DNA from: Bacteroidaceae bacterium
Lineage (GTDB): Bacteria; Bacteroidota; Bacteroidia; Bacteroidales; Barnesiellaceae_A
Direction: 5' to 3'
NCBI GenBank assembly: GCA_017481745.1
Contig: JAFUOV010000018.1
Location: 124,001-188,000, forward strand
DNA: 64,000 nucleotides
Shown: positions 1 to 64,000 of the stretch, in pieces
Layout: the number at the start of each line of letters is the position of its first letter
How positions within the stretch are numbered: the first letter of the stretch is position 1
The notes under the pieces: model-generated
What the model was told of the DNA's origin: nothing
What the model saw: only the letters and a program-made list of their open reading frames with translations
The model's database searches: none
Program-made: the position numbers and the translations under genes

Positions 1-93
1 AATGTGGAGCGAATTGTGTTGGTTGTATTGGGTATGCTTACACCCTCACTCTTCGTTTGATAATACTCTTGTTTATACTCGTTTATCACTAAA

Positions 94-127
94 AAAAACG
101 ACCCACCGTCATAGGTGGGTCGTTTTT
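94..127 (-). terminator. Rho-independent terminator after ompA-family gene
   Basis: A 14-bp perfect stem (94-107 with 114-127) with a 6-nt loop. On the minus strand it is followed by a T run (the A8 at 91-98), and it lies 27 bp past the stop of the OmpA-family gene. The arms also carry A/T tails on the other side, so it may work in both directions. Confidence 0.9.
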
Positions 128-153
128 CTATTTTAGTCTCTCAAGTGCTATAA

Positions 154-1386
154 TTATTTTGCAACTTTGATAGTAGCAGCACGGTCAAGTGCGTAGTTGA
201 ACTTGTTGAGAGGTTTAGTGTCAGTTGTAGTGATGAGTTGGTCGGGGTTCACACCGTATCTAACGAGCAAGTTGTAAACGGCTTGAGCACGCTCTTCACG
301 CAATCTTGCGTTGATCTCGTCGGTACCTGTTTGTTTGTCAGCATAACCGGTGATAACATACTTGGTGTTAGGATCGGCTTTGATAGCTTCAGCAACAGCT
401 TTAACAACAGTTCTTTCGCTTGAACGGATGTTAGATTTGTTGATAGCGTAGTAAACAGTTACAGCAGGCTCTTCTACGTTAGCGTTTGCAGCCTCCAAAG
501 CCTTGGCCAAAGCTTCGTTTGTAGCAGCGAGGTCGTTCTCGAGATCTTTGATGCGGTTGTTAGCATCTTGCAATCTTTGAACGAGAGCATCGCCTTCAGC
601 ATCGCTATATTTGGGGATAACGGGCTCGTAAACGGGAACAACAGGAGCTTTCCAGCCGCGCTCGCGGAAGTTGTAAGCTACACCGATGTTAGCAGAAGCA
701 TTGAGGTTGTGGTAGGGTTGGTAACCATCACCTTCGCCACGACGCTCGCCACAAAGACCACTGTCATATTTGCTCAATTTAAACTCTACATTGATGTCGA
801 TAGCATCGCTTACGTGGAAGCTGTTAATCAAACCACCACGGAGTTCTACGTTCCACATACCGTCGCTGATAGGTTCACCTTCAGCCCAACCGTAACCGTA
901 GCCGAAACCACCGTAAACGATAAGAGAGTAAACGCGTGTGGGGCTGTAGCCACCAAACAAGTTGATAAGATCAACCATACCATCTACGTGAGGACGAAGA
1001 CCGTGGAAACGTTGTTGATACAAATCGTCGAAACCGTCAATCAAACCGTTGCTTTGGTAACCAAAAGCATCAGAATAGATTGTTGCAGAGTTTCCAGACA
1101 TGTAGTCAAGACCAATTCTTGTACCGAAAACGGGTGTCCACCATTTACCTGCGTTCAAAGAAGCATTGGGGGCAATACGTTTTGTAAATTCGAGATTTTT
1201 ATCCCAGGGGCTGAAGAACACACTTGCACCACCGTCGATAGAGATAAACCAGTTATCCCAGAAACCGTTGATCAAAAGACCTTGTGACTCATCGGGTACT
1301 GTCTTTTGCTCTTCAGTAGTAGCACCCATAGCAACGGGAGCTAAAAACAACGCTAAAAGCATTGCAACTGCAGAAATTTTTTTCAT
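154..1386 (-). CDS. OmpA-family outer membrane protein
   Basis: A 410-residue outer-membrane protein that probably anchors the envelope to peptidoglycan. What is seen: a signal peptide (MKKISAVAMLLALFLAPVAMG); an aromatic-rich N-terminal half (about 40-250) with alternating beta-barrel-like strands; a short Pro-rich linker followed by a coiled coil (about 263-305); and a C-terminal OmpA domain (about 310-410) with the pattern INARLREERAQAVYNLL expected for the peptidoglycan-binding helix. The ATG at 1386 is preferred to an in-frame GTG six bases upstream because the signal peptide begins there. It has its own promoter and terminator, so it is monocistronic. Nearly all its glutamine codons are CAA, as expected of a highly expressed gene in this part of the window. 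Confidence 0.9.
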   Translation of the reverse strand: MKKISAVAMLLALFLAPVAMGATTEEQKTVPDESQGLLINGFWDNWFISIDGGASVFFSPWDKNLEFTKRIAPNASLNAGKWWTPVFGTRIGLDYMSGNSATIYSDAFGYQSNGLIDGFDDLYQQRFHGLRPHVDGMVDLINLFGGYSPTRVYSLIVYGGFGYGYGWAEGEPISDGMWNVELRGGLINSFHVSDAIDINVEFKLSKYDSGLCGERRGEGDGYQPYHNLNASANIGVAYNFRERGWKAPVVPVYEPVIPKYSDAEGDALVQRLQDANNRIKDLENDLAATNEALAKALEAANANVEEPAVTVYYAINKSNIRSSERTVVKAVAEAIKADPNTKYVITGYADKQTGTDEINARLREERAQAVYNLLVRYGVNPDQLITTTDTKPLNKFNYALDRAATIKVAK

Positions 1387-1449
1387 AATCACAATATTAA
1401 TTAGTTTATTAGTTAATACAAATTAAGTACTATACTCCAATTCAAGCAC

Positions 1450-1480
1450 CAAAGGTATAGGTTTTAATTTAATTATCCAA
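1450..1480 (-). promoter_or_regulatory. Bacteroidota-type promoter of the ompA-family gene
   Basis: On the minus strand the -33 element TTG (1478-1480) is separated by 20 nt from the -7 element TACCTTTG (1450-1457), matching the TTG/TAnnTTTG consensus. Transcription should start near 1443, giving a leader of about 57 nt. Confidence 0.75.
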
Positions 1481-1595
1481 ATTCATTAGAGAAAAACTGT
1501 AATTTTCTGTAAAAAAAGTCTTGAATTTCTCTTTTTCTTTAGAAAATATGATTAAATTGTCCCTATATTGATAACTTGTTGATTGTTAGTAGTTG

Positions 1596-3632
1596 TTATT
1601 TGCCAAGGTACTTCTTGATCTCTTCGGCTACGAGTTGAGGTGTGAAACCCAACTTCTCATCAAGCACCTTGTAGGGGGCAGAGTGTCCGAAGTGATCAAG
1701 ACCATGTATCAGACCGCGGTTGCTACCAATGATGGGCCAGAGGGTTGAGGGTAGACCTGCTGTAAGACCATATACGGGTATATCTTGCGGAATGATAGTG
1801 TCTTTATACTCTTGCGACTGTTGTGCATACAGACCCAATGATGGTGCCGATACGATTTGGCTCTTAATACCTTCTTCCTTGAGTATCAATGATGCCTCGT
1901 AGAGAGTAGAAACCTCAGATCCGTTGGCAACCAACACGATATCGGGATTTTCGTCTTTGGCAACGATGTATGCACCTTTCACGCTTTGCAGTGCTTCGTT
2001 ATAACGGTTGCTACCCATAGCAGGTATATCTTTGATATCTTGTCTTGAAAGTATCAAGGCTGTGGGTGTTGTGGTATTTTCCATAGCGAGTTTCCATGCT
2101 ACGGCAGTCTCGGCGCTGTCGGCAGGACGGAGTACAAGCATGCTGTTATTGCCTTTGTGGTTTTTGAGTTGTTCCATAAGGCGTATTTGAGCTTCTTGTT
2201 CTACGGGCTCGTGGGTAGGACCATCTTCTCCAACGCGGAAGGCATCGTGTGTCCATACGTATTTGGCGGGTATCTGCATGAGGGCTGCCATACGAACAGC
2301 GGGTTTCATATAGTCGGAGAATACAAAGAATGTACCGCATGCGGCTTGAATACCACCGTGCAACAACATACCATTGATGATGGCTGCCATGGTCAACTCT
2401 GATACACCGGCTTGAAGGAATGCACCTGTAAAGTCGCCGGGAGCAAAGGCATGTGTCTTTTTCAAGAAGCCGTCGGTCTTGTCGCTGTTGGCGAGGTCGG
2501 CTGACGAAACAACCATGTTTTTGCATTTTTCGGCAAGAACCGACAATACGTTGCTCGATGCTGTACGAGTTGCAATGTTGGGTTTAAACTCAATTGCACC
2601 ATAATCTATATCGGGCACTTCGTTGGCAAAGAATTTTCTCAACTCCTCGGCTTGCTCGGGATTTTCTTTCTCCCATGCAGCTTGTGCAGCCTTACGCTCG
2701 GCTACGATGCGACGCAATTCTTCGCGACGAGCAGCATACAATTCGGCTGTTTCGGGGAAGATTACGAAGGGGTTTTCTACATCGCCACCCAAGTTCTCGA
2801 TAGTCTTTTCGTACGATGCTCCCGATTTGCTCAAGGGTTGTCCGTGAGTCGAGCATTGATTTTCAAAGTTTGCACCATCGGCAGTGAGGCAACCTTTACC
2901 CATGATTGTGCGACCAATAATGAGTGTGGGGCGCTCCTCTTCCTTCTGAGCTGCTTCTATGGCTTGGCATATAGCTTGTGCATCTGTGCCATCTATCTCT
3001 ATAACGTTCCAATTCCAAGCGCGGTATTTGGCTGCGGTATCTTCGGCAGTTACAGCATTGGTCGATGTTGAGAGCTGTATGTTGTTGCTGTCGAAGAACA
3101 TGATGAGGTTGTTGAGTTTCAAGTAACCAGCCAAACGTCCGGCACCTTGTGAAATCTCTTCTTGAATACCGCCGTCCGATATGAAGGCGTATGTTTTGTG
3201 CGACATCCATTTGCCATAACGAGCGGTAAAGAATTGCTCGGCAATAGCTGCACCAACAGCCATAGTATGACCTTGACCGAGAGGACCTGATGTATTCTCA
3301 ATGCCGCGTGCAAAGTCTACCTCGGGGTGTCCGGGTGTTGTGCTACCCCATTGGCGGAAGCTCTGGAGCTCTTCCATTGTAAACTTGCCGGTAAATGCCA
3401 ACACGCTGTAAAGCATGGGCGACATATGACCTGGGTCGAGGAAAAAGCGGTCGCGGTTAATCCAAGTGGCATCATCGGGGTCGTAAACCAAATATTTGGC
3501 ATACAGTGCGTTAGTGTAGTCGGCACCGCCCATTGCACCACCGGGGTGTCCCGATTTGGCTTTTTCTACCATTGCTGCCGAGAGAATACGAATGTTGTCG
3601 GCTGCTCGATTAAGGTTTTTTGTATTTTCCAT
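1596..3632 (-). CDS. tkt: Transketolase
   Basis: Thiamine-diphosphate enzyme of the non-oxidative pentose phosphate pathway, moving two-carbon ketol units between sugar phosphates. The 678 residues match the usual length. Seen in order: N-terminal SGHPGGAMG and GPLGQG substrate/cofactor loops; the ThDP motif region SDGGIQEE with the conserved NN downstream (NLIMFFDSNN); the middle pyrimidine-binding domain with THDAFRVGEDGPTHEPVEQ; and a C-terminal domain ending near residue 678. The ATG at 3632 begins MENTKNLNRAADNIR, typical of the family. It appears monocistronic, with a promoter just upstream inside a pair of inverted repeats (3666-3731). Confidence 0.97.
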   Translation of the reverse strand: MENTKNLNRAADNIRILSAAMVEKAKSGHPGGAMGGADYTNALYAKYLVYDPDDATWINRDRFFLDPGHMSPMLYSVLAFTGKFTMEELQSFRQWGSTTPGHPEVDFARGIENTSGPLGQGHTMAVGAAIAEQFFTARYGKWMSHKTYAFISDGGIQEEISQGAGRLAGYLKLNNLIMFFDSNNIQLSTSTNAVTAEDTAAKYRAWNWNVIEIDGTDAQAICQAIEAAQKEEERPTLIIGRTIMGKGCLTADGANFENQCSTHGQPLSKSGASYEKTIENLGGDVENPFVIFPETAELYAARREELRRIVAERKAAQAAWEKENPEQAEELRKFFANEVPDIDYGAIEFKPNIATRTASSNVLSVLAEKCKNMVVSSADLANSDKTDGFLKKTHAFAPGDFTGAFLQAGVSELTMAAIINGMLLHGGIQAACGTFFVFSDYMKPAVRMAALMQIPAKYVWTHDAFRVGEDGPTHEPVEQEAQIRLMEQLKNHKGNNSMLVLRPADSAETAVAWKLAMENTTTPTALILSRQDIKDIPAMGSNRYNEALQSVKGAYIVAKDENPDIVLVANGSEVSTLYEASLILKEEGIKSQIVSAPSLGLYAQQSQEYKDTIIPQDIPVYGLTAGLPSTLWPIIGSNRGLIHGLDHFGHSAPYKVLDEKLGFTPQLVAEEIKKYLGK

Positions 3633-3665
3633 AAAAATCAGTGTAAAGAGTTGACAAATAAAATA

Positions 3666-3731
3666 TGCGTTACAAAATTAATATAAATAACTGATATAAC
3701 ATCAAATAAATTATATTCTTTTTGTAACGCA
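3666..3731. repeat. 11-bp perfect inverted repeat around the tkt promoter
   Basis: TGCGTTACAAA at 3666-3676 is exactly inverted as TTTGTAACGCA at 3721-3731, with 44 bp between. The spacer and left arm hold the predicted minus-strand promoter of tkt. Either an operator pair or the base of a large hairpin at the end of the ATPase transcript would fit; the sequence alone does not decide. Confidence 0.7.
3673..3705 (-). promoter_or_regulatory. Putative tkt promoter
   Basis: Minus-strand -7 element TAATTTTG (3673-3680) with TTG at 3703-3705, spacing 22 nt, slightly longer than usual. Its -7 element overlaps the inner end of the left inverted-repeat arm. Confidence 0.5.
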
Positions 3732-3753
3732 TTTTTCTTTGTTTATTCTCGGT

Positions 3754-6489
3754 CTATGACCGTAGGCGGTTGATTAGCCTTATCACCTCGCCTACTACAA
3801 GGACTACCGACGTAGTGAGTATGAGTTGCCACCAATCGTCGATTGAGAGGGGTGTAACGCTAAACATTTCGCCGCCAAAGGTAACAATGAGAATTTGTCC
3901 TACAATAATGAGTAGACCTACTCCTATAAAACCGGAGCTCTTTCGCAATGAGGCAAATGCTGACGTTCCTGTGGCGAAGGCTTTGGCATTGAACATATTC
4001 CAGAATTGCAGCATGACAAAAATGGTAAAGAACAACGATAGCTCGTACTGCGATAGCGTACCTTGATCGTCAAAGCGGAAATAGTTGTCAAAGAGGTGTT
4101 GCCACTCGATTTGGGAGAAGGCGGTTATGTCATTATAGTTGAAGTATTGCAACAGACCGAACAGCAATGCTACGAATAGCAAACCTGTTGTGATGATGAC
4201 ACGTCCCATGCCGGGTGTAATGATGTGAGCCGAGAGTGGACGTGGCTTTTCGAGCATCACATGGGGATCGGGTGGGAGCGATGCGAGTGCAAGTGCAGCA
4301 AAAGTATCCATGATGAGGTTTACCCACAACATCTGAGTAACGGTGAGAGGCGACTCTGTTCCTAATACTGCACCCAATAGTACGATAAGACAAGCCGCTA
4401 CGTTGATAGTCATCTGGAATACTATAAATCGCTGTATGTTGCGATATAGCGAGCGTCCCCACAATACGGCTTTATTTATACTTGTAAAGGAGTTGTCGAG
4501 GATGGTTATGGCACTTGCCTCTTTGGCTACGGTTGTGCCGTCACCCATCGACAAGCCCACTTGGGCGGCGTTCAGAGCTGGTGCATCGTTGGTTCCGTCG
4601 CCTGTTACGGCAACAACTTCTCCGTTGCGTTGCAGAGCTTTTACCAATCGCTCTTTATCGAGAGGTCGAGCACGGGCAATGATTTTCAAGTCTTGTACGC
4701 GAGTTGTCAACTCTTCATCACTCATGGCAGCTACCTGCTCACCTGTAGTTATGTTGGTATCGGTGTCCTCGGGTTTCCACAGCCCTATCTGGCGACCTAT
4801 TTCACGCGCTGTTGCTTGTGTGTCGCCGGTGATTATTTTTACTTTTATACCGGCATTAAGGCACGATTGTATTGCCTCGGGTACATCTTGGCGGACAGGG
4901 TCGGCTATGGCTGCTATACCCAAGAGTGTTAGGCGAAGGTCATTGCGCAGGCGACCATCGGCAAAGCAGCCGGTTTCGTCTACCTCGGCATATGCAAGAG
5001 CTAATGTGCGCAAGGCGCGATTTTGAAATCCGAGCAGTTCTTTCTCAATATCGGCAATGTGTGGCTCAATGGCTTTAGTACCCTCTTGAAGGCGTATTTT
5101 ATCGCAGATTTTCAATAGAATTTCGGGCGCACCTTTTACATATAGAATACGTTTGCCTGTTGTGGGCGATTTTACCACCGTTGCCATGTACTTGCGCTCG
5201 GTAGAGAATGTTAGTTGCTCTATGATGGGGATGTTGCGGCGCAGTGTTTCGTATTGAACATTCTGCCCTGTGAGCCATAGTAGCAGTGCACCTTCGGTGG
5301 GGTTGCCTATTACGGCGGCGCGACCTTTCTCATTTGTGCTGAGGTTGGCAGTCGTATTCAAGGCTATACTCTCACTTATGAGAGTGTCTATCTCTTTATT
5401 GCCGCCCAATGTCTGTTCCGAGAGGGCAAAGAAACGGGTCTCCTCAATTTGCATCTGATTTTGAGTGAGAGTTCCTGTCTTATCGGTACATATCACCGAG
5501 GTAGCACCCATTGTCTCACAAGCGTGCATCTTTCTCACCAAGTTGTTGGCTGTCAGCATTCGTTTCATGCTCATGGCGAGGCTGAGGGTAACACTCATGG
5601 GCAGTCCTTCGGGTACGGCAACGACGATAATAGTTACAGCTATCATGATGCTGTTGAGGGCATATTGTCCGATGCTAATCCAGTCGGTGGCATGGTCGCC
5701 GGTAAAGAACGAAATGCAGCGCAAGATGATGATAAGTGCGGCTATCGTATAGCTGATGATAGTAACCAATCGAGCCAACTTCTCTAATTGGATATTGAGT
5801 GGCGTTTCAATGTCGTTCTCTATTTGAGCACCTTTATACACCTTGCCATATTCGGTGGCATCGCCCACATGGCTCACCTCCATTACACCATGACCTTCAA
5901 TGACGGTGCTGCCATTGAGTACCATGTTGCTCGGGTAGGTGGCGCGAGGGTCGTTCTTCTCGGGGTCGGCAAATTTGTTTGCCATGGGTTCACCGGTCAG
6001 GCTCGATTCGTTTACTTGCAGCGATACCGATTCTATCAAGATGCCGTCGGCGGGCACTTCATCGCCGGTATTGAGTAGGATAATATCGCCTACTACAACC
6101 TCTTTTTTGGGTATCTCTGTAATCTGTTTGTTGCGAACAACCTTTACGGCAGTTTCGTCGCCTATCTGATTGAGGATGTCAAATTTTCTATTGGCGCTTA
6201 CTTCAAAGGCAAATCCTATGCCGGTAGCAAGGATTATTGCTGCAAGAATACCTATTGGCTCAAAGAAGGCGTTGGCACCTTCGGCTCCGGTATAAACCTG
6301 ATAGGTTGCTACACCTATTGATAATATCCAAGCTATGAGCAGGATGCGGATGATAGGATCGCTGAATTTCTCTAAAAACTGTTTCCAAAGGGGCGTCTTA
6401 GCGGGAGGAGTCAGTTCATTTTTACCAAATTTTTCCCTATTGAGGGCTACCTGTTGGTCATTCAGACCTTTTTCTAAATAGTTACTCAT
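3754..6489 (-). CDS. P-type Ca2+-translocating ATPase (PMCA type)
   Basis: An inner-membrane P2-type ATPase, most likely exporting Ca2+ from the cytoplasm. The 911 residues carry every hallmark: an N-terminal cation-ATPase segment; actuator loop SSLTGEP (162-168); membrane motif VPEGLP (292-297), the PMCA/SERCA ion-site helix; phosphorylation site CTDKTGTLT with Asp336; nucleotide-domain KGAPE (452-456); hinge TGDGTNDAPA (629-638); and about four C-terminal transmembrane helices. The ATG at 6489 gives MSNYLEKGLNDQQV. It lies 121 bp upstream of tkt on the same strand with no clear terminator between, so some read-through is possible. Calcium specificity is inferred from family membership. Confidence 0.92.
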   Translation of the reverse strand: MSNYLEKGLNDQQVALNREKFGKNELTPPAKTPLWKQFLEKFSDPIIRILLIAWILSIGVATYQVYTGAEGANAFFEPIGILAAIILATGIGFAFEVSANRKFDILNQIGDETAVKVVRNKQITEIPKKEVVVGDIILLNTGDEVPADGILIESVSLQVNESSLTGEPMANKFADPEKNDPRATYPSNMVLNGSTVIEGHGVMEVSHVGDATEYGKVYKGAQIENDIETPLNIQLEKLARLVTIISYTIAALIIILRCISFFTGDHATDWISIGQYALNSIMIAVTIIVVAVPEGLPMSVTLSLAMSMKRMLTANNLVRKMHACETMGATSVICTDKTGTLTQNQMQIEETRFFALSEQTLGGNKEIDTLISESIALNTTANLSTNEKGRAAVIGNPTEGALLLWLTGQNVQYETLRRNIPIIEQLTFSTERKYMATVVKSPTTGKRILYVKGAPEILLKICDKIRLQEGTKAIEPHIADIEKELLGFQNRALRTLALAYAEVDETGCFADGRLRNDLRLTLLGIAAIADPVRQDVPEAIQSCLNAGIKVKIITGDTQATAREIGRQIGLWKPEDTDTNITTGEQVAAMSDEELTTRVQDLKIIARARPLDKERLVKALQRNGEVVAVTGDGTNDAPALNAAQVGLSMGDGTTVAKEASAITILDNSFTSINKAVLWGRSLYRNIQRFIVFQMTINVAACLIVLLGAVLGTESPLTVTQMLWVNLIMDTFAALALASLPPDPHVMLEKPRPLSAHIITPGMGRVIITTGLLFVALLFGLLQYFNYNDITAFSQIEWQHLFDNYFRFDDQGTLSQYELSLFFTIFVMLQFWNMFNAKAFATGTSAFASLRKSSGFIGVGLLIIVGQILIVTFGGEMFSVTPLSIDDWWQLILTTSVVLVVGEVIRLINRLRS

Positions 6490-6511
6490 CTTTTTTACTT
6501 TTTATGAGCCG

Positions 6512-6519
6512 CAAAATTA
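6512..6519 (-). promoter_or_regulatory. Possible -7 element for the Ca2+ ATPase
   Basis: TAATTTTG on the minus strand, 23 bp upstream of the ATG. No TTG is found at the expected -33 distance, so this is a partial match only. Confidence 0.35.
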
Positions 6520-6547
6520 TCTATTAAAATTTTGTTGCGATACTTTT

Positions 6548-6678
6548 TGCCATATTGCATGGCTTTTTAAGTAATATTTTTTTAGGATTATCCCTATTGA
6601 ACCTCTTTTGTCTGGTTTTTACGGGTTTTATGTTGTTTCAAGAGTCGAAACAAGCATCATGAGGCTTGCCATATTGCA
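6548..6678. repeat. Two direct copies of TGCCATATTGCA between ATPase and TerB-like gene
   Basis: The 12-mer occurs at 6548-6559 and 6667-6678, 119 bp apart, in the 203-bp gap between the ATPase start and the end of the TerB-like gene. The first copy also forms a short GCCAT/ATGGC hairpin. Confidence 0.6.
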
Positions 6679-6692
6679 GGCATATAGTGAAC

Positions 6693-8045
6693 CTATCTGA
6701 AAAATTCGATGTGCAGAGGCTCGATACTTTCGCTCGAAAGATGTTTACACTTTATCTTATCATCGGGCAGTCCTATTGTATATTTGCGTGCGCCCTTGAT
6801 GTTTTGCGGATAGTATAGTTGAGGGCTCTTAATAGAAGGTATATTGGTAAAAGCTCTCTTGATGTAGCCTATGTGAGAGTTGCGCTTGGATATATCACGA
6901 AGGTTGCAAATTACGGCAGGTTCGTCGCCTGCTTCAAGGGCATTACATATCGTTTCATAATTCTTTTCTTTGGCAAAGTAGCTATATATGGTAACAATCT
7001 CTTTGCCAAGTGCCGTTTGCGGCGATAGTGCTGTAAAGGTACGGTTGCTAATGCCGTTTTTATGCAATAGAAATAGGGCAAAAAGAGTTTTCCGCTCGGC
7101 GCCTCGTATATCTAAAACCAATTTCTGTGTGCCTTGTGTGATGTAATATAAGTCGCCTTCGAGCAGAATGTCATATTCACATTTAGATTTTTCGCTCAGC
7201 ATCTCAAAGAAAGTGCGATAGCAGCCTAAATAGGGTATTGCCTCTTGTGAAAGTTCTACATCCATGCACTCCATGAAGGTGTCTATCGTGTGGCGTGGCT
7301 GCCGGTCGCATTGCATACAGAGGAAGTCGACAGTGTGTTTGTCGGCACAGTGGTTACTCTGTATTTTGAGTATAAAGAGGGCATCGAATGGAGGCAACTC
7401 AATATCTTTGCCCATCAGATGGTGTATGTATGCACAAAAATCGCGTGTGCTGCAATCTCCAATGACTTTCCTATTGTCGTGGTGTGAGAAGTTGGGAAAT
7501 AGCAAGTTAATGGCGGGGTCGATGTAGGAGTGCGATTGAGTGTATTTTTGTGCAATATGGGGGTAGAAAAAGAGGTCGATATCGTAACTCTTCAGCTGAC
7601 GTCTTATGGCGTTGTAATCTTGTGCGATACAATCGGCTGCGTGCCTGCATTCTTTTTGCTCGAGGTAAATAAGTTGTCGGTCGTATTGGTCGAAATTCTG
7701 TGCCTCTACGGTGAGTATTTGTGTCTTGTCGAGCGTGTTTTCTTGTAGAGCAAGCTGTATGGCGGTGTGTAGTATGCGCTCGTTGATATCAATATTGTTG
7801 TCGGCAGCGATAATATCTTTGAAAAGATTTAATACTTCGTTTCGCTCGGCAACATTGAGTCGCTGCAATGTCTTTATAGCCTCACTAAGGCTTGTCTCGT
7901 GTGCTTGTTGCAGCTCTTCGTCGCTAAATTGATAGCGGGTTTTCAATGTTTCTATCCAAGAAATCTCTTCTTGATGTATCTTGTTATCGACCTTTATCAG
8001 GTCGATAACAAGTTTGAGAATGGATATTTCTTTGGAAGTTGTCAT
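6693..8045 (-). CDS. TerB-like domain protein of unknown function
   Basis: 450 residues, no signal peptide, predicted cytoplasmic. The N-terminal 100 or so residues are helical and resemble a TerB-like fold: two acidic helix-turn segments of the same style, IKVDNKIHQEE (about 18-28) and IAADNNIDINE (about 73-83), as in TerB where acidic residues bind metal. The remaining roughly 340 residues (Cys- and His-bearing, mixed alpha/beta) match nothing I recognise. The ATG at 8045 lies 3 bp after the hisS stop, so the gene is the second cistron of a hisS operon. I cannot assign a function; tellurite resistance should not be inferred from the domain. Confidence 0.6.
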   Translation of the reverse strand: MTTSKEISILKLVIDLIKVDNKIHQEEISWIETLKTRYQFSDEELQQAHETSLSEAIKTLQRLNVAERNEVLNLFKDIIAADNNIDINERILHTAIQLALQENTLDKTQILTVEAQNFDQYDRQLIYLEQKECRHAADCIAQDYNAIRRQLKSYDIDLFFYPHIAQKYTQSHSYIDPAINLLFPNFSHHDNRKVIGDCSTRDFCAYIHHLMGKDIELPPFDALFILKIQSNHCADKHTVDFLCMQCDRQPRHTIDTFMECMDVELSQEAIPYLGCYRTFFEMLSEKSKCEYDILLEGDLYYITQGTQKLVLDIRGAERKTLFALFLLHKNGISNRTFTALSPQTALGKEIVTIYSYFAKEKNYETICNALEAGDEPAVICNLRDISKRNSHIGYIKRAFTNIPSIKSPQLYYPQNIKGARKYTIGLPDDKIKCKHLSSESIEPLHIEFFR

Positions 8046-8048
8046 CGC

Positions 8049-9410
8049 CTAACGGACAATCTCAACAGCTTCTTCGGGAGTAACAAGTTGTTGCTCTCCT
8101 GTAATCATATTTTTCAGAGCTATTTTGCCGGCTTCTATCTCGCTTTCGCCCACAAGTGCTACAAAAGGAATGTGGTGCGAGTCGGCATAGCTCATCTGTT
8201 TTTTCATTTTGGCAGCTTCGGGGTAAAGCTCGGTGCGAATACCGTTTGAGCGGAACAATGTAGCGTGTTGCATACATACGTCCGACTCTTTCTCACCGAA
8301 GTTTACAAACATAACTTTGGTAGCTTGTAGCGAGTCGGTGGGGAAGAGGTCTAATTGGTTCAGCACGTCGTAGATACGGTCGGCACCAAAAGACATACCT
8401 ACACCCGATACATTGGGCAGACCGAATATGCCGGTGAGGTTGTCGTAACGACCGCCGCCGGTGATGCTGCCTATCTGTACGTCGAGAGCTTTCACCTCGA
8501 GAATAGCGCCTGTGTAGTAGTTAAGACCGCGAGCCAATGTGAGGTCGATGTCAAGTTGGGCTTTGAGAGGTTGCTTGCCCACTTTGGCGAGTATATACTC
8601 CAACTCCTCAACACCTTTCAAGCCAACTTCCGATTGAGCCAATACTTGTCGCAAGGTTTGCAACTTGCTTTCGTTAGTGCCGTCAAGAAGGATAATGGGC
8701 TGTAGCTGACCGATAGCTTGCTCGTCGAGACCTTTCTCTCGCAGCTCGTCGTTGACTTTGTCCAATCCTATCTTATCGAGCTTGTCGATGGCAACTGTGA
8801 TATCTACAATCTTCTCGGGTGCGCCAATGATCTCGGCAATGCCGGTGAGAATCTTGCGGTTGTTGAGTTTTATGGCAACCCTTATGTTGAGTCGTGCAAA
8901 TACATCGTCGATGATGTGTAGCAATTCTACCTCGTTCAGTAGCGAGTCGGAGCCGATGATGTCGCCATCGCATTGATAGAACTCGCGGTAACGACCCTTC
9001 TGCGGACGGTCGGCACGCCATACGGGTTGTATCTGGTAGCGCTTGAAGGGGAATGTCAACTCGTTGCGGTGCATTACCACGTAACGAGCAAATGGCACTG
9101 TGAGGTCGTAGCGCAAACCTTTCTCGCACAAACGAGCAGCCAGTCGGGCTGTGTTGCGCTCGCACAACTCAGCATCGTCGACACCCGATAGGAAGTCGCC
9201 CGAGTTGAGAACCTTGAAGAGTAGCTTATCGCCTTCTTCGCCGTATTTGCCCATCAGAGTTTGCAATGTTTCCATTGCAGGAGTTTCTATCTGGCTGAAG
9301 CCGTAGAGAGCATAAACTTCGCGTATGGTGTTGAAAATATAGTTGCGTTTTGCCATCTCTTCGGGAGAGAAGTCGCGCATGCCTTTGGGTATAGAGGGTT
9401 TTTGTGCCAT
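8049..9410 (-). CDS. hisS: Histidyl-tRNA synthetase
   Basis: Class II aminoacyl-tRNA synthetase charging tRNA-His. 453 residues, standard for Bacteroidales. Seen: N-terminal PKGMRDFSP; motif 2 region [18 protein letters not shown]; histidine-binding [10 protein letters not shown]; motif 3-type [13 protein letters not shown]; and a C-terminal anticodon-binding domain with [15 protein letters not shown]. The ATG at 9410 gives [14 protein letters not shown]. It leads a two-gene operon with the TerB-like protein 3 bp downstream. Confidence 0.97.
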
Positions 9411-9433
9411 ATTCTTTAGTTTGAAAATTTTGA

Positions 9434-9441
9434 CAAAGGTA
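9434..9441 (-). promoter_or_regulatory. -7 element of hisS promoter
   Basis: TACCTTTG on the minus strand, 24 bp upstream of the hisS ATG, matches TAnnTTTG. No clear TTG at -33, so the promoter is only half supported. Confidence 0.45.
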
Positions 9442-9491
9442 GCTAAAGATAGTGATATATAAAATAGGTGTGTTTGATTTTGTTACAAAAA

Positions 9492-9528
9492 AGCCGAGCC
9501 TGCGCCATAGGTGTCGGCAGGCTCGGCT
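9492..9528 (-). terminator. Terminator after the zinc metallopeptidase gene
   Basis: A 12-bp GC-rich perfect stem (9492-9503 with 9517-9528) with a 13-nt loop, followed on the minus strand by a T run (A6 at 9487-9492). It lies 20 bp past the metallopeptidase stop and separates it from the hisS operon. Confidence 0.85.
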
Positions 9529-9547
9529 CTATCTCGATTGTGTGTCT

Positions 9548-10225
9548 TTAATCGTCGCTACGACCCAAGAACATGAGGATGTAATATACCAATGTGGCGA
9601 GTGAGCTGAGTGCTGCTACAACGTAGGTGTAGGCAGCCCATTTCAAGGCATCCTTTGCCATGGGGTGTGTCTGCATATTGGTTACACCGGCAGAGTTGAG
9701 CCATACAAGGGCGCGCTTGCTGGCATTTATCTCAACGGGTAGTGTTACTATACAGAAAATAGTGGTGAGAGCAAAGAGGATGATACCCGCCAACATAATT
9801 TGTGGAACGTACTCGATGGTGAGGATACCGATGAGCAATACCCATTGCACCCATGTCGAGGCAAAGTTTACCACAGGAACAAGCGATGAACGCATTTTGA
9901 GAGGACCGTAACCAAGTGCGTGTTGCAAGGCATGTCCTGTCTCGTGAGCAGCTACGGCGGCAGCTGCAATGCTGCAACTGTTATACACCTCGTCGCTCAA
10001 GTTGATGGTGTGGTTGGTTGGGTTGTAGTGGTCGGTAAGTGTACCACCTACGTGTGTTACGGTAACGTTGTTTATGCCGTTCTCGCGCAACATGCGCTCG
10101 GCGATGTCTTTTCCTGTCAGCCCATAGGGCATAGGTACTTGTGAGTACTTCTTGAAGCGACTTTGCATCATGTGTTGTACTATGAAACTCAAGATGGCAA
10201 ACGCTATAAAAATAATGTATATCAT
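9548..10225 (-). CDS. Membrane zinc metallopeptidase (YugP-like)
   Basis: 225-residue membrane protease of the YugP/Zn_peptidase_2 family. Seen: an N-terminal transmembrane helix (2-18); the zinc motif HETGH at 94-98 inside AAVAAHETGHALQHA; then three hydrophobic helices at about 118-145, 150-165 and 195-218. The family is widespread, but its substrates are not established. The gene stands alone with its own terminator, and the ATG at 10225 starts directly at the first membrane helix. Confidence 0.88.
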   Translation of the reverse strand: MIYIIFIAFAILSFIVQHMMQSRFKKYSQVPMPYGLTGKDIAERMLRENGINNVTVTHVGGTLTDHYNPTNHTINLSDEVYNSCSIAAAAVAAHETGHALQHALGYGPLKMRSSLVPVVNFASTWVQWVLLIGILTIEYVPQIMLAGIILFALTTIFCIVTLPVEINASKRALVWLNSAGVTNMQTHPMAKDALKWAAYTYVVAALSSLATLVYYILMFLGRSDD

Positions 10226-10500
10226 GTGTTATCAGTATAAGTTTGGCACAAAAATAGTCTGAATAATCAAACGATTGTATTAAATGTGTAGTAAATTATG
10301 TTAATGGTGCAAAAGCACAGAACGGACTGCTATTTGCAAACGTTAATATATTTGATATTTTTCATTTTTATTATAGACCTTTGTTGAAATAAAAATTTTA
10401 GCCTAAATGGCAAATTTTTCCTATTATTGTTGCTATTTGTGATAAATATTTGTAATATTGCCACATATTTTAAATTTTCAACAATAAAAAGCTACGGATT

Positions 10501-13500
10501 ATGAAGAAGTTTTTTATCATCGCAATGTTGACTTCTGTCGCTATGGCAATGGGGCAGAATTCAAACTTTTGTGACTATGCCGGTAGCAGGTCACAATTAT
10601 CACTCAAAGAGGTGACAGGTAATTCACAAGGGGCTTACGAGTTGATGCATTATGCTTCGGCACAGAAAGTCGCTAAGTTGATGTGTGTTGAGCAACGTGC
10701 TACGAATGTTCCTGCCGATAAGGCAGAGGTTATTCTCGAAGCGCACAAGGTGTTTGGCGAGTTTGCTCAAGTAGGCTTCCAAATGCTGTTGGATGCCGAC
10801 CATAATGTTTATGGTGAGCTTATCTACGATTGGGCTATGGGCTACTATGAGACATCTTATGATAGTTTTGAATATAAGATGCCCGAGGGAGCCGATGCTA
10901 ACGAGATGAGTACCAACGTTATTATTGATGGTGAAACTTCAATTCAAATCCCGGCTGGTGTATATGACTATATGATATTGTATCCTTTCCCGGGAGAAGG
11001 TCTGGTTTATGCATCGGGTGAGTTTGGAAAATTTGATGACTTCGACTTTAAAGGTGGTTGTTCATACCGCTTTTTAGTGGAGTATGGCGAGTATGATAAT
11101 GGCGATTATGTAGGTTACTTCCCGGTAGCATATCTTTATACCGATGTCGATGCTGCTCTTACCTCGCTCGTACTTCCGGCAAACGGAATGGATATGACCG
11201 ATAGCGAAGAAATTACAGTGGGTATTGCCAATCGTGGTAAAGAACCTATTTCGCAATTCTCTGTTTCGTATCAGGTGAATGATAACGAGGTTGTTACCGA
11301 AACCTTTACCGGTACAATAGCTGCCGGCGAAAAAGTCGACTATACATTTGCAACCAAAGCCGATATGTCGCAGGAGCAACAATATTATGTTACTGCATGG
11401 GTGTCGCTCGAGGGCGATATGATACCAAGTAACGACAAGTGCACAGGCAAGTGTAAGCACATAGGTGTGTCGCAACTTCCGTTCCATTACGACTTCTCGG
11501 AGATGGGCATCGAAGCATTTGAGTCTGATTGGACTGTTGAGGATGTAAATTGCGATGATAGCAAATGGTCGTATAGCGAGTGGGTAGAAGATGTAGATGG
11601 TAATAGTGGAGCAGTAGGATGTTCGGGCTGTTGGGGTGATACTCGTACAGGTAATGACAACCTGATATCGCTGCCTATCAACATGTCGAGCGGTGATCAC
11701 CACATATTGCTGAACTCGCGTTGTGTTAACGATGAAACTACCGAGTTGTTGGATGTATTGTATGGTACAACAACCAATGTATCGGAGATGACTACTATTG
11801 CCGAGTTGAAAGTCAAGTCGACCGAGTGGGTGTCGTATGTTGTCAACTTCAACGTGCCAGCCGATGGCGTTTACTATGTTGCCCTTCGAGTACACTCGGT
11901 AGAGGGTATGAATGTATATGTAGATGAGATAACAGTCGATGCCGGTTTCTTCGCGGTTTCGCCTTCGTTGGTAATTGATCGTGTTGTCCTTCCTTATTCC
12001 AATTGCGATTTGTCCGATCAGAGCTTGGTTGGTGCAACTATTACCAACAAGGGAACAGGTCCTACCGATACTTTCAAATTGATATATACTATTAATAATA
12101 ATGAACCGGTTGAGCAGGTATTTGAGGCTGTATTGGCACCTACCGAGACTGCTACCTACTACTTCGATACTCGTGCCGACTTCTCGGAGATAGGTACTTA
12201 CAATGTATTGCTTAAGGCTATTTCTAAAGAGGATGTCGATAGTGAGTTGCGTGCCGAGGTATCCAATTATGAACCTATTACTCAAATGCCTATTGAGGTA
12301 GACTTTATTTCGGGACACAATTACGATGAATTTTGGAATGAGATGAACCCCGGTAGCTGGGAGCGTGATGAAATGTTTGGTACTTTCGGTGCAAATGTAT
12401 CGGGTGCCGAAAACGGTCTTATTTCACACTGCTTGGATTTGACAAATTCGGTGCGTTTCAGTCTGCAATATGTCAATAGCGGATGGTCAAGCGCAGGTTT
12501 CTATGTGGCTTATGGCAAGGCGGGTGCCGATGTCAGCACATATACCAAGGTGTATGAAGACTATGATGTGGCATCAGCCAAAGAGGTTGAGTTTGTTGTG
12601 CCTATTACCGAGCGCGACCATTATAGCTTTATCATAGTGAATGACTCGGAAGAGGATTGCGGTATAAACCTTGGTAAGATGATTATCTCGGAGTTGTTGC
12701 CCAATGACTTGCGATTGGTTAATGTTATGGCGCCTATGAGCAGTTATACACCGCAGTCGCAATTTGAAGGAGAGGCTACATTTATGGTCGAGGTGAACAA
12801 TCGTGGTACTGAAGATATGACAGGTGTCAAGGCTACATTGTTGTGCAATGACCAAGTGATTGCCACAAGTGAGGCTGTAAGTAGTATCTCGGAAAATGCC
12901 ACTGTATATATTCCTATAACAACTGCTATTGCCAAAGCCGCGGTGGGCGATGTGATGAATTTTGCTGTTGAGCTGTCCGCCAATGAGGTTGATGGTTATA
13001 TGGACGACAATAGTTTTGCACTATCGCCTATTAATGTTACCGATACTGTGTACGCTACAGAGAATGTTACTATGATAGAGAGAGGTACAGGTATGTGGAG
13101 CGAAACAATAAAGCTGGGTAACGTCTATGAAGTGATGGTTGCTGATGTATTGTCTTCGATTACCATCGGTTGGATGTCGGTCGATGGCGATACAGAAATG
13201 GCTTCTAAACAGATTGCTCTTTCGATTTATGAAGTGTGTGAAGATATGACTTTGGGACGTCAATTGTTTACAGCCACATATGACCGTGGTATGAGCGATT
13301 TTGTTACCTATGAGTTGGATGCCATGAAGTTGGAGCCCGGCAAATATTTTGTTGAAGTACAACAACTTAGTACCTATAATATGGGTGTAGGTGTTGTTGA
13401 GGGAGAGCAAAGCTATTGCTATCAAAATCTAGATAATGAGTTGATTAAGGCTACAGGTCTGTCGCTGGTTGTAAGAGCCAACTTTGCTCATGATGCAGTG

Positions 13501-14676
13501 GTTTATGATAAGGATGTTGCAGTTATAGAATTGGTATCACCTGTTAAGCGTGCGACACTCTTTACATCGGACGAAATCATTGCTTTCAGAGTTAAGAATA
13601 TGGGTAGCAAAGAGGCAGAATTCGATTTGGATTGTAAGGTGAATAGTGTCGAATATACTCGTCATTTGAATTTATTACCTTATGAGGTTGCAGAGGTTGC
13701 CTTCGAGAAAGTCGATTTGTCGGCTGTCGGTGATTACGTAGTTACTGCAACGGTTGTACTCGAAGGTGATGAGAATAGCGAGAATAATACTATAACCGAA
13801 ACACTGACAACAGTTGAGGAGTCTAATCGCTATGTTATGAATTTTGAGGATTGCTATGACTTTGATGCCGGTCCCGACAAATTCAATCCTACTTGGCGTA
13901 CCGTCGACCGCATAGGTGATCCTACCGATTACTTCTGGATGTTTGAATATCCTTATCGTGGCGAGCCCGTTGGTTTCATCGTGTTTAATCCCAAGTCTAC
14001 TCGCCCTGTTGTTACAGAGGATAACCTGCCCGGATTTACACCGCGTTCAGGTGAGCGCTTTGCCGCTGCTTTCTGTTTGGGTTATGAAGCAAATAGCGAT
14101 GTTAGCGATGTATGGCTCATTTCACCCAAGTTGCCGTTGAATACCAACTCGTCGCTCGAGCTCTATGTAAAGACTCGTATGATTGAGTCGATGGACCAAT
14201 CGTTAGAGCCTTATCGCATACTCGTTTCGGATACCAACGACGACTTTGATAGCTTTGTGGTTGTCAGTGAGGGTACTGCGCCCGAAGGTGAATGGGGTTT
14301 GGTCAATGTCGACCTCAAGGATTATGATGGCAAGGAGATTTATGTTGCCATCCAGTATGTGGGTGTGCGATTTGAGAATGTTTGCCTCATGGTAGACGAT
14401 ATAGCGGTGAAAGGTGATGGACTGGGTGTTGCCAATGTAAATGCCGATGATGTTTATATGCGCTACAATGCCACAGAAGCCACTATCTCAATTAATACCA
14501 GTGATGCGATACAACGTGTCGAGTTGTTCGACTTGCAAGGTAGAGCAGTATATGCTGCCGATGCCAACATGACAACATTATATCGCTTCTCGGTAGCTGA
14601 TTGTCCGGCGGGTGTATATATCTGTAAGGTGTATACCGCAGCAGGCACTGCCGTTCAGAAGTTTGTTGTACGTTAA
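10501..14676 (+). CDS. Large secreted multidomain protein with type IX sorting domain
   Basis: 1391 residues, exported. Signal peptide 1-19 (MKKFFIIAMLTSVAMAMGQ). The body alternates jelly-roll 'choice-of-anchor J'/cleaved-adhesin-like segments (about 325-480, 597-735, 1112-1305, each with a Phe-Trp-rich core and a closing VDEI/VDDI strand) with CARDB-like Ig segments (about 220-310, 490-590, 740-835, 1005-1105, each with the pattern 'NxGxxPxxxF... YxFxTxADFSE'). The last 80 residues (VELFDLQGRAVY ... PAGVYICKVYT) form a type A sorting domain for the type IX secretion system, so it is expected on the cell surface or released. No catalytic motif is visible; an adhesin or scaffold is the best guess. 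Monocistronic, ending at a strong bidirectional terminator. Confidence 0.85.
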   Translation: MKKFFIIAMLTSVAMAMGQNSNFCDYAGSRSQLSLKEVTGNSQGAYELMHYASAQKVAKLMCVEQRATNVPADKAEVILEAHKVFGEFAQVGFQMLLDADHNVYGELIYDWAMGYYETSYDSFEYKMPEGADANEMSTNVIIDGETSIQIPAGVYDYMILYPFPGEGLVYASGEFGKFDDFDFKGGCSYRFLVEYGEYDNGDYVGYFPVAYLYTDVDAALTSLVLPANGMDMTDSEEITVGIANRGKEPISQFSVSYQVNDNEVVTETFTGTIAAGEKVDYTFATKADMSQEQQYYVTAWVSLEGDMIPSNDKCTGKCKHIGVSQLPFHYDFSEMGIEAFESDWTVEDVNCDDSKWSYSEWVEDVDGNSGAVGCSGCWGDTRTGNDNLISLPINMSSGDHHILLNSRCVNDETTELLDVLYGTTTNVSEMTTIAELKVKSTEWVSYVVNFNVPADGVYYVALRVHSVEGMNVYVDEITVDAGFFAVSPSLVIDRVVLPYSNCDLSDQSLVGATITNKGTGPTDTFKLIYTINNNEPVEQVFEAVLAPTETATYYFDTRADFSEIGTYNVLLKAISKEDVDSELRAEVSNYEPITQMPIEVDFISGHNYDEFWNEMNPGSWERDEMFGTFGANVSGAENGLISHCLDLTNSVRFSLQYVNSGWSSAGFYVAYGKAGADVSTYTKVYEDYDVASAKEVEFVVPITERDHYSFIIVNDSEEDCGINLGKMIISELLPNDLRLVNVMAPMSSYTPQSQFEGEATFMVEVNNRGTEDMTGVKATLLCNDQVIATSEAVSSISENATVYIPITTAIAKAAVGDVMNFAVELSANEVDGYMDDNSFALSPINVTDTVYATENVTMIERGTGMWSETIKLGNVYEVMVADVLSSITIGWMSVDGDTEMASKQIALSIYEVCEDMTLGRQLFTATYDRGMSDFVTYELDAMKLEPGKYFVEVQQLSTYNMGVGVVEGEQSYCYQNLDNELIKATGLSLVVRANFAHDAVVYDKDVAVIELVSPVKRATLFTSDEIIAFRVKNMGSKEAEFDLDCKVNSVEYTRHLNLLPYEVAEVAFEKVDLSAVGDYVVTATVVLEGDENSENNTITETLTTVEESNRYVMNFEDCYDFDAGPDKFNPTWRTVDRIGDPTDYFWMFEYPYRGEPVGFIVFNPKSTRPVVTEDNLPGFTPRSGERFAAAFCLGYEANSDVSDVWLISPKLPLNTNSSLELYVKTRMIESMDQSLEPYRILVSDTNDDFDSFVVVSEGTAPEGEWGLVNVDLKDYDGKEIYVAIQYVGVRFENVCLMVDDIAVKGDGLGVANVNADDVYMRYNATEATISINTSDAIQRVELFDLQGRAVYAADANMTTLYRFSVADCPAGVYICKVYTAAGTAVQKFVVR

Positions 14677-14715
14677 ATCGTTGTTGCGCGATATTTGATA
14701 TATCGAGGCACTATA

Positions 14716-14752
14716 AAAACGGGGTCGCTTCATTATGAAGCGACCCCGTTTT
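14716..14752. terminator. Bidirectional terminator between convergent genes
   Basis: Near-perfect palindrome: arm 14716-14733 pairs with 14735-14752; in practice the tip opens to a 7-nt loop. T tracts occur on both strands (T7 at 14749-14755; A4 at 14716-14719). It serves the secreted protein gene (+) and queA (-). Confidence 0.9.
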
Positions 14753-14794
14753 TTTCATTAAGCATCTTTTTGCCCGATGCCTATGGTATTGGTT

Positions 14795-15844
14795 TTATAA
14801 TATGAGCATGGCATCGCCATAAGCACCAAAGTGGTACTTCTCTTTGATGGCTGTGTTATATGCTTCAAATATGAGTTCATATCCACCAAATGCGGCTACC
14901 AGCATGAGCATGGTAGAGTAGGGCATGTGGAAGTTAGACACCATGCTGGTGGCTACGGTAAAGTCGTAGGGCGGGAATATAAATTTGTTGGTCCAGCCGT
15001 CGTAAGATTTGACATGACCGTTGGTACTTACGGCGCTTTCGAGTGCGCGCATTACCGATGTGCCGATGGCGCATACTTGATGACCCTCATCCTTGGTCTT
15101 GTTGAGTTGGCTCACAAGCTCGGGCGATACGATGAGTTGCTCCGAGTCCATCTTGTGCTTGGTGAGGTCTTCAACGTCTATTTCGCGGAAGTTGCCCAAT
15201 CCCGAGTGCATTGTGATGAAACCGCTTTCGATACCTTTTATCTCCATGCGTTTGAAAAGCTCGCGGCTGAAGTGTAGTCCGGCAGCGGGGGTTACAACAG
15301 CACCTTCGTTGCGGGCAAAGATACATTGATAGCGGTCGGCATCTTCGGGCTCTACTTCACGTTTGATATACATGGGAAGGGGTGTCTCGCCAAGTTGGTA
15401 GAGCGATTGTTTGAACTCGTCGTGCGGTCCGTCGTAGAGGAAACGCAATGTGCGACCACGAGAAGTAGTATTGTCTATTACTTCGGCTACCATCGAGTCG
15501 TCTTCGCCAAAGTATAGTTTGTTACCGATACGAATTTTACGGGCGGGTTCTACCAATACGTCCCACAAGCGATGCTCTTCGTTGAGCTCGCGGAGTAGGA
15601 AAACCTCGATTTTGGCACCAGTCTTCTCTTTGTTGCCATACAAGCGGGCAGGAAAAACGCGAGTGTCGTTAAATACAAAGAGGTCTTTGTCGTCGTAGTA
15701 GTTGATAATCTCTTTGAATACGTGGTGTTCTATCTCGCCTGTTTTGCGATTGATAACCATCAGGCGCGATTCGTCGCGGTTTTGAGCAGGGTGGAGGGCT
15801 ATAAGCTCCTCGGGAAGTTTAAACTTGAATTGCGAAAGTTTCAT
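14795..15844 (-). CDS. queA: S-adenosylmethionine:tRNA ribosyltransferase-isomerase
   Basis: Transfers and isomerises the ribosyl moiety of AdoMet to 7-aminomethyl-deazaguanine in tRNA, the step giving epoxyqueuosine. 349 residues, full length. Seen: [11 protein letters not shown] near the N terminus, [24 protein letters not shown] in the centre, HSGLGNFR, and a C-terminal [17 protein letters not shown] segment, all QueA signatures. It is the last gene of a six-gene minus-strand operon, 31 bp after truB. Confidence 0.96.
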
Positions 15845-15875
15845 TTCGTTGTTGTTTATCTTGTGTTATTATTTA

Positions 15876-16589
15876 CTATTGTTGTATGGCATCGTCATCT
15901 TCTACAACGGCAATTTGTAGTAGGGTGTCTATTGCGTCGATGTTGAGGCAATCTTCGATGCGTACATCGCCCACTCGTGTGCGCTCAAGGGCAATGAGGT
16001 GAGCACCACTATCGAGCGCCTCGCCAATGTCGCGTGCCAAGGCGCGTATGTATGTGCCTTTGCTGCACACGACACGTATCTTGGCTACGGGGGCTGTGAA
16101 GTCGAGTAGCTCTATTTCGTCGATGACCAACTCTTTGGCTTTCAACTCTACCTCCTTGCCTTTACGAGCCATCTTGTATGCTCGTGTGCCGTTGACTTTG
16201 CAAGCCGAGTATGCCGGTGGAACTTGTTGTATAGTGCCGGTAAATCGGGGTAATACTTGCTCTATCAGCTCACGAGTGATATGCTCGTGTGGATATGTGG
16301 CATCTATCTCTGTCTCGAGGTCGTACGATGGTGTTGTGGCACCCAATTGCAAGGTGGCAATGTACTCTTTGGTCTGAGCTTGCAACGAGTCGATAAGTTT
16401 GGTTGCCTTTCCGGTGCATACAATCATGACTCCTGTAGCCAAGGGGTCGAGTGTGCCGGCGTGTCCAACCTTGATTTTCTTGCGTTGCAAGCGACGTAGG
16501 ATGCCTATGCGTACACGCTTTACAGCATCGAACGATGTCCAACGCAGGGGCTTGTTGATATAGAATATTTCGCCTTCGGTGAAATTCAT
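15876..16589 (-). CDS. truB: tRNA pseudouridine-55 synthase
   Basis: Makes pseudouridine 55 in the T loop of tRNA. 237 residues, shorter than the E. coli protein because, as is common in Bacteroidota, the C-terminal PUA-like part is short. Seen: NKPLRWTSFDAV, and the catalytic motif GHAGTLDPLATG with Asp48; YIATLQLGATTPSYDLE; CSKGTYIRALARDIG. Twelve bp separate it from uppP. The uppP-truB-queA order is the usual one in Bacteroidota. Confidence 0.96.
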   Translation of the reverse strand: MNFTEGEIFYINKPLRWTSFDAVKRVRIGILRRLQRKKIKVGHAGTLDPLATGVMIVCTGKATKLIDSLQAQTKEYIATLQLGATTPSYDLETEIDATYPHEHITRELIEQVLPRFTGTIQQVPPAYSACKVNGTRAYKMARKGKEVELKAKELVIDEIELLDFTAPVAKIRVVCSKGTYIRALARDIGEALDSGAHLIALERTRVGDVRIEDCLNIDAIDTLLQIAVVEDDDAIQQ

Positions 16590-16601
16590 AACTATTCTGT
16601 T

Positions 16602-17402
16602 TTATGCAAAATGTGCGTATACCAAGCAGAATATGGCTGCTATCACACAGTAGATGGCAAAGTATATAAGCTTGCCTTTTTTCACAATATTAATCATCCA
16701 TTTGCAAGCGAGGCATCCCGATACAAATGCGGCAAGAAAACCTACTATGAGCGACGATGTAGGTATGTCGCCGGCAAAGTTCTCTCCGCCTATCATTTTG
16801 ATAACATCGAGTAGCGCCTCTCCCAAGATGGGGGGAATGACCATGAGGAATGAGAATTGGGCAAGGCTCTCCTTCTTATTTCCCAACAACAATCCGGTGG
16901 CAATGGTGCTACCCGAGCGCGACAGCCCGGGCATAACGGCGCATGCTTGTGCCAATCCGATGATGAAGGCATCGAGCAACGAAATCTTCTCTTTGGGTCG
17001 GGGTTTGGCATAATAGGCAAATGCAAGCAAAGCTGCGGTGAGCAACAACATGCAACCAACAATAGTAAGACCCGAGCCAAAGATGGCTTCTACTTGGTCT
17101 TTGAAGAAAACGCCTACTATACCTACCGGTATCATTGATATAAGAATGTTGAAGGCGTAGCGGGTTTCGTCGTTCATCTGAAATTTAAACAGACCTTTAA
17201 ATATCCAGCTTATCTCCTTCCATAGAATAACAAGTGTGCTGAATACGGTGGCAACGTGTACCGTAATGGTGAAAGGCAAATTTTCTTCACCTTCGATGCC
17301 AAACAATGCCGAGCCTATGGCGAGGTGTCCGCTGCTACTTACGGGCAGATACTCCGTAAGTCCTTGTAATAATCCCAATATAAGGGCTTCAAACCAACTC
17401 AT
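16602..17402 (-). CDS. uppP: Undecaprenyl-diphosphatase
   Basis: Integral membrane phosphatase that recycles the lipid carrier for peptidoglycan synthesis (BacA family, linked to bacitracin resistance). 266 residues, about eight membrane segments. Both active-site motifs are visible: [17 protein letters not shown] (about 15-31) and [17 protein letters not shown] (about 158-175). It sits 12 bp after the DUF3098 gene, within the ftsX to queA operon. Confidence 0.96.
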
Positions 17403-17414
17403 GTGCTATTGTTT

Positions 17415-17684
17415 TTAGTTTTTGGGTTTGCGAAGTATGGCAAATATTATGCACACAAAACCTATGAAAGTAATAGTGGGTGCTATAACAATGCGACGTG
17501 TACTGAATATATCGGGGTTATAAGCCTCTTCGGTCGAGCCACTGCCCATCATCAATACAAAGCCTACAACAATGAGGATAAATGAGATGGCAATGAGCAG
17601 ATAGTTCTGTTTACCCAAAGCAAATTGCGACTTGCTTGCTTGGCTCTCTTTTTCTTCGCTTTTAAGAATTTCTTTATTGTCCAT
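17415..17684 (-). CDS. DUF3098 small membrane protein
   Basis: About 89 residues with two transmembrane helices separated by a short loop that contains the family motif YNPDIFSTRRI; it ends in RKPKN. DUF3098 proteins occur in Bacteroidota and are nearly always found between ftsX and uppP, as here, which suggests an envelope or division-related role; the function is unknown. The ATG at 17684 (MDNKEIL) is preferred; an alternative ATG at 17711 adds nine residues and would overlap ftsX by 8 bp. Confidence 0.85.
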   Translation of the reverse strand: MDNKEILKSEEKESQASKSQFALGKQNYLLIAISFILIVVGFVLMMGSGSTEEAYNPDIFSTRRIVIAPTITFIGFVCIIFAILRKPKN

Positions 17685-17703
17685 TTTTATTTGATTGAAA
17701 ATT

Positions 17704-18582
17704 TTACACATAATATAGTTCGTCGCGCTTCATGCCTATATAACGGTTGACGGCAAAGAACGACGATATGCCGGTGAGCAAGATGCCCAGCAATAGTACA
17801 ATACCATATACTGCCAACAACATTGAGGTGTCGATGAGTGTATAGAAGTTGTCAAACTCGTTGACAATGTACGATATGCATACGGTGAGCATGATTATGG
17901 CGAGTACGGCTGCTATAATGCCGCAAACAATGTTCGATAGAATAAACGGGCGACGAATGAACCCCGGCGTAGCACCTACCAACTTCATGGTGTAGATGAT
18001 AAAACGTTGGCTGTATGCTGTGAGGCGTATGGTGTTGCTGATGAGTACGTATGAAATTATCATCAGAACCAATGCCAATGCAAAGAGTATCACCCCTATG
18101 GTACGCATGTTTTCGTTGACCGATTGGATGAGGTCTTTCTGGAATTGTATATCCTCGATGCACGTCTTTTTGCGCAACTGTTTGTCAATGGTATATATGC
18201 TGTCGGGGTGGGCATAGTCGGCTTTCAGTCGCACCTCGATAGATGCCTGCATGGGATTTACACCTACTATCTCTTCGGGGTTCTCGCCCAGGGCTATCAT
18301 CACTTCCTTCAGGGCATCTTCTTTCGAGATGTATTGTGCTGCCTTTACGTAGTCGGCGTTTTCGAGCAGATTTTGCAATCCTATCACATCTTTCTCTTGC
18401 GCAGTATCCTTCAGGATGATAGAAAAACCGATGTTTTCGCGTACGTAAACCGATAGGTTGTTTGCCAATATACCCATCATGCTCATGATGCCCAATATGA
18501 ATAGCACGAGCGATACACTCAAGGTCGATGTAATGCGAGCCTCAAGAAATGAAAGACGTTTTTTCTGTTTGGTTGTACTCAT
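17704..18582 (-). CDS. ftsX: Cell division protein FtsX
   Basis: ABC-transporter-like permease that, with FtsE, links division to peptidoglycan hydrolase activation. 292 residues: N-terminal cytoplasmic segment, TM1 (about 20-42), an extracytoplasmic domain (about 43-165) with LENADYVKAAQYISKEDALKE, and three C-terminal membrane helices (about 168-190, 215-240, 255-278), the normal FtsX topology. It is 1 bp from the methyltransferase upstream. ftsE is not in the window. Confidence 0.93.
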   Translation of the reverse strand: MSTTKQKKRLSFLEARITSTLSVSLVLFILGIMSMMGILANNLSVYVRENIGFSIILKDTAQEKDVIGLQNLLENADYVKAAQYISKEDALKEVMIALGENPEEIVGVNPMQASIEVRLKADYAHPDSIYTIDKQLRKKTCIEDIQFQKDLIQSVNENMRTIGVILFALALVLMIISYVLISNTIRLTAYSQRFIIYTMKLVGATPGFIRRPFILSNIVCGIIAAVLAIIMLTVCISYIVNEFDNFYTLIDTSMLLAVYGIVLLLGILLTGISSFFAVNRYIGMKRDELYYV

Positions 18583-18583
18583 T

Positions 18584-19465
18584 TTATTTCCTTTTGAGTG
18601 TATATATATAATATGTGTAATTGTCTTGTGTGCGCGAGTTTCTTTTCAGTGCGCGCCACATTGACAGCCATATATTGGGTTTTTGTTGCGACGATAGCTC
18701 GCTCATCACGTTGGTAATGAAGCTGCGATATGTCGAGTGGCTACGGTTGGTTATCACGAGGTTGTATGGCTCAATCAACTTCTCGAAGGCTTGCGGCGTG
18801 AGGTGCCAACGCTTGCGCGGAGCATCCCATGCACTCCAGTTGCTGCCATAATATTGGGCATCGTCGCTTACTGCACTGTGGAAGGCTATGACCAACGTTC
18901 CGTCCGAAACGATAAGTTGCGATAGCTTCTCCATGGTCCTGTTTATGTTGAACGATTTGCCAAGCGTGTCCCACGCTACAACAACATTGTATGAGCGAGG
19001 GTTGATGTCAAACAATCGGCTGCCATCCTCAACTTGCTGTTGAAAGCGCTTGTTGCCATATTCTCGTGCGGTTGCATCGTACTCAACGCCATGAGCTATC
19101 CAACCATTGCCGCGCATGGCTTGCGAAAAGTGCCCCTGTTCGCTACCCATTTCAAGGAGTACGCCGCTCATGCGTTGCGACTCTTCTTTTACGATTTTAA
19201 CCTGTTTCTTATACCACCATTCATGCAGGCGATGCAGCCATTTTCGCTCCGGGGTTTTTGCCGGTTTGTAACATTCGCTATCGCTGTCGGGATAGAACGC
19301 ACCCATGTCGGCAAGGATTGGAGCATATTGGGTGATATGCAACCCGCAATCGCTGCATTGCAGTATCTCGAAGGTCTTGCCCGAGATGCTGTCGGTGTAT
19401 GATAGCTTGTGTATCAGATGACTACCCTTGCATATGGGGCAGTTGTCGATGCGGGTTGTTGTCAT
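18584..19465 (-). CDS. Class I SAM-dependent methyltransferase with N-terminal zinc-ribbon-like segment
   Basis: 293 residues, first gene of the ftsX operon. The N terminus has two CxxC pairs, CPICKG (about 9-14) and CSDCGL (about 37-42), a putative zinc ribbon. This is followed by a Rossmann methyltransferase core with a degenerate motif I (LLEMGSEQGHFSQAM instead of the usual D-x-G-x-G-x-G) and the acidic end of strand 2 (GVEYD). VVVAWDTLGKS takes the motif-IV position. This arrangement is common in Methyltransf_23-type proteins of Bacteroidota that modify saccharides or small molecules, but the substrate is unknown. The start ATG at 19465 lies directly before the zinc-ribbon segment. Confidence 0.75.
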   Translation of the reverse strand: MTTTRIDNCPICKGSHLIHKLSYTDSISGKTFEILQCSDCGLHITQYAPILADMGAFYPDSDSECYKPAKTPERKWLHRLHEWWYKKQVKIVKEESQRMSGVLLEMGSEQGHFSQAMRGNGWIAHGVEYDATAREYGNKRFQQQVEDGSRLFDINPRSYNVVVAWDTLGKSFNINRTMEKLSQLIVSDGTLVIAFHSAVSDDAQYYGSNWSAWDAPRKRWHLTPQAFEKLIEPYNLVITNRSHSTYRSFITNVMSELSSQQKPNIWLSMWRALKRNSRTQDNYTYYIYTLKRK

Positions 19466-19781
19466 AAATTGCTGTGAGAAAAATCTTCTCTATAATGCTT
19501 TTAAAATCGGTTTTCTTGAAGTATGCTTGTGTATGGGCGCTTTTACTCCAAATTTGGTGCAAAATAACAACATTTCTGCCAATATTGGTGTGGTTGTTTA
19601 CGATATTTAACAATTAATCTGTGCGCGTGTGTTTATCGCTCATTTTTAGGGCTTTTGTACCGGTGCTTTTGAGGCTTGAAATGTGCCGTTAAGGAACAAA
19701 AACAGGAGGCTTTTATGAGTGGTGTTCATCATAAAAGCCTCCGTAGTCTTATATAGGAGCTATGCTAAAATAAGGTGCGCC
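19466..19781. other. Intergenic region between methyltransferase and GlmU-like gene
   Basis: 316 bp between two minus-strand genes. It holds the terminator of the GlmU-like gene (19705-19742) and must contain the promoter of the methyltransferase-ftsX-queA operon. I could not find a convincing TTG/TAnnTTTG pair there. Short ORFs in it (for example 19422-19613) have no recognisable features. Confidence 0.6.
19705..19742 (-). terminator. Terminator of the GlmU-like gene
   Basis: A 14-bp stem (19705-19718 with 19729-19742) with a 10-nt loop; on the minus strand it is followed by TGTTTTTG. It lies about 40 bp downstream of the GlmU-like gene's stop. Confidence 0.8.
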
Positions 19782-20945
19782 CTATTCTCGATTTTCAAAA
19801 AGGTAGGTATACAGACGACGGTCGGCATCTGACAGCTCTTTGTGGCGACGAGCCATTACGCGCTCGGCAATATCGAAGAAACGATTTAAGCCAACCTCGG
19901 TGAAGCCTTGAGCACCGCCTTCGCTGAATGAAGGAACGTATGTGCGAGGAAATCCCGCTCCGTATATATTGCATCCAACGCCTACGACGGTGGCTGTGTT
20001 GAACATGGTGTTGATGCCTGCCTTGCTGTGGTCGCCCATGATGGGTCCGCAGAATTGTAAGCCCGACTTGCGGAACGAGCGGGTGGGGTAGTTCCATACA
20101 CGCACCTCGGCATAGGTGTTCTTGAGGTTCGATGCTACGGTGTCGGCGCCGAGGTTGCACCATTCGCCTATTACTGCATTGCCCAAGAAACCATCGTGGG
20201 CTTTGTTGGAGTAGCCTATAAATACTACATTGTTGAGCTCGCCTCCCACTTTGCAGTATGGACCGAGGGTTGTAGGTCCGTATACCTTTGTGCCCATATT
20301 CAATACCGAGTGCTCGCACATTGCTAATGGACCACGTACGGCGCAAGTCTCCATGATTTCGGCATCCTTACCTATATATATAGGTCCGTTCTTGGTGTTG
20401 AGTGTGGCACATTCGACGGTTGCTCCTTCTTCTATAAAGAGCAGGCTGCTGTCGCCAATGAGGGTACATGTCCGGCTCAAAGGTGCCGAGGTGCGGTTGC
20501 GGGTAATGCGCTCGAAATCGGCACACAATTCCTTGCCGTTTTTGCCAAATATGTCGTAGGGGTAGCGTATTGCATCGGGTGTCTCGCAAGGGGTAGCTGT
20601 TTTTGAGGGGATGGTCTCGCCTGCAACAAACTCGCTACCGCGGTATGCCCATATCTCATTCTCGTCGGCAATGGCTTCGCCGGTTTCGAGATTGGCTATT
20701 TGATTGGCAAGCCCTTGTGTGGCAAGCAGGTGTCCGGCTATGAAAATATTATCCTCGGCGAGTCGGCAAGGATATTTTTCCGACAGATATGACTCGGTCT
20801 GGTATGAATAGTTACCCGGAAGTAATGCCTCCCATTTCTCGCGTAGTGTGTTTATGCCCACGCGCAAGTCGGCTATGGGGCGGGTAAATGTCAACGGCAG
20901 TAAGTTGCCATGCTCTGTGGTGGTGTCAAAAAGAATTATGTTCAT
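19782..20945 (-). CDS. GlmU-like sugar nucleotidyltransferase/acyltransferase (Bacteroidota type)
   Basis: 387 residues of the Bacteroidota 'alternative GlmU' family (TIGR03991-like), thought to supply UDP-N-acetylglucosamine for peptidoglycan and lipopolysaccharide. The N-terminal part has the nucleotidyltransferase-like start ILFDTTTEHGNLLPLTFTRPIADLRVG. From about residue 180 to 340 there is a left-handed beta-helix of hexapeptide repeats (for example GPIYIGKDAEIM, GPTTLGPYCKVGGELN, AVIGEWCNLGADT) with the acyltransferase-like GDHSKAGINTMFNTATVVG. It lies alone between a terminator and a divergent gene. The exact reaction is inferred from the family. Confidence 0.88.
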   Translation of the reverse strand: MNIILFDTTTEHGNLLPLTFTRPIADLRVGINTLREKWEALLPGNYSYQTESYLSEKYPCRLAEDNIFIAGHLLATQGLANQIANLETGEAIADENEIWAYRGSEFVAGETIPSKTATPCETPDAIRYPYDIFGKNGKELCADFERITRNRTSAPLSRTCTLIGDSSLLFIEEGATVECATLNTKNGPIYIGKDAEIMETCAVRGPLAMCEHSVLNMGTKVYGPTTLGPYCKVGGELNNVVFIGYSNKAHDGFLGNAVIGEWCNLGADTVASNLKNTYAEVRVWNYPTRSFRKSGLQFCGPIMGDHSKAGINTMFNTATVVGVGCNIYGAGFPRTYVPSFSEGGAQGFTEVGLNRFFDIAERVMARRHKELSDADRRLYTYLFENRE

Positions 20946-21052
20946 AATCGTATGTTGTTTGACGAGGATATGTCAAAATAGCTTATAGTCGCTCGTCGAG
21001 GTTAAACCATTTCTTGTGCGGGCTTGTTTTCTCTGTGTCGCAAACCGGCAGT

Positions 21053-21080
21053 CAAAGATAATAATTTTTTTGCTCCTCAA
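21053..21080 (-). promoter_or_regulatory. Promoter of the GlmU-like gene
   Basis: Minus-strand -7 element TATCTTTG (21053-21060); TTG at 21078-21080 gives 17 nt spacing, and another TTG at 21083-21085 gives 22 nt. It overlaps the leader of the divergent asparagine-synthetase-like gene, so the two could interfere. Confidence 0.6.
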
Positions 21081-21089
21081 TGCAATTTT

Positions 21090-22730
21090 ATGAGTGGAAT
21101 AGCAGGAATAGTAGGCGATGTAGATAATATCGAGTATCGTGTGGCGGCGATGTTGCGCAGTCAGGAACATCGGGGTTGTAATAATAATGGTTTTTGGGTA
21201 TCTTCTTTTGTCGACTCGCAGCTCGGCTTGGCGCATTGTGGCAGAGTTGTTAGTGAGATGGAGGAAGATGTGCATCAGCCCTACGTCGATGATGATACAT
21301 TGTTGGTTGTAGCGATAGAAGGCGAGGTGTATAACTATAAGGAGTTGCGCCGAGAATTGTCGGCACACTACACCTTTGCAACCGATAGCTCGGTAGAGGT
21401 TGTTTCCAAAGCCTATCACCGCTGGGGGCGGGAGTTCTTGCATCGGCTGGTGGGCGCTTTTGTTATAGTGATATATGATAGAGATAATGAGGTGCTGTTT
21501 CTGGCACGAGATAGATTTGGGGTCAAACCACTTTATTATGCAACACAACGAGGTTGCTTGTTTTTTTCGTCGGAGATACGCCCGTTGTTTGCAGCCGGAG
21601 TACATCGCAGCGTTTCGCCCGAGCGCTGGGCTGGATATATGCTCTACTCGTCGTATGGTGCAGCGTATAGCACCTTTTGGGATGGCGTACATCAGTTGCC
21701 TGCCGGGTTTTGGCTGGAGTATAACGGATACTCGTTGCACGAGCGTGCGTGGTATAGCTTGCAAGATGATGTAGCCGAGTTGTTGGCAGACTATGATGCC
21801 GGGCAGATGGCAGAACTTTTCGTCGACCGGATGGAGTGTTGCGCTGAGCAAAGCATGTCGGATGTGTCGTCTTGCGGGCTGCGTGTGGGAGGTCGGGTAG
21901 AAACACAGGCTTTACATGTTATAGCCTCGCGCGGGCAGCAGGTGTGGAAGGTGCACACCTTTACCGGCGATATAGATAGTGTGGACAATACTCCTTTGGC
22001 AACTCCTATCTGGGTAACAGCAGCGCATGCGGTAGAGGAGTTGGAACGGATGAATGTCTGGGTGGAAGAACCATTTGATGGCACCGAGTCGCTGGTACGC
22101 ACAGCGATGTTTCGTCGTATAAATCGCGATGGAGTGCGGGTAGTGTGCAGTGGCATAGGGCTCGATGTGTTGTGGCAGTACAATTGGGATATGAACGAGA
22201 TGCACTATAATTATCTGCAACAAAACTCGCTCTTCTCGCCCTCCTTTGTCGCTCTTGCCGAGCGACCCGACTATCTGCATCGCTTTGCCGACGAAGCCGA
22301 TAACCTGCGCTATCTCGACTTATATTACGAGCGGATACCACATATCCTGCGTTTCTTTGACCGCTCGGCAGCCGAGGCGGGAGTAACCCTACGCGCACCC
22401 TTTCTCGATGGTCGATTGGTCGCACTCTCTTTTGCGCTGCCTATGGCGAGCCACAAGCCTCGAAAGATGCTGTTTGATAATTGTATGGAGCGCCGCTACA
22501 ACTGCTCAATACGGCGCACTGCTACAAGCTCGATGTTGCCGTTGTGGATGAGTGGTGGCTTGAAAGAGTGGATGGGCGATGCCTTGAGTGACTTGCGCAA
22601 CAGCTCGGCGCGCGAGTGGTTTGATGTGTTGGAGTTAGACCGTATGTGGTCGCAATTTTGCGACGGTGCACCACTCGATATCGCCTTGCTGTGGAAGTGT
22701 GTTGCTTTGCATCGACAACTCTGTGTTTAG
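21090..22730 (+). CDS. Degenerate asparagine synthetase-like protein (probable pseudoenzyme)
   Basis: 546 residues with the full two-domain outline of AsnB: an N-terminal class II glutamine amidotransferase fold and a C-terminal PP-loop synthetase domain. Diagnostic scaffolds remain: MSGIAGIVGD, EGEVYNYKELR (78-87), LFLARDRFGVKPLYY (136-150), LRAPFLDGRLVALSFALP. The catalytic parts are altered: the nucleophile Cys after Met1 is Ser2; RGPD is RGCN (28-31); the PP-loop SGGxDS is SCGLRVGG (261-268); the GEGADE-like motif is SGIGLDV (354-360). It is unlikely to use glutamine or ATP in the normal way. The reading frame is intact, so it is conserved as a protein rather than decayed. The ATG at 21090 is chosen because MSGI aligns with the family's MCGI; an in-frame start at 21024 would add 22 residues without homology. 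Monocistronic by position. Confidence 0.8.
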   Translation: MSGIAGIVGDVDNIEYRVAAMLRSQEHRGCNNNGFWVSSFVDSQLGLAHCGRVVSEMEEDVHQPYVDDDTLLVVAIEGEVYNYKELRRELSAHYTFATDSSVEVVSKAYHRWGREFLHRLVGAFVIVIYDRDNEVLFLARDRFGVKPLYYATQRGCLFFSSEIRPLFAAGVHRSVSPERWAGYMLYSSYGAAYSTFWDGVHQLPAGFWLEYNGYSLHERAWYSLQDDVAELLADYDAGQMAELFVDRMECCAEQSMSDVSSCGLRVGGRVETQALHVIASRGQQVWKVHTFTGDIDSVDNTPLATPIWVTAAHAVEELERMNVWVEEPFDGTESLVRTAMFRRINRDGVRVVCSGIGLDVLWQYNWDMNEMHYNYLQQNSLFSPSFVALAERPDYLHRFADEADNLRYLDLYYERIPHILRFFDRSAAEAGVTLRAPFLDGRLVALSFALPMASHKPRKMLFDNCMERRYNCSIRRTATSSMLPLWMSGGLKEWMGDALSDLRNSSAREWFDVLELDRMWSQFCDGAPLDIALLWKCVALHRQLCV

Positions 22731-23039
22731 AGAAATAAAATCAATTTTTTATAAAACCTGATGGCAGCCCTAAAAGTTCTGCTGCAAGATGTGCTAATGG
22801 TTGTGGGTAAATAGGTTGAGATACTCTTGCAAAATCATTTAATCGCAAATTTGTGTTGAAAATGTTTGTTTTATAACGAATTAGTTCGTATCTTTGCCTC
22901 GCTTTTTCGCCCGAAATGAGCCGATATTTTCTCGTAATCAGTTGATTGTGTGAGAATAAAGGTGATTTTTGTGCGGAGTAACAATGTAGAAAGAGAAAAC
23001 TAATTTTATAACAAAACAAAGTATTAAAAAAGTTCTAAA
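22731..23039. other. Intergenic region and leader upstream of rpsL
   Basis: 309 bp between the asparagine-synthetase-like gene and rpsL. It contains the ribosomal promoter at 22866-22896 and a leader of about 135 nt. No hairpin followed by a T run was found after the upstream gene. A minus-strand ORF at 22741-23019 has no supporting features. Confidence 0.7.
22866..22896 (+). promoter_or_regulatory. Promoter of the str-S10-spc-alpha ribosomal array
   Basis: TTG at 22866-22868, 20-nt spacer, TATCTTTG at 22889-22896: a near-ideal Bacteroidota promoter. The predicted start near 22903 leaves a leader of about 137 nt before rpsL. It is the only strong promoter I see before the terminator at 41008-41035. 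Confidence 0.85.
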
Positions 23040-23444
23040 ATGCCTACAATTCAGCAATTAGTAAGAAAAGGAAGGGTTGTTTTGGAAGACAAGAGTAAAT
23101 CGCCTGCACTCGATTCATGTCCTCAACGTCGTGGCGTGTGCGTACGTGTTTACACTACTACTCCCAAAAAACCTAACTCGGCTATGCGTAAAGTAGCTCG
23201 TGTGCGCTTGACAAACGGTAAAGAGGTTAACTCTTATATCCCCGGTGAGGGTCATAACTTGCAAGAGCACTCGATAGTACTTGTTCGTGGCGGTCGTGTG
23301 AAAGACCTCCCCGGTGTACGTTATCACATCGTTCGTGGTACTCTCGATACAGCCGGTGTAAACGGTCGTTTGCAACGTCGCTCGAAATACGGAGCCAAGA
23401 GACCTAAAGCAGGTGCTGCCGCTGCGGCTAAAGGTAAAAAATAA
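23040..23444 (+). CDS. rpsL: 30S ribosomal protein S12
   Basis: 134 residues. S12 sits at the decoding centre. Seen: the streptomycin-site loop [15 protein letters not shown] with the conserved lysines, and [11 protein letters not shown] preceded by Asp, the residue that is methylthiolated in many bacteria. A short Ala/Lys tail ends the protein. First gene of the array; about four of its five glutamine codons are CAA. Confidence 0.99.
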
Positions 23445-23604
23445 TACCGAGCCAAAAGTCAGTAAACAAAAATTCAAATCAAATTAGTGTTAAACGCAGG
23501 TTCGCGTTTTTTGGATAGGCTGATTGGGTTGAGTAAATAAGAGCAGAGGCTCTTGTTGAAGATGTAATAAGCAACCAAAAAAAGAACAAGATTTTAAAGT
23601 AAAA
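23445..23604 (+). promoter_or_regulatory. rpsL-rpsG intercistronic region with two hairpins
   Basis: 160 bp, much longer than any other gap in the array up to rpoA. Two small stems are visible: AAACGC/GCGTTT (23492-23497 with 23504-23509) followed by a T run, and AAGAGC/GCTCTT (23539-23544 with 23549-23554) with a 4-nt loop. In E. coli the equivalent rpsL-rpsG gap is the S7 autoregulatory site; a similar role here is inference. Confidence 0.45.
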
Positions 23605-24081
23605 ATGAGAAAAGCAAAACCTAAAAAACGGGTAGTATTACCAGATCCCGTTTTCAGCGATGTAAGGGTTACGAAATTCGTTAACCACTTGATGTATGAT
23701 GGCAAGAAAAATACTGCCTATACAATCTTTTACGGCGCATTGGAGATTGTGAAGTCAAAAATGCCTAACGAAGAAAAGTCAGCTCTCGAAATCTGGAAGA
23801 AAGCTCTCGAGAATGTAACTCCTCAAGTAGAGGTAAAATCACGTCGTATCGGTGGTGCAACATTCCAAGTACCTACTGATATTCGCCCCGACCGCAAAGA
23901 GTCGATTTCAATGAAAAACCTTATTAACTACTCTCGTAAAAGAGGCGGCAAAACAATGGCAGACAAATTGGCTGCTGAGATTGTAGACGCTTTCAACGAG
24001 CAAGGTGGTGCATTCAAACGTAAAGAGGATATGCACAAAATGGCTGAGGCTAACCGTGCTTTCGCTCACTTCAGATTCTAA
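23605..24081 (+). CDS. rpsG: 30S ribosomal protein S7
   Basis: 158 residues. Primary 16S rRNA-binding protein that nucleates the 30S head. Starts [15 protein letters not shown], contains the family segment [24 protein letters not shown] and ends [12 protein letters not shown]. Followed 27 bp later by fusA. Confidence 0.99.
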
Positions 24082-24108
24082 TTTATCAATTCATTAAGGA
24101 AAAAGAAA

Positions 24109-26232
24109 ATGGCTAGTTCTGATGCACAATTGAAATATACCAGAAACATTGGTATTATGGCGCACATCGATGCCGGTAAAACAACCACATCTGAGCGTAT
24201 TCTTTTCTATACCGGTCTTACTCACAAAATTGGTGAGGTGCACGATGGTGCTGCTACTATGGACCGGATGGAGCAAGAGCAAGAGCGTGGTATTACCATT
24301 CAATCGGCTGCTACAACCACATTCTGGAATTATCGTGATGAGAAATATAAAATCAACTTGATCGACACCCCGGGACACGTTGACTTTACTGTAGAGGTAG
24401 AGCGTTCGTTGCGTGTACTTGACGGTGCCGTTGCTGCTTTCTGTGCCGTAGGTGGTGTTGAGCCCCAATCGGAAACTGTATGGCGCCAAGCTGATAAATA
24501 CAACGTTCCTCGTATCGGTTATGTGAACAAAATGGACCGTTCGGGTGCCAACTTCTTCGAGGTGGTTCGTCAGCTCAAAGAGGTACTCGGTGCCAATCCC
24601 TGTCCCATCCAAATTCCTATCGGTGCAGAGGAGACTTTCAAGGGCGTAGTTGACCTCGTTACAATGAAAGCCATTGTATGGAACGACGAGTCTATGGGTG
24701 CCGCTTACGAGGAGACTGAAATCCCCGCTTCATTGCAAGACGAAGCCGAAGAGTGGCGTGAGAAAATGTTGGAAGCTATCGCCGAGTGCGACGAAGAGTT
24801 GATGGAGAAGTATTTTGACGATCCTTCAACAATCACAGAGGACGAAATTCGTGCTGCTATCCGCAAGGGTACACTCTCGATGTCAATCGTTCCTATGGTA
24901 TGTGGTTCTTCGTTCAAGAACAAAGGTGTGCAAACACTCCTCAACTCGGTATGTGCTTACCTCCCCAGCCCCGCCGATACTCCCGCAGTAGAAGGTCATC
25001 CCCTTGATGATGCTGATGCAGTAATCACACGTCAACCCCTTTCTACCGAGCCTATGTGTGCGTTGGCATTTAAGATTGCTACCGACCCCTATGTAGGTCG
25101 TTTGTGCTTCTTCCGCGTATACTCAGGTGAGATGGTAGCCGGTACATACATTCTCAATTCACGTTCGGGTAAGAAAGAGCGCGTATCGCGTCTTTTCCAA
25201 ATGCACTCAAACAAGCAAAACCCCAAAGAAGTAATCGGTTGTGGTGATATCGGTGCTGGTGTAGGTTTCAAAGATATCCGTACAGGTGATACACTTTGTG
25301 CCGAAGATGCACCCATCATCCTCGAGGCTATGGACTTCCCCGAGCCCGTTATCGGTATCGCAGTAGAGCCCAAAACTCAAAAAGACCTTGACAAACTCGG
25401 TGTTGGTTTGCAAAAATTGGCAGAGGAAGACCCCACATTCCGCGTACAAAGCAACGAGGAAACCGGTCAAACCGTTATCAGCGGTATGGGTGAGCTCCAC
25501 TTGGATATCATTATCGACCGTCTCCGTCGTGAATTTAAGGTAGAGTGTAACCAAGGTCGTCCTCAAGTTACATACAAAGAGGCTATCACAACAGCCGTTG
25601 AACACCGCGAGGCATTCAAGAAACAATCGGGTGGTCGTGGTAAATTCGCCGTTATCGTTGTACGCATTGAGCCCGCAGATCCCGGCTTCGAGGGCAATCT
25701 CCAATTCGTTGACGAGGTTAAGGGTGGTAACATCCCCAAAGAGTTTATCCCTGCAATCCAAAAAGGTTTCACAAATGCAATGAAGACCGGTGTATTGGCA
25801 GGCTTCCCCTTGGACTCACTCAAGGTAACTGTTATCGACGGTCAATATCACCCCGTTGACTCTGACCAATTGTCATTTGAGTTGTGTGCTATCCAAGCAT
25901 TCAAAGAGGCATGCGCCAAAGCACGTCCCGTATTGCTCGAGCCTATCATGAAGGTAGAGGTGGTAACACCCGAAGAGAGCATGGGTGATGTAATCTCCGA
26001 CCTCAACAAGCGTCGTGGTCAAGTAGAAGGCATGGAGTCGAGCCGTTCAGGTGCACGCATTGTGAAAGCCAAAACACCTCTTGCCGAGATGTTCGGTTAT
26101 GTAACAGCATTGCGTACCATCACTTCGGGTCGTGCAACTTCAACCATGTCGTTCTCACACTACGATGAGGTGAGCTCGTCAATCGCCAAGACAGTATTGG
26201 CAGAAGTAAACGGTCGTGTTGACTTATTGTAA
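24109..26232 (+). CDS. fusA: Elongation factor G
   Basis: 707-residue translocation GTPase. Seen: G1 AHIDAGKTT (18-26), switch [13 protein letters not shown]3 DTPGHVD, G4 NKMD, and the C-terminal domain IV/V sequences (for example [31 protein letters not shown]). Unlike the E. coli str operon, no tuf follows; rpsJ starts 22 bp downstream, joining str to S10. About 27 of 28 glutamine codons are CAA by eye. Confidence 0.99.
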
Positions 26233-26254
26233 AAAATAGTAGCATAAAAATAAT

Positions 26255-26560
26255 ATGGATCAAAAAATCAGAATTAAACTGAAATCTTACGATCACAACT
26301 TGGTAGATAAATCTTCCAAAAAGATCGTAGATGCTGTGAAAGCCACAGGCGCATCGTGGAAAGGTCCTGTACCCCTACCCACACACAAGCGTATCTTCAC
26401 AGTGAACCGCTCTACCTTCGTAAACAAAAAATCGAGAGAGCAATTTGAATTGTGTTCGTACAAACGCCTCATCGACATCTATGGCTCAACTACTCAAACT
26501 GTAGATGCCTTGATGAAACTGGAATTGCCCAGCGGTGTACATGTAGAAATTAAAGTGTAA
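26255..26560 (+). CDS. rpsJ: 30S ribosomal protein S10
   Basis: 101 residues; 30S head protein that also serves as NusE in antitermination. Starts [20 protein letters not shown], has [17 protein letters not shown] and ends VEIKV. The first gene of the classical S10 cluster, here co-directional with fusA and without a separate promoter. Confidence 0.99.
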
Positions 26561-26587
26561 TTACAACATTATTAACAAAGTAAAGAA

Positions 26588-27202
26588 ATGCCAGGATTAT
26601 TAGGAAAGAAAATCGGAATGACCTCCGTTTTCAGTGAGGGTAAGAATGTACCCTGCACAGTTATCGAAGTTGGTCCTTGCGTAGTTACTCAAGTGAAGAC
26701 TGTTGAGACAGACGGTTATGAGGCTGTTCAAGTTGGTTTCATGGACAAAAAAGACAAACACACCAACAAGCCCGAAGCCGGTCACTTCAAAAAAGCAGGA
26801 GTAACACCCAAGAGACACTTGGCCGAGTTCAAAGATTTTGAGACTGAGTACAAGCTTGGTGACGAAATTGGTGTAGACCTTTTCGCCGACACAGCCTATG
26901 TAACAGTTGTTGGTACCTCAAAGGGTAAAGGTTTCCAAGGCGTAGTAAAACGCCATGGTTTCGGTGGTGTTGGTCAAACAACCCACGGTCAACACAACCG
27001 TCTGCGTGCTCCCGGTTCTATCGGTGCATGTTCATACCCCGCACGTGTATTCAAAGGTACTCGTATGGCCGGTCAAATGGGTAACGAACGCGTAACAGTG
27101 CAAAACCTTCAAGTGTTAAATGTAATGCCGGAGCACAACCTCCTCGTTATCAAAGGTTCGGTTCCCGGTTGTAAAGGTTCAATCGTAATAATTGAAAAGT
27201 AA
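26588..27202 (+). CDS. rplC: 50S ribosomal protein L3
   Basis: 204 residues, early 50S assembly protein near the peptidyl transferase centre. Seen: [13 protein letters not shown] at the start and [18 protein letters not shown], the loop holding the conserved Gln/His region. Its stop overlaps the start of rplD (TAATG), so the two are probably translationally coupled. Confidence 0.99.
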
Positions 27203-27822
27203 TGGAACTGAGCGTATATAACATCCAGGGTAAAGACACCGGCAAAAAGGTGACTTTGAACGATACCGTATTCGGTGTTGAGCCCAACGACCACGCCATT
27301 TACTTGGACGTAAAACAATTCCTTGCTAACCAACGTCAAGGAACACACAAATCGAAAGAGAGAAGCGAAATCTCGGGTAGTACTCGTAAATTGCACAAGC
27401 AAAAAGGTACCGGTGGTGCTCGTATAGGCGATATCAACTCACCCGTATTGGTAGGTGGTGGTCGCGTATTCGGTCCCAAACCCCGCGATTACCGTTTCAA
27501 ACTCAACAAAAAAGTAAAAGCGTTGGCTCGCAAATCTGCGCTCACTTACAAAGCGCAAGAGAACGCCATCGTTGTTGTAGAGGACTTCTCTTTTGAGGCT
27601 CCCAAGACTAAAGACTTCGTAGCTTTGACACAAAATTTGCAAGTTGCTGATAAAAAGCTCGTTTTGGTTTTGTCAGAACAAAATAAAAACGTATATTTGT
27701 CGGCTCGTAATTTGACAAAAGCTCGAGTGATAACTATCTCGGACCTCAACACATACAATGTGCTTGATAATAAAGCACTTGTGCTTACAGAGAGTGCCTT
27801 GGCAGCTATCAACCAATTTTAA
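27202..27822 (+). CDS. rplD: 50S ribosomal protein L4
   Basis: 206 residues; binds 23S rRNA and lines the exit tunnel; in E. coli it autoregulates the S10 operon. The tunnel loop [19 protein letters not shown] and [25 protein letters not shown] are visible. It begins on the last base of the rplC stop. About nine of ten glutamine codons are CAA, the last gene of the array with this bias. Confidence 0.99.
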
Positions 27823-27841
27823 TGTATAGGAGGCAAAAACG

Positions 27842-28132
27842 ATGGGAATCATTATAAAACCTATAGTAACTGAGAAAATGACACGAGTAAGCGAAAAGTA
27901 TAACCGCTTCGCTTTCCGTGTTGAGCTCAAAGCTACCAAGCCCGAAATTAAAGACGCAGTAGAGAAACTCTACGGCGTTAAAGTCGTTGCTGTTAACACC
28001 ATGATTGTAGCCGGTAAAAACAAAAGCCGCTACACCAAATCGGGTATCATCGAAGGTCGCACAGCAACCTACAAGAAAGCCTTGGTAACAGTAAAAGAAG
28101 GTGAAACGATAGATTTTTTCAGCAATATTTAA
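27842..28132 (+). CDS. rplW: 50S ribosomal protein L23
   Basis: 96 residues at the tunnel exit, the docking site for trigger factor and SRP. Seen: [28 protein letters not shown], and a loop with [19 protein letters not shown]. No glutamine in the protein, so it does not help place the codon switch. Confidence 0.99.
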
Positions 28133-28138
28133 TAAATA

Positions 28139-28963
28139 ATGGCAGTACGTAAACTAAAGCCCACTACACCGGGGCAGAGACACAAAGTTATAGGTGCATT
28201 CGATAAAATCACTGCTAGTGCACCTGAAAAGTCTCTTATTGTTGGTAAGAGAAAAACAGGTGGTCGCAACAGCGAAGGTCACCTTACCATGCGTTACATC
28301 GGTGGCGGTCATAAAAGACGTTACAGATTTATCGACTTTAAGAGAGAGAAAGACGGTGTACCCGCAGTAGTAAAAACAATCGAATACGATCCCAACCGTT
28401 CGGCTCGTATCGCATTGCTTTTCTATGTTGACGGTGAAAAACGTTATATTATTGCACCCAACGGTTTGGAAGTTGGCATGACAGTAATGAGTGGTTCAAA
28501 TGCAGCTCCTGAGGTTGGTAACTGTCTTCCCTTGAAAGACATACCCGTAGGTACTGTAATCCACAACATCGAGTTGCGCCCCGGACAAGGTGCCTTCATG
28601 GTACGCTCGGCCGGTACTTTCGCCCAGTTGACTTCGAAAGAAGGTAATTATGCAATTATCAAATTGCCTTCAGGTGAAACACGCAAAGTTTTGGCTACTT
28701 GCAAAGCCACTATCGGTAGTGTAGGTAACTCAGACCACGCTCTTGAGCAATCGGGTAAAGCCGGTCGTTCACGCTGGTTGGGTCGTCGTCCTCGCAACCG
28801 TGGTGTTGTTATGAACCCTGTTGATCACCCCATGGGTGGTGGTGAAGGTCGTGCATCAGGTGGTCACCCCAGATCACGCAAGGGACTCTATGCTAAGGGT
28901 CTGAAGACACGCGCACCGAAGAAACAGTCTTCAAAATATATTATTGAGAGAAGAAAGAAGTAA
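28139..28963 (+). CDS. rplB: 50S ribosomal protein L2
   Basis: 274 residues; joins the subunits and supports the peptidyl transferase centre. Seen: [21 protein letters not shown], and [14 protein letters not shown], which holds the conserved functional histidine. Glutamine codons are mixed (about three CAG and two CAA), the first mixed gene of the array. Confidence 0.99.
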
Positions 28964-28989
28964 TAACAGGATTAATTTTTTGAAATAAT

Positions 28990-29259
28990 ATGAGTCGTTC
29001 ATTAAAGAAAGGTCCGTATATCAATGTGAAATTGGAGAGCAAAGTGCTTGCCATGAACGAGAGCGGTAAGAAATCGGTCATCAAGTCTTGGGCTCGTGCT
29101 TCTATGATTTCTCCCGATTTTGTGGGACACACAATAGCTGTTCATAACGGAAATAAATTTATCCCTGTTTACGTAACCGAGAACATGGTAGGTCACAAGT
29201 TGGGCGAGTTTGCTCCTACACGTACATTCCGTGGTCACTCAGGTAACCGTAAAAAGTAA
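28990..29259 (+). CDS. rpsS: 30S ribosomal protein S19
   Basis: 89 residues, 30S head. Starts [19 protein letters not shown] and has the family core [19 protein letters not shown]. Twenty-six bp after rplB. Confidence 0.99.
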
Positions 29260-29296
29260 GCAGGTTATTAAAAATTGAATTAAATAATAATATATA

Positions 29297-29716
29297 ATGG
29301 GAGCAAGAAAAAAAATAGCTGCTGACAAGAAAAAAGAGGCTCGCAAAAGTCTGTATTTTGCCAGTGCGAGAAACATTCCCTCGTCACCCCGCAAAATGCG
29401 CCTTGTTGCTGACATGGTCCGCGGAATGGAAGTCGGACGTGCATTGGGTGTCTTGAAGTTCTCTACAAAAGCTGCTTCTGCCAACGTTGAGAAACTGTTG
29501 CGCTCTGCTATCGCAAACTGGGAGCAGAAAAACGATCGTAAAGCTGAGAACGGAGAACTCTACATCTCACAGATATTTGTAGACGAGGCACGCACACTTT
29601 ATCGTATGCGTCCCGCACCCCAGGGTCGCGGATACAGAATCCGTAAGCGTTCTAACCACGTGACAATCTACGTGGATACAAAAGTAAGTAATGACAATCA
29701 AAAGGTAGAAGAGTAA
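29297..29716 (+). CDS. rplV: 50S ribosomal protein L22
   Basis: 139 residues, longer than the 110 of E. coli because of a Lys-rich N-terminal extension ([18 protein letters not shown]). The hairpin that lines the exit tunnel is in [28 protein letters not shown]. Its stop overlaps the rpsC start (TAATG), indicating coupling. Confidence 0.98.
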
Positions 29717-30441
29717 TGGGACAGAAGGTTAATCCGATTAGCAATCGCTTAGGTATCATCAGAGGATGGGATTCCAACTGGTACGGTGGTAAAAACTACG
29801 GTGACGCATTGGTTGAGGATTCAAAAATCAGAAAGTATCTTGACGTTCGTCTCGCTAAAGCAAGCGTATCGAAAATTGTCATTGAGCGCACTTTGAAGTT
29901 GGTGACTATCACCATCTGCACTGCAAAACCCGGTTTTATCATCGGTAAAGGCGGTCAAGAGGTAGATAAGTTGAAAGAGGAATTGAAAAAAATCACTGAT
30001 AAAGAGATTCAAATCAATATCTTCGAGGTTAAGAAACCCGACTTGGATGCAAACATTGTTGGTAACAACATTGCACGTCAGGTTGAGGGTAAAATCGCAT
30101 ATCGTCGCGCTATCAAGTCGGCTATTGCAAATGCAATGCGTAATGGCGCTGAAGGTATTAAGGTTTTGATTTCAGGACGTTTGAATGGTGCTGAGATGGC
30201 ACGTTCAGAGATGTACAAAGAGGGTCGTACACCCTTGCATACATTCCGTGCCGACATAGACTACTGTCAGACAGAAGCTTTGACAAAAGTAGGTCTGCTT
30301 GGTATTAAGGTTTGGATTTGCCGTGGCGAGGTATACGGTAAGAAAGATTTGGCTCCTAACTTCACACAAGGTAAGGAGGGCAACTTCAACAACCAGGCTG
30401 GTGGAAGAAACTTCAAACGTAAGAAAAACAATAATCGCTAA
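29716..30441 (+). CDS. rpsC: 30S ribosomal protein S3
   Basis: 241 residues at the mRNA entry channel. Seen: [22 protein letters not shown], the KH-domain motif [14 protein letters not shown], and the C-terminal half with [18 protein letters not shown] and [13 protein letters not shown] Lys/Asn-rich tail follows. Its glutamine codons are still mixed. Confidence 0.99.
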
Positions 30442-30462
30442 CGAATTTGAATTTCAAGAATT

Positions 30463-30888
30463 ATGTTACAGCCAAAGAAAACAAAATATAGAAGAATGCA
30501 GCATGGCCGTCAGAAAGGGTTTGCTCAGAGAGGAACTCAGTTGGCATTCGGCTCTTTCGGCATCAAATGCTTGCAGTATAAATGGATAAACGGACGCCAG
30601 ATAGAGGCAGCCCGTATTGCCGTAACACGTTATATGCAGCGTCAGGGTCAGATATGGATTCGCATATTCCCCGATAAACCTATTACAAGAAAACCCGCCG
30701 ATGTACGTATGGGTAAAGGTAAGGGAGATCCCGAAGGCTTTGTATATCCCGTAAATCCGGGTCGTGTTTTGATAGAGGTGGAGGGCGTTCCTTTTGAGGT
30801 TGCAAAGGAGGCTTTGCGTCTCGCAGCTCAGAAACTGCCTGTTACAACTAAATTTATTGTTAGACGCGATTACGACGCTCAAAATTAA
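30463..30888 (+). CDS. rplP: 50S ribosomal protein L16
   Basis: 141 residues, near the A-site tRNA elbow. Starts [40 protein letters not shown] is the conserved loop. Eleven of twelve glutamine codons are CAG by eye, the first gene of the array with a clear CAG preference. Confidence 0.99.
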
Positions 30889-30896
30889 GCATAATT

Positions 30897-31094
30897 ATGA
30901 AAATAGCAGAAATTAGAGAGCTCTCAACACAGGAGCTCAATGAGAGAGTTGAGGCTGATGTTACTCGTTATGCACAAATGAAGCTGAATCACGCAATTTC
31001 ACCTCTGGAGAATCCTTCACAGATTAAAGATCTGCGTCGCTCCATCGCACGTATGAAAAGTGAGTTGCGTTCTCGCGAATTAAATCAAAAATAA
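30897..31094 (+). CDS. rpmC: 50S ribosomal protein L29
   Basis: 65 residues, two helices, at the tunnel exit next to L23. Begins [18 protein letters not shown] and contains [23 protein letters not shown]. Eight bp after rplP and eight bp before rpsQ. Confidence 0.98.
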
Positions 31095-31102
31095 AGAGGA
31101 CT

Positions 31103-31360
31103 ATGGAAGCAAGAAATTTAAGAAAAGAGCGTACCGGTATCGTTGTAAGCAATAAAATGGAGAAAACGATAACCGTTGCTGCAAAATTCAAAGAAATGCA
31201 CCCCATCTATGGTAAATTCGTGAGCAGAACGAAGAAATATCATGTACACGATGAGAAAAACGAGTGTTCAATCGGCGATACAGTACGTATCATGGAGACT
31301 CGTCCGTTGAGTAAGACAAAAAGATGGAGATTAGTAGAAATCATCGAAAAAGTTAAGTAA
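31103..31360 (+). CDS. rpsQ: 30S ribosomal protein S17
   Basis: 85 residues, OB-fold primary rRNA binder. Seen: [19 protein letters not shown] and [19 protein letters not shown], then [20 protein letters not shown]. Last gene of the classical S10 set. Confidence 0.99.
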
Positions 31361-31362
31361 TT

Positions 31363-31731
31363 ATGATACAGGTTGAATCAAGACTTACAGTATGTGATAA
31401 TAGCGGTGCTAAAGAGGCTCTTTGCATCCGTGTACTAGGAGGTACACGTCGTCGCTATGCCTCTGTAGGGGATATCATTGTAGTCTCTGTAAAGAGCGTT
31501 ATCCCTTCAAGCGATATGAAGAAAGGAGCTGTTTCAAAAGCTCTTATCGTACGCACTAAGAAAGAGGTTCGTCGTCAGGACGGATCATATATCCGCTTCG
31601 ACGACAACGCTTGCATTCTCTTGAATAATGCCGGCGAAATGCGTGGAAGCCGTATTTTCGGCCCGGTTGCCCGCGAACTTCGTGCTACCGATTTTACAAA
31701 GGTAGTTTCATTGGCTCCGGAGGTACTTTAA
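31363..31731 (+). CDS. rplN: 50S ribosomal protein L14
   Basis: 122 residues. Begins [27 protein letters not shown], the universal L14 signature. First gene of the spc set, 2 bp after rpsQ, so S10 and spc are continuous. Confidence 0.99.
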
Positions 31732-31751
31732 CAAAATAAAAAACTGAAGTA

Positions 31752-32069
31752 ATGAAAAAATTACATATCAAGAAAGGTGATACGGTATACGTAAACTCTG
31801 GCGAGGACAAGGGTAAGACTGGCAAAGTCTTGAAAGTTCTCGTAGAGAAGAACCGTGCCATCGTTGAGGGCGTAAATATGGTTTCAAAAAGTACGAAACC
31901 CAGCGCAAAAAATCCCCATGGAGGTATTGTAAAACAAGAGGCTTCAATCCACGTTTCAAACCTCAATCTCATCGACCCCAAGTCTGGCAAGCCCACACGT
32001 GTTGGTCGTAAGATTAACGAGAATGGTGAGAAGGTTCGTTATGCTAAAAAATCAGGAGAGGAGATTTAA
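31752..32069 (+). CDS. rplX: 50S ribosomal protein L24
   Basis: 105 residues, assembly initiator. KOW motif at the N terminus: [23 protein letters not shown]. Ends two bp before rplE. Confidence 0.99.
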
Positions 32070-32071
32070 TA

Positions 32072-32626
32072 ATGAGTAATACAGCTAGCCTTAAAAAAGA
32101 ATATGCCGAGCGTATTGCTCCGGCTTTGATGAAGCAGTTCAATTATTCTTCACCTATGCAGGTGCCTGTACTCAAGAAAATCGTAATTAACGAGGGTCTT
32201 GGTGCTGCTGTTGCTGACAAGAAGATTATTGATGTTGCTATCAATGAGATTACAGCTATCACAGGTCAGAAAGCGGTTGCAACCGTTTCACGCAAGGATA
32301 TCTCGAACTTCAAACTTCGTAAGAAAATGCCTATCGGCGTTATGGTAACATTGCGTCGTGAGCGTATGTACGAGTTCCTCGAGCGTCTTGTACGTGTTGC
32401 TCTTCCCCGTATTCGTGACTTTAAAGGTATCGAGAGCAAGTTGGACGGTAACGGCAACTACTCTTTGGGTATCAAAGAGCAGATCATCTTCCCCGAGATT
32501 AACATTGACAACATCATGCGTCTTAATGGTATGAACATCACATTTGTTACTACTGCCAAGACAGACGAAGAGGGTTACGCACTGCTCAAAGAGTTCGGTT
32601 TACCTTTTAAGAACGCTAAAAAGTAA
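32072..32626 (+). CDS. rplE: 50S ribosomal protein L5
   Basis: 184 residues; binds 5S rRNA and contacts P-site tRNA. Seen: [20 protein letters not shown] and [17 protein letters not shown]. Ends [10 protein letters not shown]. Confidence 0.99.
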
Positions 32627-32635
32627 CTATAAGAT

Positions 32636-32935
32636 ATGGCAAAAGAATCAATGAAAGCTCGTGAGGTAAAACGAGCAAAATTGGCAAAGAAATATGCCGC
32701 AAAACGTGAGGCTCTCAAAAAGATCGTCAACACCGGTAGTGCTGAGGAAGCTTACGAGGCAGCTCGCAAATTGCAGGATTTGCCTTTGAACTCAAACCCC
32801 ATCCGTATGCACAACCGTTGCAAACTGACTGGTCGTCCCAAAGGTTACATCCGTCTTTTCGGTATATCAAGAATCCAGTTCCGTGAGATGGCCTCACAAG
32901 GTCTTATCCCCGGAGTAAGAAAAGCAAGTTGGTAA
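32636..32935 (+). CDS. rpsN: 30S ribosomal protein S14 (zinc-independent form)
   Basis: 99 residues, the long form without the CxxC...CxxC zinc site: only one Cys ([15 protein letters not shown]). The conserved C-terminal [25 protein letters not shown]-type end is present. With the ligand-poor L36 nearby, this suggests a low zinc demand in this ribosome. Confidence 0.98.
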
Positions 32936-32993
32936 TTGAGTGTTTAATTATAAATATTGTCAGGGTAGTCCTGATTAATTTAAGTTAAGTTTT

Positions 32994-33389
32994 ATGACTG
33001 ATCCTATTGCAGATTATTTGACGAGGTTGAGAAATGCCATCCAGGCTAAGCACAGGGTGGTAGAAATACCCGCCTCGAACATCAAGAAGGAAATTACTAA
33101 GATCCTTTTTGACAAGGGTTACATCTTGAACTATAAGTTCGTAGAAGATGGCCCCCAAGGCACAATTAAAGTTGCCTTGAAATACGATGCAAAAAACAAG
33201 GTAAACGCTATTCGCAACCTTGTACGTGTGTCTTCACCCGGTTTGCGTCGTTATACGGGATATAAAGATATGCCGAGAGTGATTAATGGACTGGGTATCG
33301 CTATTTTGTCGACATCCAAAGGTGTAATGACAGACAAAGAGGCTGCAGCCGAGAAAATCGGTGGCGAGGTTCTCTGCTACGTCTACTAA
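32994..33389 (+). CDS. rpsH: 30S ribosomal protein S8
   Basis: 131 residues; binds the central domain of 16S rRNA and in E. coli autoregulates spc. Begins MTDPIADYLTRLRNAIQAKH. C-terminal GLGIAILSTSKGVMTDKEAAAEKIGGEVLCYVY is the family signature. The 58-bp gap before it holds a small TCAGG/CCTGA hairpin at 32960-32974. Confidence 0.99.
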   Translation: MTDPIADYLTRLRNAIQAKHRVVEIPASNIKKEITKILFDKGYILNYKFVEDGPQGTIKVALKYDAKNKVNAIRNLVRVSSPGLRRYTGYKDMPRVINGLGIAILSTSKGVMTDKEAAAEKIGGEVLCYVY

Positions 33390-33408
33390 TTTAGGGAGGA
33401 ATTGAACA

Positions 33409-33987
33409 ATGTCTAGAATTGGTAAATTGCCTATCAGCCTTCCCGAAAAAGTGGAGGTAGTTGTCAGCCCCGACAACGTAGTTACCGTTAAAGGTCCTAA
33501 AGGTGAACTCACACAGAAAGTTGATTCTTCTATTGAAGTAGCTATTGAGAATGGTGTTATCACATTGCAGTATGCAGGTGGCAAGACACTCGCTGAAGCT
33601 ACAAAACAGGAACATGCTTACCATGGTCTCTACCGTGCTCTTATCAACAATATGGTTATCGGTGTTTCTACCGGTTTTACTAAAGAGTTGGAGCTCGTAG
33701 GTGTTGGTTACCGTGTGAACGATAAACCCAACAACGCAATCGAGTTGTTGCTTGGTTACACTCACCCCATCTACATGCAGTTCCCTGCAGAGGTTAAGGT
33801 AACAACAAAATCAGAGAGAAACAAGAACCCGCTTATCACATTGGAGTCATGCGACAAAGCGTTGCTTGGCTTGATTTGCGCAAAGATTCGTTCATTCCGC
33901 AAACCCGAGCCCTACAAAGGTAAAGGTGTTAAGTTTGTTGGCGAGGTTATACGTCGCAAGTCCGGTAAGTCGGCTGGTGCTAAATAA
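33409..33987 (+). CDS. rplF: 50S ribosomal protein L6
   Basis: 192 residues, two related domains near the factor-binding site. Begins MSRIGKLPISLPEKVEV; signature FRKPEPYKGKGVKF near the end. Confidence 0.99.
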   Translation: MSRIGKLPISLPEKVEVVVSPDNVVTVKGPKGELTQKVDSSIEVAIENGVITLQYAGGKTLAEATKQEHAYHGLYRALINNMVIGVSTGFTKELELVGVGYRVNDKPNNAIELLLGYTHPIYMQFPAEVKVTTKSERNKNPLITLESCDKALLGLICAKIRSFRKPEPYKGKGVKFVGEVIRRKSGKSAGAK

Positions 33988-34003
33988 TTAAAAACGTAAG
34001 CAT

Positions 34004-34345
34004 ATGACTACAAAAATAGAAAGACGGACTAAAATTAAATATAGAGTACGCAATAAGGTAACCGGTGTTGCCGAGCGTCCCCGTATGAGCGTTTTCCGCA
34101 GCAATAAGCAGATTTATGTTCAGATAATCAACGACCTCACAGGTTGCACATTGGCTTCAGCATCATCACTTGGTCTTGAAGCTATGCCTAAGAAAGAACA
34201 GGCTGCGAAAGTAGGTGAGATGATTGCACAGAAGGCCAAAGAGGCAGGTATCACAACTGTAGTATTTGACCGTAACGGTTATCTCTATCACGGGAGAGTT
34301 AAAGAAGTTGCTGATGCTGCACGTAATGGTGGGCTTAAATTCTAA
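34004..34345 (+). CDS. rplR: 50S ribosomal protein L18
   Basis: 113 residues; with L5 anchors 5S rRNA. Seen: [20 protein letters not shown] and [26 protein letters not shown]. Its stop overlaps an ATG just upstream of rpsE. Confidence 0.99.
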
Positions 34346-34350
34346 TGAAT

Positions 34351-34866
34351 ATGGCAGTTAATAATAGAGTAAAAGTCGCAAACGACGTTGAATTAAAAGA
34401 TAGATTGGTTGCAATCAACCGTGTAACCAAGGTTACAAAAGGTGGTCGCACATTTAGTTTCTCTGCAATTGTCGTTGTTGGAAACGAGGATGGTATCATT
34501 GGTTACGGTCTTGGTAAAGCAAGTGAGGTAACTGCTGCTATCGCAAAGGGCGTTGAAGCTGCTAAGAAGAATTTGGTTCGCGTTCCCGTACTTAAGGGAA
34601 CTGTTCCCCACGAGCAGATTGCACGTTTCGGTGGTGCCGAGGTATTCATCAAACCCGCTTCTCACGGTACAGGAGTTGTAGCAGGTGGTGCTATGCGTGC
34701 TGTGCTCGAGAGTGTAGGTATTACAGACGTGTTGGCTAAATCTAAGGGCTCATCAAACCCCCACAACCTTGTGAAAGCTACAATCGAGGCTTTGAGCCAG
34801 ATGCGTGATGCACGCACTGTTGCTCAGAACAGAGGTGTAAGCATGAGTAAAGTATTCAACGGATAA
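34351..34866 (+). CDS. rpsE: 30S ribosomal protein S5
   Basis: 171 residues at the mRNA entry channel. Seen: [21 protein letters not shown], and the C-terminal [20 protein letters not shown]. The ATG at 34351 gives MAVNNRVKV, matching homologue starts. Another ATG at 34345 overlaps the rplR stop and adds two residues; coupling with rplR is likely in either case. Confidence 0.98.
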
Positions 34867-34879
34867 GAAGGAAAACATT

Positions 34880-35059
34880 ATGGCTACTATCAAAGTAAAA
34901 CAGGTGAGAAGCCGTATCGGCGCTCCCAAGACCCAAAAACTCACACTTGATGCTCTGGGTCTTACAAAAATGAACAAAGTGGTTGAGTGTGAAGATAATC
35001 CCTCTGTTCGTGGTATGATTAAGAAAGTTCAGCATTTGGTTGCCATTGTTGAAGAGTAA
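34880..35059 (+). CDS. rpmD: 50S ribosomal protein L30
   Basis: 59 residues: starts MATIKVKQVRSRIGAPKTQK, then TLDALGLTKMNKVVE and VRGMIKKVQHLVAIVEE, the full L30 pattern. Lies in the expected slot between rpsE and rplO, 13 bp after rpsE. Easily missed because it is under 60 residues. Confidence 0.97.
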   Translation: MATIKVKQVRSRIGAPKTQKLTLDALGLTKMNKVVECEDNPSVRGMIKKVQHLVAIVEE

Positions 35060-35081
35060 TTAATTTAAAAAAGATTTGGCT

Positions 35082-35528
35082 ATGAAATTAAATAATCTGA
35101 AACCCGCTGAGGGCTCAGTAAAAGCTCGCAAAAGAATTGGTCGCGGAACAGGCTCGGGTAGAGGTGGTACCTCTACACGTGGTCACAAAGGTGCCAAGTC
35201 ACGTTCGGGTTACAAGAAGAAAATCGGTTTCGAGGGAGGTCAGATGCCTTTGCAGCGTCGTGTTCCCAAGTTCGGTTTCAAGAATGTAAACCGTGTAGAG
35301 TACAAAGCTATCAACTTGTCAACACTTCAGGCTCTTGCCGAGAAGAACTCTTTGGAGACAATCAATGTTGCAACACTGATTGCTGCAGGTTTTATCTCAG
35401 ATAAGCAGCTTGTGAAAGTTCTTGCAAATGGAACTCTCACTGCAAAATTGACAGTTGAGGCACACGCTTTCTCTCAAAAAGCTGCTGAAGCTATAGAAGC
35501 AGTAGGTGGAACAGTTGTAAAGCTTTAA
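35082..35528 (+). CDS. rplO: 50S ribosomal protein L15
   Basis: 148 residues. Gly/Arg-rich N-terminal extension [19 protein letters not shown] reaches into 23S rRNA. The ATG at 35082 ([12 protein letters not shown]) matches homologues; an in-frame TTG two codons upstream is rejected. Three bp before secY. Confidence 0.98.
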
Positions 35529-35531
35529 AAA

Positions 35532-36881
35532 ATGGCTAATAAATTTTCAAACCTTAAATTTGTCCAGACAATGAAAAACATCTGGAAAATTGAGGATCTC
35601 AGAACACGCTTGCTTTGGACAATCGGACTTGTAGCGATTTATCGTTTAGGTTCGTTTGTAGTGCTGCCCGGAATAAATCCCGGTATGCTTACAAAGCTTC
35701 AAGAACAGACAAGTGGTGGCTTGTTGTCACTCCTTGATATGTTCTCGGGAGGCGCGTTCTCAAATGCTTCAATATTTGCACTCGGTATCATGCCATACAT
35801 CACGGCATCTATCGTGTTGCAATTATTGGGTATGGCAGTTCCTTATTTCCAGAAACTCCAGCGTGAAGGCGAGAGTGGACGCAGAAAGATTAATCAGTAC
35901 ACACGTTATCTGACTGTAATAGTTCTTCTGCTTCAGGCTCCCTCGTACCTTATAAACCTCAGCTACACAGCTGCCGGTGCGTTCAATCAGGCTGTGAATC
36001 CCGCAATTTTCTATGCGTCATCCACAATCATTCTCGCAGCAGGTAGTATGTTTGTACTATGGTTGGGTGAGCGCATTACCGATAAAGGTGTTGGCAACGG
36101 TGTATCACTTATCATTATGATTGGTATCATTGCACGTTTGCCCCAAGCTTTTGCACAGGAGTTTGTTTCTCGTATGACAGGTGCTGCCGCAGGTGGTGTT
36201 TTCATGTTCCTTCTCGAGATTGTTTTCTTGCTTCTGGTAATTTGTGCTGCAATTACATTGCTGCAAGGTACACGTCGAGTTCCCGTACAGTATGCAAAAC
36301 AGACTGCAAACGGTGCTTCATTCAGTGGTGCACGTCAGTATTTGCCTTTGAAGGTTAATGCTGCAAACGTTATGCCTATCATCTTTGCACAGGCAATAAT
36401 GTTCATACCTCTCGTGTTCACCGGTTGGTTCACCGATGGTGATATGCCTGCAATTATGAGCATGATGCTCGACCATACATCGTGGGCATACAATCTGATA
36501 TTCGCTTTGCTTATCATTATGTTTACATATTTCTATACTGCTATCACAATTAACCCTGTTCAGATGGCAGACGATATGAAACGTAATAACGGCTTTATCC
36601 CCGGCATTAAACCCGGAAAGCCCACAGCTGAGTATATCGATACAGTTATGTCACGCATAACATTGCCCGGCTCACTTTTCCTTGCAATCATCGCAATTAT
36701 TCCCGCATTTGCTGGAATATTCGGAGTTCAGCAGGAGTTTGCTCAGTTCTTCGGTGGTACATCACTCCTCATTCTTGTAGGTGTTGTCCTCGATACATTG
36801 CAGCAAATTGAGAGCTACTTGTTGATGAGACATTACGATGGCTTGTTGAAATCAGGTCATATAAAAGGTCGTATGGGTTAA
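35532..36881 (+). CDS. secY: Preprotein translocase subunit SecY
   Basis: 449 residues, ten transmembrane helices; the protein-conducting channel of the inner membrane. Seen: plug/TM2 region GGLLSLLDMFSGGAFSNASIFALGIMPYI, the loop LQREGESGRRKINQYTRYLT, TM5 with GERITDKGVGNGVSLIIM, and the C-terminal signature around LLMRHYDGLLKSG. Followed 11 bp later by map. Confidence 0.99.
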   Translation: MANKFSNLKFVQTMKNIWKIEDLRTRLLWTIGLVAIYRLGSFVVLPGINPGMLTKLQEQTSGGLLSLLDMFSGGAFSNASIFALGIMPYITASIVLQLLGMAVPYFQKLQREGESGRRKINQYTRYLTVIVLLLQAPSYLINLSYTAAGAFNQAVNPAIFYASSTIILAAGSMFVLWLGERITDKGVGNGVSLIIMIGIIARLPQAFAQEFVSRMTGAAAGGVFMFLLEIVFLLLVICAAITLLQGTRRVPVQYAKQTANGASFSGARQYLPLKVNAANVMPIIFAQAIMFIPLVFTGWFTDGDMPAIMSMMLDHTSWAYNLIFALLIIMFTYFYTAITINPVQMADDMKRNNGFIPGIKPGKPTAEYIDTVMSRITLPGSLFLAIIAIIPAFAGIFGVQQEFAQFFGGTSLLILVGVVLDTLQQIESYLLMRHYDGLLKSGHIKGRMG

Positions 36882-36892
36882 TCTAATTAAGA

Positions 36893-37690
36893 ATGATATT
36901 TCTTAAGACAGCAGACGAAATAGAACTACTTCGGCAGAGCAATCTGCTTGTAGGCAGAACGCTAGCCGAAGTAGCTAAACTAATAGAACCGGGCGTAACA
37001 ACCCGACAGCTCGATAAAGTTGCCGAAGAGTTCATACGCGACAACGGTGCAATACCGACTTTCAAAGGTTATCCAAACTACGAAGGTGTGCCTTTCCCCG
37101 GATCTATTTGCGCTTCAGTAAATGAAGTTGTTGTACATGGAATTCCCAATGACATACCTCTGAAAGAGGGTGACATTGTTTCTGTGGACTGTGGTACTTT
37201 ACTTAATGGATTTTGTGGAGACTCATGCTACACATTTTGTGTAGGAGATGTTGATGAAGAAACAAAGAAGTTATTAAAAGTAACGAAGGAGTCGTTATAT
37301 CTAGCGATAGAACAGGCAGTACACGGTAAGCGTTTGGGAGATATCGGTCACGCTGTACAGTCACATTGCGAATCAAATGGTTTCGGTGTAGTACGCGAGT
37401 TCGTTGGTCACGGCATAGGACGTGAAATGCACGAGTCACCCGAGGTCCCCAACTATGGTAGAAAAGGAAATGGTCTTCAGTTGAGAGAAGGCATGTGCCT
37501 TGCCATAGAACCAATGATAACATTAGGCAAACGCCAGATATTTATGGAGCGTGACGGATGGACAGTTAAGACGCGCGATCGTAAAAATGCAGCTCACTTT
37601 GAACACACTGTAGCTGTAGGTCGTAATGGAGCCGACATACTATCGTCCTTCGAGTTTGTAGAAGAAGTTTTAAGAAATAAAGGTTATTGA
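36893..37690 (+). CDS. map: Methionine aminopeptidase (type I)
   Basis: 265 residues; removes the initiator Met from nascent proteins. All five metal ligands can be placed: two Asp in [20 protein letters not shown], His in [10 protein letters not shown], Glu in AIEPMITLG and Glu in HFEHTVAVG. Located between secY and infA, the common spc arrangement. Confidence 0.98.
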
Positions 37691-37691
37691 T

Positions 37692-37910
37692 ATGGCTAAA
37701 CAGAATGCTATTGAACAAGATGGTACAATCGTAGAGGCATTGTCAAATGCAATGTTTCGTGTAGAGTTACAGAACGGTCACGAAGTGATTGCACACATCT
37801 CGGGAAAAATGAGAATGCACTATATAAAAATTCTCCCCGGTGACAAAGTGCGCATAGAGATGTCTCCCTATGATTTGACCAAAGGCAGAATCGTATTCCG
37901 ATATAAATAA
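37692..37910 (+). CDS. infA: Translation initiation factor IF-1
   Basis: 72 residues, OB-fold, binds the A site during initiation. Seen: [43 protein letters not shown] in the expected order and a YDLTKGRI end. One bp after map. Confidence 0.99.
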
Positions 37911-37922
37911 AAATTAAATATT

Positions 37923-38039
37923 ATGAAAGTAAAAGCATCTATCAAGAAACGCACCCCTGACTGCAAAATAGTTCGTCGCAACGGACGTTTGTATTTGATT
38001 AATAAAAAGAATCCTAAGTTCAAGCTGCGCCAGGGTTAA
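37923..38039 (+). CDS. rpmJ: 50S ribosomal protein L36 (zinc-ligand-poor form)
   Basis: 38 residues: [20 protein letters not shown] then [18 protein letters not shown]. Of the usual CCCH zinc ligands only the second Cys (position 14) remains; the others are Thr11, Asn27 or a neighbour, and Phe32. So it should not bind zinc. It is too short for most ORF cut-offs, but its place between infA and rpsM is standard. Confidence 0.96.
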
Positions 38040-38073
38040 TTTATTGTGATAATTAAATAATATATATTCGTAT

Positions 38074-38454
38074 ATGGCTATAAGAATAGTTGGTGTAGAC
38101 ATACCTCAGAATAAGAGAGGTGAGATTGCGTTGACATACATCTATGGTATCGGACGCAGCAGTGCTACCAAAATCCTCGCTAAGGCGGGTGTAGACAAGG
38201 ACATCAAAGTTCAGGATTGGACAGACGACATGGCTGCCAAAGTTCGTGAAGTTATTGGTGCCGAGTATAAAGTAGAGGGTGACCTCCGCTCAGAGATTCA
38301 GTTGAACATCAAACGACTGATGGATATCGGTTGCTATCGTGGTATTCGTCACCGTATAGGTCTGCCTGTTCGTGGTCAGAGCACCAAGAACAATGCACGT
38401 ACACGTAAGGGACGTAAGAAAACGGTTGCTAACAAGAAAAAAGCTACGAAATAA
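38074..38454 (+). CDS. rpsM: 30S ribosomal protein S13
   Basis: 126 residues, 30S head, contacts the P-site tRNA through its C-terminal tail. Seen: [24 protein letters not shown] and [24 protein letters not shown]. Begins the alpha set. Confidence 0.99.
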
Positions 38455-38467
38455 TTAAGTAAGTAAT

Positions 38468-38857
38468 ATGGCAAAGAAAACAGTTGCAACAAAAAAGAGA
38501 AATGTGAAAGTTGGTGCCAACGGACAACTTCACGTTCACTCGTCATTCAACAACATCATTGTTAGCCTTACTAATGACGAGGGTCAGGTTATCTCATGGT
38601 CTTCTGCCGGTAAGATGGGCTTCAGAGGTTCTAAGAAGAACACTCCTTATGCAGCTCAGATGGCCGCTGAGGCTTGCTCAAAAATCGCTTATGACCTCGG
38701 TCTGCGTAAAGTGAAAGCCTATGTTAAAGGCCCCGGAAATGGTCGCGAGTCTGCTATCCGTACAGTACACGGAGCCGGTATCGAAGTTACCGAAATTGTA
38801 GACGTTACACCATTGCCCCACAATGGTTGCCGTCCTCCGAAGAGAAGAAGAGTATAA
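38468..38857 (+). CDS. rpsK: 30S ribosomal protein S11
   Basis: 129 residues at the mRNA exit platform. Seen: [43 protein letters not shown] in order, and the C-terminal [15 protein letters not shown]. Confidence 0.99.
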
Positions 38858-38880
38858 CTTTAATATTAAGAAAATTAGAA

Positions 38881-39486
38881 ATGGCTAGATATTTAGGACC
38901 TAAAAGTAAGATAGCACGTCGTTTTGGTGAACCCATCTTTGGTCCCGACAAAGTGCTTTCAAAGAAAAATTATGCTCCCGGTCAGCACGGTAACAACCGT
39001 CGTCGCAAAACTTCGGAGTACGGAATAATGTTGGCCGAGAAGCAGAAAGCCAAATATACATACGGCGTTCTTGAGAAACAGTTCCGTAACACATTCAAGA
39101 AGGCAGATTCTGCACCCGGTATCACCGGTGAGGTTCTTTTGCAGAACTTGGAGTCACGTCTCGATAACATCGTTTATCGTCTTGGTATAGCTCCCACACG
39201 TGCAGCAGCTCGTCAGCTTGTAAGCCACCGTCACATTGTTCTCGACGGCAAGGTAAACAATATACCTTCTTGTTTCGTAAAACCCGGTCAGGTAGTCGGT
39301 GTTCGCGAGCGTTCAAAATCACTCGAAGTTATCCAGAACTCATTGGCTGGTGTGAACCACAGCAAATACTCTTGGTTGGAGTGGAATGAGTCTGCGATGG
39401 AGGGTAAGTATCTTAACGTTCCCGAACGTGCTGAGATTCCCGAAAACATCAAGGAGCAGTTAATCGTTGAGTTGTATAGCAAATAA
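38881..39486 (+). CDS. rpsD: 30S ribosomal protein S4
   Basis: 201 residues; primary 16S binder. Seen: [20 protein letters not shown] and the S4 RNA-binding domain [35 protein letters not shown]. The ATG at 38881 is used; the longer frame begins inside rpsK without homology. No N-terminal zinc cysteines. Confidence 0.99.
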
Positions 39487-39495
39487 TAATTAATA

Positions 39496-40488
39496 ATGGC
39501 GATATTAACATTTCAAAAACCTGATAAGGTAATAATGTTGGAGGCGAACGATTTCTTCGGAAAATTTGAGTTTCGTCCTTTGGAGCCGGGTTTTGGCACA
39601 ACAGTTGGTAATGCCCTGCGCCGTATCCTCCTTTCATCACTCGAGGGTTTTGCAATCAACTACATCCGCATTGCAGGTGTAGAGCATGAGTTCGCAACAG
39701 TTCCCGGAGTAAAAGAGGATGTAACCAACATTATATTGAATCTGAAAAAGGTTAGATTCAAAAGAGTGGTTGAGGAGTTCGAGACAGAGAAAATCTCAAT
39801 CAATGTTGAAAATACAGAAGAATTTAAAGCTGGAGACATCAGCAAGTATTTAACCGGATTTGAAGTGTTAAACCCGGAGTTAGTCATTTGCCATCTCGAT
39901 TCATCGGCTAAAATGCAGATTGAAATCAGCATCAACAAGGGTCGCGGTTATATACCCGCTGACGAGAACAGAGAGTTCTGCACAGACCCCACAATGATTC
40001 CAATCGACTCTATCTACACTCCTATTCGTAACGTCATGTATCAGGTTGAGCCCTACCGTGTAGAGCAGAAAACCGACTACGATCGCTTGGTACTTGAGGT
40101 TACAACAGATGGTTCCATACACCCGAAGGAAGCACTTAAAGAGGCTGCAAAAATATTGATTTATCACTTCATGCTCTTCTCTGATGAGAAAATCACCATA
40201 GAGACAGGTGACATGGATGGTAATGAAGAGTTCGATGAAGAGGTACTTCACATGCGCCAGTTGCTCAAGAGCAAATTGGTTGATTTGAACCTCTCTGTAA
40301 GAGCGCTTAACTGTCTGAAAGCTGCCGATGTTGAGACACTCGGTCAGTTGGTTCAGTACAATAAGACAGACCTTCTTAAGTTCCGCAATTTCGGTAAGAA
40401 ATCGCTCACTGAGCTTGATGATTTGCTCGAGAGTCTGAATCTTTCGTTTGGAACAGATATTTCAAAATATAAATTAGACAAAGAATAA
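39496..40488 (+). CDS. rpoA: DNA-directed RNA polymerase alpha subunit
   Basis: 330 residues. N-terminal dimerisation domain with [24 protein letters not shown]-terminal DNA-binding domain with [23 protein letters not shown] and [16 protein letters not shown]. Nine bp after rpsD. Six of seven glutamine codons are CAG. Confidence 0.99.
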
Positions 40489-40490
40489 TT

Positions 40491-40958
40491 ATGAGACATA
40501 AAAAATCTTTTAATCATTTGGGTCGTACTGCATCTCACCGCAAGGCTATGTTGGCCAACATGGCTATTTCGTTGATCATGCACAAAAGAATCACTACGAC
40601 TCTTGCAAAGGCAAAAGAACTCAAGAAGTTTGTTGAGCCTTTGATTACAAAATCAAAAGAAGACACAACCAATTCGCGTCGTGTAGTATTCAGCTACTTG
40701 CAGAACAAAGAGGCCATCATCGAGCTCTTCAAAGAGATCTCTGTGAAAGTTGCTGAGCGTCCCGGTGGTTACACACGTATAATCAAGCTTGGCAATCGTC
40801 TTGGTGACGCAGCTGAGATGTGTTTCATTGAGTTGGTTGATTTCAACGAGAACATGGCTAAGCCCACAGCTAAGAAGGCACGTACACGTCGTTCAGGCAA
40901 AAAGGCTGCCGCCCCCGTTGCAACTGAAGCACCTGCCGAGGAGGCAGTTGCAGAATAA
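40491..40958 (+). CDS. rplQ: 50S ribosomal protein L17
   Basis: 155 residues: the L17 core ([21 protein letters not shown] ... [26 protein letters not shown]) followed by an extra C-terminal tail of about 35 residues rich in Lys, Ala and Glu. Such a tail is usual in Bacteroidota and absent in E. coli. Last gene of the array. Confidence 0.98.
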
Positions 40959-41007
40959 GCCAAATGCGAATATCCCAAGCGTAGCAAAGGGAAAATTTCT
41001 GATAGTG

Positions 41008-41035
41008 ATGTCTGTCGACGAAGGTCGACAGACAT
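41008..41035 (+). terminator. Terminator of the ribosomal array
   Basis: Perfect 12-bp stem (41008-41019 with 41024-41035), GAAG tetraloop, followed by T7. Fifty bp after the rplQ stop. The strongest canonical terminator in the window. Confidence 0.95.
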
Positions 41036-41054
41036 TTTTTTGTTCCTACGGCTA

Positions 41055-41062
41055 TATCTTTG
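41055..41062 (+). promoter_or_regulatory. -7 element of metY promoter
   Basis: TATCTTTG, 79 bp upstream of the metY ATG and just after the ribosomal terminator. A -33 TTG at the standard distance is not seen. Confidence 0.5.
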
Positions 41063-41141
41063 GATTTTCTTTGTATCTTAGCACCGTAATTGAACAAATA
41101 GAAAGCAAACACTAATATTTGCAGAAAAAAACGATAATACC

Positions 41142-42425
41142 ATGCAAAAGAAAATGAACACCGGCACAATGTGTGTACAAGCCGGTTGGACACCTAAAAA
41201 AGGAGAATCGCGTGTACTTCCCATTTTTCAGAGTACAACATTCAAGTATGATACAAGTGAGCAGATGGCTCGTCTTTTTGATTTAGAGGATAGTGGCTAT
41301 TTCTACTCACGTTTGCAAAACCCCACAGTGGATGCTGTGGGTGCAAAAATTGCCGCCCTTGAGGGTGGCGTCGGTGCCGTTATGACTTCATCAGGTCAGG
41401 CAGCAAACTTCTATGCCATTTTCAATATCTGTCAGGCAGGCGACCACTTTGTGTCGGCAAGCACCATCTATGGAGGAACATACAACCTGTTTGCCGTGAC
41501 AATGAAGAAACTTGGCATTGAAGTGACATTTGTCGACGCTGATGCATCGGAAGAGGATATACAGGCTGCTTTCCGTCCCAATACAAAAGCTCTCTTTGGT
41601 GAGACAATCTCAAACCCTAGTGTAAATGTGCTCGACCTTGAGAAATTTGTTCGCATAGCTCACAAAAATGGTGTTCCCGTAATTGTGGACAACACCTTTG
41701 CAACACCTGTTAACTGTCGTCCTATAGAGTGGGGTGTAGACATCGTGACACACTCCACAACAAAATATATGGATGGTCATGCAGTAGCAGTGGGTGGTGC
41801 TGTCATCGATAGTGGCAACTTCGATTGGGAGGCATATCACGACAAGTTTACCTGTCTCACCGAACCCGACGATTCATATCATGGCCTTGTCTACACAAAA
41901 GCATTCGGCAAGGCGGCATATATTACAAAAATGGTGTCGCAGGTGATGCGCGACCTTGGCGCAATGATGGCACCCGAAAATGCTTTCCTGTTGAATTTAG
42001 GTCTTGAGACACTGCACCTGCGCATGCCTCGCCATTGTGAGAATGCGCAGAAGGTGGCTGAATACCTTGAGGCGCATCCCAAAGTTGAATGGGTGAACTT
42101 CTGTGGACTAGCAAGCAGCAAATACAATGCTTTGGCAAACAAATATCTTCCTAATGGCGCATGTGGCGTTCTTGCTTTTGGTGTGAAAGGCAGTAAAGAG
42201 GATGCCATCCGCTTTATGGACAGTCTGAATATGATAGCCATTGTAACTCACGTAGCAGATGCTCGTTCGTGTATACTGCACCCGGCGAGCCACACCCATC
42301 GTCAACTCTCAGACGAACAGTTGCTTGAAGCGGGTGTTGCTCCCGACCTCATGCGTCTTTCAGTGGGTATTGAGGATGCTGATGATATCATTGCCGACCT
42401 CGAACAGGCGTTAGAGCAGTTCTAA
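41142..42425 (+). CDS. metY: O-acetylhomoserine sulfhydrylase
   Basis: 427-residue PLP enzyme of the Cys/Met metabolism family that makes homocysteine from O-acetylhomoserine and sulfide. Seen: PIFQSTTFKYDTSEQ, SRLQNPTVDA, SSGQAA, the Asp-containing VDNTFATPV, and the PLP lysine in THSTTKYMDGH (Lys208). The C-terminal half has LGLETLHLRMPRHCENAQKVA and LRLSVGIED-like LMRLSVGIEDADDI. Length and the AEGGVGA-like loop favour MetY over cystathionine synthases. Monocistronic; no SAM riboswitch fits in its short leader. Confidence 0.94.
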   Translation: MQKKMNTGTMCVQAGWTPKKGESRVLPIFQSTTFKYDTSEQMARLFDLEDSGYFYSRLQNPTVDAVGAKIAALEGGVGAVMTSSGQAANFYAIFNICQAGDHFVSASTIYGGTYNLFAVTMKKLGIEVTFVDADASEEDIQAAFRPNTKALFGETISNPSVNVLDLEKFVRIAHKNGVPVIVDNTFATPVNCRPIEWGVDIVTHSTTKYMDGHAVAVGGAVIDSGNFDWEAYHDKFTCLTEPDDSYHGLVYTKAFGKAAYITKMVSQVMRDLGAMMAPENAFLLNLGLETLHLRMPRHCENAQKVAEYLEAHPKVEWVNFCGLASSKYNALANKYLPNGACGVLAFGVKGSKEDAIRFMDSLNMIAIVTHVADARSCILHPASHTHRQLSDEQLLEAGVAPDLMRLSVGIEDADDIIADLEQALEQF

Positions 42426-42450
42426 GAACATAACAACTTTATTTGATATA

Positions 42451-42493
42451 AGACGATAAACGGATGTGTGTAACACACATCCGTTTATCGTCT
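42451..42493. terminator. Long hairpin between metY and the thiL operon
   Basis: A 20-bp perfect stem (42451-42470 with 42474-42493) closed by a 3-nt loop; no U tract follows on either strand (TTGTTGG on the plus side). It lies between convergent genes and presumably ends both transcripts. Confidence 0.8.
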
Positions 42494-42511
42494 TTGTTGG
42501 TAATCAGGGTT

Positions 42512-42733
42512 TTATCCGATTTCTTTAATTTTGTAATAGAAAGCAACAGCTGCAACAATGAATATCACTCCTAATGCTCCATACAGCCATCGGCTTTTTT
42601 TACGTCCAAGATGTTTCACTACAAAAGATGTATTTTCTGACTTAAAGAACCAATCCTTGTCGGTAATCGATGCCGACAGAGCTATAATTCCTGATATCAG
42701 AAAAATTGTCTGCAGTATGTGGTGCAAAATCAT
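42512..42733 (-). CDS. Immunity 17 (Imm17)-like small membrane protein
   Basis: 73 residues with two hydrophobic helices (about 4-23 and 49-67) around a basic loop containing DWFFKSENTSFVVKHLGRKKSRWLYG. The layout and the DWFF/GR-x-x-SR-x-x-YG pattern resemble the Imm17 family, whose members were predicted as toxin-immunity proteins from gene context. Here no toxin is adjacent: it is the last gene of lpxK-PNP-thiL-Imm17, 18 bp after thiL. A housekeeping membrane role is equally possible. Confidence 0.6.
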   Translation of the reverse strand: MILHHILQTIFLISGIIALSASITDKDWFFKSENTSFVVKHLGRKKSRWLYGALGVIFIVAAVAFYYKIKEIG

Positions 42734-42751
42734 CTTGCGTGGCGGTTTATT

Positions 42752-43798
42752 CTATTTGTTTGCCTTCAAAGGATTCCATCCTTGTGCCTTCAGTTCCATC
42801 TCTACACCATCGCGGGTAATAAGTGCAGAGCCAAGCTCCTCTTTCACGATGTGACCTATCAGACGTACATCCTTCATTCCTGCAACCTTTTCGTGGTCGG
42901 CAATGGGTACGGTGAACAGCAACTCATAGTCCTCACCGCCATTCAGTGCGCAAGTAATCACGTTCATGTTCAGTTCCTCTGCCATGATTGCAGTCTGGTA
43001 GTCGATAGGGATTTTATCTTCATAAACTCTACATCCCACGCCACTTTGTTTGCATATATGCATCAATTCCGAAGAGAGTCCGTCCGAGATATCCATCATC
43101 GCCGTCGGAGTAACATTAGCTTCTCGCAGACGCTCTATTATGTCGCGACGTGCCTCGGGCTTCAGCTGGCGTTCCAAAATATATTCTTTCCCGGCAAAAT
43201 CGGGCTGTACTCCATCGGTGTTCATGGTCGCAATTTTCTCACGCTCCAGAAGTTGAAGTCCCATATACGCCGCGCCAAGGTCGCCCGATACGCATATGAG
43301 GTCGGTTACTTTAGCACCGCTACGCTTTACGCTCTTGCCTTTGGAAGCGGTTCCTATGGCTGTTATGCTTATGGCAAGTCCTGTTAGCGACGAAGTGGTG
43401 TCGCCACCCACAATGTCCACATTGTGACGGCTGCATGCCAGTTTCAAACCATCGTAGAAATCCTCCATGTCCTCAATGCAAAATCTTTTGCTCAACGCAA
43501 TGGAGACGGTAATCTGCTTTGGAGTACCGTTCATCGCATATATGTCTGAAAGGTTTACCATAGCGGCCTTGTAGCCCAAATGCTTCAACGGAACGTATGT
43601 CAGGTCGAAGTGTACGCCTTCCATCAGCAGGTCGGTGGTGACAAGCACCTCCTCGCTCTCGTCAAACTTCAGTATGGCGGCATCGTCGCCCACACCCATT
43701 ACCGTCTCTTTGTTTATGGGTGCAATGTCAGCGGTGAGGTGATCGATTAATCCGAATTCACCGATGGTGGCAATCTCAGTTCTGTTTATTTCGTTCAT
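42752..43798 (-). CDS. thiL: Thiamine-monophosphate kinase
   Basis: 348 residues of the PurM/AIRS superfamily; phosphorylates thiamine monophosphate to the active cofactor. Seen: IGEFGLIDHLT, the metal-binding VGDDAAIL and VTTDLLMEGVHFDL, the KAAMVNLSDIYAMNG segment, IVGGDTTSS, SGDLGAAYMGL and MDISDGLSSELMHI. The ATG at 43798 (MNEINRTEIATIGEF) is used; an upstream in-frame start would add nine unrelated residues. Eleven bp after the phosphorylase gene. Confidence 0.95.
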   Translation of the reverse strand: MNEINRTEIATIGEFGLIDHLTADIAPINKETVMGVGDDAAILKFDESEEVLVTTDLLMEGVHFDLTYVPLKHLGYKAAMVNLSDIYAMNGTPKQITVSIALSKRFCIEDMEDFYDGLKLACSRHNVDIVGGDTTSSLTGLAISITAIGTASKGKSVKRSGAKVTDLICVSGDLGAAYMGLQLLEREKIATMNTDGVQPDFAGKEYILERQLKPEARRDIIERLREANVTPTAMMDISDGLSSELMHICKQSGVGCRVYEDKIPIDYQTAIMAEELNMNVITCALNGGEDYELLFTVPIADHEKVAGMKDVRLIGHIVKEELGSALITRDGVEMELKAQGWNPLKANK

Positions 43799-43808
43799 AA
43801 TATTGTTT

Positions 43809-44618
43809 TTAAGACCTGTTGACAAGCTCTTTGAAAATTGTTGTCATGCGTGGCTGAGCCTCATCGGCGGCTTTCTGCACCTCTTCGTGACTAACCTCTA
43901 CCACAACACCCTCAAGGCCAAGGTCGGTGATAACAGATATACCGAATACTCTGATGCCACAGTGACGTGCAACGATAACCTCGGGTACAGTTGACATTCC
44001 CACTGCGTCGCCGCCCATTCTGTGGAACATCACATACTCGGCGGGAGTCTCGAAAGTTGGTCCTTGCGTGCCCAAATATACACCCTCCATTACACGTATG
44101 CCTTTCTCTGCAGCAATCTCCTTAGCCATGGCAATGAGCTCGGGGTCGTATGCCTTGCTCATGTCGGGGAAACGGTCGCCATACTCTATGTTCTTGCCGC
44201 GAAGAGGATGCTCGGGGAACGTATTTATATGGTCCTTAATAATCATCAGGTCGCCGATGATGAAGTCGGGGTTCATGCCACCTGCTGCGTTTGAAACGAA
44301 AAGTGTCTTTATGCCAAGTTCTCTCATCACTCTCACTGGGAAAGTAACCTCTTTCATCGAGTAACCTTCGTAGTAGTGGAAGCGTCCCTGCATGGCCATA
44401 ATGTCTTTGCTGCCCAATTTGCCGAAAATGAGCTTGCCCGAGTGACCTTCAACGGTGGACAGGGGGAAGTTGGGTATGTCCTTATATTGAACTTCGTACT
44501 TTTCTGTTATTTCGTTTACCAGACTGCCCAAACCTGTGCCGAGGATTATAGCTGTTTCAGGTTGTGTCTTCATTACCGACTTAAGAAAGTCAGCGGTCTC
44601 TTTGATTTTTTCTAACAT
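43809..44618 (-). CDS. Purine nucleoside phosphorylase
   Basis: 269 residues of the trimeric PNP family; cleaves inosine/guanosine with phosphate for purine salvage. Seen: ILGTGLGSL, VEGHSGKLIFG, MQGRFHYYEGYS, VSNAAGGMNPDF, and GPTFETPAEYVMFHRMGGDAVGMSTVPEVIVAR. The ATG at 44618 gives MLEKIKETADFL; an upstream TTG at 44624 is less likely. Its start lies inside the 3' end of lpxK (29-bp overlap), which suggests coupled translation. Confidence 0.95.
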   Translation of the reverse strand: MLEKIKETADFLKSVMKTQPETAIILGTGLGSLVNEITEKYEVQYKDIPNFPLSTVEGHSGKLIFGKLGSKDIMAMQGRFHYYEGYSMKEVTFPVRVMRELGIKTLFVSNAAGGMNPDFIIGDLMIIKDHINTFPEHPLRGKNIEYGDRFPDMSKAYDPELIAMAKEIAAEKGIRVMEGVYLGTQGPTFETPAEYVMFHRMGGDAVGMSTVPEVIVARHCGIRVFGISVITDLGLEGVVVEVSHEEVQKAADEAQPRMTTIFKELVNRS

Positions 44619-45636
44619 AGTCAAGAATTATTTGGTTAAAAATTTTTTCATTCTCAATGATGCGTACTTTGATAGGTATGCAAAATGTGTTTTCCTTTAT
44701 TGTCTCAGGTAAGTCGTTGCGTCCAACAAGCCTTTCTGCATCCTTTTCAGTGGTGATTATAAACTTTTCCTCTCCTTGTAACGAGGCAAATCTCTTTTCC
44801 ACTTCTTTTAGCTCGTCAGTGCTGAAATTGTGGTGGTCGCCATACTGCATCAGTGTGACTGCTGCACCGCGACGTTCAAGCTCTTTTTTCAGTGGCTCGG
44901 GTTGTGCAATACCCGTTAACAGCAACACTTGCGTGCCATGTCCCAAAGTATATTTGCTATCAGACGTGTCGAAAAGCGCTTTCGGTTCGTCGTAACAGAT
45001 GGTAGAAAAGAAGAGCGGAGTGCCTTCTTTCATCCTTAACATTTTCTCGCATTGCAGCTTCTTCTCGCGCGAAATATCAGCCGGACATTTTGTCATCACC
45101 ACCACGTCGGCTCGTTTAATACCCTTTGCCGCTTCGCGCAGTCTGCCGAATGGCAGCACGCAATCGCGCCATACAGGTCTGTTGTAATCAATAAGAACGA
45201 TGCTGAGCCCTGGAGTTACATAACGATGCTGAAAAGCGTCGTCAAGCAACACCACATCGGGTTTCTTTTCCTCTTTTAATAAATGTTCTATGCCATCGAC
45301 CCGCTTTTCGTCCACGGCCACCGTGATGTAAGGGAATTTCTTTTTTATTTGTGCAGGTTCATCGCCAACTATCGCCACATCACCATCGTTTACAGCCGTT
45401 GCATATCCGCGGCTTTTTCTTTTGTATCCTCTGCTGAGTGTCGCTATTTCGAACTCATCCTTTAGCAACTCTATAATGTATTCAATATGAGGGGTCTTAC
45501 CCGTGCCGCCAACCGTCAGGTTGCCCACCGAAATAATCGGCAAAGTAAATGATTTGCTTTCGAGCCACCCTTTGTCAAATGCTACATTCCTGAGTGTTAC
45601 AACCCAACTATAAGGATTAATATAATCGATAAACAT
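44590..45636 (-). CDS. lpxK: Tetraacyldisaccharide 4'-kinase
   Basis: 348 residues; adds the 4'-phosphate to the lipid A precursor at the inner membrane. Seen: N-terminal hydrophobic/amphipathic segment with YINPYSWVVTLRN, the P-loop VGNLTVGGTGKTPH, ATLSRGYKRKSRGY, DEPAQIKKKFP, VVLLDDAFQHR (Walker-B-like) and LLTGIAQPE. The ATG at 45636 (MFIDYINPYSW) matches the usual start; the frame is open 23 codons further upstream. First gene of the lpxK-PNP-thiL-Imm17 operon; no promoter was recognised. Confidence 0.94.
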   Translation of the reverse strand: MFIDYINPYSWVVTLRNVAFDKGWLESKSFTLPIISVGNLTVGGTGKTPHIEYIIELLKDEFEIATLSRGYKRKSRGYATAVNDGDVAIVGDEPAQIKKKFPYITVAVDEKRVDGIEHLLKEEKKPDVVLLDDAFQHRYVTPGLSIVLIDYNRPVWRDCVLPFGRLREAAKGIKRADVVVMTKCPADISREKKLQCEKMLRMKEGTPLFFSTICYDEPKALFDTSDSKYTLGHGTQVLLLTGIAQPEPLKKELERRGAAVTLMQYGDHHNFSTDELKEVEKRFASLQGEEKFIITTEKDAERLVGRNDLPETIKENTFCIPIKVRIIENEKIFNQIILDYVRKNQRDR

Positions 45637-45799
45637 CTTTCCGAAACATTGTAAGAATACAATGCGAAGATACGCAATTTTCTTCTCAGCAACGTAATAA
45701 TTCATGCTAAAATGGCGTTTTTATCATATAAAAGATACGGATATTTAAAATGTTTCTCCTTTTTTTTGCTTAAATAGCTGTTTTATTGAAAAAAAAGGT

Positions 45800-45807
45800 T
45801 ACTTTTG
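45800..45807 (+). promoter_or_regulatory. -7 element upstream of tRNA-Ser
   Basis: TACTTTTG, 69 bp upstream of the tRNA; no TTG at the standard distance. Between it and the tRNA lies a 10-bp hairpin (45820-45829 with 45841-45850). Confidence 0.4.
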
Positions 45808-45875
45808 TGGCGAAATAGTGCGCGAGTTATAAATTTTTTGTAACTTGCGCCGAGTTTACCGCTACGCTAATTTAG

Positions 45876-45963
45876 GGAAAGGTGCTCGAGTGGCTGAAGA
45901 GGCACGCCTGGAAAGCGTGTATACGTCAAAAGCGTATCGGGGGTTCGAATCCCCCTCTTTCCG
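45876..45963 (+). tRNA. tRNA-Ser(GGA)
   Basis: 88-nt class II tRNA. Acceptor stem 45876-45882 with 45956-45962 and discriminator G at 45963; D stem CTC/GAG; anticodon stem CACGC/GCGTG (45903-45907 with 45915-45919) with loop CTGGAAA and anticodon GGA at 45910-45912; a long variable arm as expected for Ser; T stem GGGGG/CCCCC around TTCGAAT. No CCA is encoded. It reads UCC and UCU. It lies 73 bp upstream of exbB and may share a transcript with it. Confidence 0.97.
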
Positions 45964-46036
45964 CAAAGGCTGTTTTTCAGTCCCCAATATAAAAATTATA
46001 AACTAATTAAATAACAATTTCTAAAATTAACACACA

Positions 46037-46882
46037 ATGAAAAAGCTTTTTGCAATCGTTGCAATGTTGGGATTGTTCACATTTGGAACAACTCAGTCAG
46101 TCCTTGCACAGGACGCTCAGGCTACAGCAGCCGGCGAGCAGACAGAACAGGTTGATTCACTCGCTGCAGATTCAACCGCTACAGATTCAACAGCAGTTGC
46201 TGCTGAAGAAACCCCCGCTCCTGCTCCCGTAGAGGAGGCTGAACCCGAAAGTTTCCACAAAACACTTAAAACAAAGTACATCGAGGGTGACGCAGGCTTC
46301 ATGTCATTGGTTGCCATCGCTATGATCATCGGTCTTGCATTCTGCATTGAGCGTATCATCTACCTCAGCCTTGCTCAGGTTAACACAAAGAAACTCATGG
46401 AGAGCATAGCTAAAGCTCTTGAGGCAAAAGATGTAGAGAAAGCTAAAACAATCTGCCGTAACACAGCAGGTCCTGTTGCTTCTATTTGCTACCAGGGTCT
46501 TATGCGTATCGACGAGGGTATTGATGTTGTTGAGAAATCAGTAGTATCTTACGGTAGCGTTCAGGCTATGAACCTCGAGAAAGGTTGTTCATGGATTACA
46601 CTTTTCATCGCTATGGCTCCTTCACTCGGATTCTTGGGTACTGTGATTGGTATGGTTATGGCGTTCGACGACATCCAGCGTGCAGGTGACATCTCTCCGA
46701 CCGTTGTTGCCGGTGGTATGAAAGTGGCTCTTATCACAACTATCTACGGTATCATCGTAGCTCTTATCCTTCAGGTATTCTACAACTATGTCCTTGGTAA
46801 AATTGAGGCTATCACAGCTGACATGGAGGATTCTTCTATCGTACTTCTTGACTTGCTCACAAAGTACAACGCAAAGAAATAA
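46037..46882 (+). CDS. exbB: ExbB/TolQ/MotA-family proton channel protein
   Basis: 281 residues. Hydrophobic N terminus (1-24) ending at LAQ, then an acidic Ala/Thr/Pro-rich stretch (25-72), then TM (about 90-112), a cytoplasmic loop (about 115-195) and two long helices, the second beginning APSLGFLGTVIGMVMAFDDIQ and the third VVAGGMKVALITTIYGIIVALILQVFYN, the MotA/ExbB signature. With ExbD it uses proton flow to energise TonB or a related system. tonB is not in the window. Glutamine codons are all CAG. Confidence 0.93.
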   Translation: MKKLFAIVAMLGLFTFGTTQSVLAQDAQATAAGEQTEQVDSLAADSTATDSTAVAAEETPAPAPVEEAEPESFHKTLKTKYIEGDAGFMSLVAIAMIIGLAFCIERIIYLSLAQVNTKKLMESIAKALEAKDVEKAKTICRNTAGPVASICYQGLMRIDEGIDVVEKSVVSYGSVQAMNLEKGCSWITLFIAMAPSLGFLGTVIGMVMAFDDIQRAGDISPTVVAGGMKVALITTIYGIIVALILQVFYNYVLGKIEAITADMEDSSIVLLDLLTKYNAKK

Positions 46883-46913
46883 TTAAGTAATAGACCATTA
46901 CTACAGAATTATT

Positions 46914-47402
46914 ATGAATAAAATAGATAAAATATCTCACTACGTATTTCTCGCATTGATTATAGCATCGGCAGTCATCTTAGGATTGTTCTTGTTTGTT
47001 GGCTATGATAATTACGAGACAATAGGTGGTAAGTCATTGGTTGCTCCCCAATACACTGGCTTACTTCTCTATTGGATGTACGCTTTGGTGGCAGCCGGTG
47101 TTTTGTGCGTTGTTCTCTTTGTGTTGAAACAATTCATCGCAAATATGAAGAACAATCCTTCGGCTGCAGTGAAAAGTGTTCTTGGCATTGTTCTCGTGGT
47201 AGCGCTTTTTGGTGTTGCATACGCACTCGCATCCGACGCTCCCATCAGAATGGCGGACAACTCTATGTTTGATGACGCTGCTATGCTCGTTCTTTCAGAC
47301 GTTTGTATTTATGTACAGTATGTCCTTCTTGCGGTTTCTACATTATTTACAATCGCAAGTTTGGCAGGTGCATTTAAAACTTTTAATAAAGTTAAAGCCT
47401 AA
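46914..47402 (+). CDS. Four-helix membrane protein of the ExbB-ExbD cluster, unknown function
   Basis: 162 residues with four predicted transmembrane helices (about 8-30, 45-70, 83-103, 126-152) and short loops. No recognised motif. It sits between exbB and two exbD genes, spaced by 31 and 9 bp, so it is co-transcribed with them. A role as accessory or assembly partner of the proton channel is inferred from position only. Confidence 0.75.
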   Translation: MNKIDKISHYVFLALIIASAVILGLFLFVGYDNYETIGGKSLVAPQYTGLLLYWMYALVAAGVLCVVLFVLKQFIANMKNNPSAAVKSVLGIVLVVALFGVAYALASDAPIRMADNSMFDDAAMLVLSDVCIYVQYVLLAVSTLFTIASLAGAFKTFNKVKA

Positions 47403-47411
47403 TTAAAAACA

Positions 47412-48002
47412 ATGGGAAAAAGAAAAGTACCGGGATTGAATGCCTCCTCAACGGCGGATATCTCATTCATTTTGCTCATTTTCTTCCTGGTAACCACTTC
47501 AATGGATACCAATAGAGGTTTGGCGGTACGTCTTCCTAACCCTCCCGAGGAGAACCAGCAGGATCCTCCCAAGATTCGTGAAAGAAACTCTATGGTTGTA
47601 AACGTGAACATGAATAACCAAATCATGGTCACTGTAGCAAAAGACTCAAGAACAATTGAAGTTTCAGAGCTTCGTGAATTGGCAAAACAGTTCATTGCGA
47701 ATCCCGAGAACGACCCCGATCTCCCCGAGTTGGTGCCCGTAGAACTTCCTGCACCTTTCGGTGTACAGAATATTACGAAAAACCACGTAATTTCTCTTCA
47801 GACCGACCGTGCAACAAACTACGACACCTATTTCCAGGTTGAGAATGAATTATACGGCGCATACAACGACCTTCGTGACGAGTTGGCAAAGAAGACCTTT
47901 GGTCGTTCTTACAATGAGTGTAACGAAGATGAGCAGTTGGCATGTCGTCAATACTACAAGTGTGTAATTTCCGAGGCTGAGCCACGTAAATATAACCAAT
48001 AA
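47412..48002 (+). CDS. exbD: ExbD/TolR-family protein (first copy)
   Basis: 196 residues: short cytoplasmic start (MGKRKVPGLNASSTADISF), one TM helix (about 18-38) carrying the family's conserved Asp (STADISFILLIFFLVTTSM), then a periplasmic domain with two long inserted segments (about 45-75 and 140-185). Longer than a typical 140-residue ExbD. Forms, with the second copy, the rotor-type partner of ExbB. Four bp before the next gene. Confidence 0.92.
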   Translation: MGKRKVPGLNASSTADISFILLIFFLVTTSMDTNRGLAVRLPNPPEENQQDPPKIRERNSMVVNVNMNNQIMVTVAKDSRTIEVSELRELAKQFIANPENDPDLPELVPVELPAPFGVQNITKNHVISLQTDRATNYDTYFQVENELYGAYNDLRDELAKKTFGRSYNECNEDEQLACRQYYKCVISEAEPRKYNQ

Positions 48003-48006
48003 TATT

Positions 48007-48477
48007 ATGAGTAAGTTTCAAAAGAAAGGAAAGGCAGAAATGCCCGAGTTGAATACCTCTTCATTGCCTGACTTGATATTCTCTATCCTCTTCTTCTTCA
48101 TGATTGTAACATCAATGCGTGAGATGGAGTTGAAAGTAGAGTTCAAGGTGCCTAAGGGTACAGAGTTGGAGAAGTTGGAACGCAAATCTTTGGCATCTTA
48201 CATCAATATTGGTCGCCCCACAAAGGATTTGCGTGCACGATTAGGTTCGGCAAGCCGTATTCAGTTGAACGACAAACTTATTGCAGGTACAGAGGTTGGT
48301 TACATCCGCGAATTTGTGCAGGCAGAGCGTGAAAGTTTGGCTGAGCGCGACAAACCTTTCATGAAGATGTGTCTCAAAGTAGACAAGGATACTCAGATGG
48401 GTATTGTCACAGACGTGAAGATGGAGCTTCGTAAAGCTATGGCTCTCTCTATCATGTATTCGGCAGAACAGCGTTAA
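48007..48477 (+). CDS. exbD: ExbD/TolR-family protein (second copy)
   Basis: 156 residues. MSKFQKKGKAEMPELNTSSLPDLIFSIL shows the family start with the conserved Asp in the membrane helix (about 22-40), followed by a compact periplasmic domain. Paired, non-identical ExbD genes after one exbB are common in Bacteroidota. Last gene of the cluster, ending 12 bp before a very long hairpin. Confidence 0.92.
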   Translation: MSKFQKKGKAEMPELNTSSLPDLIFSILFFFMIVTSMREMELKVEFKVPKGTELEKLERKSLASYINIGRPTKDLRARLGSASRIQLNDKLIAGTEVGYIREFVQAERESLAERDKPFMKMCLKVDKDTQMGIVTDVKMELRKAMALSIMYSAEQR

Positions 48478-48489
48478 TTCAATATTAAC

Positions 48490-48545
48490 ATACCTTATAA
48501 AGCAGTCAGGCGGACATCTGTCCGCCTGACTGCTTTATAAGGTAT
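48490..48545. terminator. 27-bp perfect hairpin after the exbD cluster
   Basis: Arms 48490-48516 and 48519-48545 are perfectly complementary with only TC between, so the tip must open to form the loop. No T tract follows on either strand. It is 12 bp beyond the last exbD stop. Terminator or mRNA-stabilising end is the likely role. Confidence 0.75.
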
Positions 48546-48659
48546 AAGGCTGCCTCTCGTTTTTATGGTAGAGAGGGGTTTTATTGAAATATTTTTTTCG
48601 CTTCTCAATCGGCTTGATGTCGTTTGCAAAAAGATTGCCAGTACGCTATCTATAACAAT

Positions 48660-48692
48660 ATACCCTCGTTAGAATTGCTCAAACGAGGGTAT
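48660..48692 (-). terminator. Hairpin downstream of acyl-CoA synthetase gene
   Basis: An 11-bp stem (48660-48670 with 48682-48692) with an 11-nt loop, 52 bp past the synthetase stop on the minus strand. No clear T tract. Probable terminator facing the exbD cluster's hairpin. Confidence 0.6.
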
Positions 48693-48743
48693 CTTCTGTG
48701 TAAATTACTTGCGAGCCTGCATTTTAAGTATAATACGAGGCTG

Positions 48744-50378
48744 TTATGCGTATTTAAATCGCTTGATACTTCCTTTCGGGGTCTTTGCAAAAGCCTCCTC
48801 CTGCAACTCATATCCCGAAACCTGTGCGAAAGCCGGAATGCTCTTGTTGAGTGTAGTAATGTTCTGCTCCATGATGTCTTCTAAGGTCCCTGCTGAGATG
48901 TTGGCTGCTGCAATCATGTCGGCATTTGGAACAATGAGCGCAATGAACTTTTCACCTCTCTGAACTATGAGTGACTCCGCTACGTAAGGCAGTACATTTA
49001 ATTTTACCTCTATCTCCTCGGGGTATACATTCTCACCATTGCTTCCCAAAAGCAGGCTCTTGTTGCGTCCTACAAGGAAAAGGTTGTTCTCCTTGTCTAT
49101 AGTGCCGAGGTCGCCTGTGCGGAACCAACCGTTTTCGGTAAACACCTCTTTGTCTGCCTCCGGGTTTTTGTAATATCCTACAAATGTATTGCAGCCCTTT
49201 ACCAATACCTCGCCTACAATCTCGTGGGGGTTGGGTGAGTCAATCTCTATCTGCATGCAGTCGACAAGAATACCGCATGATTTAAGTTTGTATTTGCCCA
49301 GTTTGCCAAGTGTTATTGTGGGGCCACATTCGGTCATTCCATAGCCGGTTACAAGAGGTAACTGAAGCTTCTCTATCAGCATCTTTTCGAGTTCCTCGGG
49401 CAGAGCAGCGCCACCTGTGACAATAATCTCCACCTTGCCGCCAAGATTGGCCATCATTCTGGAACGTAACAATGCATAATATTCGGGGCTGTTCTTTATC
49501 AGCTCGCTGTTGGCTTTGTCAGACAAAATTTCAACAGCTGAATATTCCGCCATCTTTTTCAGTACTAAAGGTACCATCATTACAGTGCATGGCGATACAC
49601 TCTGCATGGCATCTTTTAGGATAGTAGGCGCCGGTGGTAAACATAAGATAGTCAGGTGCATTCCCGTGCAAAGACAAGCTGTCATGTCGTAAAGCATACC
49701 GAAGATGTGTGCAAAGGGCAGTATACTAAGGTAGTTGTCGCCACGTCTGTAGGGGAAATAACGAGGTATTAGGTCGACGTTGCTGCTAATGTTTCTCACT
49801 GTAAGCATAACACCCTTTGGAGTGCCTGTAGAGCCGGATGTGTAGTTCAGGCAGCAGAGGTCGTCCATGTCGCGGTCGATGTATTTCACATCCTCTGCGC
49901 TCCAACCATCAGGGTGTGCCTCAGCAAATAGTTCTTCGGCACGTGCGTATATGTCGGCAAAGTTGCTGCGGCTTGCCAACAGCTCCATGTTTTTCATGTC
50001 GATGGCGGCAATCAGTTGAGGCATCTCATTAAAGTTCATACCTTCGAAAATGGCTTTTTCTGTAAACAGTATCTTTGTGTCGGAGTGGTTAACCATCTTC
50101 TGTGTGTCGGCCGGAGTGAAACCGTTGAATAGCTGACACGAAACGTAGCCGCCTGATGTTGCTGCCATGAAGGTTGTTGCCCAGTTTGAACTGCTGCGTG
50201 CGTTCAATGAAATTTTGTCGCCCTCCTTCAGTCCTGCAGCTTTCCAAATAAGGTGCCACGTCTCAATTTTTCTCGCAAGTTCACCGTATGTCAGCGCTTC
50301 GCTCTTGTAGTCGTTAAGTGCGGGGTTTCCCCAACAGCTTTTTACACTCTCTTCAAATGTTTTTATAAAGTATTGCAT
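48744..50378 (-). CDS. AMP-binding acyl-CoA synthetase / long-chain fatty acid-CoA ligase
   Basis: 544 residues of the ANL superfamily: activates an acid as acyl-AMP and transfers it to CoA (or a carrier). Motifs in order: P-loop-like YTSGSTGTPKGVM (about 178-190), VTGYGMTECGPT, GWFRTGDLG, the hinge GRNKSLLLGSNGENVYPEEIE, and the catalytic lysine in the C-terminal KTPKGSIKRFKY. Substrate length is not visible; fatty acid is the family default. Monocistronic. Confidence 0.88.
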   Translation of the reverse strand: MQYFIKTFEESVKSCWGNPALNDYKSEALTYGELARKIETWHLIWKAAGLKEGDKISLNARSSSNWATTFMAATSGGYVSCQLFNGFTPADTQKMVNHSDTKILFTEKAIFEGMNFNEMPQLIAAIDMKNMELLASRSNFADIYARAEELFAEAHPDGWSAEDVKYIDRDMDDLCCLNYTSGSTGTPKGVMLTVRNISSNVDLIPRYFPYRRGDNYLSILPFAHIFGMLYDMTACLCTGMHLTILCLPPAPTILKDAMQSVSPCTVMMVPLVLKKMAEYSAVEILSDKANSELIKNSPEYYALLRSRMMANLGGKVEIIVTGGAALPEELEKMLIEKLQLPLVTGYGMTECGPTITLGKLGKYKLKSCGILVDCMQIEIDSPNPHEIVGEVLVKGCNTFVGYYKNPEADKEVFTENGWFRTGDLGTIDKENNLFLVGRNKSLLLGSNGENVYPEEIEVKLNVLPYVAESLIVQRGEKFIALIVPNADMIAAANISAGTLEDIMEQNITTLNKSIPAFAQVSGYELQEEAFAKTPKGSIKRFKYA

Positions 50379-50413
50379 AAACCTTTGAGTTTAGTTTGTT
50401 TCTTGATTTGATG

Positions 50414-50447
50414 CAAAAGTATAAAAAGCGTCCGCTCTGTTGCACAA
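50414..50447 (-). promoter_or_regulatory. Promoter of the acyl-CoA synthetase gene
   Basis: Minus-strand -7 element TACTTTTG (50414-50421), TTG at 50445-50447, spacing 23 nt (a little long). Leader of about 30 nt. Confidence 0.5.
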
Positions 50448-50825
50448 AATGTTTCTTACTGTGTATCGCGGTGGTGGAAATCGCTATTTAGGGGTGAATT
50501 TCTTTATTTAGTGGTAAATTACATGGAGTATCTGCTTCCCGGATAAGCATGTGACAATGCTCTATATAGGTTTATACCCTCCTTTTCTATGTAAGAAACT
50601 CCCTTTTCTGCTGCGTTATATCAGTGGACTAATAGGTGGCGTTTCTGCAATTATATTGTCTGTTGCTGAAACTTTCTTATAGTCGGATATTTTTATTGTA
50701 AACTGTTTGTCATATTCAATAGTATGATACTTGTTTCTGTTTCATTCGCTAAAAATGACTTCTGGTTCTATATAAACGCAGATTGTGTGACTGCTTCTCA
50801 ATAAATAGATTGTTAGCCAAAAGAA

Positions 50826-50864
50826 ACTCCCTTTCACAGCGCCTTAGGCGCTGTGAAAGGGAGT
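50826..50864 (-). terminator. Hairpin terminator after the M60 gene
   Basis: An 18-bp perfect stem (50826-50843 with 50847-50864) with a TTA loop, 36 bp after the M60 stop. The minus-strand side ends in TTTCTTTTGG, a weak T tract. Confidence 0.8.
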
Positions 50865-50900
50865 GTATAGGCAGTTTATGCCCCTTGTGAAGGTGTGTTC

Positions 50901-53900
50901 TTATCTTTTTATAAGTACCTTTTTACCATCAGATGTTACATATATATGCCCACATTCAGGCTTATCTACTACATTGCCCTTGAGGTCATATAAACGCACA
51001 TTATTCTTATGCTTTACATTATCTATACCTGTATGTACACCTTTGATAGCTAAATAGAGCAGTTCGGCGTTGTTCACATCCTCTTTAAGCAAGTAGCTTT
51101 TGTTTGCTTGAATTTGTGTGCTTGTCGATAAACTTTTTATGCAGGCGGTTGTCCCGGCTACGTTTACAGATGTCAGCGAGCCGAGGAATGTTCCTTTGTC
51201 GATACTCCTTTTCAGAGTGGTACCTTTAAGTAGATTTACGTTTGCTATTGTAGCGCTCTCATCATTTACTATAGTTAATGAATATGTTCCGGCTTCGCCA
51301 GAATATATTACAGGTGCACAGGCGGGAATGGTCTCTTCTGTAATCTCTTCGAGTATGGCATAGTCGTAGTCGCTGCCCTCATAGTTTATGGTAGCTTGTC
51401 TGCTGACAGTGTAGGCGTTGATGCCTTCCGGTAATGTAACAGCGAAAGGATAGCAGGCTGCAACAAAACAGTTGGCGGGTATGGTCACAGATATTGATGT
51501 AGCCTCCTCTACTTTCCAAATATTATTGGCGTCTGAGGCACCACCTGTCCATAGGCCGGTGTTGCTCTCTGAGTATGAGTTGAGGTAGTTGCCACTATCT
51601 TTTATCTTGAAAAGGTAGAGGTTTTTCTCGTCGTCTATACACTGCGATTCCCATGCAGGTGCTTTCTCTTTTTTTGCAAGTTCGGATGTCTTTGTGTTTG
51701 CTGTTCCATCGAAGTAGCAGTCGCTTTGCGGGTTGTATAGATACATCTTGCCGTCACGCTCCTCCCACATCCACACTTGGTCGGCTTTTGTCGACGATTT
51801 AGTGGCGCGAGCAAGGCTCCACGAGATGCTTCCTGTTGCGGAGATACTTGTATTGGCTCCACAACTGAGGGCGTTGCCTTTGCCGGATGAGATGATGCGA
51901 TAGTATTTTCCTGCGGATAACTCTTTGAGGATGTTTGTTTTTTCGTATATCTTCGTGCGTGTGCCGTCGTAGCCGACTGCCATTATGTATGCCGATGTTT
52001 GTGTGCTGTCTTTGATGGCAGGGTAGAGCACTTGTGTGTATGAGTGAGCATCGTCTGCTGCGAGGCCATACATGGTTATGCGGATAAGTTCGTCTTTTGA
52101 ATTATATGTTTCAAATGCGACTGCATTTTTTACAATGCTATGCTGTACGGTTACTCGTCCGTTGCTGTATGTACATCCTTCGCCCATTGTTTGAGGTGTT
52201 TGTAGCTTCAGATTGTTGCGGTATATATGGCAGTTGTGGGCATTTATGTAGTTTATCTCTTCGGTAAATGCAGGATAGCCTTGTCTTTTTACATGTGCCT
52301 TGAGCGTGTCAATCATCTCCTCTGTAATGATGTTCCACCCCTTTGCGTAGTCGTCGATATATGCGTTTATGGGACGCAACATTCCCGCCTTCTCAAAGAA
52401 TGGGAGAAGGTCGATCTTGGCGCTGTCGCATGCCAATTTAATCCAGTTGATTTGTTGTTTGCCGTTGGTGTTGTGAGTATTGCCGTAGTTCTCATCAGTG
52501 CGAATCCCTTCGATAACCATTGGTATTATGTCGGGGCATTTCTCGGCATGTGTGCCCCAAAGCAACAATTGCCAGAATGGTACAAGTTTTACAAAATGGT
52601 CGTAGTGTCGCCATGTGGTGGTGACGCTTCCTATGTTTTTGCCGTTTGCGTCCTGACCGTTGACTGTGACTGTTGTCGGATTCTCACCGTGATAGTCGGG
52701 GCCATCTTGCAGTTGCCAAGGGCAGCCTTTGCGTAGTGCCTCTTCGAAGTAAGTCTGCATGCGTCCGCCGCGTGTGCCCGAATACTCGTCTATACCTGTA
52801 ATTTCGTTTTCGAGACGTACCGAGTGGGGGTTACCCGTGAAGAGTAACTGCGCCCATGCTGCATAGATGTTGTTGGTTGTCTCTCCGCATCCTGTCCATT
52901 TGAAGCCCGGCGTAATCTGGTTGTTGTGTCCCCATTCGTGTCCGACGCCCCAGAAATCAAAATTCGAAGCATCGGGCTTTGTGATGCCACCCAAGCTGTT
53001 TGTAGCGCAGTATGCTCCTTCGCTTCCTGCAGCCATGAATCCGTATGTGGTGGCATAGAAAAGCTGGCGGTTTTTAACCTGTTTGCCATATTTCTCGAGT
53101 CCCAATATGTTGCGTTCTGCCCACTGTACTTGCTGGTAAAGTGTCATTGTGGAGTCTATGTTGTTGGGGCAATTTTGCAACCATGCAAATACGGGGAATG
53201 CAAGCTGTGCATGTTCGGAGCGTGTAATCAATATTGTTGAATCTTTTGTTGTACGTCCTTTGAGAAGTTGTACCCAATCGTCATTTGTCATTGTTGCTTG
53301 GTCCCAATAGCCTTGCACCGGGGCGTTTATAAAGTGTATTTTTACGTTAGGTGCCTGTTCGAACTCATCTGTGTAGTAGTCGACAAACAGGTTGCCCTCG
53401 GTGGTGGCGGTGATGAAGTTCATGCCGTTGCGCAGTGGGTACGAACTTGATTGTTCGTTTTTTACCCAATTTTTTATTTTCAGTCCTACAGTGTATTTAC
53501 TGATGCCGCTTACTACAGCTATACAACTTTCGCCGCTTTTTAGGTATATGCCGGTGGGGTTTTCGTAGTTGTTGTATTCACTGCTGGTTTTAAGGCGATT
53601 GCGCAGAGTGGTTGTTGTCAGGTATGCTTCGTATTCTCCTATACGGAATTTTTTGTAATTTTCTGCATTTGTCAGCAGGTTTTCAACCAATTTCTTTACA
53701 TCCTCATCTTCTATTCCCTCGCTGCTTGTGACCTCAGGTTTTAGGGTGGTGAAGAGATTGTCGCTGAAATATTTTGAAAAGGCCTCTTGCTTGCTGTTGT
53801 CATAAACATAAGCCTCAATTTCGGCAGCGGATGCAAATCCATTCTTTCCGGAACTGATGGTGAAGCGTACTTTCCCACAATCTATGCCTCCTTCAGGCAT

Positions 53901-54278
53901 AATGAAGTCGTATGCGTTGCCGGAACCATTTAATTTGTAGTTGCCGATTTCTGTGAATGTTGTGCCTGTAGTCGTGGTGCAGTACGACACTGCTACATCG
54001 TTCCAGTTGCCGTTGCTACCACCGTCTTGTCGTGGAATGTAACGCAGATAGTCTATATGTGTAGCTTCTGTCAGTGTCAGTGTGTATGTCACAGGAAATG
54101 ATGTTGCGTTCCATGAGGTGTGCCAGATGGTTCCTGTTTTGCCGTCAATGGCTTTTACAATATCTTCTCCCGGCTGATAGCTCGATGCTGTTGCACTTTT
54201 GATTTCTATCTTTCGGTCTTGTGCTGTCAAACCGATGGCGATTATGAAGCAAAATAACAATAGAACGATTTTTTTCAT
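50901..54278 (-). CDS. Secreted M60-like (enhancin-type) metallopeptidase
   Basis: 1125 residues. Signal peptide 1-20 (MKKIVLLLFCFIIAIGLTAQ). Residues about 22-150 form an F5/8 type C (discoidin-like) carbohydrate-binding domain (GEDIVKAIDGKTGTIWHTSW). The peptidase M60 domain follows, about 210-560, with the zinc motif HEWGH at 447-451 and the downstream Glu in GCGETTNNIYA. The C-terminal third has Ricin-like/beta-sandwich character (FKIKDSGNYLNSYSESN) and ends YVTSDGKKVLIKR. M60 enzymes cleave mucin-type O-glycoproteins, so a host mucin substrate is the likely target. Monocistronic with its own promoter and terminator. Confidence 0.9.
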   Translation of the reverse strand: MKKIVLLLFCFIIAIGLTAQDRKIEIKSATASSYQPGEDIVKAIDGKTGTIWHTSWNATSFPVTYTLTLTEATHIDYLRYIPRQDGGSNGNWNDVAVSYCTTTTGTTFTEIGNYKLNGSGNAYDFIMPEGGIDCGKVRFTISSGKNGFASAAEIEAYVYDNSKQEAFSKYFSDNLFTTLKPEVTSSEGIEDEDVKKLVENLLTNAENYKKFRIGEYEAYLTTTTLRNRLKTSSEYNNYENPTGIYLKSGESCIAVVSGISKYTVGLKIKNWVKNEQSSSYPLRNGMNFITATTEGNLFVDYYTDEFEQAPNVKIHFINAPVQGYWDQATMTNDDWVQLLKGRTTKDSTILITRSEHAQLAFPVFAWLQNCPNNIDSTMTLYQQVQWAERNILGLEKYGKQVKNRQLFYATTYGFMAAGSEGAYCATNSLGGITKPDASNFDFWGVGHEWGHNNQITPGFKWTGCGETTNNIYAAWAQLLFTGNPHSVRLENEITGIDEYSGTRGGRMQTYFEEALRKGCPWQLQDGPDYHGENPTTVTVNGQDANGKNIGSVTTTWRHYDHFVKLVPFWQLLLWGTHAEKCPDIIPMVIEGIRTDENYGNTHNTNGKQQINWIKLACDSAKIDLLPFFEKAGMLRPINAYIDDYAKGWNIITEEMIDTLKAHVKRQGYPAFTEEINYINAHNCHIYRNNLKLQTPQTMGEGCTYSNGRVTVQHSIVKNAVAFETYNSKDELIRITMYGLAADDAHSYTQVLYPAIKDSTQTSAYIMAVGYDGTRTKIYEKTNILKELSAGKYYRIISSGKGNALSCGANTSISATGSISWSLARATKSSTKADQVWMWEERDGKMYLYNPQSDCYFDGTANTKTSELAKKEKAPAWESQCIDDEKNLYLFKIKDSGNYLNSYSESNTGLWTGGASDANNIWKVEEATSISVTIPANCFVAACYPFAVTLPEGINAYTVSRQATINYEGSDYDYAILEEITEETIPACAPVIYSGEAGTYSLTIVNDESATIANVNLLKGTTLKRSIDKGTFLGSLTSVNVAGTTACIKSLSTSTQIQANKSYLLKEDVNNAELLYLAIKGVHTGIDNVKHKNNVRLYDLKGNVVDKPECGHIYVTSDGKKVLIKR

Positions 54279-54324
54279 GGTTTTGACTTATATTACTTTT
54301 GTAATTAATTATTTATCTTACACG

Positions 54325-54332
54325 CAAAGATA
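54325..54332 (-). promoter_or_regulatory. -7 element of the M60 gene promoter
   Basis: TATCTTTG on the minus strand, 47 bp upstream of the ATG. No TTG at the standard -33 distance. Confidence 0.55.
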
Positions 54333-54420
54333 ATTGATTTTTGTTATTTTATTTTTGTATTCGAGCTCTTTTATATTGTTACGTCAATCTTAATATATAT
54401 ATAATGTATTATGTCGCGGT

Positions 54421-54465
54421 AGAACAAATAAGGAGATTGATGCAATCAATCTCCTTATTTGTTCT
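54421..54465 (-). terminator. Hairpin terminator after the GH97 gene
   Basis: A 20-bp perfect stem (54421-54440 with 54446-54465) with a 5-nt loop, 31 bp past the GH97 stop. It separates the GH97 and M60 genes although both are on the minus strand. No T tract follows. Confidence 0.8.
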
Positions 54466-54495
54466 ATGTTGTGTCAGTCTTGCTGACCTTTTTTA

Positions 54496-56487
54496 TTACT
54501 GCAATTTCAATGTGAAACCACCGCCGGGAGCCATCTTGATTTTGAACTTCTCAGCTGTGTTTACAGTCTGCTCAACGCGTTTGTAGTCGCGAGCTTTCTT
54601 CCATGCGTTAACACCGTCGCGGAAGAGTTCGCCTTTCATTTTCTTGTCGCCAAGGAATGAGAGGTCTACTTCTACTGTGCGTCCGTGCCAGTTGGTGATA
54701 CCACCGATGTACCATGTGTCACCTTTGCGGCGTGCAGTGATAACATACTCACCGAGTTTTCCGTCGATAACCTTTGACTCGTCCCATGTTGTGGGGATTG
54801 CGCTGATGAACTTTGTGCACTCGGGCTCACGCACGTAGTTGCTGGGGTTGTCGCAAAGCATGTTTAGGGGTGACTCAAGAATTACGTAGAGTGCCAATTG
54901 GTTACAACGTGTACCCTGGCTCATAGGCTCGTAATAGTTGGGTTTGTACTGGCCTTTGATTGTGTTGAGCATAGCACCCTGTGTGTAGTCCATGGGGCCT
55001 GATACCTGACGGATGAAGGGGAGCTGTGTGTTGTATGTTACGTGGTCGAGAATCTTGGGGTCTTCCCATTTAGCCTGCTCAAGACCATAAACACCCTCGA
55101 AGTTGAGTACGTTGGGGTATGTGCGGTTCAAACCTGCGGGTTTGTGTGTGCCGTGGAGGTCGAGGAGGAGTTTGTATTTAGCGCACATCTCGGCTGCGCG
55201 GAAGTTGAAGTCTGTCATCATCTGGTCGTCGCGATCCATGAAGTCGACTTTGAAACCTTTAACACCCATCTCAGAGTAGTGTTTACATACGTTCTCCATG
55301 TCGCGCTCGAATGCGTAGTAACCAGCCCAAAGGATGATACCTACATTGCGCTCTGCTGCGTATGCTATAAGCCCTTTGAGGTCAATCTCGGGGATAACCT
55401 GCATCAAGTCGGCTTTTTTATTTACAGCCCAACCCTCGTCGAGGATTACATATTCGATGCCATTTTTGCCGGCAAAGTCAATGTATGCTTTGTATGTTTC
55501 GTTGTTAACACCGGTGTTGAAGTCTACTCCGTCGATGTTCCAGCAGTTCCACCACTCCCAAGCTACTTTACCGGGCTTAATCCATGATGTGTCGGCAACC
55601 TTAGAGGGTGCTGCCAACAGGTAGCTGAGGTTTGAATTTGCGATGTCGATGTCTTTGTCAGACACAACAGCTATACGCCAGGGGAAGCTACGGGGAGCCT
55701 CTACCTTGGCAATGTAGTTCTCGCGCTCCTTAATCTTCATCTGGAGGTTGTTGTGACCGCCCTGCTCAAGAGTTTTGGGGTATTTTGCGAATACACCGCT
55801 GAGGAGGTTCTCGCCTTTCTCTGTGCTGAGGTAAAGACCGGGGTAGTTGTTGAGGTCTGTCTCTGTGAAGCAGATTTTTACGTTGTTTTCAACCTCAACC
55901 AATGCGGGGAGGAAGATAAGACGTTTTTTGTTGAGTTCTGAAAGGTTCTTTACTGTGTACTGGTTCTCGAATGAGTTGAAGAACTGTGACTCGTAGTTGC
56001 CATCAGCGCCACGGATTACAAAAGGTACTGTACCTTTGGCGTCTGAGTTGAACTGGAGGTTAACCTCTTCGTTTGCGATGTTGAAAGGCTTCTTGTTTTT
56101 GCTGACAAAACGGTAAGCGATACCGTCGTTGTATGCACGGAACTCAACGCTCCATTTGCCTTTGAATGAGAGTACAAGTTCGTTGTAGTTGTCCTGCATC
56201 TCGGCTGCGCGGTAGAAAGGCGATGCCACTGTGGTGTTTACGCTCTTGCGTTTTGCGCTTGTGGGCTTGTCGTTCTCACCCCAAACTTCACCATTCTCCA
56301 ATGTTATAGAGATGGGGGCGGCTGCAATAACCTGCTGGTCGTTGAAAACGATGTCGTAGGTGAGTTGTTTGCCGGCTGTGATGTTTGTCTTCAGTTTGCC
56401 ATCGGGCGATGCCAACTCATACTTTTTCTGTGCTTGTGCGGTAAGAGTGAACAAGCACGCAATCAATAATAGTTTTACGATTTTCAT
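54496..56487 (-). CDS. GH97 glycoside hydrolase, retaining (alpha-galactosidase-like) branch
   Basis: 663 residues, signal peptide 1-19 (MKIVKLLLIACLFTLTAQA). N-terminal beta-sandwich (about 20-275), then a (beta/alpha)8 barrel with WKVAWEWWNCW-like VAWEWWNCWNIDG, EYVILDEGW, KVDFMDRDDQ and HGTHKPAGLNRTYPNVLNFEGVYG, and a C-terminal sandwich. The Asp of VDFMD falls at residue 415 and the Glu of YGLEQ at 470, the same positions I recall for nucleophile and acid/base of the retaining alpha-galactosidase branch (BtGH97b). SusB-type inverting alpha-glucosidases differ there. The ATG at 56487 is right: the longer frame would start upstream of the predicted promoter. Confidence 0.88.
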   Translation of the reverse strand: MKIVKLLLIACLFTLTAQAQKKYELASPDGKLKTNITAGKQLTYDIVFNDQQVIAAAPISITLENGEVWGENDKPTSAKRKSVNTTVASPFYRAAEMQDNYNELVLSFKGKWSVEFRAYNDGIAYRFVSKNKKPFNIANEEVNLQFNSDAKGTVPFVIRGADGNYESQFFNSFENQYTVKNLSELNKKRLIFLPALVEVENNVKICFTETDLNNYPGLYLSTEKGENLLSGVFAKYPKTLEQGGHNNLQMKIKERENYIAKVEAPRSFPWRIAVVSDKDIDIANSNLSYLLAAPSKVADTSWIKPGKVAWEWWNCWNIDGVDFNTGVNNETYKAYIDFAGKNGIEYVILDEGWAVNKKADLMQVIPEIDLKGLIAYAAERNVGIILWAGYYAFERDMENVCKHYSEMGVKGFKVDFMDRDDQMMTDFNFRAAEMCAKYKLLLDLHGTHKPAGLNRTYPNVLNFEGVYGLEQAKWEDPKILDHVTYNTQLPFIRQVSGPMDYTQGAMLNTIKGQYKPNYYEPMSQGTRCNQLALYVILESPLNMLCDNPSNYVREPECTKFISAIPTTWDESKVIDGKLGEYVITARRKGDTWYIGGITNWHGRTVEVDLSFLGDKKMKGELFRDGVNAWKKARDYKRVEQTVNTAEKFKIKMAPGGGFTLKLQ

Positions 56488-57178
56488 AGATAAATGTTTA
56501 TAAATATAAAATTTAGACAAAGATAATGCGTATTTGTGACATTTCATTATTATAATATATATTTTTTATTATTAATGTAAATCCGAGTAACTATTTAATC
56601 TGGTTTGTCCATTAATGCTAATGAAATAGATATCGTTTCTTTTGAGAGTCTTGTCTTTCGATGTGCTCTGTTATTTCTTTTGCTTTTGTTTGATTTTGGA
56701 AATTTCGTATGCACGTTTTTGCACTTTTGTGAAGCGGTTTTTCTCTCTCGGATTATTTAATTAAAGTGCAAATAAAAAGTGTTATTTAGATTTTGTCTAA
56801 AAAATATAGTTTTAAAATTAACAACCATCTAAAAGGCAAAAAGAGCCGTTTTTGGGCTTTGTGGCAAAGGTTATCAATAATAAGATGGAAAGTTTTAACA
56901 AAGTTATTAACAGGGTAACATGCTGAAAACCAAAAAGATAAAAAGTTTTTATCATTCCGCAACCTTGGTGATTTATTAAAACGCAAATGACTGATATTTA
57001 ATCTTTTGTGTCAAACGTAAAATTCCAAAACTTTTTTCGTTTGTTTTTTATGTTTTTCTTTCAGATATTTGCAATGCCGAAGCGACAAGATTATTGCACT
57101 GCGACGCAGATTTGTTTTATAAAATCGTTGCAACTTGTCGTTGAAAAAATAACATTAATACTTATTGACTGATTTTTG
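56488..57178. other. AT-rich intergenic region upstream of dnaA; candidate origin region
   Basis: 691 bp between divergent GH97 and dnaA, very AT-rich. It contains TTATCAATA (56871-56879) and TTATTAACA (56904-56912), each two mismatches from the DnaA box TTATCCACA, plus several A/T tracts. This could be oriC or a dnaA autoregulatory region; there is no cluster of perfect boxes. A small minus-strand ORF at 56786-56986 is not supported. Confidence 0.35.
56518..56525 (-). promoter_or_regulatory. -7 element of the GH97 gene promoter
   Basis: TATCTTTG on the minus strand, 31 bp upstream of the chosen ATG; no TTG at the standard distance. It lies inside the longest open frame, which argues against the more upstream start codon. 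Confidence 0.55.
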
Positions 57179-58537
57179 ATGGACTCTCATTTAAATACAT
57201 TATGGGATAATTGTCTGCGCATTATACGTGACAATGTATCTGCAAGCGTGTTTTCTAATTGGTTCGCGGATATTGTTCCGTTGGAATACAAGAATAAAAC
57301 GCTGAACTTGCAGGTTAAAAGTCATTTTGTATGCGAATTCCTTGAGGAGAACTATTTGGACTTGCTGAGTGCCACTTTCAATCGTGTGCTGGGTGAGGGC
57401 GTGGGACTTGTATATACAATAGTGGCAGACAAAACAAACGGTCTGACTACTGAAGTCGAAGCTGATACATTGTCTGTCAAACAGCCCAATAAGGCTGAGT
57501 CTGTCGAGGAACTGAACTCGATGCTTATAACAAAGTATACTTTCGATAATTATGTAGAGGGTATCAGTAATAAGCTTTCACGTACGGCGGCCGAGAGCGT
57601 GGCAATGTTCCCCGGAAAGACATTTAATCCCTTGTTCATTCATGGTGCATCGGGTGTTGGGAAAACACACCTTGTGAATGCTATAGGTACAAAAATCAAA
57701 CAATTGCATCCGGAGCTTCGCGTGCTTTATGTGTCGGCTCATCTGTTTCAGGTGCAATATACCGATTCTATACTTCACAAGAATTTTAACGATTTCATGC
57801 GTTTCTATCAGAGCATAGATATTCTTATTATAGATGACATTCAGGAATTTGCCGGTCTTCCCGGCACTCAGAATGCCTTCTTCCACATCTTCAACCATTT
57901 GCATTTGAACGGCAAACAGCTTATTATGACATCTGATCGTTCGCCCGCGCAGATGAAGGGTATGGAGGAGCGTCTCATTACCCGTTTTAAATGGGGATTG
58001 AGCGCTGAAATCGAAAAGCCCGATCTTGAACTTCGTAAGAATATTTTGCGCAGCAAGGTGCGTCGTGATGGTCTGAATTTCCCAGAGGAGGTTATTTCGT
58101 ACATAGCGGAGAATGTAAATGCGAGTGTGCGCGACTTGGAGGGTATTGTGGTCTCTCTGATGGCTCATTCTACTATACACAATTGCGATATCTCTTTGCA
58201 ATTGGCGCGTAAGGTTCTCGGTGGTATCTCTGAGTACGAGAAAGAGCCCATAGGAATAGAGAAAATTATAAAAACCGTTGCGGACTATTACAATGTGGAG
58301 GTGGATAGTGTAAATACAAAATCCCGTAAGCGCGAGATTGTCCTTGTTAGACAAACCGCTATGTACCTTGCAAAGAAACATCTCGATTTATCTACGTCAA
58401 AAATAGGTTATCAAATAGGACGTCGCGACCATGCGACGGTGCTTCATGCATGCAAGACTATAGCCAATCTGCTTGAGACCGATAAACAGTATCGTGGCGA
58501 ATTGAGTGAAATTGAAGCAGCTCTACAAATAGCATAA
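57179..58537 (+). CDS. dnaA: Chromosomal replication initiator protein DnaA
   Basis: 452 residues. Domain I about 1-85 (LWDNCLRIIRDNVSASVFSNWF); a linker about 86-115; AAA+ domain with Walker A GASGVGKT (156-163), Walker B ILIIDD (215-220) and the sensor EERLITRFKWGL; domain IV with the DNA-binding signature RRDHATVLHA (415-424). It opens or duplicates replication at oriC by binding DnaA boxes. The ATG at 57179 is preferred to the preceding TTG. Monocistronic, ending at a strong terminator. Confidence 0.98.
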   Translation: MDSHLNTLWDNCLRIIRDNVSASVFSNWFADIVPLEYKNKTLNLQVKSHFVCEFLEENYLDLLSATFNRVLGEGVGLVYTIVADKTNGLTTEVEADTLSVKQPNKAESVEELNSMLITKYTFDNYVEGISNKLSRTAAESVAMFPGKTFNPLFIHGASGVGKTHLVNAIGTKIKQLHPELRVLYVSAHLFQVQYTDSILHKNFNDFMRFYQSIDILIIDDIQEFAGLPGTQNAFFHIFNHLHLNGKQLIMTSDRSPAQMKGMEERLITRFKWGLSAEIEKPDLELRKNILRSKVRRDGLNFPEEVISYIAENVNASVRDLEGIVVSLMAHSTIHNCDISLQLARKVLGGISEYEKEPIGIEKIIKTVADYYNVEVDSVNTKSRKREIVLVRQTAMYLAKKHLDLSTSKIGYQIGRRDHATVLHACKTIANLLETDKQYRGELSEIEAALQIA

Positions 58538-58553
58538 TAATTTTTCCATATAC

Positions 58554-58598
58554 AAAAAATCCGCGACAGCTTCGTTGATGAGCTGTCGCGGATTTTTT
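58554..58598 (+). terminator. Terminator of dnaA
   Basis: An 18-bp perfect stem (58554-58571 with 58581-58598), 9-nt loop, ending in T7 on the plus strand; A6 on the left gives some activity the other way. Sixteen bp after the dnaA stop. Confidence 0.93.
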
Positions 58599-58723
58599 TG
58601 CAAATAAGTAGAGTGCTTGCGGTTTTATAGTTGCTGTCTTCTTAGAATGATTGAAGGTCTTAAAGTCCTTTTTGTTTGCTAAAATAGGTATGTTTTTACC
58701 AAGATAATCTTTTTAAAATTTCA

Positions 58724-58802
58724 TTTTGGAAAACTTTTTCGGATTTAATAAAATGTAATATGTTGAAAATCAATGTATGATTTCTGCTTTTTGGAAAACT
58801 TT
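58724..58802. repeat. Direct repeats TTTTGGAAAACTTT upstream of nrdJ
   Basis: Two identical 14-mers at 58724-58737 and 58789-58802, start-to-start 65 bp, lying 31-109 bp upstream of the -33 element of nrdJ. Candidate regulator-binding sites; they do not look like NrdR boxes. Confidence 0.65.
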
Positions 58803-58832
58803 CTATCTGTTGATAAAATAAAATATAAATAT

Positions 58833-58863
58833 TTGGTAAATATGATAAAGTGGTATATCTTTG
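58833..58863 (+). promoter_or_regulatory. Promoter of nrdJ
   Basis: TTG (58833-58835), 20-nt spacer, TATCTTTG (58856-58863). Predicted start near 58870, giving a leader of about 117 nt that contains a T8 run (58952-58959) shortly before the start codon. Confidence 0.85.
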
Positions 58864-58986
58864 TGTAATCGAAAATCAGTCGTCGATTTAAGTGTTCGTT
58901 CCTTGCGGGTTCATCGGCAGAATCTGTGAGGATGGATTACCTTGTTAGGCATTTTTTTTGTGTATAATATTAAAAAATATATAAAA

Positions 58987-61524
58987 GTGGAAAAGCAGTC
59001 ATACACATTTGATGAGGCATTAAAAGCCTCGCTCGACTATTTCAATGGCGATGAGCTTGCCGCCCGTGTGTGGGTTAACAAGTATGCCGTTAAAGATTCC
59101 TTTGGAACTATATACGAAAAATCACCGGAACAGATGCATTGGCGCATAGCAAATGAGATAGCCCGCATCGAGTCAAAGTATAACAACGCTATGACGTCGC
59201 AGGAGGTATTTGACTTGCTCGACCATTTTAAATACATAGTGCCTCAGGGTAGTCCAATGACCGGTATTGGCAATGACCATCAGATTGCATCGCTTTCAAA
59301 CTGCTTTGTGATAGGTATTGAAGGAAATGCCGATTCCTATGGCGCAATCATACGTATAGACGAAGAACAGGTGCAGCTCATGAAGAGACGTGGCGGTGTG
59401 GGACACGACCTCTCGCATATACGTCCCAAAGGCACTCCGGTGAAAAACTCGGCGCTGACCTCAACCGGTATAGTGCCTTTTATGGAGAGATATTCAAACT
59501 CTACACGCGAAGTTGCCCAGGATGGACGTCGTGGTGCCCTCATGCTCAGCGTGTCGGTGAAGCACCCTGATGCCGAAGCCTTTATAGATGCAAAGATGAC
59601 CGAAGGCAAGGTGACAGGAGCCAATGTGTCGGTGAAAATAGACGACGATTTTATGCGTGCTGTCACTGAACGTACCCCCTATACACAACAATATCCGGTA
59701 GTTTCCGATAACCCTACACACAAAAAAGAGATTGATGCAAACAAACTGTGGGACAAGATTATACACAATGCCTGGAAATCTGCCGAACCCGGTGTCCTCT
59801 TCTGGGATACAATACTTCGCGAGTCCATTCCCGATTGTTATGCCGACCTCGGTTTCCGCACCGTTTCTACCAACCCTTGTGGCGAGATACCTCTCTGCCC
59901 CTACGATTCGTGCCGTCTGCTTGCCATCAACCTCTTCTCGTATGTGAAAAATCCTTTCACACCTGAGGCTTCATTCGATTTTGATTTATTGAAAGAGCAT
60001 GTAGCAAAAGCACAGCGTATAATGGACGACATCATCGACCTTGAACTTGAAAAGATTGAGGCCATTCAGGCAAAAATTGCCGGTGACCCCGAAGGTGAAG
60101 AGGTTAAAGGTGCCGAGAAGAATCTGTGGGACAAAATCTATAACAAGAGCCGCATGGGTCGTCGTACCGGTGTGGGCATCACAGCCGAGGGTGATATGCT
60201 CGCTGCCATGGGACTTCGCTATGGCACCGACGCAGCGACAGATTTCTCAGAGGAGGTACACAAGACGATTGCTCTTGCAGCATACGGCTCCTCAGTTAAT
60301 CTTGCAAAGGAACGTGGTGCGTTCGAAATCTACGACAGCAAGCGCGAGGAAAACAACCCCTTTATCAACCGACTGAAAGATGCCGACCCTGCTCTCTACG
60401 AGGAGATGAAAAAACATGGTCGTAGAAATATCGCCTGCCTCACTGTAGCCCCCACAGGCACAGTGAGCATAATGACCCAGACTACTTCGGGTATAGAGCC
60501 TGTCTTTATGCCTGTCTACAAACGTCGTCGCAAAGTAAATCCCAACGATGCCGATGTGCATGTGGATTTCACAGACGAAAATGGCGATGCTTTTGAAGAG
60601 TATGTAGTTTATCACCATAAGTTTGTGGAGTGGATGAAGAAAAATGGTATCGACACCACCAAACGCTACTCTCAGGTAGAACTTGACAGTATTGTTGCAC
60701 GCTCACCATACGCGAAAGCAACCTCGAACGACATCGATTGGGTGGCGAAAGTGCAGATGCAGGGACGCATACAAAAGTGGGTCGACCACTCTATAAGTGT
60801 CACAATTAACCTTCCTAATAATGTTGACGAAAAGTTGGTGAACGAACTCTATGTGACAGCATGGAAATCGGGATGTAAAGGTTGTACAGTCTATCGCGAC
60901 GGCTCGCGTGCCGGTGTGCTTGTGTCGACAGAAAACAAGGACAAAAAAGATGCGCCCCGTGCCGAGGATTTGAAACCCTTAATTACAGAGGTACGTCCCC
61001 GTGTACTCGAAGCCGATGTTGTGCGCTTCCAGAACAATAAAGAGAAATGGGTGGCGTTCATCGGATTGCTCAACGGGCAACCCTACGAAATCTTCACCGG
61101 TCAGCAGGATGACGAAGACGGCATACCTTTGCCCAAAAACGTCACTCATGGTGTGATAATAAAAAGCGTTGACGACGAGGGCAACAAACGCTACGACTTC
61201 CAGTTTGAAAACAAAATAGGTTACAAGACCACAATCGAAGGACTCTCCGAACGTTTCAACCCCGAATTCTGGAACTATGCGAAACTCATTTCGGGTGTAT
61301 TGCGTTACAAAATGCCAATTGAACTGGTTATTAAACTTGTTTCATCATTACAACTCGATTCTCATAGCATTAATACATGGAAAAATGGTGTGGAGCGTGC
61401 GCTTAAACGCTATATACAAGATGGTGTTGCTACTGCCGAAAAATGTCCCAAGTGCAAATCGCAGTTGATATTCGAAGAGGGTTGTTTGCATTGTCCCCAG
61501 TGCGGATACTCAAAATGTGGATAA
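58987..61524 (+). CDS. nrdJ: Adenosylcobalamin-dependent ribonucleotide reductase (class II)
   Basis: 845 residues. Makes deoxyribonucleotides using a B12 radical, so it works with or without oxygen. Seen: N-terminal YTFDEALKASLDYF; IASLSNCFVIG with the first redox Cys; MKRRGGVGHDLSHIRPKG; NPCGEIPLCPYDSCRL, with the radical-site Cys; LAPTGTVSIM-like TVAPTGTVSIM; and a C-terminal zinc ribbon, CPKCKS ... CPQCGYSKCG, whose last Cys pair is thought to re-reduce the active site. The GTG at 58987 (VEKQSYTFDEA) matches homologous starts; the TTG further upstream is rejected. Confidence 0.95.
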   Translation: MEKQSYTFDEALKASLDYFNGDELAARVWVNKYAVKDSFGTIYEKSPEQMHWRIANEIARIESKYNNAMTSQEVFDLLDHFKYIVPQGSPMTGIGNDHQIASLSNCFVIGIEGNADSYGAIIRIDEEQVQLMKRRGGVGHDLSHIRPKGTPVKNSALTSTGIVPFMERYSNSTREVAQDGRRGALMLSVSVKHPDAEAFIDAKMTEGKVTGANVSVKIDDDFMRAVTERTPYTQQYPVVSDNPTHKKEIDANKLWDKIIHNAWKSAEPGVLFWDTILRESIPDCYADLGFRTVSTNPCGEIPLCPYDSCRLLAINLFSYVKNPFTPEASFDFDLLKEHVAKAQRIMDDIIDLELEKIEAIQAKIAGDPEGEEVKGAEKNLWDKIYNKSRMGRRTGVGITAEGDMLAAMGLRYGTDAATDFSEEVHKTIALAAYGSSVNLAKERGAFEIYDSKREENNPFINRLKDADPALYEEMKKHGRRNIACLTVAPTGTVSIMTQTTSGIEPVFMPVYKRRRKVNPNDADVHVDFTDENGDAFEEYVVYHHKFVEWMKKNGIDTTKRYSQVELDSIVARSPYAKATSNDIDWVAKVQMQGRIQKWVDHSISVTINLPNNVDEKLVNELYVTAWKSGCKGCTVYRDGSRAGVLVSTENKDKKDAPRAEDLKPLITEVRPRVLEADVVRFQNNKEKWVAFIGLLNGQPYEIFTGQQDDEDGIPLPKNVTHGVIIKSVDDEGNKRYDFQFENKIGYKTTIEGLSERFNPEFWNYAKLISGVLRYKMPIELVIKLVSSLQLDSHSINTWKNGVERALKRYIQDGVATAEKCPKCKSQLIFEEGCLHCPQCGYSKCG

Positions 61525-61547
61525 AACAATAAAAATTAAATAGTAGT

Positions 61548-61587
61548 AAAGGTTGGGTAGGTGGCTTAAATGCCATGCCCAACCTTT
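61548..61587. terminator. Hairpin between nrdJ and folB
   Basis: Outer stem AAAGGTTGGG/CCCAACCTTT (61548-61557 with 61578-61587) and inner stem TGGC/GCCA. No T tract. It lies 24 bp after nrdJ and 19 bp before folB; probable terminator or processing site. Confidence 0.6.
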
Positions 61588-61605
61588 ATGATTAAAAGCG
61601 TACAA

Positions 61606-61974
61606 ATGAACATAGATACATATAAAATAGAACTTAGCAACGTTAGGCTATATGCCTACCATGGTGTCCTTCCACAAGAGACGGTTGTGGGCGCATGGTA
61701 TATAGTAAATCTCTCTGCGAAGATAGATTGCACCGACAGTATAATGAACGATGAAATTGATAGTACGGTCAGTTATGCGCTTGTATATGATGTGGTAAAT
61801 GAGGAAATGCAAATAAAGTCGCGCCTGTTGGAGCATGTGGCAGGGCGCATCCTTGAACGTCTTTTTGCCACCTTCCCCCTCATTAGTGAAATAGAGATAA
61901 CCCTCACAAAAGAGACACCGCCGCTGGGAGGTGACTCGCTCAGCAGCAGTGTAGCTATAAAGGCTTCAAGATAG
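61606..61974 (+). CDS. folB: Dihydroneopterin aldolase
   Basis: 122 residues; folate pathway, releases glycolaldehyde from dihydroneopterin. Seen: KIELSNVRLYAYHGVLPQET with the catalytic-site region, TVSYALVYDVVNEEM, LLEHVAGRILERLF and a C-terminal ITLTKETPPLGGDS. The ATG at 61606 is used; an in-frame ATG at 61570 lies within the hairpin 61548-61587 and would add 12 unrelated residues. Its stop is 4 bp from the end of the convergent transporter gene. Confidence 0.94.
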   Translation: MNIDTYKIELSNVRLYAYHGVLPQETVVGAWYIVNLSAKIDCTDSIMNDEIDSTVSYALVYDVVNEEMQIKSRLLEHVAGRILERLFATFPLISEIEITLTKETPPLGGDSLSSSVAIKASR

Positions 61975-61978
61975 TTCG

Positions 61979-62983
61979 TTAATTGGCGCCGGAGACGATT
62001 ATTGCTCCGAGTCCCGATATGAAGAGTATGAACATGCAGGCAAGCAAAATATTCACATTCCGCGGTGCGCCTTTGAACTCTTTCCATATTAGTATGCCCC
62101 AAAGTGCAGCCACCATAGGTGCTCCCTGTCCCAGCGCATACGAAATAGCTGCGCCGGCTTTGCCTGCGGCAATGTAACTGAGAGCTGTTCCTAAGCCCCA
62201 GATGACACCTCCAAGTACACCCACCATGTGTGTGCCGATGCTTCCTTTGAAATATTCCGCGTAAGTAACCGGTGCCCCAACAAAAGGACGACGCATGACT
62301 ATGGTATTGAAGAGGAAATTGCTTATGAATATTCCCACTGCGAAAATGAAAAATGCCGAGTAAGGAGTAGCCATTCCCGGGGTTGGAAATTCAAAGTTGT
62401 TCAGATCCATTGCCGCTGCCACGAAACGATAGAAGAAAGACATCAGCACACCGGCAACCACTGCCACCATGGCTCCTTTCTTGCTGTTATTCCTCTCGCC
62501 ACGGCTCATTCTGCTCGATGCCATAGCGTTAAGTATTATGGCAATCATCACAAGCGCAACACCAAAAAAGAGCGTCACAGGGTCGCCTTTAGGCTCGCCA
62601 AAGTAGTTTACAAACACACCCAACACCAACGCAATGCCTACGCCGAGCGGAAAAGCCACAGTCAAGCCTGCCATGGAGACAGCTGCCGACAGCAAAATGT
62701 TTGCAAGGTTAAATAGTGCACCGCCGATGAAAGCGCTGAGCATGTTGGCGAAAGTAATCTGTCCAAGGTCATCGAGGAAGCTGCGTCCTGCATCCCCCAC
62801 GCTGCCCAAAGAGAAACCAAGTACTATGGAGAAGAGCAGAATACCAATTACATAATCCCAATAGAATAGCTCGTATCTCCACGTTTTTCCTGCCAATTTC
62901 TGTGTGTTTGCCCAAGAACCCCAGCATAACATTGTCACAAAGCAGAGAACCACAGCCAAAAGATAATTATTAACGATATACAT
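61979..62983 (-). CDS. GRP/RhaT-type sugar transporter (DMT superfamily)
   Basis: 334 residues with about ten transmembrane helices, no signal peptide. Features: CWGSWANTQKLAGKTWRYELFYWDY at the first loop, PLGVGIALVLGVFVNYFGEPKGDP after TM4, and GGVIWGLGTALSYIAAGKAGAAISYALGQGAPM late in the protein, as in the glucose/ribose uptake (GRP) family. It begins 9 bp after ribokinase on the same strand, so it probably imports ribose (inferred). Confidence 0.85.
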   Translation of the reverse strand: MYIVNNYLLAVVLCFVTMLCWGSWANTQKLAGKTWRYELFYWDYVIGILLFSIVLGFSLGSVGDAGRSFLDDLGQITFANMLSAFIGGALFNLANILLSAAVSMAGLTVAFPLGVGIALVLGVFVNYFGEPKGDPVTLFFGVALVMIAIILNAMASSRMSRGERNNSKKGAMVAVVAGVLMSFFYRFVAAAMDLNNFEFPTPGMATPYSAFFIFAVGIFISNFLFNTIVMRRPFVGAPVTYAEYFKGSIGTHMVGVLGGVIWGLGTALSYIAAGKAGAAISYALGQGAPMVAALWGILIWKEFKGAPRNVNILLACMFILFISGLGAIIVSGAN

Positions 62984-62992
62984 GGTTATAAA

Positions 62993-63922
62993 TTATTTAT
63001 GTTGTTCCACAAAAAAATCCTTTTCAACCTCCTCGCGGTAGGGTAGTGACGACTGTGCTCCCATACGCGTGACGGTGACAGCCGCGCATCTGTTGGCAAA
63101 TTCCACAGCCTCGAGGATATCTTTTTTTTCTGCTAGTGCCACACACACAGCTCCGCAGAAAGTGTCGCCGGCAGCTGTGGCATCTACCGCTTTTACTTTT
63201 ATCGAAGGTACCTTGTGATATGCTCCGTTCTCTTTGACAAAAGCTCCCTTAGAACCCAGCGTGATTACTACATTATCTACGCCTTTGTTGCTGATGATGT
63301 CGGCGGCACGGCATACACTGTCCATGTCTGTTATTTTAACTCCCGAGAAAAATTCCGCTTCAGTTTCATTTGCAATAATCATATAAAGTTCCTCAAAGAG
63401 AGCGTCAGGCAATGGCAGGGCGGGAGCAGGGTTGAGTATCACCTTTTTGCCTTTCCCGTTCGCTATGCGCGCAGCATATTCCACTGTCTCTATAGGTGTC
63501 TCCAGCTGCATCAGCACGATGTCGCCATGGGTAATCATGCCCTCGGCTTTGTCAATGTCTTTGGGGGCGAGCAAAGAGTTTGCGCCCGATGCCACCGAGA
63601 TGCAGTTTTCGCCTTTGTTGTCTACCATTATCAGTGCCACCCCAGAGGGTAGCTCGTTTTCTATGCTTATCTGCTCCACATCTATGCCCTCCGCTTTATA
63701 CTGCTCGATGGAGTGGCTTCCAAAGTGGTCGTTACCTACTTTTGCCACGAAACAGACGTTGCCACCAAGACGTGCCGCTGCTACAGCTTGATTAGCTCCT
63801 TTGCCTCCGGCATTCATAAAGAAATTGCCCCCGATGATTGTCTCTCCGGGTCGGGGCAGCCTTTCCGTATTAATCACCATATCAGTGTTGCAACTGCCTA
63901 TAACTACTATTCTTTCACTCAT
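62993..63922 (-). CDS. rbsK: Ribokinase
   Basis: 309 residues of the PfkB/ribokinase fold; phosphorylates ribose to ribose-5-phosphate, which feeds the pentose phosphate pathway (transketolase is at 1.6-3.6 kb). Seen: sugar-binding NAGGKGANQAVAAARLGG; VVITLGSKGAFV; and the catalytic-base motif DATAAGDTFCGA (usual DTTGAGD). The ATG at 63922 gives MSERIVVIGSCNTDMV. First gene of a two-gene operon with the transporter. No promoter recognised in the last 78 bp of the window. Confidence 0.94.
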   Translation of the reverse strand: MSERIVVIGSCNTDMVINTERLPRPGETIIGGNFFMNAGGKGANQAVAAARLGGNVCFVAKVGNDHFGSHSIEQYKAEGIDVEQISIENELPSGVALIMVDNKGENCISVASGANSLLAPKDIDKAEGMITHGDIVLMQLETPIETVEYAARIANGKGKKVILNPAPALPLPDALFEELYMIIANETEAEFFSGVKITDMDSVCRAADIISNKGVDNVVITLGSKGAFVKENGAYHKVPSIKVKAVDATAAGDTFCGAVCVALAEKKDILEAVEFANRCAAVTVTRMGAQSSLPYREEVEKDFFVEQHK

Positions 63923-64000
63923 AGCTTTTAATATTTAAAGGTTTGGATGCTGCAAAATAAATATCAGCCTCATTAGCAACAAGTAACTTTTTGTTTTGTT

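Follow-up and report, generated by a model that had tools for sequence, protein, structure and literature searches.

An asparagine-synthetase-like protein with key residues of both catalytic sites lost is probably maintained as a pseudoenzyme in a Bacteroidales genus

Introduction

Homology to AsnB usually leads to a protein being annotated as an enzyme. What does such a protein do when a whole lineage has lost both of its reaction centres and kept the gene? The question is raised by a locus in a 64,000-nucleotide stretch of a Bacteroidales contig (JAFUOV010000018.1, positions 124,001 to 188,000; hereafter the window), where a first-pass annotation made from the sequence alone described an asparagine-synthetase-like protein that had lost every catalytic site, had kept its fold and was perhaps retained for binding, regulation or a new chemistry.

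Reading frame, domains and predicted fold

Translation of the plus strand from 21090 to 22730 gives a frame without interruption, encoding the 546 residues plus stop that the first-pass annotation had reported, and this gene, referred to here as pseudo-AsnB, is further supported by Pfam matches, orthologues and an AlphaFold2 model. An alternative, longer in-frame start lies at 21024; the ATG at 21090 is preferred because the eight other orthologues of the genus all begin in the same way, with M-[S/G]-G-[I/L]. Pfam recognises GATase_7 (E=1e-33) and Asn_synthase (E=7.6e-17) in the 546-residue protein, which is homology well beyond chance. The N-terminal Ntn/GATase-II-like domain (approximately residues 1-230; 21090..21779, plus strand), defined by Pfam, alignment and the model, has a mean pairwise identity of 66% within the genus and has lost its nucleophile and glutamine-binding residues. 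It is followed by a C-terminal ATP-pyrophosphatase/synthetase-like domain (21780..22727, plus strand), assigned from the Asn_synthase match and the predicted fold.

That the fold has been kept agrees with structure prediction, as a model built from 31 aligned sequences (pLDDT 87.3, pTM 0.90), which supersedes a weak one built from 10 sequences (pLDDT 65), predicts an intact two-domain AsnB fold. Among solved structures, compared by Foldseek and VIA, this model is closest to the hydroxyamidotransferase TsnB9 (PDB 7ylz; VIA Z 34.1 over 513 residues, rmsd 2.9). E. coli AsnB (PDB 1ct9) matches with VIA Z 31.4 over 451 residues at rmsd 3.4, and beta-lactam synthetase and carbapenam synthetase (PDB 1jgt and 1q15) match with Z about 25. 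TsnB9, which its depositors name an amide-forming enzyme, is also the best sequence match in the PDB (E=7.9e-24), but at only 21-24% identity to the window protein.

Comparison with family models places the protein outside the functional AsnB family. With AsnB (TIGR01536, PDB 1ct9) it shares the two-domain fold and a sequence homology detectable over both domains, but it lacks Cys1, the glutamine-binding residues, the PP-loop and the catalytic Lys, and its score of 191.1 bits falls under the 267.1-bit cut-off of the NCBIfam AsnB equivalog. The eps_aminotran_1 model (TIGR03108; XrtA/PEP-CTERM, WbpS-like) is matched with 155.5 bits over residues 1-361 only, where the cut-off is 816.9.

The two catalytic sites

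In the glutaminase domain, the N-terminal catalytic Cys is missing from all nine aligned orthologues of the genus, being replaced by Ser in eight, including Ser2 of the window protein (21093..21095, plus strand), and by Gly in one. The motif RGPD reads RGCN at residues 28-31 (21171..21182, plus strand), and both substitutions, which had been noticed in the first-pass annotation, are borne out by translation and alignment. The alignment adds further losses to these, as the three glutamine-binding residues R49, N74 and D98 are replaced and, at the ATP/PPi site, the segment carrying the catalytic Lys449 is deleted. R49 has become G51 (Gly, Ser or Ala across the genus), the N74 position is occupied by residue 77 (21318..21320, plus strand; Glu here, Asp in most orthologues, and Val also occurring), and the D98 position by Ser101 (21390..21392, plus strand; Ser or Ala). 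We considered whether Ser2 might act as a replacement Ntn nucleophile, which is unlikely given Gly2 in one orthologue and the disappearance of the glutamine-binding residues.

The ATP/PPi site has changed too. The remodelled PP-loop segment runs from C262 to Q273 (CGLRVGGRVETQ; 21873..21908, plus strand), and in an ungapped alignment residues V266-G-G-R-V-E-T-Q273 sit opposite LSGGLDSS, so that the first Ser has become Gly, the second Gly Arg, the Asp Glu, the next Ser Thr and the last Ser Gln. The first-pass annotation had read the loop as SCGLRVGG (261-268), which is misplaced; the aligned segment is VGGRVETQ (266-273). Its reading of the second motif, GIGLDV (355-360) for GEGxDE, stands, and the full segment SGIGLDV (354-360; 22149..22169, plus strand) aligns with [DS]GxGxDE, with Asp359 kept and the Glu lost. 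The claim that every catalytic site had been lost goes a little too far, given that Asp359 and Arg435 are still present; the nucleophile, the glutamine-binding residues and most ATP/PPi residues are indeed gone.

At the SGGxDS position of the PP-loop, seven of the nine genus proteins read xGRxE[S/T], one reads xARxES and one xDRxES; R265, R269 and E271 are fixed in all nine, and neither Asp359 nor Arg435 varies. Position 272 carries Ser or Thr, and Glu occupies the position of the PP-loop Asp, in all 18 proteins of the genus and of a second family, f109 (f109, f60 and f88 being our labels for three other Bacteroidales families). Some nucleotide binding may persist through Asp359, Arg435 and Ser/Thr272. 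Of the 22 derived residues that are fixed in the genus, eight fall in the two former ATP loops, which make up 32 of 525 positions, a comparison that favours positions conserved in active enzymes. Under a stricter control, which admits only positions that do not vary among the active proteins, the signal is weaker, with 4/9 changed loop positions fixed to one new residue against 2/33 elsewhere (Fisher p=0.013). This pattern points, short of proof, to rebuilding of the former ATP site and not simply to its release from constraint. The rebuilt loops differ between the two families, the genus having R265, R269, E271, S354 and D359 and f109 having S265, D/N267, E271 and G354, without Asp359.

Relatives and the order of losses

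Full-length, unbroken orthologues are present as a single copy in all nine examined genomes of the family, which belong to one genus, and are 52-77% identical to the window protein; f109 likewise carries a full-length, unbroken orthologue in 9/9 genomes. Frameshifts and stop codons, which would mark a decaying gene, were looked for in these relatives and found in none of the 18 orthologues. In a search of 393 Bacteroidales genomes, full-length relatives (E<=1e-45) were otherwise confined to f109, f60 (in two of five genomes) and f88, and more distant full-length relatives exist elsewhere in the class. A search of genome contigs with the single window protein returned no match, and with an alignment as query it returned eight members of the genus and one distant alphaproteobacterial AsnB. 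The named records of the genus are metagenome bins, mostly called 'Bacteroidaceae bacterium' and taken from rectum or colon of sheep, goat, water deer and water buffalo, and one is labelled 'uncultured Barnesiella sp.'. Outside the cellular genomes, an IMG/VR contig (L110:2501-4189) carries a catalytically complete AsnB-like gene of 562 aa, flanked by phage-like genes whose products look like terminase/portal and head-morphogenesis proteins.

A maximum-likelihood tree unites the genus and f109 in one clade (support 100/99), and the catalytic columns of the alignment change in steps along it. The class-level relatives keep every catalytic column. The f60 and f88 relatives keep the Cys, SGGxDS and DGxGLDE, whereas N74 is replaced by Asp, D98 by residues other than Asp and E76 by Asn or Lys. 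In all f109 proteins the PP-loop Ser has become Asp or Asn and its Asp Glu, and the acids of GxGxDE have been lost along with the catalytic Lys, with the position of the catalytic Cys held by Cys in 4/9 and by Ser in 5/9. All nine genus proteins lack the Cys, R49, N74 and D98, and carry the rewritten PP-loop with R269 and E271 fixed.

Because of this tree and these columns, the simplest order of events would be loss of the glutamine site, then of the ATP site and finally of the Cys. The glutamine site would have been crippled in the common ancestor of the four Bacteroidales families (N74 to Asp, D98 lost) and the ATP/PPi site lost next in the ancestor of the genus and f109 (SGGxDS to xGxxE[S/T], catalytic Lys gone), with Cys1 disappearing last, at least twice. 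The TIGR01536 scores drop in the same order, from 375-377 through 301-337 and 220-223 to 191 bits (cut-off 267). Living relatives preserve the stages, glutamine site altered, ATP site lost and Cys lost, and so offer a good natural series in which to study the change from bifunctional amidotransferase to pseudoenzyme. A separate matter is that three f60 and f88 proteins (L048, L049 and L050) pass the NCBIfam cut-off for glutamine-hydrolysing AsnB although N74 and D98 are replaced, and they are probably synthetases with a defective glutaminase, to which the model gives the wrong label.

Selection

The dN/dS ratios among relatives, proposed in the first-pass annotation as a check, are far below 1. 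Against its nearest relative in the genus, pseudo-AsnB has an NG86 dN/dS of 0.128 (dS 1.29), the closest f109 pair gives 0.093 (dS 0.33), and all unsaturated pairs fall at about 0.05-0.31, values that are imprecise as most dS exceed 1. For the same pair of genomes the neighbouring genes give 0.053 (glmU), 0.051 (ftsX), 0.024 (uppP) and 0.028 (fusA). The gene is therefore under purifying selection, weaker than that on its neighbours; the looser constraint is read from a dN/dS some 2.5 times that of glmU. Pseudo-AsnB is 77% identical in protein sequence to its nearest relative, compared with 90% and 91% for GlmU and FtsX.

Gene neighbourhood and ancestry

The divergent neighbour of pseudo-AsnB is alt_bact_glmU, encoding UDP-GlcNAc diphosphorylase/GlcN-1-P acetyltransferase (19782..20945, minus strand; NCBIfam TIGR03991, 398 bits), so that the GlmU-like gene of the first-pass annotation is confirmed by family match and synteny. 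Its probable promoter, of Bacteroidales type (TTG-N17-TATCTTTG; 21053..21080, minus strand), lies within the 144-bp intergenic gap, the TATCTTTG box being at 21060-21053 on the minus strand with the TTG 17 bases upstream. The earlier observation that this promoter overlaps the pseudo-AsnB leader holds in the window as a consensus match, which was not found in all of the relatives. On the right-hand side the fixed neighbour, from the ORF list and synteny, is rpsL (23040..23444, plus strand), first gene of the str operon. The order divergent glmU, pseudo-AsnB, str operon is shared by those loci of the genus with enough sequence for the comparison and by three of the four f109 loci sampled, glmU not being adjacent in the f109 genome G215.

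A second sugar gene, rmlC (dTDP-4-dehydrorhamnose 3,5-epimerase), lies downstream of the f109 orthologue, about 1.25 kb away in G685; in the genus it is present elsewhere in the genome and not adjacent to pseudo-AsnB. Among the f60/f88 relatives with an intact ATP site, none of which sits beside glmU, two of three have a family-2 glycosyltransferase upstream (G264 and G095) and the third, in the f60 genome G067, is directly followed by rmlC. The active relatives at class level sit among neuA, neuB and neuC, genes of sialic-acid type.

Because these relatives with an intact ATP site adjoin glycosyltransferase, rmlC or neu genes, the ancestor was most likely a surface-glycan amidotransferase rather than the asparagine synthetase of the cell. 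In Porphyromonas gingivalis, WbpS is an AsnB-like amidotransferase that converts a surface-glycan sugar to its uronamide form, and WbpS and WbqG have been assigned to the eps_aminotran_1 family TIGR03108 (PMC7468200). This AsnB-type ancestor, using glutamine in surface-glycan synthesis, would probably have had a WbpS-like role. The window protein resembles WbpS and WbqG, which convert uronic acid to uronamide, in that relatives on its branch lie in surface-glycan neighbourhoods and in its weak match to TIGR03108; it is unlike them in its length (546 aa, against a model of 628 positions), in its lost catalytic residues and in that no wbp genes were recognised nearby.

Asparagine supply

Neither AsnA, true AsnB nor GatB was detected in the nine genomes of the genus (G000 and G001-G008), two of which are rated 99% complete, and AsnA is present in all f109, f60 and f88 genomes tested. 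The genus is therefore predicted to be an asparagine auxotroph, and an AsnB-like match is poor ground for assuming asparagine prototrophy. On present evidence pseudo-AsnB is not an alternative source of asparagine, and a role as the cell's own asparagine synthetase is rejected, key residues having been lost at both catalytic sites. The first-pass annotation had suggested looking for a true AsnB as a partner; none was found in any of the nine genomes of the genus, that of the window included, where the only other Asn_synthase match resembles MnmA, a tRNA thiolase. Pseudo-AsnB therefore cannot regulate a paralogous AsnB.

A probable maintained pseudoenzyme and competing readings

Across species the catalytic residues are lost and the frame and selection are kept, as expected of a maintained pseudoenzyme, and we consider it probable, with moderate confidence, that pseudo-AsnB is such a protein, turned to binding or regulation near envelope-sugar synthesis. 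The retention for binding, regulation or new chemistry proposed in the first-pass annotation is supported in general by the 18 intact frames, the low dN/dS and the predicted fold. The intact two-domain protein would work without glutamine hydrolysis or adenylation, most probably binding a ligand or partner via the remodelled former ATP/acceptor pocket and serving as scaffold or regulator near nucleotide-sugar or envelope-glycan synthesis. Gene neighbourhood suggests the role close to envelope sugars, through the divergent position of glmU and, in f109, through rmlC close by. Coincidence may also account for these neighbours, with rmlC non-adjacent in the genus, glmU not adjacent in G215 and the f60/f88 relatives not beside glmU. 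Lost residues, unbroken frames, purifying selection, shared ancestry, synteny and the predicted fold are shown by the data; the lack of catalytic activity, the ancestral substrate, the binding or scaffold role and the link to glmU or rmlC are things that we infer. Should the pocket have been rebuilt, this would be an AsnB-fold sensor, or an enzyme of new chemistry, in envelope-sugar metabolism, with its intermediate stages in living species. In a literature search mostly outside subscription journals, no earlier double pseudoenzyme of the AsnB family or other relevant precedent was found. Human ASNSD1 was considered as one and set aside, as a review calls it only a predicted GAT class II enzyme.

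A possibility that we hold only tentatively is that selection rebuilt the former ATP/PPi site, in a different way in each of the sister families, so that it now forms a new pocket for ligand binding or for catalysis. The narrower proposal that it became another active site, formed by R265, R269, E271, Ser/Thr272, S354, D359, R435 and W362-Q363, and made the protein a different kind of enzyme, seems somewhat more doubtful. In its favour, residues that are fixed in the genus and that active relatives do not have cluster in the two loops, an acidic Glu at the PP-loop Asp position and Ser/Thr272 are found in 18/18 proteins, every genus protein has Asp359, and the model predicts an intact fold. Against it, the differing loops of the genus and f109 would demand two chemistries or else indicate a binding role, the segment of the catalytic Lys has disappeared, and neither a new catalytic triad nor a metal motif was recognised.

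Another alternative is a synthetase of low but genuine activity, a distant analogue of beta-lactam synthetase, which would take ammonia or an amine directly and still work with Asp-to-Glu in the PP-loop. Beta-lactam synthetase and carbapenam synthetase have the AsnB fold, lack glutaminase function and keep a working ATP/PPi synthetase site, in which they resemble the f60/f88 intermediates; in the window protein most residues of that site are lost. A glutaminase-independent synthetase stage probably existed, because f60 and f88 keep the ATP site with the glutamine site altered, and Glu at the PP-loop Asp in all 18 proteins is consistent with its survival, but loss in the genus of the first Ser and second Gly of the PP-loop, of the Glu of GxGxDE and of the catalytic Lys makes this quite improbable. 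Still less credible is a decaying remnant, in which function was lost in an ancestor and the gene survives by chance; its faster evolution than that of GlmU and FtsX would fit, but 18 of 18 full-length frames, genus identities of 52-77%, the range of dN/dS and new residues fixed at former catalytic positions argue strongly against it.

Other genes of the window

Beside ftsX, a methyltransferase-domain protein (18584-19465, minus strand) evolves unusually fast, with 32-68% identity within the genus compared with 76-91% for FtsX. Further upstream, a protein of 1391 aa (10501-14676, plus strand) has a signal-peptide-like start and a C-terminal end that, by eye, looks like a type IX secretion sorting domain.
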